Assembly (NCBI RefSeq): GCF_000766945.1 | Contig: NZ_KN266212.1 | Span: 33,623-80,420, forward strand | Source of the DNA: Cellvibrio mixtus subsp. mixtus J3-8 | Lineage (GTDB): Bacteria > Pseudomonadota > Gammaproteobacteria > Pseudomonadales > Cellvibrionaceae | Length of the DNA stretch: 46,798 nt | Direction of reading: 5' to 3' | Part shown: positions 1 through 46,798 of the stretch, piece by piece | Position numbering within the stretch: the first letter of the stretch is position 1 | How the letters are laid out: each line of letters starts with the position of its first letter | Position numbers and translations under genes: made by a program | The notes under the pieces: generated by a model | Database searches by the model: none | Seen by the model: only the letters and a program-made list of their open reading frames with translations | Told to the model about the DNA's origin: nothing

Positions 1-1960
1 AACTCATTCGCGTCAGAAGTAACGCGCGTGGCGAGGGAGGTGGGAACAGAAGGAAAACTTGGCGGGCAGGCACAGGTAAAAGGTGTGGGGGGTACCTGGA
101 AAGACCTTACCGATAACGTGAACTTCATGGCATCGAACCTGACTGGCCAGGTAAGAAATATTGCCGATGTAACCACAGCGGTAGCGCGCGGTGATCTATC
201 AAAAAAAATCACCGTGGATGTAAAAGGTGAAATCCTTGAATTGAAAGACACCATCAACGTGATGGTGGATCAGCTTTCATCATTTGCGTCGGAAGTAACC
301 CGCGTGGCGCGGGAGGTGGGAACAGAAGGAAAGTTGGGCGGGCAAGCAAACGTATCCGGGGTCGCAGGGACGTGGAAAGATTTGACCGACTCGGTGAATT
401 CCATGGCCGGTAATCTCACCGATCAGGTGCGCAACATCGCTGAAGTAACCACGGCGGTGGCAAATGGTGACCTCTCCAAAAAAATTACGGTTGATGTAAA
501 AGGCGAAATCTTCGAATTAAAAAATACCATCAACGTGATGGTGGACCAGCTCAACTCGTTTGCATCGGAAGTAACGCGTGTAGCGCGTGAAGTGGGAACG
601 GAAGGAAAACTCGGCGGACAGGCGCAAGTAAAAGGGGTGGGCGGTACCTGGAAAGACCTCACCGATAACGTGAATTTCATGGCATCCAACCTGACCGGCC
701 AGGTCAGAAATATTGCCGACGTAACCACGGCGGTAGCGCGTGGCGACTTGTCGAAAAAAATCACCGCGGATGCGAAAGGCGAAATTCTCGAATTAAAAGA
801 CACTATCAACGTGATGGTGGACCAGCTTTCATCATTTGCCTCGGAGGTAACGCGCGTTGCGCGCGAAGTGGGAACCGAAGGAAAGCTCGGTGGGCAAGCC
901 AACGTATCGGGTGTTGCTGGAACCTGGAAGGATTTGACCGACTCGGTAAACTCCATGGCCGGCAACCTCACCTCGCAAGTGCGTAACATCGCTGACGTGA
1001 CCACCGCAGTGGCGAACGGCGACCTCTCCAAGAAAATTTCTGCGGATGCAAAAGGTGAAATCCTGCAATTAAAAGACACTATTAACACCATGGTGGATCA
1101 GCTGCGTTCATTTGCATCAGAGGTGACACGTGTAGCGCGTGAGGTAGGTACTGAAGGCCGCCTCGGTGGTCAGGCAAATGTGCCGGGTGCATCAGGCACC
1201 TGGAAGGATCTCACCGATAATGTGAACTTCATGGCTTCCAACCTGACGGACCAGGTGCGCAATATCGCGGCGGTAACGACAGCGGTAGCAAACGGTGATC
1301 TCTCTAAAAAAATTACTGTGGATGTAAAAGGCGAAATCCTGCAATTGAAAGACACCATCAACGTGATGGTGGACCAATTGTCATCATTCGCATCAGAAGT
1401 AACCCGTGTTGCGCGGGAAGTGGGAACCGAAGGAAAGCTCGGTGGCCAGGCACAAGTGGAAGGTGCGGCGGGAACCTGGAAAGACCTTACCGATAACGTA
1501 AACTTTATGGCTGCCAACCTGACAGCACAGGTGCGTGGTATCGCCGGGGTTGTAACTGCGGTAGCGAATGGCGATCTCAAGAAAAAACTAACGGTAGCTG
1601 CACAAGGTGAAATTGCAGCGCTTGCAAATACCATTAACGAAATGACAGATACGCTCGCGGTATTTGCCGACCAGGCAACAACTGTAGCGCGTGAAGTGGG
1701 GGTGGAAGGAAAACTCGGTGGACAAGCGAGCGTGCCGGGCGCAGCGGGAACCTGGAAAGATTTAACCGAAAACGTAAACCAACTCGCGGCAAACCTTTCC
1801 ACGCAAGTGCGCGCAATTGCGGAAGTGGCAACGGCAGTAACGCGCGGTGACTTGTCGCGTTCGATTCAAGTGGAAGCGCGCGGTGAAGTGTCGGATCTGA
1901 AAGACAACATCAACGAGATGATCCGCAACCTTAAAGAAACCACGCAAAAAAATGCGCAGC
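1..1960 (+). repeat. Tandem 276-bp HAMP-coding repeats with two-unit periodicity
   Basis: Seven direct repeats begin at 28, 304, 580, 856, 1132, 1408 and 1684, exactly 276 bp apart, and an eighth is cut by the window edge. Units 1 and 3 share QAQVKGVGG and NVNFMASNL. Units 2 and 4 share QANVSGVAG and SVNSMAGNL. This ABAB pattern points to duplication or gene conversion of a 552-bp pair. The partial unit at bases 1-27 ends [10 protein letters not shown], like the end of unit 2 (B type). The last units are more diverged. Confidence 0.95.
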
Positions 1961-4755
1961 AAGATTGGCTCAAAACCAACCTCGCGCGCTTCACGCGCTT
2001 GTTGCAAGGCCAACGCGAATTGGAAACCGTAACTTCATTAATACTGTCCGAGTTAGCGCCGCTGGTGAGCGCGCATCACGGCATGTTTTACATGATGGAT
2101 GCGCATAACAAAGATTCGCGCCTGCATATGATCGCCAGCTACGGTTATCGTTTTAATCAGAAATTACCCACATCGTTTTTACCCGGTGAAGGTTTGGTCG
2201 GACAATGCGCGAAAGAAAAAGCGCGTATCTGGTTAACCGATGTGCCCAGCGATTACATTCGCGTATCGTCCGGGTTGGGTTCGGCAGCGCCCAACAATAT
2301 TGTGATTCTGCCAATCCTGTTTGAACAGCAAGTGAAAGCCGTCATCGAGATTGCGTCACTTGATCTTTTTACCGAAACCCATTTGTCATTCCTCGATCAA
2401 TTGATGGAATCCATTGGTGTGGTTTTGAATACCATCGAAACTAACAGCCGCACGGAAAGTTTGTTGACCCAATCGCAATCACTCGCGCAGGAATTACAAC
2501 AAACCAACCAGGAACTCGCGGAAAAAGCGCGTTTGTTATCAGAACAAAATATCGAAGTGGAGCGCAAAAATACCGAAGTGGAACAAGCGAAAATGGAACT
2601 GGAAGAAAAAGCCAGCCAGCTTGCGCTCTCTTCCAAATATAAATCTGAATTCCTTGCGAACATGTCGCATGAATTGCGCACACCGTTAAACAGTTTACTG
2701 ATTCTCGCGCAGCAATTGAGCGATAACCCCAACGGCAACCTGTCTGATAAACAGGTGGAATACGCGCGTACTATCCACGGGTCCGGCAGCGATTTATTAA
2801 CGCTGATTAATGACATCCTCGATCTGTCCAAAATCGAGTCGGGAACCGTTACCCTGGAAATCAGTGAATATCGCTTCCAGGCCATTCGCAATTATGTGGA
2901 GCGCACCTTCCGCCATATGGCTGAAGCGAAACAACTCGAGTTCTCCATTGAACTTGACCCCTCATTGCCCCAATCGCTGAAAACTGACACCACGCGCTTG
3001 CAACAAATCCTTAAAAATTTATTGTCCAACGCGTTCAAGTTTACATCGCGTGGCCGCGTAACCCTGAGCATCAGTTTGATCCATACCGGTTGGACGGTTG
3101 ATCACCCCACACTATCGCAAGCTGACGCAGTGCTCGGGTTTGCCGTAAGCGATTCCGGTGTCGGTATCGCGGCCGATAAACTGCAATTAATTTTTGAAGC
3201 CTTCCAGCAAGCGGATGGCAGTACCGCGCGTCGTTATGGCGGCACCGGTTTGGGATTATCCATCAGCCGTGAACTGGCGCGATTGCTCGGTGGTGAAATC
3301 CGTGTGGAAAGTGAAGTGGACAGCGGCAGTACCTTTACATTGTTCCTGCCGTACCAGCGCGGAACAGGCTTGAACCCGCTCACTGCAATGTCCAATTCAT
3401 TGCATGTGCCCGCGCTGCCACCGAATGTGATTTACGCGCGTACTGCTAAAACCCAACCGGTTGCCGATGCTGAATCCATTGAACAAAAAAATACTGCTGT
3501 GCTCGCGGGCGTAAATTCTGAAGATGGTTTTGATGATCGTGCGCTTACCGCTGAAGGTGATCCGGCGGTGCTGATTGTAGAAGATGATGAAGCGCGCGCG
3601 CGATTATTATTGCAAGCCGCACGCGAGCAAAACTTCAAAGGGATTGTGACCTTAACAGGCGATGCGGTTTTGACATTGGCGCGCGATTATTTACCTTCCG
3701 CAATTTTATTAAAATTGCAATTAAATGATGCCGACGGTTTTATCATTCTGGAACGGTTGAAGCGCGACCCGGCGACGCGCCATATCCCGGTCCATGCGAT
3801 TTCAACATCACCTGCCGCTGAACTCGCGTTACAGGATGATGAACGTCAAAAAGCTATTAGCCTTGGTGCAACATCTTATATTTCCGAGCCGGTCACTAAT
3901 GAGCGGTTGCAAGAGGAATTCTTGCGTATCCAGCGCTATTTACACCGCGAAAAACGTAACTTGCTGGTAGTGGAAGATGATGAGGTGCAACGCAATAACA
4001 TTGTCGAACTGATCGGTACCGGCGATGTCAGTATCATTGCAGTAGGCAACGGTGCTGATGCCCTTAATGCATTGTCCTCAACCCATTTTGATTGTGTGGT
4101 GCTTGATTTAACCTTGCCGGACATGAGTGGTTTCGATGTGATTGACAGCATGGCCAAACACGATGCAATGCGCGATGTCCCGGTTGTGGTATACACCGCA
4201 AAAGATCTTAGCCGTAAAGAAATCACCAAATTAAAACGCGTAGGCAAAACCATTGTTGTTAAAGATGCGCGTTCGCCCGAACGCCTGCTCAATGAAACCT
4301 CATTGTTTTTACACCGCGCCCATGCCAGTATGCCTGAACCACAGCGCCGGATGATAGAAGCCATTCGTGATGCCGATAGCGGTCTGGCCGGCAGAAAAGT
4401 ATTAATTGTCGACGACGACTTGCGCAATATTTTTGCGTTAAGTTCCGTGCTGGAACGGCAAAATATGAAAGTGTTGTTTGCTGAAAACGGGCGCGATGGA
4501 ATTGAAGTGCTTGAAAAAGACCCTGAAATCGAAATTGTGTTGATGGATATCATGATGCCGGAAATGGATGGCTACGATACCATGCGCGCAATCCGCCATA
4601 TCCCGCGTTTTAAATCCTTGCCAATTATTACACTCACCGCCAAGGCGATGAAAGGTGATCGGGATAAATGTATCGCAGCGGGGGCGTCGGATTACATCAC
4701 CAAGCCCGTTGATATCCCGCAATTATTATCGCTAATGCGCGTATGGTTGCATTAA
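1..4755 (+). CDS. Giant multi-HAMP hybrid histidine kinase (5' end missing)
   Basis: Sensor kinase that should autophosphorylate on His and pass phosphate to its own receivers. The frame is open from base 1, and bases 1-27 encode the end of another HAMP repeat, so the true start lies outside the window; the GTG at 28 is only the first possible start codon. Numbering from that GTG: seven 92-residue HAMP repeats (1-644), a GAF domain (about 655-815), a Glu/Gln-rich coiled coil, HisKA with H881 in [10 protein letters not shown], a HATPase domain with DSGVGI and GGTGLGLS, then three receivers. Receivers 2 and 3 keep their aspartates (D1360 in [11 protein letters not shown]1507 in [10 protein letters not shown]). 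Receiver 1 has Lys1229 where the phosphorylated Asp should be. Tandem 92-residue HAMP units resemble fungal group III (Nik1-type) kinases and soluble bacterial multi-HAMP kinases. No membrane segment is visible in the part present. A CheR-like gene follows 3 bases after the stop. Confidence 0.93.
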
Positions 4756-4758
4756 TTT

Positions 4759-5586
4759 ATGGGATTCGCGAAAGCGCTTGAGGCGTTGGAAATCAATTTA
4801 TTATTGGAGGCGATCTTCCAACGCTTCGGCAATGATTTTCGCCATCACAACAAGGACATTATTCGCCCCAAGTTGCGCGCTTTTATGGATATCCATTCCA
4901 TTGCTACGCTATCGGCATTACAAGATAAAATCCTCCATGATAATTCTTTTATCGAGCCGTTGTTGTGCGCGCTGGATGCGCGTTCTTCCGCTTTATTTGC
5001 CCAGCCGGAGCAACTATTGAAAATGCGCAAATTGATGGTTCCCTGGTTGCGCTCTTATCCGGCCCCTAAAATCTGGATCGCAGAATGTGTGGCTGCAGAA
5101 GATGTTTTTGGCCTGGCAATTCTTTTGCTGGAAGAAAACCTGCACCACAAAACAGATTTATATGTAACTGGCCCCAATGCCAGCCTTCTCGCCGAAGCAC
5201 AACAAGGAAAATTTTCGGCAGAATTGTTTGCACACTACGAAAAAAATTATTATGAAGCTGGTGGCACCGGTACATTGGCAAGCTATTGCACCCGAATCGG
5301 CGATGTATTTTTGTTTAACCCGGAGTTGGGGCGCAATATCAGTTGGATGCAATACAACCTGGGCACTGACGCATCATTTAATGAGTTCGAAGCAATTGTT
5401 TGCTGCGGTGGACTATCGGATTTCACTTTGTATCTGCGGCATCGCGCACTAAAAGTCTTTTATGATAGCCAGCCGGTATTTGGCATGCTGATGGTTGCCG
5501 GTGAATATCCACTGGAAATAATGTCACTGGTTTCCCGTTATAAAGTCATTTCTGAAAAATACGGTATTTACCAGCGAGAACCCTAA
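4759..5586 (+). CDS. CheR-like protein with degenerate SAM-binding motif
   Basis: This 275-residue protein keeps the overall pattern of CheR-type chemoreceptor methyltransferases, including an N-terminal EINLLLEAIFQRFGNDF segment and a C-terminal half with YNLGTDASFNEF. The catalytic signatures are lost. The usual AGCSTGEE SAM loop reads AECVAAED (residues 108-115), the usual N-[VI]-T-x-F-F/R segment reads ARSSALFAQ, and the usual CRNVLIYF reads CCGGLSDF (from residue 215). It is therefore probably a pseudo-enzyme acting as a binding or scaffold partner. It starts 3 bases after the hybrid kinase stop, so the two are surely co-transcribed. The family assignment is from pattern recognition; loss of activity is inferred. 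Confidence 0.75.
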   Translation: MGFAKALEALEINLLLEAIFQRFGNDFRHHNKDIIRPKLRAFMDIHSIATLSALQDKILHDNSFIEPLLCALDARSSALFAQPEQLLKMRKLMVPWLRSYPAPKIWIAECVAAEDVFGLAILLLEENLHHKTDLYVTGPNASLLAEAQQGKFSAELFAHYEKNYYEAGGTGTLASYCTRIGDVFLFNPELGRNISWMQYNLGTDASFNEFEAIVCCGGLSDFTLYLRHRALKVFYDSQPVFGMLMVAGEYPLEIMSLVSRYKVISEKYGIYQREP

Positions 5587-5635
5587 GCCTGCGCTCGATA
5601 GGCCTGTAAACCAGGTAGATATGTATTTGATGTTG

Positions 5636-6925
5636 TTAAGAAAATGTAATCGAAAAAGAGACTGTTTCAGTATCGGTGGTAAAGGATAGATTCCAGTTGC
5701 AGTGCGTACAAAGCCTGCCGATCAACTCCAGCCCCAATCCCCCGCCATTGCGCCCCTGTTTCCTGGCAAGGCGACTATAAAGTTCACTGATTTCCTTCAT
5801 TGTCAGCTCGTTGTTTCTATTCTTGATAGTGACCGTTGAGTTTTGTTCCAGCAGAATAAAAATCTCACCGCCATGTGAATGTTCAATGGCATTGCGCAGC
5901 AGGTTTCCAAGTGCACACTTTACCATTTGCAACGGTGCAAAAATTTCTACGGCCGGCATTGCTGCCAGTACTATATTCACGTTTTTATTTGTTGCAAAAA
6001 ACGCATATTCGCCAGCTATTTCTATTAATACTTTATCGAGGAAAATTAGTTCACTGCTTTCCTGTACGCGTGCAGGATCCTTCGCCAGCACTAATAGCAA
6101 GGTAATCATTTCATTCACATTGCCAATGGCATCCTGAATGCGAAACAGGCGATTCCTGGTGGTGTCTGATAAGCTGTTATCGTCGAGGGACAGCTTTACC
6201 ACGCCATCGATAACTGACAATGGTGTGCGTAATTCGTGGCTTGCCATATTAATAAAATCGCGTTCCCGTTCGATAAAACGTTCATTTTTTCCGAGATACA
6301 TATTCATTGCATCGGCAATGATTTCCAATTCGATGGTTGAATTTTGCGGGACATGTATTTTCTGGTTTTTTTTGTCCGGTGTTAATTCCTGGATTTGCCG
6401 GGCAACATCTTTTAATGGCCTGACTAGCCATCCCGATGCCCAGGCAATAAATATGCATAAGATAAAACTCACTGTTCCCGCCATAAGGTAGACGGTGTTT
6501 TGTACTTGTTGCTCGTTTTTTTCCAGGTCATCTATGTGAATGAGTAAGGCGATTTTTTTTCCTTCAACTTCCCTGATCATAATAACCTGCATTTTCCCTT
6601 CAAAAATAAATTCGTCGTATAGCCCGGGTGTGAGTTTATTCAGGGAGGCATGATGTTCATTGCGCGGATCCAGGATAAACATCGCAATTGCATCATTGTT
6701 TGGCCATTCGTAGTGTGGATCACTGGCACGGCGTTTAATCAGGTAATCCATTTCGCTATTTAATGACGAATTCCACACCAGTTCTTCCGCGCGCTCATTA
6801 ACCACAAAATCGTTTGCTAGGATACCGAGTGTCAAGATGGCGAGATAACTGATTAAACCCAGGACTATCCTGCTGCGCAAACTGCGGCGTTGGTGTAGTT
6901 TGCGCGATAAAAAATCCAATTTCAT
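5636..6925 (-). CDS. Membrane sensor histidine kinase (HAMP-HisKA-HATPase)
   Basis: Inner-membrane sensor kinase of 429 residues. It has an N-terminal transmembrane segment (about 20-40), a periplasmic sensor region of about 115 residues, a second transmembrane segment (about 148-170), a HAMP linker, a HisKA domain with H230 in [11 protein letters not shown], and a HATPase domain with NLLRNAIEHS (N box) and GRNGGGLGLELI (G2). The usual D-x-G-x-G G1 box reads IKNRNNEL, so the ATP lid is atypical, as in some QseC/PmrB-like kinases. The start codon overlaps the stop of the response regulator by 4 bases (ATGA), which shows translational coupling. The divergent PepSY/cytochrome b pair suggests an envelope or redox-related signal, but the ligand is unknown. 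Confidence 0.9.
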   Translation of the reverse strand: MKLDFLSRKLHQRRSLRSRIVLGLISYLAILTLGILANDFVVNERAEELVWNSSLNSEMDYLIKRRASDPHYEWPNNDAIAMFILDPRNEHHASLNKLTPGLYDEFIFEGKMQVIMIREVEGKKIALLIHIDDLEKNEQQVQNTVYLMAGTVSFILCIFIAWASGWLVRPLKDVARQIQELTPDKKNQKIHVPQNSTIELEIIADAMNMYLGKNERFIERERDFINMASHELRTPLSVIDGVVKLSLDDNSLSDTTRNRLFRIQDAIGNVNEMITLLLVLAKDPARVQESSELIFLDKVLIEIAGEYAFFATNKNVNIVLAAMPAVEIFAPLQMVKCALGNLLRNAIEHSHGGEIFILLEQNSTVTIKNRNNELTMKEISELYSRLARKQGRNGGGLGLELIGRLCTHCNWNLSFTTDTETVSFSITFS

Positions 6926-7596
6926 AATTCCGCCAGACGGTAACCGACACGGGGGAGCGTATGAATAAGCTTGTTGGAAAAAGGTGCATCAATTTTACGG
7001 CGTAGATCGTGAATATACGCCCGCAACCGGTCACTTTCCGGCGGGCTATCACCCCAAATGCATTCACCCAGTTGGCTGTGGCTGACAATTGATGGGCTCG
7101 CTTCCATCAATGTCCGCAATAATTTTTTATAGATTGGATAGAGATTTATTGTTTGGCCAGCGCGTGTGACTTCCATGGTGGACAGGTCAAAACTGAGATC
7201 TGCAATTTCCAATACTTTTGTCGTTGTTGTACGTTTGCTGCGCGCCATTAACGCTTCAAGGCGAACTTCCAGTTCCTGCAATTCGAATGGTTTGGTCAGG
7301 TAATCATCAGCACCGGCTTTAAAGCCGCAAATTTTATCGGGTAATTCATCGCGCGCCGTTAACATAATGATTGGCGTATCGCAGTGATATTCTTCGCGCA
7401 ATTCTTTCAATAATTGAAAACCATCCAGTTTGGGAAGGTTCCAGTCCAGGATAATGCCATCGTAATGTTGGGTTGTTGCGAGCCATTTTCCCACCAGCCC
7501 ATCAGGTGCTGCATCCAGGATATGTCCCTTACCTTCGAAGTAATCAAATAAATTTGCTACTAAATTTTGATTGTCTTCGACGATAAGTAATTTCAT
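6922..7596 (-). CDS. OmpR/PhoB-family response regulator
   Basis: DNA-binding response regulator of 224 residues: a receiver (1-120) with phospho-acceptor D51 in ILDWNLPKLDG and the switch residues of TARDE and KPF, then a winged-helix DNA-binding domain (about 130-224) ending in IHTLPRVGYRL, the usual OmpR-type wing. The reading frame is open as far as 7710, but the receiver begins with MKLLIVEDN at 7596, which gives the normal family length. MDLHP at 7611 is an alternative start; neither has a strong ribosome-binding site. It is the partner of the kinase at 5636-6925 and probably controls the divergent PepSY/cytochrome b genes across the 203-bp intergenic region. Confidence 0.92.
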   Translation of the reverse strand: MKLLIVEDNQNLVANLFDYFEGKGHILDAAPDGLVGKWLATTQHYDGIILDWNLPKLDGFQLLKELREEYHCDTPIIMLTARDELPDKICGFKAGADDYLTKPFELQELEVRLEALMARSKRTTTTKVLEIADLSFDLSTMEVTRAGQTINLYPIYKKLLRTLMEASPSIVSHSQLGECIWGDSPPESDRLRAYIHDLRRKIDAPFSNKLIHTLPRVGYRLAEL

Positions 7597-7799
7597 GGGG
7601 TGTAGATCCATAGGGCGAATGTTTAACGGCAGGTGTAGTGACTGTGGCGCGTACAAAATGGCGCGGACAGAATAAGGACATAATGCCCTATACAATCCGG
7701 GGTTAATCATTCTGGTTATGCGCAGGCATCAAAATATCATTGATGTGGGTGGCGTAAGTCAAGAAATCGATTAACTTCATACTATCAAGGAAACTCACT
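7597..7799. promoter_or_regulatory. Divergent promoter region, two-component system / PepSY-cytochrome b
   Basis: This 203-bp intergenic region lies between the response regulator (minus) and the PepSY gene (plus) and must hold both start regions. The PepSY side has AAGGAAA 8 bases before the ATG. I could not fix -10/-35 boxes or the direct repeats expected for an OmpR-family operator. Confidence 0.4.
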
Positions 7800-8069
7800 A
7801 TGCGTAATTTACTATTGCTTGCTGTGGTATCTCTATATAGCTCAGGTGTTTTGGCTGGCCCTGAGTGCACGACTACTGATAGTGCCACGTGGCTGGATAA
7901 AGCCAAATTCCAGGAAGATTTGAAAGCCCAGGGGTATGAGATCAAAGTATTCAAGGTCACGGACGGCAATTGCTACGAAATCTATGGCTGGAATAAAGAT
8001 AAGAAAAAAGTAGAAATTTATTTTGATCCGGTGTCCGGCAAACCGGTTAAAGAAGAAGTCAAAGAGTAA
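7800..8069 (+). CDS. Small periplasmic PepSY-like protein
   Basis: An 89-residue protein with a clear Sec signal peptide (MRNLLLLAVVSLYSSGVLA, cleavage after residue 19), so the mature form is about 70 residues and periplasmic. The mature part has the PepSY-type pattern: a helix (WLDKAKFQEDLKAQGYEIK), then strands ending in KKKVEIYFDPVSGKPVKEE, where the YFDPVSGK turn resembles the DA-x-TG segment of PepSY domains. Two cysteines (in PECTTT and GNCYEI) could form a disulphide. The gene is 5 bases upstream of the cytochrome b gene and divergent from a two-component system. That combination is common in proteobacteria, where the PepSY protein is thought to modulate the sensor or the cytochrome, but its exact role is not established. 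Confidence 0.8.
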   Translation: MRNLLLLAVVSLYSSGVLAGPECTTTDSATWLDKAKFQEDLKAQGYEIKVFKVTDGNCYEIYGWNKDKKKVEIYFDPVSGKPVKEEVKE

Positions 8070-8074
8070 TTCCC

Positions 8075-8599
8075 GTGCACACCGAAAAATTATGGGACCC
8101 GCTAATCCGGATTTTCCATTGGTCTATTGCGGCTATTTTTGTCGCCAATTATTTTTTTAACGAGGCCGGTGATGATTGGCACCAGTGGTTAGGCTATATC
8201 GCAGTAGCCTGGTTGCTGGTGCGGTTCTTGTGGGGATTTTTCGGTAAAGGTGCGGCACGTTGGTCTGATTTTTTTCCGACCCGTGCCAACCTTGCACAAC
8301 ACATCACTGCGTTGGTGAAGGGCGAACACTATCATCGGCGCGGGCACTCGCCCTTGGGCGGATTGGTAATGATTTTAATGATGTTATGCATATTATTGCT
8401 TGGTATCACCGGTTTTATGATGAGTGAGATCGATTATTTTTGGGGTGAGGATTGGGTGAATAATTTGCATGACTGGATCGCCAATTCATTATTGGCTCTG
8501 GTACTCGTACATATAAGTGCGGCATTGTTTGAGAGTTATCGCTTAAAGGAAAATCTTCCGCTGTCGATGATTACGGGCAACCGCCGGGTTGAAAAATAA
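8075..8599 (+). CDS. Cytochrome b561-like membrane cytochrome
   Basis: A 174-residue integral membrane protein of the cytochrome b/b6, Ni/Fe-hydrogenase b-subunit-like family. It begins LWDPLIRIFHW, where the His in the first transmembrane helix is a typical haem ligand of this family. Four hydrophobic helices are visible (about 12-28, 40-58, 93-113 and 135-155). Further possible haem ligands are the histidine after the second helix (HRRGHSPLG) and those in NLHDWIA and LVLVHIS. The start is a GTG five bases after the PepSY stop; no ATG lies close by in the same frame. It probably moves electrons between the quinone pool and a periplasmic partner. Operon with the PepSY gene. Confidence 0.87.
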   Translation: MHTEKLWDPLIRIFHWSIAAIFVANYFFNEAGDDWHQWLGYIAVAWLLVRFLWGFFGKGAARWSDFFPTRANLAQHITALVKGEHYHRRGHSPLGGLVMILMMLCILLLGITGFMMSEIDYFWGEDWVNNLHDWIANSLLALVLVHISAALFESYRLKENLPLSMITGNRRVEK

Positions 8600-8981
8600 G
8601 GAATCCGGTCATCGCGTACCCATCGATTCCCTGAATTATTTCCATCCACCCACTTCTTTTGCATTTTATGGCTTTATTGTTTTTTTCCGCGATAAAGCCA
8701 GCACTACATCAATCCTTTCCGTGAACACCACTTCACTTTTTGGCTGAGCCTTCGAATGTTGGCTTATTTTATGCTCTGTCCTCCTCATCAATAGGGTAAA
8801 GCTGCTAAATCCGGTTTATTAAAACTTTATTTATTAAGTCGCGCCATTTTTATATCCGTAACAACAGAAAAAACGTTATAAACGGCGAATTTGGCTGCAA
8901 ATCGCGATTGTATTAGCGTGAAAAATTTTCAATGAAACGTAAATTCGATAACTCTGGAAGCCAATTACTGGAATATTTATC
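8600..8981. other. Gene-free stretch with one inverted repeat
   Basis: This 382-bp stretch lies between the cytochrome b gene and the DUF1353-like gene. It has no convincing gene on either strand. It holds a 9-bp inverted repeat (TGGCTTTAT at 8669-8677 and ATAAAGCCA at 8692-8700) with a T-rich 14-base loop, which could be a weak transcription end or an operator. The AT-rich second half (8810-8980) probably contains the promoter of the next gene, but no clear boxes could be fixed. Confidence 0.4.
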
Positions 8982-9410
8982 ATGATAAGAATGATTTCCG
9001 AATCGCAAGTTTCCATGAAGAAAATTGAATTGGCTGAGATGATTCCACCGGCCTCTGCATTTCAAAAAGATGACACATGGCTGGCCACCGAAAAAACACG
9101 CTACTGTGTCGAGTTAAAAAGCCAATGGGTTATCGCTGAAGTTCCCAAAGGTTTTAGCGTGGAATTTAGTGCAATAACCTATGATTTTCCTTTAATAAAG
9201 AAATGGATAAACCAGCGTACAATCGTGGCAGCTATTTTCCATCATGTTTTATACATCGAGGGCTATGAGCGCAAAATAGCAGATGCTGCTTTTTTGCGTG
9301 CGATGAAACTGGAAGGTGTAAGGGTCTACCATCGTTATCCCCTTTACTGGTCCGCGCGATTGTTTGGCGGTTTTAAATACCTGGCCGTTTTAAAGCACAA
9401 TATGGCTTAG
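8982..9410 (+). CDS. DUF1353-like protein
   Basis: A soluble protein of 142 residues with no signal peptide or membrane segment. The middle matches the DUF1353 pattern: VPKGFSVEFSAI resembles the conserved 'GF-x-(T)D-x-(A)S' segment, and AAIFHHVLYIEG followed by ADAAFLRAMKLEGV resembles the conserved 'HDWLY ... AD ... M ... GV' segment. The usual HD is HH here. DUF1353 proteins occur in phages and scattered in bacterial chromosomes, and their function is unknown. The ATG at 8982 is the first start, but the ATGs at 8991 and 9015 are possible because the ribosome-binding site is weak. There are no phage genes nearby. The gene converges with topoisomerase IB. Confidence 0.6.
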   Translation: MIRMISESQVSMKKIELAEMIPPASAFQKDDTWLATEKTRYCVELKSQWVIAEVPKGFSVEFSAITYDFPLIKKWINQRTIVAAIFHHVLYIEGYERKIADAAFLRAMKLEGVRVYHRYPLYWSARLFGGFKYLAVLKHNMA

Positions 9411-9477
9411 GCCTTACGGGTAAGTTTTCCTGCTATTTCTTCTCGCTTCATTGGAATGTAATTGTTGATAATGTAGA

Positions 9478-10590
9478 TCAACGATGAACTGACACGGAAG
9501 GTTGTTGCTGCTCAATAATATGCAGGAGTAATTTTTCTTCTTGCATAAGGCGCAGCTTGCCAAGCGATTTTTTTATATTGGTAGACTTTGAAAAATATTC
9601 ATGGAGCTTATTGCTTTCACATAATTCCAGGATGACAGGATGTACATAATATTTTTTGCAAACAGCGCGCGTATTACCAAGATGCGCTGCTACTTCATCC
9701 AACACATTAATAATGTTCTGTTTTAGTTGCGTTTTTGTTTCTGCCACTGCCAGTGCCTGAAACGCACCCAGGGCTTTGACTGTGCCAATCCAGGTACGAA
9801 AATCTTTAGTGGTGAAATCCTTGCCGGTAATCGATTTTAAATAATCGTTAACCATGCCTGAATCAATCGCCTTGTGATTGCCATCCTCATCGTAATACTG
9901 GAATAGCTCTTTGCCGGGTATGTCGCGGCATTGTTTGATAATCCTGGCTAATTTTTTATTTTTTAAACTGATATTGTGGGCGACTCCTTTTTTTCCTTTG
10001 AAGACAAACCGGATATGGTCGCCGTTGATAGTGGTATGTTTGTCCTTCAGTGTTGTTAGCCCCACTGAGCCGTACAATTTTTCATAGCTGCTATTACCTA
10101 CGCGAATACTGGTTTGTTCCATCAGGTAAACCACTGCGGCCAAGACTTTTTCTACCGGCAAACCGGGTTTTTCCAAGTCTTTTTTAACCTGCTGGCGAAT
10201 GGCTGGGACTGTTTTGCCGAAATCGTAGAGGCGATAAAATTTGGTGGTGTTACGAAAACTATTCCATAAATTATGATAACGGTATTGTTTGCGATTCAAT
10301 GTATCTACACCGGTAGCTTGCAGATGCCCATTTTCGTGTTGGCAAATCCAGACATTTTTCCACGCTGGTGGAATAACCAGTTTTTTTATTCGGTCTAATA
10401 TTGCTTTATTACGTAGTTCTTTTTTGCCAAGGTAATAACAAAACCCGTTGCCCCTTTTTATTCGGCTGATTCCTGCCTGGCTATCCTGAACATAAACGAG
10501 ATTAATCGCCTGCGCACTTTTCTGTGGATCGTTGAGCGCGGCGATTATTTTTTTAGCGGGTATTTTTATCGGATTAGAAGAGACTTGCAT
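9478..10590 (-). CDS. DNA topoisomerase IB (poxvirus type)
   Basis: A 370-residue type IB topoisomerase, which relaxes supercoils through a 3'-phosphotyrosyl intermediate. The N-terminal domain has YYLGKKELRNKAILDRIKKL and IPPAWKNVWIC. The catalytic domain carries SIRVGN (catalytic Arg), KGKKG (catalytic Lys), DFRTWIGT (second Arg region) and LGNTRAVCKKYYVHP, in which Y315 is the likely nucleophile. It is longer than vaccinia topoisomerase (314 residues), with a C-terminal tail rich in Lys/Leu. Bacterial copies are accessory and of unclear physiological role. The start overlaps the end of the upstream small membrane protein once that gene's frameshift is corrected, so the two form one operon. 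Confidence 0.92.
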   Translation of the reverse strand: MQVSSNPIKIPAKKIIAALNDPQKSAQAINLVYVQDSQAGISRIKRGNGFCYYLGKKELRNKAILDRIKKLVIPPAWKNVWICQHENGHLQATGVDTLNRKQYRYHNLWNSFRNTTKFYRLYDFGKTVPAIRQQVKKDLEKPGLPVEKVLAAVVYLMEQTSIRVGNSSYEKLYGSVGLTTLKDKHTTINGDHIRFVFKGKKGVAHNISLKNKKLARIIKQCRDIPGKELFQYYDEDGNHKAIDSGMVNDYLKSITGKDFTTKDFRTWIGTVKALGAFQALAVAETKTQLKQNIINVLDEVAAHLGNTRAVCKKYYVHPVILELCESNKLHEYFSKSTNIKKSLGKLRLMQEEKLLLHIIEQQQPSVSVHR

Positions 10591-10982
10591 CGGGGCGATG
10601 AATCATCTTTTCCAACGCTTTGCGTTCGATTTCGATTTCTGATGAAGTGCGGAACCCTAGCCTGCGCATTATCGGCAGGGGGTGGGCACCAGCCTTGTAA
10701 TGCATGTTGTAACAAGAACGCGCCTACCAGTAAGGGAATAATAAAAAATAATTTATGTACAATGAAACCGAAGATGCACGAAATAACAATTAATGTAGAT
10801 GCATTGGTTTCCAGTACGCGTTCAATGTCCCATTCCCTATCGAGCTTTTTCAAGCGGGCAGGAATTTCAACGGGGTGGTTGCGGTAATAAGCAATAGAGC
10901 GCTGGGTAGCCTCTGCTATTCGCTGATTTGTTTCCCCGGATGTATGTAAAGCAACGCGATGTGTTGTATCAGGAAGTGCCAT
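10566..10982 (-). CDS. Small membrane protein, apparently frameshifted near its C-terminus
   Basis: As read, 138 residues: a charged N-terminus with the LDREWDIERVLETNAS segment, two hydrophobic helices (about 62-92), and then QHALQGWCPP. This pattern matches DUF2892-like small membrane proteins, which continue 'LP-x-x-RRLGFRT'. Here the frame instead runs into PADNAQARVPHF. The expected tail is present one frame away: LPIMRRLGFRTSSEIEIE, with a stop at 10574-10576. One extra C in the run at 10678-10682 (five G on the plus strand) would account for it. The corrected gene, 10574-10982, would overlap topoisomerase IB by 17 bases. AAGGAGA upstream of the ATG is a good ribosome-binding site. Either a sequencing error or a recent mutation. 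Confidence 0.75.
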   Translation of the reverse strand: MALPDTTHRVALHTSGETNQRIAEATQRSIAYYRNHPVEIPARLKKLDREWDIERVLETNASTLIVISCIFGFIVHKLFFIIPLLVGAFLLQHALQGWCPPPADNAQARVPHFIRNRNRTQSVGKDDSSPRCKSLLIR

Positions 10983-11150
10983 AAAATAGTCTCCTTTTCA
11001 ATGTAGCTATTTCAGTAGACGCTTCCCTATTCATTAAGTTCTGGACCTGGCCCGCATGGTGAAACGCACGCGGGAAATTTTTGTTTATCCATCACTTGCC
11101 CGTATTTCGTTTCCTCCCATACGGGCTTAATTTGTTTTATAGCAGCGTGG

Positions 11151-11528
11151 CTAGAGGCTTTTATGGGCGATGGTGTGGGCGTGCTGTTCCCAATTCTGGC
11201 CGTCAAAATTTACTATCGTTACTGATGCCGGTTGTGGCGTTAGGCAACGTAAATTTATATCCATACCATCAGGGTTTGAGCGCGGTACATAAAAGGGTTT
11301 TATTCCGCAGGTTTTGCAAAATTTATGCTTTGCTACACCAGTGTTGAATGTATAGGTAGTGAGGTTTTCCTCGCCGCTTATTAAGCGGAAATCGCGTAGT
11401 GGCACAATTAAATGTAAGAATCCTGTCATATTGCAAATAGAACAATTGCAATTTTCAACCTCCACCGATTCTGGCGCTTCCACTTCAAATTTTATTGTGC
11501 CGCAATGGCAGCTGCCTTGGTAAATCAT
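11151..11528 (-). CDS. GFA-family (CENP-V-type) zinc protein
   Basis: A 125-residue cytoplasmic protein of the GFA (glutathione-dependent formaldehyde-activating enzyme) family, a small beta fold with two zinc-binding clusters. The cysteine motifs are visible: GSCHCGTIKFEVEAP near the N-terminus, then CNCSICNMTG, then CKTCGIKPFYVPRSNPDG. Most family members have no proven formaldehyde activity, so the substrate is not assigned. The frame is open to 11567, but the ATG at 11528 has a good GAGGAAAT ribosome-binding site and gives the normal family length. Single-gene unit. Confidence 0.88.
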   Translation of the reverse strand: MIYQGSCHCGTIKFEVEAPESVEVENCNCSICNMTGFLHLIVPLRDFRLISGEENLTTYTFNTGVAKHKFCKTCGIKPFYVPRSNPDGMDINLRCLTPQPASVTIVNFDGQNWEQHAHTIAHKSL

Positions 11529-11705
11529 GATTATTTCCTCTCGTATCTCGCATGGAGTGTAACGCAATGCGGAGATCCCTCGTATTTATTTGTGATTTGT
11601 CCTGTATTTCGCCAGGCTCCACAGGACGTATGTACAGGGAACTTGAGCGCTGGATAGATTGTCCACAATTTAAACAGGTAGATTGCTTTGTATGAGGAGT
11701 ATTCC

Positions 11706-12263
11706 ATGGCTTCAAACAACGATGACTCAAACAACGATGACTCAAGCAACGATGAGAGTAATCGCGACAATTTACATGGCCAGGAGGCGATTCAGAAAAT
11801 AAAGGATGTGGTTGATAAAACCGAAAGTTGTTTTTTCTGTACGGCAGTGACCGTGGGCGATTCCAGCGGTGCACGGCCAATGGCGGTGCGCCAGGTTGAT
11901 GACGCAGGAAACCTGTGGTTTTTAAGCCCTATTGATAGCCACAAAAATGATGAAGTAAAAATTGATCCACGTGTTCGTTTGTATTTTCAAGCGTCGTCGC
12001 ACTCCTATTTCCTTGAACTGAATGGCCATGCATCTATCTCCCGGGATCGCGAAAAAATTTCCGAATTGTGGGAGCCATTATTAAAAACCTGGTTTACTGA
12101 AGGTAAGGATGATCCGCGCATTACCGCAATTAAAGTGACGCCCGTAGAAGGTTATTACTGGAATACCAGGCATGGAAATATTGTGGCGGGTGCAAAAATG
12201 CTAATTGGTGCCGCCACTGGAAAACAAATGGATGATTCTGTGGAAGGAAGCCTGGATTTGTAA
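11706..12263 (+). CDS. Pyridoxamine 5'-phosphate oxidase-like general stress protein
   Basis: A 185-residue protein of the FMN-binding split-barrel family, related to general stress protein 26 (YdaG type). The domain covers about residues 25-170: SCFFCTAVTVGDSSGARPMAV, then LWFLSPIDSHKNDEV, VRLYFQ and LELNGHASISRDREK. Members bind FMN or F420; whether this one is an enzyme is unknown. The ATG at 11706 follows GAGGAG by 6 bases; an upstream TTG at 11688 is less likely. Residues 4-18 are a low-complexity acidic/Asn/Ser tail encoded by three 15-bp repeats (11715-11759). An NTF2-like gene follows 45 bases downstream and is probably co-transcribed. Confidence 0.88.
   Translation: MASNNDDSNNDDSSNDESNRDNLHGQEAIQKIKDVVDKTESCFFCTAVTVGDSSGARPMAVRQVDDAGNLWFLSPIDSHKNDEVKIDPRVRLYFQASSHSYFLELNGHASISRDREKISELWEPLLKTWFTEGKDDPRITAIKVTPVEGYYWNTRHGNIVAGAKMLIGAATGKQMDDSVEGSLDL
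11715..11759 (+). repeat. In-frame 15-bp minisatellite (three units)
   Basis: Two exact copies of AACAACGATGACTCA (11715-11729 and 11730-11744) are followed by a third, diverged copy (11745-11759). Together they encode the NNDDS-type tail at the start of the stress protein. The copy number could vary between strains without breaking the frame. Confidence 0.85.
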
Positions 12264-12308
12264 AATACCAGCGGGCAAGCAACTCTTAATTACCAGAGGA
12301 GAATTATT

Positions 12309-12758
12309 ATGAGCCTCTCTGTATCAAAAAACATTTTTCAATCTGACAGAGTGAAGATTGATGCGTTGTTCGAGCAATTACACCGCGCCTATGCCACCCA
12401 TAATGCCGATGGAATTGTATCTGCATATACGCGCGATGCTGTTATTTACGATTTAGCCCCGCCATTGTTCCACCGGGGGCTGGATACAAAGACCCTGGAG
12501 CAATGGCTTGCAACCTGGGACGGACCATTAGGGATGGATATGCAGGATTTTGACATTACCATTGATGAGAATCTTGCGGTCGCTACTGCGTTAAGCAAGA
12601 TGCATGGCACCCAACGGGGTGAGCACCAGGAAATATGGCTGCGCACCACTTGGGCGTTGCGAAAAATCCATGGGCAGTGGTTAATTTCCCATGACCACGC
12701 TTCGGTACCTTTCTATATGGACGGTAGCTATCGTGCAGCAACTGACCTGACGCCGTAG
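12309..12758 (+). CDS. NTF2-like / SnoaL-type protein
   Basis: A 149-residue protein of the NTF2-like alpha+beta barrel superfamily (SnoaL/ketosteroid isomerase-like, DUF4440 group). The typical N-terminal helix (KIDALFEQLHRAYATHNADGI) is followed by YTRDAVIYDLAPP, the strand ITIDENLAVATALSKMHG, WLRTTWALRKIHGQWLISHDHAS and the terminal strand. Members range from enzymes to ligand-binding proteins, so no substrate is proposed. There is no signal peptide. CAGAGGAGA before the ATG is a strong ribosome-binding site. It follows the FMN-binding stress protein and probably shares its transcript. Confidence 0.85.
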   Translation: MSLSVSKNIFQSDRVKIDALFEQLHRAYATHNADGIVSAYTRDAVIYDLAPPLFHRGLDTKTLEQWLATWDGPLGMDMQDFDITIDENLAVATALSKMHGTQRGEHQEIWLRTTWALRKIHGQWLISHDHASVPFYMDGSYRAATDLTP

Positions 12759-12839
12759 GGTAATAAGTTTGCGTGATCCGAATCTAATTCTCCTTAACTT
12801 GAGTCCAACCTAAACAAGTGATGTTGAGGAGAGTTGAAG

Positions 12840-13034
12840 ATGCTGACATTTATTTGCTGGTTATTGTTATGGGTGGTTTGCTGGCCGCTGGCGTTACTCG
12901 CGTTAGTGTTGTGGCCAATCATCTGGCTCATTTCCATTCCCTTCCGCATGCTCGGCATCGCTTTTGATGCCGTGTTCGCATTTTTACGTGCGTTGTTATT
13001 TCTTCCCTCGCGCATCCTCGGCGGCCGCTCGTAA
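12840..13034 (+). CDS. Small hydrophobic membrane protein
   Basis: A 64-residue, very hydrophobic, Trp/Leu-rich protein. Residues 1-30 form one or two membrane segments (MLTFICWLLLWVVCWPLALL and onwards); a less hydrophobic amphipathic stretch ends in RALLFLPSRILGGRS. GAGGAG ends 8 bases before the ATG at 12840, which decides the start over the TTG at 12834. I do not recognise a characterised family. The strong ribosome-binding site and uninterrupted frame support a real gene. Confidence 0.7.
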   Translation: MLTFICWLLLWVVCWPLALLALVLWPIIWLISIPFRMLGIAFDAVFAFLRALLFLPSRILGGRS

Positions 13035-13061
13035 ATTTGTTTTAAGGACTACGTTAAAAAC

Positions 13062-13093
13062 AAAAAAGCCGCCACAAATTGCTTTGTAGCGGC
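13062..13093 (-). terminator. Rho-independent terminator of the PEP-CTERM gene
   Basis: On the minus strand GCCGCTACAAA pairs with TTTGTGGCGGC (one mismatch, GCAA loop) and is followed by six T (plus-strand A 13062-13067). It lies 28 bases after the PEP-CTERM stop. Confidence 0.8.
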
Positions 13094-13121
13094 CAAGCGG
13101 GACGTTATTGCTAACGGAGGA

Positions 13122-13739
13122 TTAATGGGTTTTGGCTCTGCGGCCGAAGGCGATAGCGGTGAGGCCGATGAGCAATAGCGCTAATGGTGATGATTCGGGA
13201 ACTTTTGCAGATTCGTTGATGGTGAAATTATCCATCACAAAATGTTCTCCACCTTCACCGGGTGTTGTTGGCGAACCGCCCCAAGAGCGGAAGCTGAGTT
13301 TGTTGATACCGTTGTAATTAAAATCAAACCATTGTGCATTGGTGGTGGTGACAATAACGGTTTGGGTGAACAGCAATACATCGTTTAAAAATCCGCTGAC
13401 TTCTATATTCAATCCATTGTTCCAGGCTGCGGTTAAATAGGTACCGTTGAAAGTAAATATATCGCCGGTGATGGTTGATGTCGTGGCGAAATTATTGAAC
13501 GCGGCGTAATTGCCGGAAATAACGCCGGTTTCAAAACCGGTGCCGGGCAAGGTGTCTTTGTGCATATAGGCAACGCTGGTCCAGAATTCGTCGCCCCAGT
13601 TTAAACCGTGGTAGCCCGCTGCAATGGCATCGGATTCGGTTGCCGGTAAATCATCGAAGGTAATAACAGTGGCGCTAGCGGTTGCACTGAGGCCGAGTGA
13701 GAACAGCAGGGATAACGCGAGTGATTTGGTCTTGAGCAT
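13122..13739 (-). CDS. PEP-CTERM-anchored secreted protein
   Basis: A 205-residue exported protein. It has a Sec signal peptide (MLKTKSLALSLLFSLGLSATASA), a beta-rich body starting with VITFDDLPA, a pattern common in PEP-CTERM proteins, and a C-terminal sorting signal: VPESSPLALLLIGLTAIAF then GRRAKTH, that is VPE, a hydrophobic helix and a basic tail. Such proteins are processed by an exosortase (EpsH/XrtA), which is not encoded in this window. The frame is open upstream to 13937, but that extension runs through a palindromic repeat and is not coding. The role is unknown; family members are often linked to exopolysaccharide and aggregation. Confidence 0.83.
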   Translation of the reverse strand: MLKTKSLALSLLFSLGLSATASATVITFDDLPATESDAIAAGYHGLNWGDEFWTSVAYMHKDTLPGTGFETGVISGNYAAFNNFATTSTITGDIFTFNGTYLTAAWNNGLNIEVSGFLNDVLLFTQTVIVTTTNAQWFDFNYNGINKLSFRSWGGSPTTPGEGGEHFVMDNFTINESAKVPESSPLALLLIGLTAIAFGRRAKTH

Positions 13740-13793
13740 GATATGGCGTCCGTTAGTTGATATTTTTTGATTGATTTTTTTTGGAGCGTTATA

Positions 13794-13935
13794 GAAATCA
13801 CTTCGTAGTTCGTTTGCCGTTGGGGTTTGTGTTTCGAAAACGCATAAACCCATCCATGGGGCTCCCTTTCGCCATCCATGGCTCGAGGGTTTCGAAACAC
13901 AAACCCCAACGGCAAACTTGTATCGCAGTAATTTC
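13794..13935. repeat. Long imperfect palindromic element
   Basis: A perfect 28-bp inverted repeat (13812-13839 against 13890-13917) flanks a 50-bp spacer that itself holds the direct repeat CCATCCATGG twice. The arms extend outwards with mismatches to about 13794 and 13935, where GAAATCACTTCG and CGCAGTAATTTC are near-inverted. It sits between the PEP-CTERM start and the terminator of the GH16 gene. Size and symmetry fit a dispersed intergenic repeat or a miniature inverted-repeat element. Confidence 0.85.
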
Positions 13936-13965
13936 AAAAAACCACTCGCAAAAAATCGCGAGTGG
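13936..13965 (-). terminator. Rho-independent terminator of the first GH16 gene
   Basis: On the minus strand CCACTCGC and GCGAGTGG form an 8-bp stem around an 8-base T-rich loop, followed by six T (plus-strand A 13936-13941). It is 63 bases beyond the stop of the GH16 gene. Confidence 0.85.
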
Positions 13966-14028
13966 TATGTTCATTAAAAAGTAATGACCGAATAAAAATA
14001 ATTGTTGCAGTAGAGTCCGGGCTATTAA

Positions 14029-17000
14029 TTAAAGCCCGGTCAGGCGCACCTCCCAGATTGAATAACCCCATTGATTACCTGCGCTGCGCGCCGTGCCGTA
14101 AATGCGCAGGTAGCGATAGTTTCCATTCAATGAAAGTGTGTCGGTGCGAGTGCCGAAGGTGCCATCGGATTTACTTGCGATATCGGTCCAGTTGGCGTTG
14201 TCATTCGAACCTTGAATTTTGTATGCCGCTGCATTTGCCGCTTCCCAATCGATAGCGATACTGGTCAGTGTTTTGGCGCTGCCCAAGTCCAGGGTTAACC
14301 AGCCTGGATCAATCGCATGCGCAGATTCCCAACGTGTGCCACTGTTTTTATCAATTGCATTTGCGGCCGCAGTCAATGCTGTGCTTGCAGTGGCACTGAC
14401 GGGCGTTAATGGACCTGCAGTAGCAACACTGGAGGAAGAACTGCTGCTGACAGTTGCGCCTTGCGCGTAGACTTTCAATTCAAAAATTGAGTAGCCCCAG
14501 GTATTTCCGCTACTGCGCACCGTTGCATAAACACGCACATAGCGATAATTGCCGCTTACGGTATGGGTATCAGTACGGTTGCCAAACGCAGCGCCGGTCA
14601 CTGTTTTCAATGTGGTCCAACTGGTGCCATTGGTTGAGCCTTGCACTTCATAGTTAGCGGCGTTCGCTGCTTCCCAATCGATCACCACTTGCGTCAGCGC
14701 GCGGCTGCTGCCGAGGTCTACCATGATCCAGCTTGGGCTGACACCATGGTTGGATTCCCAGCGGGTTCCCGCATTGCCGTCTACTGCGTTGGTGGCGGGT
14801 GACATAGTGGTGCTGGCAGTAACCGGGCGACCTTGCGATACCAGGACACCGGTTGCAGGTGTACTGCTGGAGCTGACGGTTGTGGATGAAGAACTGCGGC
14901 TGCTGGATGACGCACTGCTGACCGGATTGCTGTTGCCAGTGAAAGACACGGCAATCGTGTGGCTCGCCGAAATTGCATTGAAGGTGTAGCTATTCAATGC
15001 ACCGAGCGATACCCCATCCACAATCACGTTCGCCACTTGTTGACCTGCTGGCGGAGTGAAGGTGTAAGTCGCTGATTCATTGTTGTTTTTGCTGTAACGG
15101 AGTGTGCCAGCCGGGCTGATGCTGCCTGTGCCATCCAGGTTGATGGTGTAAATGCGGTGCGGTTTCAGATCCACAGCCATCAACTGTACATCGGCCACTT
15201 CAACCACTTCACCTGCCGGTGGGCGGAACCAGAAACGGAAGTTGCGTTCGTTCGCCGGTGGTACCGCCGCGAAGTTAGTGAAGCTTTCGTAAGTGCCATC
15301 GGTGTTGCTGTTGGTCCAGTTGATCAGTGTGTTATTGGCCGTGCCATATTCCGCTTTGAACTGGGCCAGGCTGCGTGGCGAGGATTTATCGCCCGCTACC
15401 AATACTTCTTTCACTTCATAGTTGGGGTCGATAATCACGCTGACCCACAGGTCCTGATTGTCCGCTACACCGGGGCGACCGCTGGCTTTGTTGCCGGTTG
15501 AGCCGTCTACAGCACGCGCCGCTGCACCCCACCATTCTGTTTCCCAGCCCGAACTTGCGCCGGAGAAATTGGTAGCGCTAATCGCCGGAACCAGTGGATC
15601 ACCGGAGCCGATATAGGCGATTTCGCGGATCACTACGTCATCGATATACGTGGTCGCATTGCCCATTCCTCCGAAGAGGAAGGCGAGGCGGCCCGGGTTA
15701 TCGCCGGCAGTGAAATCAATGTTGAAACTGTAGTTGGCGTTAGTGGTTCCCAATGCGATGGTTTGCAGCAAGTAAGTACCGGCTGCTGATGGGTTCAACT
15801 GGTCTTCTGACAGGCGCACTTGAATGTTACGCGGCGATTCAGCGCGTGCACGGAAGCTAACCTGATAGCGGTAGTTGCGCTTCAAGCCGAAACCCTGGGT
15901 GTGCAATTGGTAAGAGCCTGAACCGGTGCCTTGTGCGGCGGCGGTAATACGCGCTTCGCCATTAATGACGGAGTAAGCCGCGCCGGAGCCGTCATAGTTT
16001 TCACCTGCCCATCCCGCTAAACCACCGGAAAAGTTGCCGTTGCCGAGCACGTTGATGGCGCGATCCACTTGCGCCGTGCCAGCCGGTTTTGGATAGACAT
16101 TGGCAACATCTTCAAAGGCTTTGAACTCAAGCAGCCAGATAGGCTCGGCTTTATCGATACGGCCTTTGGTCACCAGTTTGATGTAACGGTAAGTCTTGTT
16201 CACATCAAAGGTATGGGTTGCCCAACCCACGCTTTGCTGGTCAGACGTGAGTACGTATTCCCAGTTGCCGGAGGAGGTTTTACCGTAGATGTCGTAAGAC
16301 TTTGGCAGATTCCAGGCCCATTCGATCCAGAAATATTTGATCGGCTTGTCCACACCGTAATCGATGGTGACAGAGTGGTTATTGTCGTCGCGCGGGGTGG
16401 CCCATTTGGAACCTACATAGCCGTCAGCAGCGTTTTTCGCACTGTTATCGCGATAGGCGTTATCGCCTTCTTGCAGGTAGGCGTCTGCTGTTACCGACAC
16501 TGGAGCCAACCAACCTTTCAGCGAGTAGAAACCTTTGGTGTTGTTGGTTGGACGGAAAAAGCTGTATTTGCTCTCGTCGATATATTTGTGCCAGCTGTCG
16601 GTGGCTGGCAGCGGCCAGTGGGCAACATAGTCGACCAGGAAATCCGTACCGGTGCGGCCAATATTGGTGTTCATGCTCGCGGTATCGATATATTCGTATT
16701 CAGTCACACCGTTAGTCACGCGGGTGTAGCCGGTTTTGTTGGCGACGTTCGCGTTGGTGCTGAATTTGTTGTAGTTACCGACGTCCGGCCATTCCACGTG
16801 GGTGATGGCGTGGTTGAGGATCATGCGCATGGGCGTGAGGTACGGCCATGGCTGGTCGCCGCGCTCGGCTTTGGTCCAGGTATAAGTCTTCACGCCGTTG
16901 ACGTAGTACTCGACGTATTCCGGGGTTTTGATCACGCCGTAAGTCACGTATTGGTCGCTTGGGCTAATGCCCAACTGTGCGTAAGTCGTGTTGTTGGGGT

Positions 17001-17628
17001 TGCCGCCATAGGCTGCATAAGGTGCGGACCAATGCGTTTGCGGCGCTTTGCTCGCGTTGGCACCGGTGAACTCGATGATGTCCAGCTCCTGGCAGGCAGT
17101 CCAACCCACATCCGGGAAGTTACCGAGCAGCCACCACGCAGGGAATTCACCGTTGCGCGCCGGTGGCATTTTGATGCGGGCTTCGAACTTACCGTACACA
17201 AAGGTGGATTCATCGGCAATTTGCGACTCGATCCGGCCGGCGCGGATAAACAGTGGCTTGCCCTGGCCGGCGTTACCGCCATAGTAGTCCTGGATCTGGC
17301 CGTCCATATAGCGGGCTTTCAGGTTCAGCACCTTGCCATCGCTCGCACCAGCGTCCGGCTGCCCGACGCGGAAGGTCCAGTCAGCAGCAGGGTATTCAAC
17401 GTCTTGATAGTCGATATCTTCGCCGTTAACAAAGATGTTTTGCTCTACCAGCCACTTGGTGCGGTTAATGCTGACACCATCAAATTGATCGACGAAATTG
17501 GTGTTGCTATTGGGGCTTGCCCACCAGGGGTCGTTGTAGGCCGTCTGGGCACTGGCGATTTGGATGCAGGCGCTGGTTGATCCCAGCCCGAGCAGGACCA
17601 AGGCAAGCGGGTTGATTCTAGAATTCAT
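14029..17628 (-). CDS. Secreted modular GH16 glycoside hydrolase (proximal)
   Basis: A 1199-residue exported enzyme. The signal peptide ends near residue 27 (ACIQIASA, then QT). The GH16 domain (about 35-345) has the catalytic signature QELDIIEF, with E181 as nucleophile, D183, and E186 as acid/base. Then follow an F5/8-type-C (CBM32-like) module (about 360-505), a CBM4/9-like module (about 520-670), another F5/8-like module (about 675-820), a small beta repeat (about 825-890), a poly-Ser linker (about 900-923), an F5/8 module, a short Ser linker (about 1060) and a final F5/8 module. GH16 enzymes cut beta-1,3/1,4-glucans or marine galactans. The catalytic domain is diverged from classical laminarinases, so beta-glucan is inferred from the neighbouring gene. 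GGAGGAAC precedes the ATG. It has its own promoter region beyond the terminator of the upstream GH16 gene. Confidence 0.9.
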   Translation of the reverse strand: MNSRINPLALVLLGLGSTSACIQIASAQTAYNDPWWASPNSNTNFVDQFDGVSINRTKWLVEQNIFVNGEDIDYQDVEYPAADWTFRVGQPDAGASDGKVLNLKARYMDGQIQDYYGGNAGQGKPLFIRAGRIESQIADESTFVYGKFEARIKMPPARNGEFPAWWLLGNFPDVGWTACQELDIIEFTGANASKAPQTHWSAPYAAYGGNPNNTTYAQLGISPSDQYVTYGVIKTPEYVEYYVNGVKTYTWTKAERGDQPWPYLTPMRMILNHAITHVEWPDVGNYNKFSTNANVANKTGYTRVTNGVTEYEYIDTASMNTNIGRTGTDFLVDYVAHWPLPATDSWHKYIDESKYSFFRPTNNTKGFYSLKGWLAPVSVTADAYLQEGDNAYRDNSAKNAADGYVGSKWATPRDDNNHSVTIDYGVDKPIKYFWIEWAWNLPKSYDIYGKTSSGNWEYVLTSDQQSVGWATHTFDVNKTYRYIKLVTKGRIDKAEPIWLLEFKAFEDVANVYPKPAGTAQVDRAINVLGNGNFSGGLAGWAGENYDGSGAAYSVINGEARITAAAQGTGSGSYQLHTQGFGLKRNYRYQVSFRARAESPRNIQVRLSEDQLNPSAAGTYLLQTIALGTTNANYSFNIDFTAGDNPGRLAFLFGGMGNATTYIDDVVIREIAYIGSGDPLVPAISATNFSGASSGWETEWWGAAARAVDGSTGNKASGRPGVADNQDLWVSVIIDPNYEVKEVLVAGDKSSPRSLAQFKAEYGTANNTLINWTNSNTDGTYESFTNFAAVPPANERNFRFWFRPPAGEVVEVADVQLMAVDLKPHRIYTINLDGTGSISPAGTLRYSKNNNESATYTFTPPAGQQVANVIVDGVSLGALNSYTFNAISASHTIAVSFTGNSNPVSSASSSSRSSSSTTVSSSSTPATGVLVSQGRPVTASTTMSPATNAVDGNAGTRWESNHGVSPSWIMVDLGSSRALTQVVIDWEAANAANYEVQGSTNGTSWTTLKTVTGAAFGNRTDTHTVSGNYRYVRVYATVRSSGNTWGYSIFELKVYAQGATVSSSSSSSVATAGPLTPVSATASTALTAAANAIDKNSGTRWESAHAIDPGWLTLDLGSAKTLTSIAIDWEAANAAAYKIQGSNDNANWTDIASKSDGTFGTRTDTLSLNGNYRYLRIYGTARSAGNQWGYSIWEVRLTGL

Positions 17629-17771
17629 AGTTCCTCCAGAGGAATTTATTGTTTTTACAGGAGTGGTAAACCGTCTTTTTGCGACGCCTGGCAGCCTCTC
17701 TCTCCCGAGGCCTGCCGCTTATAGCTTCCCTGGATGTAGTAGTTGCCTTGCGTGTTGGTTTTGTTACGTTG
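17629..17771 (-). promoter_or_regulatory. Promoter and leader region of the proximal GH16 gene
   Basis: These 143 bp lie between the terminator of the distal GH16 gene and the ATG of the proximal one, so they must contain an independent promoter unless the terminator is leaky. GGAGGAAC is the ribosome-binding site. No clear -10/-35 pair was fixed. Confidence 0.4.
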
Positions 17772-17810
17772 AAAAAATCACCCGGAAACCGGCACGCCGG
17801 TGCCGGGTGA
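17772..17810 (-). terminator. Strong rho-independent terminator of the distal GH16 gene
   Basis: On the minus strand TCACCCGG pairs with CCGGGTGA, with a further inner GC-rich pairing (ACCGG/CCGGT), followed by TTTTTT (plus-strand A 17772-17777). It lies about 100 bases after the stop at 17912. Confidence 0.92.
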
Positions 17811-17911
17811 AAAGCGTCATCCATCCCCGCAGGGTACGGGGCTGGAATGAGGGAGCCGCTGATCAATTAACCATAAGCCCCGGTCACTGTTGCATTGATC
17901 ACCAGCCTTCT

Positions 17912-20900
17912 TTACCAGCCAAACACTCGTGCTTCCCAGATGGAGTAGCCCCATTGGTTGGTGGCACTGCGCGCGGTGGCATAAATGCGTACATAACGAT
18001 AATTGCCGGCGATGGGCAGGGTATCGGTACGGTTGCCGAAGGTGCCGCCGGTTCTGTTGGCAAGGTTGGTCCAGTTGTTGTTGTCGTTCGAACCCTGGAT
18101 TAAATAATCCGCTGCGTTAGCCGCTTCCCAATCGATAACAATACTGCTCAGGGCTTTCGTTGTGCCGAGGTCCAGTACCAGCCAGCTTGGATCGAGTGCA
18201 TGGGCTGATTCCCAGCGGGTACCGCTGTTTTTGTCGATGGCATTCGCCGCCGGAGTCAGCGCGGTGCTGGCCGTTGCTGCAGCAATATTCAACGAGGTTG
18301 CAGGGCCTTGCGAGCTTGCAGATGAGCTGCTGGACACCGCACCCTGTGCATAGACTTTCAATTCCCAGACCGAATAACCCCATTGGTTGCCGGCGCTGCG
18401 TGCGGTAGCGTAAATGCGCACATAACGGTGGTTGCCGGTGACGGATTGGGTATCAGTGCGGGTACCAAATGCACCGCCAGTCACAGTTTTCAGTGTGGTC
18501 CAGCTGGTGCCGTTGTTGCTGCCCTGGATTTCATAGGTCGCGGCGTTAGCGGCTTCCCAATCAATCACTACCTGGCTCAACGCTTTCTGGCTGCCCAAAT
18601 CGACCATGATCCAGCTTGGGTCAATCCCATGGCTTGATTCCCAACGGGTACCTGGATTGCCATCCACTGCATTGGTTGCTGGTGTCAATTGAGTGCTGGC
18701 AGTTACGGGGCGACCTTGCGATACCAGCACTAACGGGCAGTTGCCACAACCGATCACACTGGAGCTGCTACTGGTAGTAGCCACGGTTGAACTGGATGAA
18801 CGCGAGCTGGTAGTTATAACCACGGAACTGGAGCTGCGCGAGCTGCTGGTTACCGCGACTGAACTTGAGCTGGTGCTTGGCACAACGACTTGCGATGAAC
18901 TGCTTGAAGACGTACCCGATGTTGCCGGTGCATCCTTGTTGTACTCCATTACGCGGAAGTTATCGAAATAGTAGGTGCCGGTGCTGGCCACGCCGGGGGT
19001 GATCAGGAAGATCAATTGATCAATACCGGTGAAGGGTGCAGAGGCTTTGTTATTAGCCCAATCGCCCAATGCCGCACGGAAGTTGAAATTGAATTCCAGG
19101 GTTTCCCACTGGCCGGTTTTGGTGGTCTCGGCTTGGTAGAAGCTGTGGCGACCGACTTGCCAATCCGCCGGGGTTACTGCGCTGACTTGCAGCTCGTTTT
19201 CCAGGTTCAGGGAAATGATGGTGCCTGCGGGCGCCGTGGTGTAAACATCCACCGCAACGCGCACCATGCCGTGCTGGGCGTCCATCGCATCGCGGATTCC
19301 GGTAATATCGTTAAAGGCGAGGGTGTCGTAGGTGGCACCGGCATCGCGCACATAACGCAACACATTGGCTGAGTTGTTCACCGCGTTCGGTGCCGGGTTG
19401 GCAACCACAGTGCGCACACCGCTGGTGTAAGGCGCTGCTTTGATGGCGCCGTTGCTGGTGCCGTCAAAGTTGGCGATGGTTTGCTTTACGTTGTAGCCGT
19501 TGTCTGGCCAGACGATGCGGATGTTATCGAGGTAAAAATCGGCCGGGCGGTTGGAGCCCGCTTCCACCATCAACACCAGGTTATCGGCCTGGCTGGCGGC
19601 GATGGCGGAATCCGGCGTGCCGGTGTATCCCAACTCAACCGTGTGCCATTCGCCCGCTTTACCGATGGTGCCATTGAAGCGCGCGAGGCGACCGGTGTTG
19701 CCATCCCAACTGGGGGTAGCACTCACAACGGCGTTGTTTTCCAGGCCGCCACCAATTTCCTTGCCCAGCAGGTTGGTTGCCGAAGCAGGGTAGTAAACAT
19801 CGGCAAAAATCTTGGCGCGGCCAGAGCGCAGCTCGCCCGCGTTCAGCTTGCCAAAGCCGGTCAGTTTGAGGTTATCCCAGGTTTGGCTGGCATCGCGCAC
19901 ATAATGCAGAACCTTGCTGGAGGTGTTAACCGCACCCGGAGCCGGGTTGTTAACAATCGCACCGGCACCAAGTGCAACGCCGTTTTGAATGTGAGCAAGC
20001 CCTAACCCACTCTCATAACCGGCGAGCAATTGGGTGCGGCCTTGTTCGATAGTGACTGGCTTGCTGACTGTCTTCAGGCTGCAACCGGTATTAAAGGTTA
20101 CGTTGAAGTTGCCGGAGCGTGCCGAGTTGCCAATGGACGCTACGATTTCGCGCGTGCCCTGGCCGGAAACAATGGTTACACCCGCAGGCAATGACCAGTT
20201 GTAGCTGGCGGAAGCAGGGCCATCAACGCGGTATTTTTTGTAAGTATCACCGCGATACACATAGGTATCGCCCTCAACCGACCAGCTCGCGTCGTTCTTG
20301 TACACCGCGACGTAATCCACCTGCATCAACTGCTCGGGGCCTTCGCTGCCGTTCGGGTTACCGGCCAAAGAGCCACCCATCGCCAGGTTCAGAATTACAT
20401 GGAACGGACGGTTGTAGAACGAATTCCAGTTGGAGCGGATAGGCGATGGCCCATCCAGCTTGCTGCGTGAACTGGAGATTTTGGGCACGCCATCAATCGA
20501 CCAGACCATGTGGTCTTCATACCATTCCACTGCATAAGTGTGGAAATCAGTTTTGGTGCGGCCGGCTTCGGGCGCGATCAGGTTGTCGGGATTCGGCCAG
20601 CCGGTATTGCCGTTGTACGGCCAATAAGCACCGTAGTGCAGGGTGCCGAGGATATCTTCGCTGGTGTTAACGGTTTCGAGGATGTCGATCTCGCCACCTT
20701 GTGGCCAACCGTGGGAATCGCGTTGTTGTTCGCTGGTCAACATCCAGAACGCCGGCCAGGTACCGGAAGCGCTGGGCACTTTAATGCGGGCTTCGATCTT
20801 GCCGTAAGTCCAATCCTGTGCGTTTTTGGTGCGCAAGCGGGCGGAAGTCCAGCTTTTGCCTTCGTAGGCTTCGCGGATCGCTTTGATATTCAACAGGCCG

Positions 20901-21118
20901 CCGCTAACCCACATATTCTGCGGGCGATCCGTGTAGTACTGGAGCTCGCCGTTGCCGCCGCCGTCGCCATTGACTTCTTGCGACCAGTTGTTGCGGTCGA
21001 GTGCGGTACCGTTGAAATCGTCTCTCCAAACCTGGTTCCAGCCGCAAGTTTGGGCGAGGGGAGCCTGACTAATTAATAGCCCGAGCGGGAGCAGGCCAAT
21101 GCTGGCTAGTTTTTTCAT
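17912..21118 (-). CDS. Secreted modular GH16 beta-glucanase, laminarinase-like (distal)
   Basis: A 1068-residue exported enzyme with a signal peptide ending ...ISQAPLAQ. The GH16 domain (about 22-285) has WRDDFNG, SGTWPAFWML and the catalytic GGEIDILETV (E143, D145, E148), as in bacterial endo-beta-1,3-glucanases, so laminarin-type beta-1,3-glucan is the likely substrate. Downstream are an Ig/PKD-like segment (about 290-365), two related beta-sandwich modules of about 170 residues each (starting LLAGYESG and IANFDGTS), a long poly-Ser linker (about 730-790) and two F5/8-type-C modules separated by a second Ser linker. MKKLASIG at 21118 is preferred over the in-frame ATG at 21130 because GAGAGA precedes it. 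The last 330 residues closely resemble those of the proximal GH16 protein. Confidence 0.92.
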   Translation of the reverse strand: MKKLASIGLLPLGLLISQAPLAQTCGWNQVWRDDFNGTALDRNNWSQEVNGDGGGNGELQYYTDRPQNMWVSGGLLNIKAIREAYEGKSWTSARLRTKNAQDWTYGKIEARIKVPSASGTWPAFWMLTSEQQRDSHGWPQGGEIDILETVNTSEDILGTLHYGAYWPYNGNTGWPNPDNLIAPEAGRTKTDFHTYAVEWYEDHMVWSIDGVPKISSSRSKLDGPSPIRSNWNSFYNRPFHVILNLAMGGSLAGNPNGSEGPEQLMQVDYVAVYKNDASWSVEGDTYVYRGDTYKKYRVDGPASASYNWSLPAGVTIVSGQGTREIVASIGNSARSGNFNVTFNTGCSLKTVSKPVTIEQGRTQLLAGYESGLGLAHIQNGVALGAGAIVNNPAPGAVNTSSKVLHYVRDASQTWDNLKLTGFGKLNAGELRSGRAKIFADVYYPASATNLLGKEIGGGLENNAVVSATPSWDGNTGRLARFNGTIGKAGEWHTVELGYTGTPDSAIAASQADNLVLMVEAGSNRPADFYLDNIRIVWPDNGYNVKQTIANFDGTSNGAIKAAPYTSGVRTVVANPAPNAVNNSANVLRYVRDAGATYDTLAFNDITGIRDAMDAQHGMVRVAVDVYTTAPAGTIISLNLENELQVSAVTPADWQVGRHSFYQAETTKTGQWETLEFNFNFRAALGDWANNKASAPFTGIDQLIFLITPGVASTGTYYFDNFRVMEYNKDAPATSGTSSSSSSQVVVPSTSSSSVAVTSSSRSSSSVVITTSSRSSSSTVATTSSSSSVIGCGNCPLVLVSQGRPVTASTQLTPATNAVDGNPGTRWESSHGIDPSWIMVDLGSQKALSQVVIDWEAANAATYEIQGSNNGTSWTTLKTVTGGAFGTRTDTQSVTGNHRYVRIYATARSAGNQWGYSVWELKVYAQGAVSSSSSASSQGPATSLNIAAATASTALTPAANAIDKNSGTRWESAHALDPSWLVLDLGTTKALSSIVIDWEAANAADYLIQGSNDNNNWTNLANRTGGTFGNRTDTLPIAGNYRYVRIYATARSATNQWGYSIWEARVFGW

Positions 21119-21365
21119 ATTGTCTCTCATCTTTATTGTTAGATTTGTATTTGTTAGTGGATGCAGTCAGTCACTGCATGTTGTGCACTATTTCATCGGA
21201 GGCTAGCGGTGTGCCTCCTGTTTTTTGCACATTGTGTAAAACTGAGAAGGCCCACTTACTGAAATAGCAAAGTGGGAACTGTGGAACGGGTAATTTCAGT
21301 GATAATTTAATCGTCGGGTCAAACCACCAGTTTTCTAAAGAAGCCTTCTGGCGAGCATAAAAATA
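21119..21365. promoter_or_regulatory. Divergent GH16 / AraC-type regulator control region
   Basis: A 247-bp intergenic region. It contains an inverted repeat CCCACTT (21251-21257) and AAGTGGG (21270-21276), and the 12-mer GGTCAAACCACC at 21317-21328 preceded by AATCGTCG. The same 12-mer, also with AATCGTCG just upstream, occurs before the GH5 gene at 25219-25230. These are candidate operator elements for a shared regulator, possibly the AraC-type protein encoded here. Confidence 0.5.
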
Positions 21366-22556
21366 ATGAAGAACCTGCTACTCAACCTCCACGAGGTGGT
21401 CATTGTCCTGACCATCATTGAAACCCTTCTTTTGTGCGTTGCGTTAGGGCTGCTGCCAGCTACTACCGGCCAGGTGCCCCGAAAGCAGCCACAGCGATTG
21501 CTCCAGGTTTTCTTTCTGCTGGTCGTCGGCACTTTGTCCACTACCCTGATTACCTGGAATGCCAGTTTCCAGTCGATGGCAATTGCCCATTACCCGATTA
21601 TTCCTGCGCTCTTATCCGCCTGCTTATTGCTGCAAGGACCGGTGTTGTTTTATTACCTGCGCTCGCTGTCGCAGGCGATTAACTTCCAGCATTGGTATCA
21701 CGGGGTCCACTTGCTGCCTGCAGTAGTTGCAGTGGCGGTGATTTTTGCCTATGACCTAAGCATTTACGATTGGGTACCCGACCATTGGCCGGAGTTATTG
21801 CCCGCTGACCGTATGGCGATGGCGTTTGTCTGGGCGTTATTCAAATGTTCTCCACTGGTTTACGTACTCGCCTGCTTTTACACCGAATACCGTTTGCGCC
21901 AGCAGTTGCGGCAAATGTATTCCGTGATTTCCGAGCGCGAGCTGCGCCTGGCGGACCTGGTGCTGGGGGGATTTTTTATTCACTGGCTCTGGTCGTTTGT
22001 GGCTTATTTCCTGGGGGATTATGTCAGCGGCGAGACCAATGACCTGCTGGGAATCCTCAATAACTACCTGACTGTTATCCTCATCAACGCCGTATTCCTG
22101 TTTGGCTGGCGCAATACCCGCCAGTTATTGCAGCAGGAACACATCGCCATTATGGATATCAGCAAGGATCGCTTGCAGGAGATGCCGCAGGTTGAGGAAA
22201 AGCTGCAAGCCGTGGAAAACGGCATTCGCCAGCAGCGGTTGCATCTGGACAGCCAGATTAACCTGGAACGGTTTGCGGAGCAGGTGGGGGTGAGGCCGCG
22301 CGAGCTCTCCACCATAATTAACGACCATTACCAACAGAACTTTTTTGAGTTCATTAATAGCCAGCGGGTGGAGGAAGCCAAACGTTTGTTAGCTGCGCCG
22401 GAATGTGAGGGCGATACGGTGCTCGATATCCTTTATAAATCAGGCTTTAACAGCCAGTCTGCCTTTCACCGGTTTTTCAAACGCATGGTGGGGATGACAC
22501 CGTCGGAATATCGCAAGCAAGCGCATCGTTTATTGACGGCAGTCAATCCTCACTAA
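21366..22556 (+). CDS. Membrane-anchored AraC-family transcriptional regulator
   Basis: A 396-residue regulator. The N-terminal half is a membrane domain with about seven hydrophobic helices between residues 5 and 250 (for example EVVIVLTIIETLLLCVALGL and LTVILINAVFLFGW). A linker and a C-terminal AraC-type double helix-turn-helix follow (about 295-390), with FAEQVGVRPRELSTIINDHY and TVLDILYKSGFNSQSAFHRF then FKRMVGMTPSEYR, the standard signature. Membrane-tethered AraC proteins of this type are known next to polysaccharide-degradation genes. Here the gene is divergent from the laminarinase-like GH16 gene, so I infer that it controls the GH16/GH5 block. The ribosome-binding site is weak. Confidence 0.9.
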   Translation: MKNLLLNLHEVVIVLTIIETLLLCVALGLLPATTGQVPRKQPQRLLQVFFLLVVGTLSTTLITWNASFQSMAIAHYPIIPALLSACLLLQGPVLFYYLRSLSQAINFQHWYHGVHLLPAVVAVAVIFAYDLSIYDWVPDHWPELLPADRMAMAFVWALFKCSPLVYVLACFYTEYRLRQQLRQMYSVISERELRLADLVLGGFFIHWLWSFVAYFLGDYVSGETNDLLGILNNYLTVILINAVFLFGWRNTRQLLQQEHIAIMDISKDRLQEMPQVEEKLQAVENGIRQQRLHLDSQINLERFAEQVGVRPRELSTIINDHYQQNFFEFINSQRVEEAKRLLAAPECEGDTVLDILYKSGFNSQSAFHRFFKRMVGMTPSEYRKQAHRLLTAVNPH

Positions 22557-22563
22557 GTCCGGC

Positions 22564-23043
22564 TTAATCAAGCGAGTTCTGGCTGGCGATGCCGGCCATT
22601 TTCTCGATATAGGCCGCAAAGCTCGGGTCTTCGCCGGTCAATAACTTGGGTAATAAGGCACGGAAGTGCGGCTTGTGGCACCACTCCACAATATAGTCTT
22701 CCCAGGAGTTCCAGCGCCGGGCTTGTTTCGGGGTCATATCTTCTTCGTACAACAGCAGATACGCGCGTTCAAACAGTGATACCAGCATGCTGAAAATAAT
22801 CAGCAATCGCTCTTTTTGTTCGTCGTTAAGCGTCGGGGTTTCGGTGGTGGAGAACAGCCGTAGATCGGGGTTCTCCAGGGCAATGCGCAAAAAATCCTGG
22901 TAGTTATCGGAGACCAGTTGGTAGACCTCTTCCTCCTCGTTTTCACGCTCTTTGCGCTGCTCGTACAAAAACACAAATATGGCCATGGGCAAGCCGATCA
23001 CAGTCACCACGTAACTGCCAATTTCCCAAAATTCTGCGGACAT
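22564..23043 (-). CDS. Membrane-anchored protein of unknown function
   Basis: A 159-residue protein with one N-terminal membrane segment (about 8-27, IGSYVVTVIGLPMAIFVFLY), a highly charged helix (EQRKERENEEEEVYQL) and an alpha-helical cytoplasmic domain (SDNYQDFLRIALENPDLRLF, then RLLIIFSMLVSLFERAYLLL, WEDYIVEWC). Uncharacterised proteins of this shape occur widely in bacteria; I do not know a function. AGGAGG lies 8 bases before the ATG. It converges with the AraC-type gene, 7 bases separating the stops. Confidence 0.75.
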   Translation of the reverse strand: MSAEFWEIGSYVVTVIGLPMAIFVFLYEQRKERENEEEEVYQLVSDNYQDFLRIALENPDLRLFSTTETPTLNDEQKERLLIIFSMLVSLFERAYLLLYEEDMTPKQARRWNSWEDYIVEWCHKPHFRALLPKLLTGEDPSFAAYIEKMAGIASQNSLD

Positions 23044-23217
23044 GTTTCATTCCTCCTGCTCGCTAATAGAAATTCTAACAGGGCTTTGGGGAAGCGGGCG
23101 CGAACTTAGGTAAACATACTCGGGTGCGGCAAACGCAAATGCCACCCGGGGATGGTGCAACCCGGCGGGCGCCATTGTGTGCGGACGACGCTGATTCGTC
23201 GCATCCACCCGGGAAAC

Positions 23218-23239
23218 AAAAAAGCCGCCCGAAGGCGGC
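23218..23239 (-). terminator. Rho-independent terminator of the GH5 gene
   Basis: A GCCGCC/GGCGGC stem with a four-base loop, followed on the minus strand by six T (plus-strand A 23218-23223). It lies 35 bases after the GH5 stop. Confidence 0.9.
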
Positions 23240-23273
23240 AAATAGCGTTACTTATAGGAAATGGCGTCAGGAG

Positions 23274-25124
23274 TTAGTTGACTTTACTGATGCGAATCCA
23301 GTTGATGTTCCAACCGCCCGCATTCACTTTAATGCCAAACTTGTGGCTGCCCGCACCCAAATTCACAGTGTGTTTGATGGTGGTCCAGTTTTGCCAGCCG
23401 CCGGTACCCGGGATGGCGAGTGTTCCGTATACGGGCGAACCGCCAGCCTCTTCAAACGTCAGGCTACCGCCACCGCTTTGGCTGGCGACGCGATACTCAA
23501 TCACATAGTTGCCGGTACTTGGGATGTTTATCGGGGTTCCTGCGTAGGACAACCAATCACCGGCATCGATATAACCCACATTTTTACCGCCGCCAGTGTC
23601 CGTCGTATTTTCCGTTTGGGTGCCTTGTTGCTGGCTGAAATCTTCCGCTTGCAGTGTGGCGATGACGGTGCCAGGGTTGGTGTTATCAACGCTTTCCACT
23701 TTCAGCCAGTTCACATTGAATCCACCGGTAATGGCGGAGATGGCAATTAACTGCTCACCTGCTGGCAGCACCACATTGTGGGAAACCGTTTGCCAGTTTT
23801 GCCAGCCGCCGGTTGTTGGTACATTGATGCTGCCATACACCGGGCTGCCGCCGGCTTTCTCCAGTTTGAACTGGCTGCCGCCAGCCGGGGCTGCAACGCG
23901 ATAACTGACTTTGTACGTGCCGGTCACGGGAATATTGACCGCGTAAGTCATCCAGTCATTACTATCGATATACCCCACATTTTGTCCACCGCCAACGTCA
24001 GTGGTGCCCTCGGTTTGGATGCCATCAGCCTGGCAATAGCTTTCAGCCTGGATGGTCTCGCTTACGTTAGACGTGGTGCAAGTTGGTGTGGGATCAACCG
24101 GGCCGGACGGACTTGGCCAGTTGCGGATAATATCTTTCGCAAACGCGCCCGATGCGGTGAGTTGCGAGCTGGCCCAGCCACCCCCGGCACTGGCGCCGGG
24201 AACCAATGAAGACGAACCTTCGGCTTTATCATTCAGCGCCCAATTCGCATGGCTGATGTTGTTGCGCTTCATAAAGTCGACCCAGGCGTTGGTCTCGCCA
24301 TAGTTTACGCCACCGTCGCCATTGGCATTCACTGACCCCCATTCGGTGACAAAAATCGCGGCGTTATTGTCGAGTGCAGTTTGGGCGAAGTCGCGAATCG
24401 GCTGGCCGTGGGAGCCTGCATAAAAGTGCAGCGTATAGGCGATATTGTTGCCTGCGATGGGATCGCGCGCGGCCTCATCAACGCGTTGTGACCAGGTGCG
24501 GGTGCCGACAATAATCAGGTTGTCCGGATCAATCGCACGGATCGCATTCACCACTTGCTGTGCGTAGGGTTTGATCACTCCGCTCCATGACGCCGTGTCC
24601 AGCGGTTCGTTGTACACCTCGTAAATAACATGGTTTTTATTGCCATAAGTGCGCGCCATTTCCTGGAAGAAGGCGATGGACTGAGCGGTGTATTGCTCGG
24701 CGTGGTGGGTATGCCAATCGATAATCACATACATGTCATTGGCGATGGCGGCATCGACCACGGCTTTTACTTTATTTTTATTGCCGGTTGGATCTTGCAG
24801 GTAACCGCCGCCTTCCTCAACGCCCATCGCTGCGCGCACAAGATTGGAACCCCAATCGGTTTTCAGCCAGCGCACTGCATCGGCGTTGTAATACTTTTCG
24901 CCGCCCCAGCCGTTATTGCTCCAGAACAAGCTATTGCCGGCAAAGCTGGCAACCTGGTTGCCAGCGAGGATTTTATTACCGCTCACCGACAGCGGTGCAA
25001 CATCGGCCATGGCGATACCGGATAGCAAACCGATTCCAGCCAGGGCAGAGATTTTCAGGAAGGACGTCAGTATTGCCTTGTGTTGATACGCGGCGCGTTT
25101 GCGACTGAAAAAATTATTGTTCAT
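23274..25124 (-). CDS. Secreted GH5 endo-beta-1,4-glucanase with two CBM6 modules
   Basis: A 616-residue exported cellulase. An N-terminal basic stretch and hydrophobic segment ending GIAMA form a long signal peptide. The GH5 domain (about 42-340) shows GNSLFWSNNGWGG, VIIDWHTHH, acid/base E173 in VYNEPL and nucleophile E261 in FVTEWGSV, as in GH5 subfamily 2 endoglucanases. After a Pro/Thr linker come two CBM6 modules (about 352-480 and 488-616), each with the conserved NVGYID-x-x-DW segment and the GGWQNW aromatic motif. The order GH5-CBM6-CBM6 is that of Cellvibrio mixtus Cel5A, whose second CBM6 binds several beta-glucans including mixed-linkage and beta-1,3 forms. Co-location with GH16 genes fits joint attack on beta-glucans. 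Confidence 0.93.
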   Translation of the reverse strand: MNNNFFSRKRAAYQHKAILTSFLKISALAGIGLLSGIAMADVAPLSVSGNKILAGNQVASFAGNSLFWSNNGWGGEKYYNADAVRWLKTDWGSNLVRAAMGVEEGGGYLQDPTGNKNKVKAVVDAAIANDMYVIIDWHTHHAEQYTAQSIAFFQEMARTYGNKNHVIYEVYNEPLDTASWSGVIKPYAQQVVNAIRAIDPDNLIIVGTRTWSQRVDEAARDPIAGNNIAYTLHFYAGSHGQPIRDFAQTALDNNAAIFVTEWGSVNANGDGGVNYGETNAWVDFMKRNNISHANWALNDKAEGSSSLVPGASAGGGWASSQLTASGAFAKDIIRNWPSPSGPVDPTPTCTTSNVSETIQAESYCQADGIQTEGTTDVGGGQNVGYIDSNDWMTYAVNIPVTGTYKVSYRVAAPAGGSQFKLEKAGGSPVYGSINVPTTGGWQNWQTVSHNVVLPAGEQLIAISAITGGFNVNWLKVESVDNTNPGTVIATLQAEDFSQQQGTQTENTTDTGGGKNVGYIDAGDWLSYAGTPINIPSTGNYVIEYRVASQSGGGSLTFEEAGGSPVYGTLAIPGTGGWQNWTTIKHTVNLGAGSHKFGIKVNAGGWNINWIRISKVN

Positions 25125-25703
25125 TATTATTCACCAGGATTGTGATTGTTTACCAAAATTGCCTTACGGGAGATTGCCCCGGTACTCAGGGGTAGGGTTA
25201 TTTCAATCGTCGCTACCTGGTCAAACCACCTACTTTACGTTGCAACCTAAAGTGGCAAGTGCCACTTCATCACCTGCGGATACTGATAAAACAGCAATTG
25301 TGTTATTACTAAAACCGGAATCATTTATAAAAAGACTTTCCTTATGCTGATGAAAGAATCCTTTATCCGGTGTACGCGCGTTCAATCTCTGCGATTGTTG
25401 AAAAGTCGATACGGGATTATTTAAAAAATGTGTGATCACAGTGCGGTTGAAATAACGCACGGGCAAAAACATCGCGCGATCGTTGTGCAATAAAGTGATT
25501 GTAAAATTAACAATTTTGCAAAGCTTACATCGTTAACCTCCTGTTTTTGTATGAGTTTTTGGTTAAACATCCCGGTAATACCCCGCTGTTCTCTCCTTGG
25601 AAATTACAAATTATTGTTATTTGGCATGTTTTTGTAACCTTGGCTCAATACTCGCTAAGCGGTTGTGGCGCTTTGGATTAACAACCTATTTCTGAGGAAG
25701 ATT
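25125..25703. promoter_or_regulatory. GH5 / stressosome divergent control region
   Basis: A 579-bp region between the GH5 start (minus) and rsbR (plus), with no credible gene. It contains the 12-mer GGTCAAACCACC at 25219-25230, shared with the GH16/AraC region, and the near-perfect palindrome AAGTGGCA-AG-TGCCACTT at 25250-25267, which has the size of a repressor operator. The AT-rich part 25500-25650 probably holds the stressosome promoter, but no convincing -10/-35 pair could be fixed. Confidence 0.5.
25250..25267. promoter_or_regulatory. Palindromic candidate operator upstream of GH5
   Basis: Perfect 8-bp arms (AAGTGGCA/TGCCACTT) around two bases, centred about 134 bp upstream of the GH5 start. 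The half-site AAGTGG also appears in the 7-bp inverted repeat upstream of the distal GH16 gene (21251-21276). Confidence 0.5.
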
Positions 25704-26567
25704 ATGAGTAACACCAAGAGTACACAGCTTGCGGCAGTGATCACCGAATTTCAGGAGCCATTACTGGACGGCTGGTTGACCGGGCTTGCCTCGCGCTTGC
25801 GCCGCGATAAAAGCGGCGTGATGGATTTACGTGCGCAGGCTGCGCAGTTTTTACCTTTATTGGCGAAGACATTGCAGGAGGCAAAATCTACGAATATCGA
25901 AGAGCCGGAGTGGACCGAGTTGCGTCAATTGCTGGCTGAAATTTCCCAGTCGCGCGTGCGCCAGGGCTTTACTCCGATCGAAACCGCTAACTTTGTTTTC
26001 TCCCTCAAAGAACCGATTTTTGAATATTTGCGCAAGGCGTTGGTTAATAGTCCACTACAGGCGGGCGAAGAAATCGCCACGACGAGCACACTGTTTGACT
26101 CCCTCGGGTTGTATACCATCGAGGTTTATCAAAAAGCGCGTGAGCAAATTATCCTGCGCCAGCAACAGGAATTACTTGAGCTTTCAACACCCGTAGTACA
26201 ACTGTGGCAAAACGTCCTGGCCTTGCCATTGATTGGTACGCTGGATAGTTCCCGCACGCAAGTGGTAATGGAAAGCCTGTTGCAAAAAATCGTGGAAACC
26301 GGTGCGCTCATTGCGATCATTGATATTACCGGTGTCCCTACCGTGGACACATTGGTAGCGCAGCATTTATTAAAAACTATCGCCGCCGCGCGCTTGATGG
26401 GGGCTGATTGCATTATTAGTGGTATCCGTCCGCAAATTGCGCAAACGATTGTGCACCTTGGGGTCAACCTTGAAGACGTCATCACCAAAGCCACATTAGC
26501 CGATGCCTTTGTTGTTGCATTGCAGCGCACAGGTTCAAGCATTCAAGTCATCAATAACGGGCGTTAA
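25704..26567 (+). CDS. rsbR: RsbR-type stressosome scaffold/sensor protein
   Basis: A 287-residue RsbR paralogue, the sensory scaffold of the stressosome. The N-terminal all-helical domain (about 5-150) looks like the RsbRD-type N-terminal domain, with no sign of a globin or PAS domain. The C-terminal STAS domain (about 165-280) has IIDITGVPTVDTLVAQHLL and GIRPQIAQTIVHLGVNL. The Thr residues in these two motifs are where RsbT phosphorylates RsbR homologues. GAGGAAG before the ATG at 25704 fixes the start; the frame is open upstream to 25665. First gene of an rsbR-rsbS-rsbT operon. The signal sensed is unknown. Confidence 0.92.
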   Translation: MSNTKSTQLAAVITEFQEPLLDGWLTGLASRLRRDKSGVMDLRAQAAQFLPLLAKTLQEAKSTNIEEPEWTELRQLLAEISQSRVRQGFTPIETANFVFSLKEPIFEYLRKALVNSPLQAGEEIATTSTLFDSLGLYTIEVYQKAREQIILRQQQELLELSTPVVQLWQNVLALPLIGTLDSSRTQVVMESLLQKIVETGALIAIIDITGVPTVDTLVAQHLLKTIAAARLMGADCIISGIRPQIAQTIVHLGVNLEDVITKATLADAFVVALQRTGSSIQVINNGR

Positions 26568-26572
26568 GCGTT

Positions 26573-26926
26573 ATGGAACGAATTCCTATTTTGCGGATGG
26601 GCCGGTTATTGCTGGTGACTATCCAGGTCGATATGCATGATCGCCTGGCGATGGCATTGCAAGAAGACCTCACCACGCGCATCGTAAAAGATCGTGCTAA
26701 TGGTGTCCTCATTGATATTTCTGCACTCGATATTGTCGATTCTTTTATTGGCCGCATGATCAGCGACACCGCTGCCATGGCAAAAATCCTGGATGCGAAA
26801 ACCGTGTTGGTGGGAATGCAACCGGCGGTTGCCATTACGCTGGTGGAATTGGGCCTGGCCCTGGAAGGTGTGCGCACCGCACTGAATGTTGAATTGGGAA
26901 TTAAAATGCTGGAGCGACCGGATTGA
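26573..26926 (+). CDS. rsbS: RsbS-type stressosome STAS protein
   Basis: A 117-residue single STAS domain protein, the partner that forms the stressosome core with RsbR and holds RsbT. IPILRMGRLLLVTIQVDMHD and IDISALDIVDSFIGR are clear RsbS signatures. S57, in DIVDSFIGR, corresponds to the Ser phosphorylated by RsbT (Ser59 in Bacillus subtilis), so the switch residue is intact. It begins 5 bases after the rsbR stop and its own stop overlaps the rsbT start, which argues for balanced expression of the complex. Confidence 0.93.
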   Translation: MERIPILRMGRLLLVTIQVDMHDRLAMALQEDLTTRIVKDRANGVLIDISALDIVDSFIGRMISDTAAMAKILDAKTVLVGMQPAVAITLVELGLALEGVRTALNVELGIKMLERPD

Positions 26927-27399
26927 TTCAATCTCTGGCAAATACTCCACGAGTAAATCACATGGGTAACGAATCTTTTTCTTCTCGCATGAATTCCGGG
27001 GAGACCGTAGTGTTGCCGTTAAAGACAGACGAAGATGTTGTTCGTCTGCGCAAGCAGGTGCGGGATGATTTGATCGCAATGAAGTTTAGTCTTATTGACC
27101 AAACCAAGATGGTGACCGCTGCAAGTGAGCTCGCGCGTAATACATTGCGCTATGGTGGTGGTGGCGAAGCGCATGTCAGTCGTCGGCTGGATAGTGATAG
27201 AACCGGTATCGAGTTGAGTTTTGTTGATAAGGGGCCCGGTATTGAAAACCTGGAACTGGCAATGACTGACGGTTATACCAGTGGGGGTGGATTGGGGTTG
27301 GGATTGAGTGGAGCAAAGCGCCTTGCTGATGAATTTCATATTGATACCGAGCCTGGTAAAGGCACCCGCGTCACCATCGCCAAGTGGAAACTATTTTAA
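26923..27399 (+). CDS. rsbT: RsbT-type serine/threonine kinase (switch protein)
   Basis: A 158-residue GHKL-fold kinase of the RsbT family. It has the N box ASELARNTLRYGGGG, the G1 box DKGPGI and the glycine-rich lid GGGLGLGLSGAKRLADEF, followed by KGTRVTIAKW. In known stressosomes RsbT phosphorylates RsbR and RsbS, is released, and activates a downstream output protein. The TTG at 26923 has GGAG 8 bases upstream and overlaps the rsbS stop (coupled translation). The ATG at 26962 is an alternative that shortens the protein by 13 residues. No RsbU gene, the usual target, follows. Confidence 0.92.
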   Translation: MIQSLANTPRVNHMGNESFSSRMNSGETVVLPLKTDEDVVRLRKQVRDDLIAMKFSLIDQTKMVTAASELARNTLRYGGGGEAHVSRRLDSDRTGIELSFVDKGPGIENLELAMTDGYTSGGGLGLGLSGAKRLADEFHIDTEPGKGTRVTIAKWKLF

Positions 27400-27533
27400 A
27401 GTCAGCGTGTACACAAAAATTATTTCACTATACGAGCCATTACCAGGAAATTGCGCGCGACGCGAAAAAAGGCGTGAAAATTTTGGAAATCGTTGCGTAC
27501 CTGTTTAACAATGGATGCAGTTGAGTAAATGTT

Positions 27534-28598
27534 TTGATTAGTTACGGAACACAATTGGTTTTTCGCCTGGAGGACAGCAGCGGTGTTGCTGTTGTTCGCC
27601 GGGCTGGCGGTGTTTTAGCGCGCGAATTGCAATTTGATGAAACCCGTGCAGGGCAATTAGCATTGGTAATTACCGAAGCCGCTACCAATATTGTCAAACA
27701 TGTCGGGTATGGCGAAATTTTATTGCGCGCACTGCATCAAAAAAATGCAGCGGGCATTGAAGTTTCCGGCGTAGAAGTTATCGCAATTGATAAAGGTGCG
27801 GGTATCCGCGATTTGCATTTGCAAATGGAGGATGGACATTCCACCGCTGGCACCTATGGTATAGGTTTGGGTGCTGTGCGCCGCCTTAGCCATGAATTTG
27901 ATATCTATACCTCGCCGGAAAAAGGCACTGTGTTATTGATGATTATTTGGGCCGATGAGCGGCAAGTTCAGCCACCTTTTTGGCAGGTTGGTGCGATCTG
28001 TGTACCGATTGAAGGCGAAGAAGTCTGCGGTGATAACTGGGCCATTGCCGCTCGCCAGGGCGCCTTGACGCTGATGGTTGCTGATGGGCTGGGGCACGGA
28101 CCCGATGCAGCGATTGCTGCAAATGCGGCGGTATATTTGGTTGCCCAACATGCTGATCAGTCGCCGTCAATTATTTTGCAGCGCGCGCACAATGATCTGC
28201 ATGGAACTCGCGGTGCTGCGGTTGCAGTCAGTAAAATCGATCCTGGTAACACACGTTTGACTTTTGCAGGTATAGGCAATATTTCTGTCTGTGTGTCTTA
28301 TACCGATAGCTCCCGTCACCTCGTTTCCCACAATGGAATTGTCGGAAGCAACCTGCGCAAGTTGCAAGAGTTTTCAGAAAGCTGGGACAGCGATGCCTTG
28401 TTAATCGCTCATAGCGACGGCATTAATACACGCTGGAATCTTGATCTGTACCCTGAATTGCGCTACTGCCATCCCGGATTGATTGCCGCTGTCATTTATC
28501 GCGATTTTTCGCGGGAACGGGATGACGCTACAGTTGTCGTTATCCGGGAGGCCGGTAATACGGCAGCAGGCTTAATCAATAGCCGGAGCGGCGCATGA
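27534..28598 (+). CDS. RsbT-like ATPase fused to SpoIIE/RsbX-type phosphatase
   Basis: A 354-residue fusion. Residues 1-140 are a GHKL ATPase related to RsbT (N-box ITEAATNIVKHVG, DKGAGI, YGIGLGAVRRLSHEFDIYT, KGTVLLMIIW). Residues 150-345 are a PP2C-fold phosphatase of the SpoIIE/RsbX type, with GDNWAIAA, ADGLGHGPDA (metal-binding Asp/Gly) and a final RDDATVVVIRE strand. By analogy with RsbX it should dephosphorylate RsbR/RsbS and reset the stressosome. The start is TTG because no ATG in frame lies nearby, and the ribosome-binding site is weak. A gap of 134 bp separates it from rsbT, while its stop overlaps the next ATG (ATGA). Confidence 0.88.
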   Translation: MISYGTQLVFRLEDSSGVAVVRRAGGVLARELQFDETRAGQLALVITEAATNIVKHVGYGEILLRALHQKNAAGIEVSGVEVIAIDKGAGIRDLHLQMEDGHSTAGTYGIGLGAVRRLSHEFDIYTSPEKGTVLLMIIWADERQVQPPFWQVGAICVPIEGEEVCGDNWAIAARQGALTLMVADGLGHGPDAAIAANAAVYLVAQHADQSPSIILQRAHNDLHGTRGAAVAVSKIDPGNTRLTFAGIGNISVCVSYTDSSRHLVSHNGIVGSNLRKLQEFSESWDSDALLIAHSDGINTRWNLDLYPELRYCHPGLIAAVIYRDFSRERDDATVVVIREAGNTAAGLINSRSGA

Positions 28599-30388
28599 CT
28601 ATCCGTATTCTCACTGCGCAGGTAAAAACCGAAACCGATGTTGTATCGGTGCGTCAGCGCGCAAAACAAATTGCACAGCTATGTGGTTTTGGCATGCAGG
28701 ATCAGGTGCGTATTGCTACATCGGTATCAGAGCTTGCTCGCAATGTTTTTAATTATGCTGGACAGGGCAAAATTTCGTTCGCGATTGAAGGGAATACCGC
28801 GCCGCAAATTCTTACTATTCACATTGAAGACAATGGGCCGGGTATTGAAAATCTGGATTTGATTTTGTCCGGCAATTACAAATCACCAACCGGAATGGGC
28901 ATGGGAATTATTGGGGCCCGTCGCCTCGCAGACAGGTTTAACATCAAAACCGGGCCCGATATCGGCACCCATATAACACTTAAAAAAATATTCCCGCGCT
29001 TTGCCGCACTCATTACTCCCGAGTCGAGCAGCAAAATTTTTGCGCGCCTCGCCAATATGGCGACGGAAATCAGTGTTACGGAAATTATGCAGCAAAATCA
29101 GGAACTGCTGTCCGCTCTCGCGGAATTAAAAGCGCGCCAGGATGATTTGCTATTGTTGACGCGTGAGCTGGAAGATACCAACCGCGGTATGGTCGCGCTC
29201 TATGCAGAACTGGATGAAAAGGCCGGGCACTTGCGCCGTGCAGATCAAATGAAGTCACGTTTCTTATCCAACATGAGTCACGAATTTCGAACTCCGCTCA
29301 GTTCTATTCGCGCCCTGGCAAAGTTGTTGCTGGATCATGTGGACGGTGATCTCTCTTTCGAACAGGAAAAACAGGTTGCCTACATTTTGCAAGCAGCCAC
29401 TGGATTGAATGAGTTAGTAAATGACTTGCTGGATATCGCCAAAATTGAAGCGGGCAAAGTGGATGTGCGGCCTTCGCTGGTGGACGTTGGCAAGATGTTT
29501 AGTGCGTTGCGGGGAATGTTGCGCCCCTTGCTGATCTCCGAATCGCTCCGGTTAACGTTTGTAGAACCGGAAACGCCGCTTGAATTATTTACCGACGAAG
29601 CCAAGCTTTCGCAAATTTTGCGCAACTTTATTTCCAACGCGCTGAAATTTACCGAAGCTGGTGACATTGTGGTGAAAGCAATATCAATCCCGGAAAAAAA
29701 CCAGGTGATGTTCAGTGTGGCAGACACTGGTGTTGGCATTCGCGAGGAAGATTTGCAATTAATTTTTGAAGAGTTCAGCCAGATCGAACATCCATTGCAA
29801 CGGAAAGTAAAAGGCACGGGGCTGGGACTGCCGTTGTGCCGCAATCTGGCAAAACTGTTGCGCGGTGATGTTGCCGTTATTAGCGAGGTGAACGTTGGAT
29901 CTACGTTTTCCGTAACCTTGCCGATGACGATTAATATTCCCGGCGAAATAATTACCGAGATAATTCCGGTGCGGGTTAAAACCAATGATGTGCGCAAACC
30001 GGTATTGATCATTGAGGATAATGTTTCTGTTCATTTGCAATACGAAAAATTTTTGCACAACACCGAGTTTCGCACTATCGCCGCCAGGAATTTACGTGAA
30101 GCTGCCGAGCGTTGGACAGCAGAACGGCCGGTAGCCGTAATTCTGGATATTGTGTTGCAAGGTGAAGACAGCTGGCTATGGCTGGCGGAAATGAAAAATG
30201 ATCCGGCGCGTAGCGATGTGCCGGTCATTATCGTTACTGAAGTTGAAGATAAACGGAAAGGATTATCCCTGGGCGCCGATGCCTATTATGTTAAACCCCT
30301 GTTCAAGCAGCAATTGCTATCGACCTTGCGTACCTTGGTCGGGCAACCGTCGCTTGAGCTTTCGCACGAACAGTTGTCTGGCATTTAA
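28595..30388 (+). CDS. RsbT-like ATPase fused to histidine kinase and receiver
   Basis: A 597-residue, soluble three-part protein. Residues 1-140 are an RsbT-like GHKL domain (SVSELARNVFNYAGQGK, EDNGPGIENL, GMGMGIIGARRLADRF). A coiled coil (about 155-220) leads to HisKA with H229 in MSHEFRTPLSS, then a full HATPase domain with DTGVGI and KGTGLGLPLC. A C-terminal receiver has acceptor D518 in AVILDIVLQGEDSW and a KPL switch lysine. There are therefore two ATPase folds in one chain: one likely to bind stressosome or anti-sigma-type partners, one to drive a phosphorelay. Start overlaps the preceding stop by 4 bases. I infer it is the output of this stressosome. Confidence 0.88.
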   Translation: MTIRILTAQVKTETDVVSVRQRAKQIAQLCGFGMQDQVRIATSVSELARNVFNYAGQGKISFAIEGNTAPQILTIHIEDNGPGIENLDLILSGNYKSPTGMGMGIIGARRLADRFNIKTGPDIGTHITLKKIFPRFAALITPESSSKIFARLANMATEISVTEIMQQNQELLSALAELKARQDDLLLLTRELEDTNRGMVALYAELDEKAGHLRRADQMKSRFLSNMSHEFRTPLSSIRALAKLLLDHVDGDLSFEQEKQVAYILQAATGLNELVNDLLDIAKIEAGKVDVRPSLVDVGKMFSALRGMLRPLLISESLRLTFVEPETPLELFTDEAKLSQILRNFISNALKFTEAGDIVVKAISIPEKNQVMFSVADTGVGIREEDLQLIFEEFSQIEHPLQRKVKGTGLGLPLCRNLAKLLRGDVAVISEVNVGSTFSVTLPMTINIPGEIITEIIPVRVKTNDVRKPVLIIEDNVSVHLQYEKFLHNTEFRTIAARNLREAAERWTAERPVAVILDIVLQGEDSWLWLAEMKNDPARSDVPVIIVTEVEDKRKGLSLGADAYYVKPLFKQQLLSTLRTLVGQPSLELSHEQLSGI

Positions 30389-30451
30389 GGCCAGATGTGA
30401 CAATGCATTCGTAGCGTTTGATCACAGGGAAAAATTCTTGAGGAATGTTGT

Positions 30452-31984
30452 ATGCCGCTACGGCCTTATAAAGACGCGCTGATTTTAAATGTTGATGATA
30501 GCGACGGCGCGCGCTATGCAAAATCACGCATTTTGATTCGCGCCGGCTTGAAGGTCATTGAAGCATCCAATGGTGAAGATGCCCTTGCCAGAGCGCGTAG
30601 CGAATCACCGATCCTGATATTGCTCGACGTAAAACTTCCAGATATTAATGGCTTTGAAGTGTGCCGCCGGTTGAAAGAGGATCCTGCCACCCAGGCAATT
30701 TTAATCTTGCAAACGTCTGCATCATTTATCGGGGCCGCCGACAAAATTCGCGCGCTGGATGGCGGTGCGGATAATTACCTGGTTGAACCTATTGAGCCCG
30801 ACGAATTAATTGCCAATGTAAAAGCGCTCTTGCGTTTGGGGCAAGTTGAACGCGAATTGCGGGAAGTTGATCGGCGCAAGGATGAATTTCTCGCAACGCT
30901 CGCCCATGAATTGCGCAATCCCCTCGGCCCGATTCGCACTGCATTGCAATTACTGCGGCGCCTTGACCCCGATGTTCCCCCGGCACAGGAAAATGCACGC
31001 AATACGATCCAGCGCCACACCGATCACCTCGTTCGGCTGGTGGATGATTTACTGGATGTTGCGCGTATTTCCCAAGGGAAAATTTCGCTACGCCATGAAG
31101 CTGTGGATTTGCATTCAGTGGTCAACAACGCTATCGAAACCTCTACACCCTTTATTGAAAATAAAGGCCATCGCCTGACCGTAACTTTTCCGGATGAACA
31201 ACCCGTGGAGGTCTGTGGTGACCAGGTTCGCTTATCGCAAATCCTGGCGAATTTATTGCTCAACGCAGCCAAGTTTACGTCGCCGGGTGGCGATATAAGT
31301 TTATCGGTAACGGTGCACGAGCAGAGCGTTTATATCCGGGTTTCCGACAATGGCATTGGTATCGAGCCTGAATCGGTAAATATTATTTTTGATTTATTTT
31401 CCCAGAACGGCCATTTGCATGGCCAGGTCCAGGATGGTTTGGGAATTGGTTTGTCGCTGGTGAAAACCCTGGTGGAGCTCCACGGTGGTAGTGTTAAAGC
31501 AACCAGCGAAGGGTTGGGGTTGGGCAGCACGTTTGAAATTGTGTTGCCGCTGATTGCCAGCACTGCGGCGAGTTCCGTTTGCCTTGATACGGCGACAAAC
31601 AAGCAAAAGGTTTCCTCCGTGCTGCCAATCAAAAAAATCCTGATTGTCGATGACAATGCCGATGCAGCCGATATGTTGGCAGAGCTCCTTACGCTGACGG
31701 GGCATAATGTTCAGACTGCCTACACCGGCATGCAGGCGCTTGATGTGACTGCGCAATTTGGCCCTGAGATTATCTTTCTGGATATAGGTTTACCGGATCT
31801 CAGTGGCTATGAAGTTGCGACCCGGTTGCGCGCGCTACCCAATGCACAGGCGTTTACACTTATCGCATTAACCGGTTACGGCCAGGATCATGACCGGCAA
31901 AATGCATTGGCGTCCGGGTTTGATGATCACTTTGCCAAACCGGTCGATTTTGAAAAATTAAGTGCGCTTGGGCTCAGTGTTTAG
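30452..31984 (+). CDS. Hybrid kinase, receiver-HisKA-HATPase-receiver
   Basis: A 510-residue soluble hybrid kinase. An N-terminal receiver (about 8-125) has D59 in LLDVKLPDINGF and switch residues TSA and EPIEPDE (Glu in place of the usual Lys-Pro). HisKA has H152 in LAHELRNPLG, the HATPase domain has DNGIGI and DGLGIGLSLVKTLV, and a C-terminal receiver (about 395-505) has D444 in FLDIGLPDLSG and KPV. GAGGA 7 bases before the ATG gives a clear start. It lies 63 bp after the RsbT-like/kinase fusion, and no DNA-binding or GGDEF output follows. It likely receives phosphate from, or competes with, the preceding kinase. Confidence 0.88.
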   Translation: MPLRPYKDALILNVDDSDGARYAKSRILIRAGLKVIEASNGEDALARARSESPILILLDVKLPDINGFEVCRRLKEDPATQAILILQTSASFIGAADKIRALDGGADNYLVEPIEPDELIANVKALLRLGQVERELREVDRRKDEFLATLAHELRNPLGPIRTALQLLRRLDPDVPPAQENARNTIQRHTDHLVRLVDDLLDVARISQGKISLRHEAVDLHSVVNNAIETSTPFIENKGHRLTVTFPDEQPVEVCGDQVRLSQILANLLLNAAKFTSPGGDISLSVTVHEQSVYIRVSDNGIGIEPESVNIIFDLFSQNGHLHGQVQDGLGIGLSLVKTLVELHGGSVKATSEGLGLGSTFEIVLPLIASTAASSVCLDTATNKQKVSSVLPIKKILIVDDNADAADMLAELLTLTGHNVQTAYTGMQALDVTAQFGPEIIFLDIGLPDLSGYEVATRLRALPNAQAFTLIALTGYGQDHDRQNALASGFDDHFAKPVDFEKLSALGLSV

Positions 31985-32076
31985 CCTTTTATCAGGTAAT
32001 TGCCCGCTTTTCTTTGCATCATCGGCATTTTTCTACAGGTTTACCCCTAATTTCCTCCCGCCCTCCTGGATTCGCC

Positions 32077-32105
32077 TTGCATCACCACACTCGAATCCGT
32101 ACAAT
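32077..32105 (+). promoter_or_regulatory. Sigma70 promoter of the rpsF operon
   Basis: TTGCAT (32077-32082), a 17-base spacer, and TACAAT (32100-32105) form a near-consensus promoter. Transcription should begin around 32112, giving a leader of about 100 bases before rpsF. Confidence 0.75.
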
Positions 32106-32111
32106 TCCGCA

Positions 32112-32211
32112 CCCCAAACCGGCCGGGGGTATGAGATGCGCAAGCATTCGAAAACCGGCTACTCCTTGTCTCACAACAGCCGTTGGAGACTTTAACCCGT
32201 AAGGAGCTTAC
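32112..32211 (+). promoter_or_regulatory. rpsF leader, candidate S6:S18 autoregulatory RNA
   Basis: The roughly 100-base leader folds well. GCCGG (32122-32126) pairs with CCGGC (32155-32159) around an inner ATGC-GCAA-GCAT hairpin. A second hairpin, GTCTC (32168-32172)/GAGAC (32186-32190), is extended by CAAC/GTTG and shows a CCG at its apex. In several bacteria the S6:S18 complex binds a CCG-containing element in this leader to control its own operon. The match to that RNA family is suggestive, not proven. Confidence 0.4.
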
Positions 32212-32649
32212 ATGCGTCATTACGAAATCGTGTTCCTGGTTCACCCGGACCAAAGCGAACAAGTACCTGCAATGGTAGAGCGTTACACCTCTGCTATCAA
32301 AGCTGACGGTGGTTCAGTTCACCGTTTGGAAGACTGGGGCCGTCGTCAATTGGCCTACTCAATCAACAAAGTACACAAAGCTCACTATGTTCTGTTGAAC
32401 GTTGAGTGCTCTGACGCTGTGTTGGAAGAGTTGACTACCAACTTCCGTTATAACGATGCCATCCTGCGTAGCCTGGTTCTGCGTGAAGATGCTGCGATCA
32501 CTGAAGAATCTTTCATCCTCAAAGCCGAGAAAGAAGGCCGTGAGCGTAAAGCACGTCCGCCACGCGCTGAGCGTCGTGATGATGCAGAAGACCTGTCTGA
32601 TGAAGACGGCGTTGATGCTGAAGACTTTGAAGAAGAGCAGGGGGTATAA
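32212..32649 (+). CDS. rpsF: Ribosomal protein bS6
   Basis: A 145-residue ribosomal protein S6 of the 30S subunit, which binds the central domain of 16S rRNA together with S18. The N-terminal [33 protein letters not shown] and the [13 protein letters not shown] segment are typical. It ends in a long acidic tail (residues about 122-145, [20 protein letters not shown]), as in many gammaproteobacteria; in Escherichia coli the S6 tail is glutamylated. AAGGAG precedes the ATG. First gene of rpsF-rpsR-rplI. Confidence 0.98.
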
Positions 32650-32651
32650 CC

Positions 32652-32879
32652 ATGGCACGTTTTTTCCGTCGTCGTAAATTCTGCCGTTTTACCGCTGAAG
32701 GCACCAAGCGCATCGATTATAAAGATGTTGAAACCCTGAAAGCCTACATCACCGAAACTGGCAAAATCGTTCCAAGCCGTATCACTGGCACCAAAGCAAA
32801 ATACCAACGTCAGTTGGCATCTGCTATCAAACGTGCTCGTTACCTGGCTTTGATTCCATACACTGACAGCCACGAGTAA
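32652..32879 (+). CDS. rpsR: Ribosomal protein bS18
   Basis: A 75-residue ribosomal protein S18, partner of S6 in the 30S platform. The sequence [13 protein letters not shown], then [26 protein letters not shown] and the basic [11 protein letters not shown], is typical over its whole length. Start lies 2 bases after the rpsF stop; GGGGGT acts as ribosome-binding site. Confidence 0.98.
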
Positions 32880-32891
32880 GGGGTAATAGAG

Positions 32892-33338
32892 ATGGAAGTT
32901 ATTCTGCTCGATAAAGTAGGCCGTTTAGGCGCTATTGGTGACAAAGTTACCGTTAAGTCTGGCTATGGCCGTAACTACCTGTTGCCACAAGGCAAAGCGG
33001 TTGCTGCGACTGCTAAAAACATCGCTGACTTCGAAGCGCGCCGCGCTGAGTTGGAAGCGGCTGCTGCTGGCAAGATCGCTGAAGCAACTGCTCGCGCTGA
33101 GAAACTGGCTGAATTGAACGTGACCATCGCTGCCAATGCTGGCGACGAAGGCCGTCTGTTCGGTTCTATCGGTACTCGCGACATCGCTGATGCAATCACT
33201 GCAGCCGGTGTTGCGGTTAGCAAATCAGAAGTTCGCTTGCCACAAGGCGTGATCCGTGAAATCGGTCAATATGAGATCGATGTTCAGTTGCACTCTGAAG
33301 TGATTCAAGCGGTTAAATTGGCCGTTGTTGCCGAGTAA
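32892..33338 (+). CDS. rplI: Ribosomal protein bL9
   Basis: A 148-residue ribosomal protein L9 of the 50S subunit. The N-terminal rRNA-binding domain ([31 protein letters not shown]), the long connecting helix (about 41-75) and the C-terminal domain ([16 protein letters not shown]) are complete. Last gene of the rpsF operon, followed by a terminator. Confidence 0.98.
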
Positions 33339-33392
33339 TTCGTTACTGGTAATGATTGCTGTGTGCGTTGGCATTAGCTGACAATCGCGACG

Positions 33393-33444
33393 AAATCGGG
33401 CACTATCGATAACCTTCCGGGTTGTAGATGTGCCCGATTTTTTT
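33393..33444 (+). terminator. Rho-independent terminator after rplI
   Basis: An 11-bp stem AAATCGGGCAC (33393-33403)/GTGCCCGATTT (33430-33440), with a structured loop containing AACC/GGTT, runs into a seven-T tract. It lies 54 bases after the rplI stop. Confidence 0.9.
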
Positions 33445-33521
33445 GCCCCTGATTTGATCACTTTCGATTCATAACATTCAATCGATAACCTTTTATTTAT
33501 AAGTCAATAAGTAAACGAATT

Positions 33522-34928
33522 ATGCCCAATACTGCCTACGAAACCTCCAGCTTTGAGAGTCGCCTGGCCGATGAGTTATCCGGTAAGTCAGCGCTGCCTC
33601 ACTCGATAGAAGCCGAGCAATCGGTATTGGGTGGCTTGATGCTGGAAAACGGCCGACTGGATGCGGTATTGGAAGTGGTCTCGGAAAGTGATTTTTTCCG
33701 TGAGGATCATCGTGTCATTTTCCGCATGATGCTCAATTTGCAGGAAGCCGGCCAACCGCTGGATGTTATTACTCTTTCCGAAGAGCTACATAAGCACGAA
33801 GAGTTGGAGCGTGTAGGCGGCTTGGGTTATCTGGTCGAGATGGCCAATAACACGCCAAGTGCAGCCAATATTGCGGCCTACGCCAAAATCGTGCGCGAGC
33901 GATCAACGTTGCGCCAACTGATTGCCGCTGCACAAGATATCAGCAAATCCAGTATGAATCCGGCCGGGCTGGATTCGGATGATCTGCTGCAGCTCGCTGA
34001 AAAACGTGTGGCTGAAATTGCGGAAGATCGCCCTAAAGAGGGTGGTTTGGTCGGGGTGAACGAGTTGCTCAAGCAAACCGTTCAACGTATCGACGAATTG
34101 TTTCGCTCCGGCAGTGACATTACTGGTGTTCCCTCCGGAATTGCTGACTTGGATCAACGTACCTCCGGTTGGCAACCGGGTGAGCTTATTGTTCTCGCTG
34201 CGCGTCCGTCCATGGGTAAAACCGCATTGGCTTTGAATTTCGTGGAAGGTGCGCTGTTTAACCAGCCGAAACCGGTGGTTATCTTCAGTATGGAAATGCC
34301 GTCCTCGGCCCTTATCATGCGGATGATGTCGTCTATTGGCCGTATTGATCAGGGCAAAATGCGTAACGGCAAGTTGACGGAAGAGGATTGGCCGAAGCTG
34401 TCATCGGCGGTTGCCAAGATGAAAGACAAACTGTTGTTTATCGATGATACCGGTGGTCTGAACCCGCAAGAAATGCGTGCGCGTATTCGTCGCATTGCCC
34501 GCGAGCACGGCAACCCCGGCATGATCATGGTCGACTATTTACAGTTAATGACTGTTGCCGGTGGCGGTGAAGGCCGTACCCAGGAAATCTCCGAAATATC
34601 TCGCTCGTTGAAAGGCATGGCTAAAGAGTTTGAATGCCCGATGATCGCGCTCTCCCAGTTAAACCGTGGTGTGGAGCAGCGCCCCAACAAACGCCCGATG
34701 AACTCGGACTTGCGTGAATCGGGCGCGATCGAGCAGGACGCCGACGTGATCCTGTTTATCTACCGCGATGAGTATTACCACGAAGACAGCCCTGACAAAG
34801 GCATTGCCGAATTGATTATCGGCAAGCAGCGTAACGGTGAGATCGGCACCAGTCGCGCCGCTTTCGTGGGGAAATACACCCGCTTCGATAACCTCGCCCC
34901 TGAATATTTCCAGAATGATGGTTACTGA
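33522..34928 (+). CDS. dnaB: Replicative DNA helicase DnaB
   Basis: A 468-residue hexameric replication-fork helicase (5'-3'). The N-terminal domain (about 24-125) starts LPHSIEAEQSVLGGLML. A linker helix follows, then the RecA-like ATPase domain (about 200-460) with Walker A ARPSMGKTAL (K233), Walker B MIMVDYLQLM, and the DnaB signatures LSQLNRGVEQRP and SDLRESGAIEQDADVI. Length is standard, and there is no intein. The rpsF-rpsR-rplI-dnaB order is the common gammaproteobacterial arrangement. The ribosome-binding site is weak, and the rplI terminator suggests a separate promoter. Confidence 0.98.
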   Translation: MPNTAYETSSFESRLADELSGKSALPHSIEAEQSVLGGLMLENGRLDAVLEVVSESDFFREDHRVIFRMMLNLQEAGQPLDVITLSEELHKHEELERVGGLGYLVEMANNTPSAANIAAYAKIVRERSTLRQLIAAAQDISKSSMNPAGLDSDDLLQLAEKRVAEIAEDRPKEGGLVGVNELLKQTVQRIDELFRSGSDITGVPSGIADLDQRTSGWQPGELIVLAARPSMGKTALALNFVEGALFNQPKPVVIFSMEMPSSALIMRMMSSIGRIDQGKMRNGKLTEEDWPKLSSAVAKMKDKLLFIDDTGGLNPQEMRARIRRIAREHGNPGMIMVDYLQLMTVAGGGEGRTQEISEISRSLKGMAKEFECPMIALSQLNRGVEQRPNKRPMNSDLRESGAIEQDADVILFIYRDEYYHEDSPDKGIAELIIGKQRNGEIGTSRAAFVGKYTRFDNLAPEYFQNDGY

Positions 34929-35052
34929 TCTGTAGCTGTTTATTTGCTATCAGGGTTTATTCATCCGAGGGAGCGGGTCTATGTATTAGACGGTGTATGG
35001 ATAACAATCCGTCAGCGGAATTGTAAAAAAAAATAAATTAAGGATCTATAAC

Positions 35053-37641
35053 ATGAAAATACAAAAAAAATGGCCACTTTTTCTCTCTGTTCTTGTTCTT
35101 TCTGCATGTGGCGGTGGTGGTGGCGGTGGATCATCATCACCAAAAAATAATCAGCCACCTACGGCCAGTATCTCCGGCCCATCACAAATGGAATCCGGGG
35201 CAACTATCTCTCTATCAGCCATAGCATCCGATTCGGATGGTTCAATTGCGAGTTATAGCTGGACAGCAGACTCAAGCACGGCGGTAACTCTCGGTGATAA
35301 TAAATCCGCGACGCTCTCTGTGACATCGGCAAATGTCAGTGCGGACACCACGGTTAAATTAACCCTTACCGTTACCGATAACCAGGGGGCGTCAACCCAA
35401 GCCAACCAGCAGGTAAAAATCGCAGCGAAAAAAACATCGTTGGCGATTAGTGGTTTGGTAATTGATGCAGCGGTGCCGAATGCAAATGTCACAGCGACTG
35501 TCCGCGATCTTACGTTTACCACTACCGCAGATGCTAATGGTAAATACACACTTAACCTGAGTGTGGATGATGCACACCTGAATGATTTGGTGTTGATTAC
35601 GGCAGACGGTGGTTCGAGCAAGCCAACCTTGAAACTGGTGTCGCAGTTGCCCTCTATGCAGACCTTGTTAATACAAGCCGGCAGTGACAACCAACTGGAT
35701 GCGAACGAAAATTTTTCTGTTAATGTCACCAATGTTACGACAGCCGAATATGCGTTAATGGTGAAGCGCTGGAGTTATTATGGTGTTCCTTTTCTAAATG
35801 TCAGCAACGATTTACAGTTGAAAAACCTTTCGGAAAGTGTTGGGCAGTTCGAGAAATACTGGCTCGCAGCGTTGATCAAAATAGTTAGTGACATGGGGGG
35901 CATTTTACCCTCAGGTGCCAAAACCACTCTGGACTTGGTGTTGGATAGTGATCTCACATATGAATTACAAACCAGTATTAACAACGCAACTCCTGAATTG
36001 ATTGGTCAGGTGATGGAGTCGATTAAAAATGATGCCTCTGTAAGTCCCGGCAGTTTGGGCTACGCTGGCACCTATATTTTGTTCAACGGGGCTGGCGATA
36101 CCGATTGGGTGCTGACTTTTAATAACGATAATAAAGGTGAAGCGAAAACTCGTTTTGGGGCGCAAACTTTTACCTGGACACAGGATGTCGACAAATTGGA
36201 TATACACTTTGATAAACCGATAAATCTAATGCAGATGGACTGGCCTGGTAGTTGGTTTGCTGAGGCTATCGAGATTTATATTGGAAACCAGTATGGCAGT
36301 GCAATACATGGCAGCATGGTAATGCATAAAGTGCTTCTGGATGATGAAGGAAAAATCCAGCGCAGTTTTTCTGAGTTCAAGTTTGTGCAGCGTGCGTCCA
36401 CCACGAAAGGATTGAACTTGGAAAAAGAGAAGCTGGTTGGCGAGTGGATTCAAGGTACGGACGGTAGCGCGACTCTATTTAAACTCAATGACGATGGCAG
36501 TGTAAATTTGAGCAATCTTGATGGCACTAACACGCAAACTGGTTTGACCTGGACCCTTGGCAACAATGGCTTTACCGTTTTTCGCGATGGCAAAAAATTA
36601 ACAGATTATTATGTGTTGAACGATTTGGGTGTTGGATACAGCTTCGTCGCTATCAACTGGTCGCCATCAAGCCCAGATGAAGTTTTTGCCTATGCCTGGA
36701 ACGGTAAATTAATTCGGCAACAACAATTGTCGGTAGCCAAAGCAGATTTACGCGGAACTTACGTAGGAACGGATGGCAGGATTTATACCTTGGCTAATGA
36801 CGATATTATCGAAGAATTATCCAGTCGCATATCGCCCTGGAATTATTCAAGCACGGATAGCTCGTGGATAAAGTACATCTACCAGGATAATAATGCTCGC
36901 TGGTTGAGCTATTGTGACCAGCTTGCTAATAAGTCGTGCAAGGTTTTTCGCAAAACGGTTGTTAAAGTATTGGCTAGCACGAATGATAATTACCATCTAC
37001 TAAATACAATAACGGAATATGACCCTGATGGTGAAAAATCATATTCGTATTCATTTCTTGATGTCTGGAGCAAGATTCCTTCCCCCGGTTATTTTGATTA
37101 TTGGTTTGGTATGTCTACCCATAGAAGGGAATTTTTCCAGCAGACAGCGGCTGGTGTCAAAGTCTGGCACTTTGTTAACGATCATATAGAAATTAACGAT
37201 AGAAGTGACGATAGCGTCCCGCAAGCCTCAATCCCGACAACTATTGCAAAGGGTAAATTGCTTTACACGCGAGACGGCGTGGCAAAAGCACTTGAGCTGG
37301 TTTCTGTCTCGGATGAGGGAATTGTTGTTTGCGAATATAACGCTGGCGCCAGTTGTACGAAAGGATCGGAAATTACCCTGAGTAATAGAACACCTGCGGT
37401 AATTAGCTATAAAGTATCTGTGGGTGGTTCGGTGGAATATGATATCTGGTATGCGAGCTATTCCGATCCAATGACGCTCTTCGGTAACGTCGCAACATTC
37501 ACTATTGTGCCGGATCAGGGTTACACCATAGAAAGCGTGACAGGTTGTGGTGGTCAGCTGAATGGATCTACCTATACAACGGCACCTGTAAGAGATAAAT
37601 GCACAATTACTGCAAACTTTGTTAAGGCATCAGTGCAGTAG
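35053..37641 (+). CDS. Large outer-surface lipoprotein with PKD-like domain, unknown function
   Basis: An 862-residue lipoprotein. The signal peptide ends in the lipobox VLSAC (Cys19), followed by a GGGGGGG-SSS tether. A PKD/Ig-like domain (about 36-125, PPTASISGPSQMESGATISL) and a carboxypeptidase-regulatory-like beta fold (about 130-200, ISGLVIDAAVPNANVTATV) follow. The long middle part has several short beta repeats and no family I recognise; WTQDVDKLDIHF, KLVGEWIQGTDGSATLFKL and ADLRGTYVGTDGRIYTL look like repeated lipocalin-type strands. The C-terminus resembles a bacterial InlB-type repeat (FTIVPDQGYTIESVTGCGG). There is no catalytic signature. Probably adhesion or substrate binding. 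It has its own ribosome-binding site (AAGGA) and terminator. Confidence 0.75.
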   Translation: MKIQKKWPLFLSVLVLSACGGGGGGGSSSPKNNQPPTASISGPSQMESGATISLSAIASDSDGSIASYSWTADSSTAVTLGDNKSATLSVTSANVSADTTVKLTLTVTDNQGASTQANQQVKIAAKKTSLAISGLVIDAAVPNANVTATVRDLTFTTTADANGKYTLNLSVDDAHLNDLVLITADGGSSKPTLKLVSQLPSMQTLLIQAGSDNQLDANENFSVNVTNVTTAEYALMVKRWSYYGVPFLNVSNDLQLKNLSESVGQFEKYWLAALIKIVSDMGGILPSGAKTTLDLVLDSDLTYELQTSINNATPELIGQVMESIKNDASVSPGSLGYAGTYILFNGAGDTDWVLTFNNDNKGEAKTRFGAQTFTWTQDVDKLDIHFDKPINLMQMDWPGSWFAEAIEIYIGNQYGSAIHGSMVMHKVLLDDEGKIQRSFSEFKFVQRASTTKGLNLEKEKLVGEWIQGTDGSATLFKLNDDGSVNLSNLDGTNTQTGLTWTLGNNGFTVFRDGKKLTDYYVLNDLGVGYSFVAINWSPSSPDEVFAYAWNGKLIRQQQLSVAKADLRGTYVGTDGRIYTLANDDIIEELSSRISPWNYSSTDSSWIKYIYQDNNARWLSYCDQLANKSCKVFRKTVVKVLASTNDNYHLLNTITEYDPDGEKSYSYSFLDVWSKIPSPGYFDYWFGMSTHRREFFQQTAAGVKVWHFVNDHIEINDRSDDSVPQASIPTTIAKGKLLYTRDGVAKALELVSVSDEGIVVCEYNAGASCTKGSEITLSNRTPAVISYKVSVGGSVEYDIWYASYSDPMTLFGNVATFTIVPDQGYTIESVTGCGGQLNGSTYTTAPVRDKCTITANFVKASVQ

Positions 37642-37660
37642 TTAATAGTGTGAATTAAAA

Positions 37661-37684
37661 CAGGGCGCTTCGGCGCCCTGTTTT
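37661..37684 (+). terminator. Rho-independent terminator after the lipoprotein gene
   Basis: CAGGGCGC-TTCG-GCGCCCTG with a UUCG tetraloop, followed by TTTT. It lies 20 bases after the stop and is a very stable hairpin. Confidence 0.95.
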
Positions 37685-37856
37685 ATTGATTAGGGATACC
37701 TATCTTTTACAGTGAGGGGCTGTGTATATTGAAAGCCATTTCCATCCTTTTGCTGAGAAAATGGGAAGTAGCGTGAGTGGGTAATTTTGCGCTTGAGTAT
37801 TTCCAGCAGGATCAGTATTAATTTCTATCAAGAATTATCCGCAGGGAGTTTCCCCG

Positions 37857-38366
37857 ATGAACAGCCAGGCCCGCCTGCTCGATAAACTTTGTGCCAACCT
37901 CGCCCCCGGCAAACTGGAATGGATAGGTTTGCGCAGTGAACGGCGCGGTGAAGTCGTGGTGGTCGACCAGGCTGAAGCAGTCGTTGGGCTGGGTTTGGCA
38001 GGTGACCACCGCATGAAAAAAACGCCGGGCTCAGCCCGTCAGGTCACCATCATCAGCCAGGAATATATCCGACAAATTTGCCAACATACTGGCCACATGT
38101 CTATTGATCCTCGCCTGTTGCGCCGCAATCTGGTGATTTCCGGTATGAATATGAACCTCCTGCGCTACCAGCGTGTGCAGATTGGTGAGGTTATCCTCGA
38201 AACCAATGCCCTTTGCCATCCCTGTTCGAGGATGGATGAAGCCTTGGGTAAAGGCGGTGCGGCGGCGATGTTTGGTTATGGCGGGCTGTGCGCCAAAGTT
38301 ATTCAGGGCGGGAAATTGAGCGTTGGTGATGCGGTGGTTCGCCTGCCGTACCTTGATCGCGATTAA
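37857..38366 (+). CDS. MOSC-domain protein
   Basis: A 169-residue stand-alone MOSC (molybdenum cofactor sulfurase C-terminal) domain. Visible features are GLAGDHRMKKTPGSARQVTI, LLRRNLVISGMNM, the conserved cysteine region CHPCSRMDEAL (C120, C123), and GGLCAKVIQGGKLSVGDAV. MOSC proteins bind Mo-cofactor-derived sulfur or pterin and serve detoxification reactions; the substrate here is unknown. AGGGAG lies 8 bases before the ATG. The panC gene follows 112 bp downstream with apparently separate control. Confidence 0.88.
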   Translation: MNSQARLLDKLCANLAPGKLEWIGLRSERRGEVVVVDQAEAVVGLGLAGDHRMKKTPGSARQVTIISQEYIRQICQHTGHMSIDPRLLRRNLVISGMNMNLLRYQRVQIGEVILETNALCHPCSRMDEALGKGGAAAMFGYGGLCAKVIQGGKLSVGDAVVRLPYLDRD

Positions 38367-38478
38367 CCTGCCAAATTGCTGGTTAATTTTTGTTCGAAAA
38401 ATGTACATCCTTTCAGTGACCGTGTATTATCGCGCGCCCAAGCCCTGGTCGGCTCCTGACGTAGTTTGAGGCGTGTTA

Positions 38479-39330
38479 ATGCAGGTTTTCCATCACATCA
38501 GTTCCTTGCGTGAAGCCCTGGCGGCGGAGCGTCGCGCTGGTAAGCGCATCGGTTTTGTGCCCACCATGGGCAACCTTCATAATGCCCACCTTGAACTGGT
38601 CAAAATCGCCCAAAAGAATTGCGATGTAGTCGTTACCAGTATTTTTGTGAACCCGCTGCAATTCGGGTTGAATGAGGATTGGGACAAGTACCCGCGTACA
38701 TTGGCGGCGGATTCAGCAAAACTGGAATCGGTAAATTGCGATTACCTGTTTTGCCCGGATGAAAAAGAAATTTATCCCAACGGTATGGCTGAACAGACCC
38801 GGGTGATCGTGCCGACCATGACCGATGTACTCTGTGGCGCAAGTCGCCCCGGTCACTTCGAGGGCGTGACAACCGTAGTCACCAAGCTGTTTAATATTGT
38901 CCAGCCCGACGAAGCGGTGTTCGGGATCAAGGATTTCCAGCAGTTGGCGGTGATTCGCCGGATGGTGGAAGACCTGTGCATCCCTATCAAGATTACGGCG
39001 GGTGAGATTTTCCGCGAAGGTGATGGCTTGGCCATGAGTTCGCGCAATGGTTTTATTACGGCGGATGAGCGCCCCCGCGTGGCAGTGCTCAACCGTACAT
39101 TGAATGGAATCAAACAACAAATAGAGCAGGGTCGCCGCGATTTTACCGTGTTGATCGACGAAGCTCGCGCGCAGGTTGAGGTGGCGGGTTTTCGGGTGGA
39201 TTACATCAACATTTGCAATAGCCGCACGCTGGAAATGGCGGCACACGATGATCGGGAGATCACTATACTCGGCGCCATGTACACTGCGGGCGCGCGATTA
39301 ATTGATAACGTTTCTGTGGTCCTGGCCTGA
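38479..39330 (+). CDS. panC: Pantothenate synthetase
   Basis: A 283-residue cytoplasmic enzyme joining pantoate and beta-alanine with ATP, the last step of pantothenate (coenzyme A precursor) synthesis. Family signatures: [64 protein letters not shown] and AMSSRNGFI. The nucleotidyltransferase motif, normally H-x-G-H, reads H34-N-A-H37; the histidines are kept but Gly is Ala. The ATG at 38479 is 8 bases after GAGG and preferred over the GTG at 38473. It lies 31 bp upstream of panD, the enzyme that makes beta-alanine, so both steps are encoded together. Confidence 0.97.
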
Positions 39331-39361
39331 TACGCCAGCAAGTGATTCCCCGGAGGATTTC

Positions 39362-39742
39362 ATGCTTTCACATATGCTTAAAGCCAAGTTGCACATGGCC
39401 AAAGTGACCCAGGCGGAACTGTGGTATGACGGTTCCTGCGCGATTGATGCCAATCTGGTCGCCCTTGCCGGCATGCGCGAATTTGAACAAATTGATATTT
39501 ACAACGTGAGCAATGGCGAACGTTTCCATACTTACATCATCCTGGCTGAGCCTGGCTCAGGCACCATCTCCATGAACGGTGCAGCTGCCCGTAAGGTAGC
39601 GGTGGGTGATCGCGTGATTATCGCGACTTATGGCCATTTCAACGAAGGCGAATTGGTGAACCACAAGCCCAAACTTGTGTATCTCAATGAAGATAACACT
39701 GTAAACCGCACCAGCAATACCATTCCGATGCAAGTTGCATAA
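39362..39742 (+). CDS. panD: Aspartate 1-decarboxylase
   Basis: A 126-residue pyruvoyl enzyme that decarboxylates aspartate to beta-alanine for pantothenate synthesis. The proenzyme self-cleaves between Gly24 and Ser25 (YDGSCAID) to form the pyruvoyl group; numbering from the ATG at 39362 places Ser exactly at the canonical position 25. Also typical are [15 protein letters not shown] and [29 protein letters not shown] precedes the ATG. The frame is open upstream to 39302 inside panC, but that extension is not needed. Confidence 0.97.
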
Positions 39743-39774
39743 TCGCGGTTTGAGTTTGCTGTAACGGTTGCGGT

Positions 39775-39801
39775 AAAAAAGGGCCTTGAAGGCCCTTTTT
39801 T
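39775..39801 (+). terminator. Rho-independent terminator after panD
   Basis: AAAAAAGGGCC-TTGAA-GGCCCTTTTTT, a symmetrical hairpin with A and T tracts, 33 bases after the panD stop. It could work in both directions. Confidence 0.93.
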
Positions 39802-40037
39802 ATTGGTTGTTCGGCAAGGAATTCTTTGCCGTTGTTAACCTGAAAGTGAGACAAAATGGTGCATTGATCTTGACTTGACCAGGTTTTTGCACCAATTGGA
39901 CAACGTTGTCATTGAGCTTTTTACCTCAATCCTGCTAAGCTTGCCTGCAATTGAACGTGCGGATTTGGATTATCGTATCCGGATTCGTTACTACCCCTCC
40001 TGATGTAATAACAAGATAACGGCAAAGAGAGAAAAGC

Positions 40038-41975
40038 ATGTCTGAAGTTCACCTGTACCCGGTCCCTGAAAGTTTCAAGAAGAACGCTGCCATTGATTTG
40101 GCCCGTTACAAGTCCATGTATGAGCAATCGGTTAATTCACCCGATACTTTCTGGGCTGAACAGGCAAACGCTTTCCTGAGCTGGCAAAAACCCTGGACGC
40201 AGGTCACGAAAAGTGATTTGAAAAAAGGGGAGGTTTCCTGGTTTGTGGATGGAAAACTGAACGTCAGTGTGAACTGTATTGATCGCCATTTGCCAGCGCG
40301 CGCTAATCAGACCGCGATTATCTGGGAGGGCGATGATCCTTCCGAAGACAAGTTTATTACCTATCAGGAATTGCACGACCAGGTTTGCCGCCTGGCCAAT
40401 GCCTTACGTGAGCGCGGCGTTAAAAAAGGCGATCGTGTCTGTATCTATATGCCGATGATCCCGGAAGCGGCTTACGCAATGCTCGCCTGTACCCGTATCG
40501 GTGCGATTCATTCCATCGTATTCGGTGGCTTCTCTCCGGAAGCGTTGAAAGACCGTATCCAGGATGCTGATTGCCAGGTTGTTATCACTTCAGACGAAGG
40601 CCTGCGTGGCGGCAAGCGCGTCCCGCTGAAAAAGAATGCCGATATTGCCCTGGCACAATGCCCGAATGTGCATACCTGCATCGTAGTAAAACGCACCGGA
40701 GGCGATATTGCTTGGAATGAGCAGCGCGATTTCTGGTACGAAGACCTCGTGGAGCGTCAGGCCAGCGTTGCAGAACCGGAAGTGATGGATTCCGAAGATC
40801 CATTGTTCATCCTCTACACCTCCGGTTCTACTGGCAAGCCCAAAGGCGTACTGCACACCACTGGTGGTTATTTGCTGCAAGCGGCGATGACCCACAAATA
40901 CGTATTCGATTATCAGGAAGGGGATATTTACTGGTGTACCGCGGACGTGGGTTGGGTTACCGGCCATAGTTATATCGTTTATGGTCCGCTTACCAATGGC
41001 GCAACTACCTTGATGTTCGAAGGCGTCCCAACTTACCCGGATGCATCCCGTTGCTGGCAAGTCATCGACAAGCACGGCGTTAACAGTTTCTACACTGCCC
41101 CAACGGCAATCCGCGCATTGATGGGCGCAGGCAATGACTACGTTACCAAAACCTCACGTGCAAGCCTGAAAATTCTGGGCAGCGTAGGGGAGCCAATTAA
41201 CCCCGAAGCCTGGGAGTGGTATTACCGCGTCATTGGCGATAGCCGTTGCCCGATTATGGATACCTGGTGGCAAACTGAAACCGGTGCGCACATGCTGACT
41301 CCATTGCCTGGCGCAATTGATTTAAAACCCGGTTCCGCGACTGTTCCATTCTTTGGCGTGCAACCGGTGTTATTGGATGCGGAAGGCAAAGAAATTATCG
41401 GTGCTGGTGAAGGTAACCTTTGTATCAAAGCCGCATGGCCAAGCCAGATCCGTACCGTATTCGGCGATCACCAGCGCTGCATTGATACTTACTACAGCAC
41501 CTATCCCGGTTACTACTTCACTGGCGACGGCGCGCGCCGCGATGCCGATGGTTACTACTGGATTACTGGCCGTGTGGATGACGTAATCAATGTTTCCGGC
41601 CATCGCATGGGTACCGCAGAAGTTGAAAGTGCACTGGTACTTCACGATAAAGTTGCTGAGGCAGCGGTAGTAGGTTATCCGCATGACATCAAAGGCCAGG
41701 GCATTTATGCCTACGTCACTTTGATGACTGGCGAGCAACCGAGCGATGAATTGAAAAAAGAATTGCTTGCGCTCGTAGTAAAAGAAATTGGCGCGATTGC
41801 GCGTCCCGATGTTATCCAATGGGCGCCGGGATTACCGAAAACCCGCTCCGGAAAAATCATGCGCCGCATCCTGCGCAAAATCGCGGCTAATGAATTGGAT
41901 TCACTCGGTGATACTTCAACGCTGGCTGATCCGGCAGTGGTGAATGAACTCATTGATAATCGCGCGAATAAATAA
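40038..41975 (+). CDS. acs: Acetyl-CoA synthetase (AMP-forming)
   Basis: A 645-residue cytoplasmic enzyme turning acetate, ATP and CoA into acetyl-CoA through acetyl-AMP. The ANL-superfamily signatures are all present: [20 protein letters not shown] (P-loop), [33 protein letters not shown] (hinge), and [11 protein letters not shown] with the catalytic, regulatory Lys606 that is acetylated in other bacteria. Length is normal for Acs (about 650). AGAGAG precedes the ATG. It is a single-gene unit with a strong terminator, suited to acetate scavenging in a polysaccharide fermenter. Confidence 0.98.
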
Positions 41976-42006
41976 TCGTGCGATAAATAGTTCGAGCGAT
42001 GAATAC

Positions 42007-42040
42007 AAAAAAGGGGCGCAATTATTGCGCCCCTTTTTTA
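42007..42040 (+). terminator. Rho-independent terminator after acs
   Basis: GGGGCGCAA-TTA-TTGCGCCCC, a 9-bp stem, is flanked by six A and six T. It lies 32 bases after the acs stop. Confidence 0.95.
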
Positions 42041-42066
42041 TTGCATTGCCCCTTGCTGAAATAGGT

Positions 42067-42096
42067 TTGCAACTTGTAAAAACTATCGCATATGCT
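42067..42096 (+). promoter_or_regulatory. Candidate promoter of the MerR-type gene
   Basis: TTGCAA (42067-42072), 18 bases, and TATGCT (42091-42096). A slightly long spacer is in keeping with MerR-controlled promoters, which often exceed 17 bases. Tentative. Confidence 0.35.
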
Positions 42097-42128
42097 GGCC
42101 ACTTCATTGAATTATTTATGGCTTTAAA

Positions 42129-43154
42129 ATGTTATTGAAAGTTGGTCAGCTTGCCAGACAAATTTCCTTAAGTGTGCGCACTCTGCATCATTACGAGGAG
42201 ATCGGATTGCTCTCACCTTCTGTGCGCACTGATGCCGGCCACAGGCTTTACAACACCAAAGATATATCCCGTCTATACCGTATCCAGGCACTCAAGCAGT
42301 TGGGTTTATCGTTGCTGCAAATCTCTGAACTGATTCAGCAGGACGTACAAGATTTGCCTGCGATTATTACGCAGCAAATTACCCATCTTGATCGCGAAAT
42401 AGTGCAGGCCACCCAGTTAAAAAACCGGCTACTGGCGTTACAGAATAATTTGAAATCGATCCATGAGCCCGGGATGACGAATTGGCTGGATACGTTGGCT
42501 TTAATGAATATTTATGAGCGCTATTTAACCGCCGATGAAATTGAAGAGCTAAACGGTTATGCCCAAACGCTGAAGCAGGAGCTTGAGCATGATTGGCCAA
42601 AAATGGTTAATAAGCTGAAAACCATGATGGAGCAAAACGTTGCACCTGACACTCAAGAGGCAAAGGAATTTGTTATTCGTTGGACCGAAATGCTGGAACG
42701 TTTGGCGGGGCATAACCCTGATTTATTATTAAAAATCTATTCCATGTCCAGTAATGATCTTGAAATGCAGGTAGAGAGTGGAATTAGCCCGGCCATGAAT
42801 GACTATCTGGGCCGTATTATGGGAGCCTTGCATCGCGATATTTTCGCGCGATATCTCACCGCAGAACAAATGCAAATTATGGAAAAGCATCAGCGGGAAA
42901 ACCGTGAACAGTGGTTACCGCTTATCACTGAGGTGCGTGCGCAGATGCAATTGGGTATCAGCCCGGAAAGCGAAGTCGCTCGCGTATTAGCGCTAAAATG
43001 GAAGGCGTTGTTTGAGGCTTCGGTTAGCGGTGGCGATGCTGAGATTACCGCGCGTTTGCGACAGGCTTACGATAACGAGCCGCTTCTGGTTCAAGGGACG
43101 GGGCTTGATAAAAAACTCTTCAAATTTATTCGCCAGGCGATGGATCATTTATAA
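42129..43154 (+). CDS. MerR-family regulator with TipAS-like ligand-binding repeats
   Basis: A 341-residue transcription factor. The N-terminal MerR winged helix (1-70) has VGQLARQISLSVRTLHHYEE and LSPSVRTDAGHRLYNTKDIS. A dimerisation coiled coil (about 80-115) follows. The rest is two related helical units (about 125-215 and 240-335), each with the YLTADEIEEL or YLTAEQMQIM segment and an EAKEFVIRWTEM/EVARVLALKWKAL helix, as in the TipAS antibiotic-recognition domain. Such proteins bind hydrophobic drugs and activate resistance or export genes. The ribosome-binding site is poor. The two genes downstream, a methyltransferase and a VOC protein, may be targets or co-transcribed. Confidence 0.88.
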   Translation: MLLKVGQLARQISLSVRTLHHYEEIGLLSPSVRTDAGHRLYNTKDISRLYRIQALKQLGLSLLQISELIQQDVQDLPAIITQQITHLDREIVQATQLKNRLLALQNNLKSIHEPGMTNWLDTLALMNIYERYLTADEIEELNGYAQTLKQELEHDWPKMVNKLKTMMEQNVAPDTQEAKEFVIRWTEMLERLAGHNPDLLLKIYSMSSNDLEMQVESGISPAMNDYLGRIMGALHRDIFARYLTAEQMQIMEKHQRENREQWLPLITEVRAQMQLGISPESEVARVLALKWKALFEASVSGGDAEITARLRQAYDNEPLLVQGTGLDKKLFKFIRQAMDHL

Positions 43155-43238
43155 AATTAAAAAATGCTTGTTCCTGACGTAACGTGAGGTTTTAAGGTGA
43201 TTGCAATTGTTGTTCACCTTAAACAACCAGGAGCCTCT

Positions 43239-44174
43239 ATGTTCGACGCCATATCCAATACCCTGCAAAAACAATTCTGCACTTCCCTAAACATGGATAA
43301 TGCCAAGCCCAGTAGCCAGGCGGTTGCGGTCTGGCGCGCTGCCCATCAGATCCTGGAGCAACCGGTGATTTTCCATGATCCAATCGCGCTGGCAATATTG
43401 GGTGATGCAAAATCTGAAGTGATCGATAAACTCGATTTACACAAAGATCCGCTCAGCTCCGCTATGCGGTTTGCCATCGCTGTGCGCAGCCGTTTTGCGC
43501 AAGATGAGCGCGAAGCAGTGCTGGAGAATGGCGTAAACCAATATGTGATATTGGGGGCGGGTCTGGATACTTATGCCTATCGCAGCAAGCACCAGCATGA
43601 AAAAGTGTTTGAGGTAGATCTGCCTGCTACTCAAGCTATGAAACTTGCACGGCTTAAACAGCAAGGAATTGCTCCCACCTGTGCAGTAACTTATGTCGCC
43701 TGTGATTTTGAACTCGATAGGTTAGAAAAAAGTACTATGGAGAAAAGCACTATGGAAAAAAGTGCTTTGGAAAAAAGTTTACTGGCAGCTGGATTTGATA
43801 AAAATAAAAAAACTTTTTTTTCTTGTCTGGGTGTCGTAGCTTATCTGGATCTGGCTGCGATAGAGCAAACCTTCCATTTTATTACCCGTTGTGCCCCCGG
43901 TTCTATTCTGGTTTTTGATTACATTGTTGACCCCAAAAATCTGAATGAAATAGAACAGTACGTATTGAGCATGATGTCTGCGCAATTGGCGTCAGGCGGT
44001 GAGCCGCTGAAAAGCTTTTTCGATCCGCAATCGCTCGCGCAACAACTGAGTAGTCTAGGCTTCTCGCATATTGAAGATATAAGCCCTGATTATCTTAATA
44101 ATCGTTTCCTTGCACAAAGAAATGATGGTTTGCGTGTTGGTAATGTAACGCGCATGTTTATTGCAGTTGTTTAG
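43239..44174 (+). CDS. LCM-family SAM-dependent methyltransferase
   Basis: A 311-residue class I methyltransferase of the leucine carboxyl methyltransferase/PPM1 (polyketide O-methyltransferase-like) family. QAVAVWRAAHQILEQP and FHDPIALAIL are typical of the N-terminus. The SAM site is YVILGAGLDTYAYR, followed by FEVDLPATQAMKLARL. Later segments are FFSCLGVVAYLDLAAIEQTF and GSILVFDYIVDP. The substrate is unknown. AGGAG five bases before the ATG at 43239 is preferred over the GTG at 43197 (14 residues longer). Residues 163-182 are four tandem EKS-x-x pentapeptides encoded by a 15-bp minisatellite. Confidence 0.88.
   Translation: MFDAISNTLQKQFCTSLNMDNAKPSSQAVAVWRAAHQILEQPVIFHDPIALAILGDAKSEVIDKLDLHKDPLSSAMRFAIAVRSRFAQDEREAVLENGVNQYVILGAGLDTYAYRSKHQHEKVFEVDLPATQAMKLARLKQQGIAPTCAVTYVACDFELDRLEKSTMEKSTMEKSALEKSLLAAGFDKNKKTFFSCLGVVAYLDLAAIEQTFHFITRCAPGSILVFDYIVDPKNLNEIEQYVLSMMSAQLASGGEPLKSFFDPQSLAQQLSSLGFSHIEDISPDYLNNRFLAQRNDGLRVGNVTRMFIAVV
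43725..43784 (+). repeat. In-frame 15-bp minisatellite (four units)
   Basis: Four consecutive 15-base units at 43725, 43740, 43755 and 43770 encode EKSTM, EKSTM, EKSAL and EKSLL inside the methyltransferase. They fall in a surface loop region after the SAM-binding part. Confidence 0.9.
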
Positions 44175-44194
44175 TGAGCCTTAAGGAGCGATAG

Positions 44195-44584
44195 ATGAAA
44201 CCTAAAATGATAATTCCTATGTTGGTGTGTCTTGATGTGGAGGCAGAATTGGATTTTTGTGTGAAGGCATTTGGTGCGGTAGAGCTTTCACGCCGCACCG
44301 CAGAAAATGGAAACGTTATCCACGCAACCCTCATGATCCATCAATCCATGCTAATGCTTCACAATGAAGCTCCACATTTGGCGAGTCGTGCTCCGCAGTC
44401 TGATGGCAGTTCTTCGGTAGTGACTTATCTCTATGATGACGATGTGGATGGCATAATGGCTCGCGCTATTGCATTAGGCGCTAGTGTGCTTATGCCCGCA
44501 GAGGATCAACTCTGGGGTGACAGGGTTGGGCGTCTCATGGACCCGGCAGCGCATGTGCGGAATATTGCTGCACGGATTGAATAA
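44195..44584 (+). CDS. VOC-superfamily (glyoxalase/bleomycin-resistance-like) protein
   Basis: A 129-residue protein of the vicinal-oxygen-chelate fold, PhnB/glyoxalase-like. It has PMLVCLDVEAELDFCVKAFGA at the N-terminus, VIHATLMIHQSMLMLHNEAP in the middle, and the C-terminal WGDRVGRLMDPAAHVRNIAARIE, which is the typical end of this group (usually DP-x-GH-x-W). Members may be metal-dependent enzymes or drug-binding proteins; the substrate is unknown. AAGGAG 7 bases before the ATG. It starts 20 bp after the methyltransferase stop and is probably co-transcribed. Confidence 0.88.
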   Translation: MKPKMIIPMLVCLDVEAELDFCVKAFGAVELSRRTAENGNVIHATLMIHQSMLMLHNEAPHLASRAPQSDGSSSVVTYLYDDDVDGIMARAIALGASVLMPAEDQLWGDRVGRLMDPAAHVRNIAARIE

Positions 44585-44675
44585 ATCGAACTTTATGCTG
44601 CCAACTGCTCCATCAAATCTACATTAGTATTCTAAACATTCAAATTAGTCGCCGACGTCTGATAATCTGAAAGAA

Positions 44676-44701
44676 AAGCGAACTACAGATGTGGTTCGCT
44701 T
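44676..44701. terminator. Convergent-end hairpin, possibly bidirectional
   Basis: AAGCGAAC (44676-44683) pairs with GTTCGCTT (44694-44701). On the minus strand it is followed by TTTTCTTTC, so it could end the metalloprotease transcript; on the plus strand the tail is only weakly T-rich. It lies between two convergent genes. Confidence 0.55.
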
Positions 44702-44754
44702 AATTAAATTATGTGAATGTAGTAGCTAATAGCCCATCTTTTATTCGGAGCGTT

Positions 44755-46365
44755 TTATTTTTTCTCCCTGCTTGGTCCTCCAGCAGTTGCAGTGTTTGCA
44801 GTTCTACACTCAACTTTTTGCGGCGTGTTTTCCTCCAGCATCTTGATCATCGCTTTTACGCGTACGGTATTGCTATAAAAATCAGAAATAATCAGCATAT
44901 TGGCACTCTCCATAGCGGTTAAATGCCCGTACTGTGGAACCAATGGTCTTAACGTAGCCAAAATGCTGCCGGCGCATGTCTTATCCAATTTTATAGAGTC
45001 AGTAACATACTCATCGTCAAAATATTTTTTCCCTTTTTCAACGGTCGGAATTGCAAGCCAGCGTGCATCACGCACCGCAATTATTTGAATATAACCGTTG
45101 GATTTATAGGCGGTAAATTCATTGATTTTTAGCTGGCTTAATAACTGGCCATAATCGAGCGGCGTTTCAGTAATACTGACCCGGATATTAAGGTCGGACA
45201 ATGCATTCCCGACAAGCACTGGTATTTTTAGATCTTTTTCTGCTCTTTTTGCAAATTCAGCCAATATCATTCGGCTATTGTTATTTGATGCGGAGATGTT
45301 TTTTATTTCATCCTGTTTTGTATCGGGTTGAGCCAAAGAGGCAACGGCAAACGCGCTAAACACCAGGCCAAAGACGAACGATTTCTTCATTGTCATAGTC
45401 GTAAATTCCTTAATCATTATTAGTCGATTTTTAAGTTCGCGGTGGTTTTCCAAAATCCCCAAGCTGTGGGAGAGTCGTGGAGCTTTTGAAGAGAGTTGAC
45501 TGACATTAATTAACGTCAATCCATAATCGTTTCTATCTTGTTGTGAAAGATGCGCTAATACTTTGGCATCGCAGGCGATTTCCATATCGGCTTTCATGCA
45601 TTTGCTGGCGTACCAAACGATGGGGTTAAACCAATGCAGGAGAGTTACCCAATAGGCCAGCCAATTCCATAAAATATCGCGACGCTGGATGTGCCCCAGT
45701 TCATGTAGTAATACGTAGCTCAACTGTGATTGCGTAAGTTGTTGTTCAATATCAATTGGCAAAATAATAACGGGTTTAAATAATCCAAAAGTCAGCGGGC
45801 TTTGAATATGATGGGAATAAAGGAGGGGTATTTTTTTATTAACTCTTAATTTATTTTTACTGATCTGTAAACGCTGCTCTTGTAGATCATTAGCCGGAAC
45901 CGTATTCTTTTTGATTCGATTAAATCGTTGTACTTGCCATAAGGTGAGTGCGGATAAGCAAAAAAACATCCCTGCCCAGATATAACTCAACAATAAATGC
46001 AGGCTAATCGGATGATCAGCTGCTGTAGTGGGCTGCCCGGTAGTGCTGCCTGAATTAGTTTGTATATCGGTCACCGGCGCATTTTCTACGATGCTTACTT
46101 GTGTGGAAGATGGCATACTGATGAGAGTGTGAGAAGGATCAGCAAATAAATTATCAGTATGTTTGCCAAGTGAAATTTCCCAACCGAAGGGGATGCTCAG
46201 GCAAATAAAAACACTTAACCACAAACTGTGACGCGCACTTGCCGATAAATATTTTTTCAATCCATATTGCGCTAATAAAAGCGCGATAATTAACGGCGAG
46301 CTTTTGAATGATGCGATCAAGAGCCAACCAGTAAATGTAGTTAATCCTGTCGTTAGCATTTCCAT
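44755..46365 (-). CDS. M56 (BlaR1-type) membrane metalloprotease with secretin-N0/N1-like periplasmic domain
   Basis: A 536-residue inner-membrane protein. The N-terminal part has transmembrane helices (about 10-30, 38-58, 125-150). The M56 zinc-protease domain includes the motif HELGH (H221, E222, H225) and DMEIACDAKVL. A last transmembrane helix (about 325-345) leads to a periplasmic domain. In BlaR1 or MecR1 this would be a penicillin-binding sensor. Here residues 365-445 (RMILAEFAKRAEKDLKIPVL, VSITETPLDYGQLLSQLKI, GYIQIIAV) and 455-520 (VTDSIKLDKTCAGSILATLR, ANMLIISDFYSNTVRVKAMI) follow the pattern of secretin N0 and N1 domains of GspD-type proteins. Partner of the BlaI-like repressor with a 1-base overlap. 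The protease probably cleaves the repressor on a periplasmic signal. Confidence 0.85.
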   Translation of the reverse strand: MEMLTTGLTTFTGWLLIASFKSSPLIIALLLAQYGLKKYLSASARHSLWLSVFICLSIPFGWEISLGKHTDNLFADPSHTLISMPSSTQVSIVENAPVTDIQTNSGSTTGQPTTAADHPISLHLLLSYIWAGMFFCLSALTLWQVQRFNRIKKNTVPANDLQEQRLQISKNKLRVNKKIPLLYSHHIQSPLTFGLFKPVIILPIDIEQQLTQSQLSYVLLHELGHIQRRDILWNWLAYWVTLLHWFNPIVWYASKCMKADMEIACDAKVLAHLSQQDRNDYGLTLINVSQLSSKAPRLSHSLGILENHRELKNRLIMIKEFTTMTMKKSFVFGLVFSAFAVASLAQPDTKQDEIKNISASNNNSRMILAEFAKRAEKDLKIPVLVGNALSDLNIRVSITETPLDYGQLLSQLKINEFTAYKSNGYIQIIAVRDARWLAIPTVEKGKKYFDDEYVTDSIKLDKTCAGSILATLRPLVPQYGHLTAMESANMLIISDFYSNTVRVKAMIKMLEENTPQKVECRTANTATAGGPSREKK

Positions 46366-46745
46366 TATTTTTCTCCCTGCTCCTTGTTGTCTTGCAATAG
46401 TGCAATGAGTGCCTTCTTTTCCGCATCAGTCAGCTTTTGTTTGCGGGTGAAATGCGCAATCATCGGCGTGAGGGCGCCGTCGAACACGCGTTGCATAAAG
46501 GATTGGGTCGCACTGGATTCGCAATATTCGCGATCATGCACAGGTGTGAAGTGTTGAATTCCGTCAATCACTTTGTTTTCAACCGCGCCTTTTTTTTGCA
46601 AACGAATCAACATGGTGCGCACCGTTTTGGGATGCCATTGAGGGGTGAGTTCGGCGATTTGGTTTACGCTGGCGGGGCTGTTGTCCCATAGGATTTTCAT
46701 TAAATCCCATTCGCTCCCGGAGAGTTGTAGGTCATCTGTATCCAT
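46365..46745 (-). CDS. BlaI/MecI-family transcriptional repressor
   Basis: A 126-residue repressor. The winged-helix domain (about 8-75) has LSGSEWDLMKILWDNSPASV, PKTVRTMLIRLQKKGAVEN and DGIQHFTPVHDREY, the usual BlaI/MecI/CopY pattern; the helical dimerisation domain (about 80-126) contains the region that M56 proteases cut. GAGGTAGCT precedes the ATG. The TAATG junction couples it to the metalloprotease gene. No beta-lactamase gene lies in this window, so the regulated genes are unknown; autoregulation is likely. Confidence 0.93.
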   Translation of the reverse strand: MDTDDLQLSGSEWDLMKILWDNSPASVNQIAELTPQWHPKTVRTMLIRLQKKGAVENKVIDGIQHFTPVHDREYCESSATQSFMQRVFDGALTPMIAHFTRKQKLTDAEKKALIALLQDNKEQGEK

Positions 46746-46774
46746 AGCTACCTCGCTGACGGTTTATCTTTATG

Positions 46775-46794
46775 TTTTTTTTGGGGGGGGGGGG
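46775..46794 (+). repeat. T8/G12 homopolymer tract upstream of the BlaI-like gene
   Basis: Eight T (46775-46782) are followed directly by twelve G (46783-46794), about 30-50 bp upstream of the repressor start. It may be a true slippage-prone promoter tract or a sequencing artefact at the contig end. Confidence 0.8.
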
Positions 46795-46798
46795 TTTC

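Follow-up and report, generated by a model that had tools for sequence, protein, structure and literature searches.

An RsbT-like domain fused to a hybrid histidine kinase recurs in stressosome operons of Cellvibrio mixtus and distant bacteria

The window, a stretch of 46,798 nucleotides from Cellvibrio mixtus subsp. mixtus J3-8, carries a stressosome operon in which an RsbT-like domain is fused to a HisKA-HATPase-REC kinase. We call this protein T-HK, its neighbor with an RsbT-like domain and an RsbX-type phosphatase T-RsbX, and related operon kinases without the RsbT-like domain T-less HKs. The recurrence of this operon arrangement across distant groups of bacteria suggests that the kinase reads the stressosome directly. 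Our preferred reading, to which we give a probability of roughly 0.4, is that the operon encodes a Gram-negative-type stressosome with a phosphorelay output, in which the RsbT-like head of T-HK docks on the shell of STAS domains.

Open reading frames and Pfam confirmed six genes at 25704-31984, all on the + strand, with the gene order, fusions and close junctions given in the original prediction. The first, rsbR (25704..26567; RsbRD_N 83.8 bits and STAS 48.5, above Pfam cut-offs), was listed as an open reading frame from a GTG at 25665; the ATG at 25704 sits behind a ribosome-site-like GAGGAAG. After a gap of 5 bp comes rsbS (26573..26926; a single Pfam STAS domain, 34.8 bits), which overlaps by 4 bp with rsbT (26923..27399; by sequence a stand-alone GHKL kinase, Pfam HATPase_c 51.1, with intact ATP-site motifs). 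A gap of 134 bp separates rsbT from T-RsbX (27534..28598; Pfam HATPase_c_2 40.4 and SpoIIE 42.5), whose start codon is uncertain, and T-RsbX overlaps by 4 bp with T-HK (28595..30388; Pfam HATPase_c_2 40.4 at residues 14-131, HisKA 68.1, HATPase_c, and REC 50.8). The last gene lies 63 bp further on (30452..31984) and encodes a second hybrid kinase, REC-HisKA-HATPase-REC (two REC, HisKA and HATPase_c in Pfam), which is probably the phosphorelay partner of T-HK. Genes for ribosomal proteins S6 and L9 and for DnaB come next, so that no RsbU, sigma factor, GGDEF or DNA-binding gene directly follows the cassette, as had also been predicted. The upstream neighbor, on the opposite strand, encodes a GH5 cellulase with carbohydrate-binding modules. 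Promoter-like sites were not enriched (8, against 11.1 in shuffles), no Rfam family reached its gathering score and a tRNA search found none.

By its genes the cassette is an RsbRST module, with a sensor plus STAS protein, a STAS protein and a GHKL kinase encoded together. RsbR matched 7o0i (RsbR) in the PDB with an E-value of 8.8e-36, and RsbS matched 6jhk (RsbS) with 2.3e-32. The Listeria phosphosites are given as S56 in RsbS and T175 and T209 in RsbR (PMC12154155). In ungapped matches, RsbS S57 corresponded to Listeria S56 (6qcm), and RsbR T216 and S182 to Listeria T209 and position 175 (in a T175A mutant chain), with Ser (S182) where Listeria has Thr (T175). By this alignment both proteins carry hydroxyl side chains where the Listeria proteins are phosphorylated. 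The T-RsbX phosphatase domain, predicted as SpoIIE-like, does match Pfam SpoIIE, and the description can be refined: its sole PDB matches at E ≤ 0.01 were 3zt9 (6.6e-18), annotated as a SpoIIE domain, and 3w40 (1.7e-12), the RsbX of Bacillus, making it an RsbX-type PP2C domain. T-RsbX is not a single-domain protein as RsbX is; it carries the N-terminal RsbT-like domain and is RsbX-like in its phosphatase part only.

The RsbT-like part of T-HK covers approximately residues 1-135, followed by a long helix, HisKA-HATPase and REC. Against its own genome (G000), at E ≤ 0.001, this N-terminal domain matched only itself, RsbT and T-RsbX. Searches of the PDB by phmmer with the single N-terminal domain and RsbT sequences returned nothing at E ≤ 0.01; profile A4 and a fold search did give PDB matches for the domain. 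For the predicted structure of residues 1-140 (pLDDT 90, pTM 0.84), the 13 best Foldseek ranks were complexes of SpoIIAB, RsbW and UsfX (TM by query 0.55-0.80), ahead of histidine-kinase ATPase domains. The domain is thus predicted to have a GHKL fold of the SpoIIAB/RsbW/RsbT type, and its nearness to kinases that bind STAS proteins is one argument for docking; SpoIIAB-SpoIIAA and RsbV-RsbW are described as the templates that others used to dock RsbT on RsbR/RsbS (PMC9237128). The AlphaFold2 model of full-length T-HK had a helix at 161-247, and an overall pTM of only 0.39 that makes its domain placement unreliable and counts against the docking reading. The HisKA histidine (H229) and REC aspartate (D518) did not vary among five genomes of the genus, and by these residues together with its HATPase T-HK is a hybrid histidine kinase.

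A tree was built from 96 RsbT-like domains. The 25 kinase-borne domains included (of 35; the remaining 10 were placed in the motif table only) formed one group (100/96), with a single change for the kinase-borne state in all bootstrap trees (100%). The 34 RsbX-borne domains formed a separate group (99/96). The RsbT of the window fell among the stand-alone RsbT rows, its T-RsbX in the RsbX-borne group and its T-HK in the kinase-borne group. Both groups span Pseudomonadota, a cyanobacterium, Deinococcus and Pontibacter, and on this tree the two kinds of domain are old paralogues. A recent tandem duplication of rsbT was ruled out, as the three domain classes separate. The single kinase-borne group is a further point for docking.

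To see the arrangement in one genome only might have been a curiosity, and this was ruled out by surveys of the genus, of plasmids and of three phyla. Among 57 genomes searched, 21 belong to the genus (this one included) and 5 of these have T-HK; the six-gene cassette was found again in four further genomes of the genus, and is therefore not due to chance, with different flanking genes in two of them (G003, G005). A genome of another genus (G024) has the R-S-T-(T)X genes and no T-HK match. Scoring the best 7 candidates per genome in Pseudomonadota and the best 14-15 in Cyanobacteriota and Bacteroidota, which makes the counts lower bounds, we found full or near-full matches to profile A4 in at least 9 of 398 Pseudomonadota genomes (at least 10 proteins), and T-HKs in at least 7 of 194 Cyanobacteriota and at least 5 of 198 Bacteroidota genomes by the same profile. 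Each count includes the genome at the center of the survey, where the operon was known beforehand. The Bacteroidota figure comprises two long matches and three short or partial ones, the latter being degenerate RsbT-like domains on histidine kinases. Beyond the nine, one pseudomonadotal genome (G169) has an RsbT-like domain on a HisKA_2 kinase. The named relatives are Janthinobacterium, Pseudoduganella, Massilia, a Burkholderiales MAG, the cyanobacterium Pantanalinema and Pontibacter, and, with the genes on plasmids, Deinococcus radiodurans (MP1), Deinococcus sp. KNUC1210 and Caballeronia. When 14 of the proteins with a kinase-borne domain (4 + 10) were scanned with Pfam, every one had HATPase_c as well as a HisKA-type domain above the cut-off; that of L107 is HisKA_2. 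L031, a duplicate of L026, was left out, and of the weak matches L040-L054 (E 1e-9 to 8e-5) only L040 and L041 were scanned and the rest went unused. Possible actinobacterial T-HKs in Streptomyces (L039) and Embleya (L059) were likewise left out.

Linkage of T-HK to rsbRST, which the original prediction had proposed to check across genomes, was found at 34 of the 35 loci examined, with genes for RsbR, RsbS, RsbT and RsbX upstream; in 23 of these 34, T-HK is followed by a same-strand REC or histidine kinase gene. The exception (L098, in G346) is a lone T-HK divergent from an orphan RsbRD_N-STAS gene, and linkage and exception alike speak for docking. RsbS matches occurred in 37 of 398 Pseudomonadota genomes, 17 of them scoring at least 176 bits and the next 120, and these 17 are exactly the RsbS-match genomes with a linker-bearing kinase at 60 bits or more (17/17), a match that is partly circular, profiles A4, A5 and A6 being derived from such operons. 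We looked on this background at the idea that the kinases are merely co-located and functionally separate, the domain a relic and the signals others. It draws on the patchy presence within the genus (5/21) and on the loss of the domain in one lineage, and it has to contend with linkage maintained across phyla, with the 17/17 match (to some extent a product of the query profiles) and with the solitary T-HK found next to an orphan RsbR; we regard it as very unlikely.

The RsbT-like domain is present on the kinase in 9 of the 17 high-RsbS operons and missing in 8, where docking through it is accordingly unneeded. Part of the family does not need the fused domain for its wiring, and this weighs against the docking reading. 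Of the predicted bridge between RsbT and histidine kinase, the fusion itself is supported as real, widespread, old and tied to rsbRST, though it is not present in every such operon. In a kinase tree made by a quick method, nine T-less HKs formed one group (99) nested in the T-HKs, a nesting that presumes the second kinase as outgroup; most likely they derive through one domain loss. That tree took the rows above its score limits (45), L091 and L092 being among those dropped.

These operons make RsbT acting in trans the main rival. Released RsbT would bind and order a signature coiled coil in the kinase and so switch it, as with RsbU, and the fused domain would be an accessory that either competes or acts as a gate in cis. 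The signature, in the T-HK of the window at 29069..29299 (+ strand; alignment A5) and running into HisKA, is present in T-HKs and T-less HKs alike. A generic coiled coil was considered for this linker and rejected. With its profile, 307 of 398 genomes had a match at E ≤ 1e-6, for which reason weak matches were disregarded and the 19 matches of at least 60 bits were used; 18 of these are in high-RsbS genomes, 17 beside the operon and one as the lone copy in G346, and the other is a 1402-aa frame in a genome (G135) without an RsbS match. RsbT is described as switching on RsbU by ordering a coiled-coil linker (PMC12143880), and histidine kinases with RsbU_N that adjoin rsbT are known (PMC12143880, PMC9237108). 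In favor of action in trans, one genome (G391) has such a kinase, with RsbU_N at its front, beside the RST genes. This was the sole occurrence of the domain: RsbU_N (PF08673) had no match in the genome of the window and was not found in 29 of the 30 genomes or records covered, among which D. radiodurans was represented by its plasmid only. The module at the kinase front therefore varies between RsbU_N, an RsbT-like domain and none. The kinases here lack the RsbU_N dimer domain, which supplies half of the surface through which RsbU contacts RsbT, the T-less HKs look derived, and in Vibrio vulnificus no interaction of RsbT with the kinase could be demonstrated, tests of RsbT with D1 being negative (PMC9237108). 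We consider action in trans somewhat unlikely, and the absence of RsbU_N from 29 of 30 favors docking by T-HK.

The original prediction had named a separate RsbU or sigma output as an alternative explanation of RsbT function. No RsbU_N receiver was detected in the genome, but two more proteins with SpoIIE and HATPase_c_2 (599 and 595 aa) are encoded elsewhere in it, so that there may be another RsbT-linked output.

ATP-site motifs were intact in all stand-alone RsbT (36/36 rows) and RsbX-borne domains (34/34 rows). Of the kinase-borne domains 29 of 35, that of the window among them, retain at least 6 of 7 ATP-site residues, and the other 6, which keep no more than 2 of the 7, have a dead site. 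Three dead domains are from Pseudomonadota (L037, L056, L097; one tree group, 95/97) and three from Bacteroidota (L142, L143, L144), which lie outside the tree and probably arose independently of the former. Position 125 of L097 is T in one reading and P in the motif table. Pfam HATPase_c_2 did not detect the domains of L097, L142, L143, L144 and L056, which were identified by alignment, BLAST and position; that dead domains can be invisible to Pfam counts against docking. Q37, T42 and R49 survive in all six dead domains and R39 in five. Stand-alone RsbT has both T42 and R49 in 36/36 rows, whereas the RsbX-borne domains have them in 0/34 and 4/34, respectively. The RsbT-type arginine R20 is retained in 31 of 35 kinase-borne domains; the four replacements, also a point against docking, are all in Bacteroidota and three are in ATP-dead domains. 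R20, K24 and Q25 of T-HK are the tentative counterparts of R19, R23 and N24 of B. subtilis RsbT. These three residues of RsbT are described as touching RsbU (PMC12143880). At sequence level the fused domain keeps RsbT-type residues, and the loss of the RsbT surface that the original prediction had given as a refutation was not seen. An RsbT-type helix signature kept where the ATP site is dead points to docking, not to a second kinase: part of the face common to RsbT seems to outlast the ATP site, which favors docking whatever the partner. The intact motifs in 29/35 count against docking and would suit the alternative in which the fused domain is a second Ser/Thr kinase that phosphorylates RsbS or RsbR, giving feedback from the histidine kinase to the stressosome. 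Dead sites in two phyla, set against stand-alone RsbT intact throughout, make this alternative improbable.

Under the docking reading, the same kind of module would serve in three proteins. RsbT would phosphorylate the STAS domains of RsbR and RsbS, T-RsbX would take the phosphate off, and T-HK would read the state, its RsbT-like part serving as the head by which it docks on the STAS shell, with optional use of ATP. At rest T-HK would be held on the shell. Stress sensed by RsbR would lead RsbT to phosphorylate RsbS, lowering the affinity for RsbT-like heads; T-HK would then be freed or re-oriented, with the change travelling down the long helix into HisKA. The REC of T-HK and the REC domains of the second kinase would take up the phosphate, which would then move on to a final receiver. 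The genes, their domains, the old origin in a single group, the retained RsbT-type residues and the operon linkage are observed, and from there we infer the docking, the direction of the switch, the phosphate route and the output. More broadly, early copies of RsbT may have taken three roles on one STAS shell, RsbT as the writer, T-RsbX as the eraser and T-HK as the reader. The head of the reader would be an ex-kinase docking module, so that the stressosome would drive a phosphorelay directly in at least four phyla, with neither RsbU nor a sigma cascade; this generalization is tentative, with the odds leaning against it. The interpretation in the original prediction is, overall, partly supported.

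A link between stressosome and two-component system is itself already published, as are Gram-negative RsbRST genes beside two-component genes, which the prediction had mentioned (PMC9237108, PMC10014275). In the literature searched, which did not take in Pane-Farre 2005/2017 or Makarova 2001, we found no description of an RsbT-like domain on a histidine kinase. The T-HK family offers a physical candidate for the step from stressosome to kinase in bacteria without SigB, and holds natural controls: T-HK, T-less HK, an ATP-dead domain, an RsbU_N kinase and a T-HK standing alone next to an orphan RsbR.

One of the nearest described systems is that of V. vulnificus, where rsbRSTX are followed by the D1/D2 two-component genes with no sigB (PMC9237108, PMC10014275), and RSTX and D1 mutants are reported to have similar phenotypes (PMC10014275). 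The cassette resembles it in having RsbRSTX genes and then two-component genes. In those accounts RsbX is a single-domain phosphatase, RsbR has a globin sensor and D1 is described with PAS, the available text mentioning no RsbT-like domain (PMC9237108, PMC10014275); here, unlike there as described, RsbX and the histidine kinase both bear RsbT-like domains. The RsbU_N kinases encoded after RST genes likewise join a histidine kinase to a partner-switching module next to rsbT, but their RsbU_N is described as receiving RsbT (PMC9237108, PMC12143880), whereas the module on T-HK is itself RsbT-like. With the Bacillus RsbRST-RsbU-RsbX system the cassette shares RsbR, RsbS, RsbT and an RsbX-type phosphatase; it differs in a genome without an RsbU_N match, an operon without RsbV, RsbW or sigma genes, an extra RsbT-like domain on RsbX and an output that would run through histidine kinases. 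Another close system is in D. radiodurans R1, a laboratory strain in which the family also occurs: the DR_B0028/DR_B0029 operon on plasmid MP1 (L055) has the same gene order and the same T-HK. DR_B0028 and DR_B0029 are described as histidine kinases with a link to an antisigma-regulation operon (PMC6501615, which cites Makarova 2001), and DR_B0028 is named there, from proteomics, as a candidate regulator of the vacuum response (PMC6501615).

Variants of this gene arrangement occur among the loci compared. In locus L107 the genes for RsbR, RsbS, RsbT and the phosphatase fusion T-RsbX (an RsbT-like domain on an RsbX-type phosphatase) precede a HisKA_2/HWE-type histidine kinase that carries an RsbT-like domain (5883-7118). 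T-RsbX itself is split in L109 (6533-7728), one frame encoding the RsbT-like part and the other RsbX. A Pseudomonadota genome, G346, holds the full operon and, in addition, a lone RsbT-like/HisKA-HATPase-REC fusion (L098, 5021-7518), which is divergent to an orphan rsbR-type (RsbRD_N-STAS) gene.

Further neighbouring genes stand out in two of the other Cellvibrio genomes that have the operon. Adjoining it in G005 is a minus-strand gene (L029, 3530-4666) for a HisKA-HATPase histidine kinase bearing the stressosome sensor domain RsbRD_N (domain profile match of 27.1 bits, cut-off 24.3). In G003, rsbR forms a divergent pair with a plus-strand gene for a BLUF blue-light protein (L028, 12829-13245; BLUF match 96.8 bits).

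Terminator-like sites in window positions 25100-32250 numbered 20, against 9.5 (sd 3.5) in shuffles. Elsewhere in the J3-8 genome, two further SpoIIE plus HATPase_c_2 proteins (C1:1007241-1008335 and C6:192757-193857; frames of 599 and 595 amino acids) are possibly separate partner-switching outputs.
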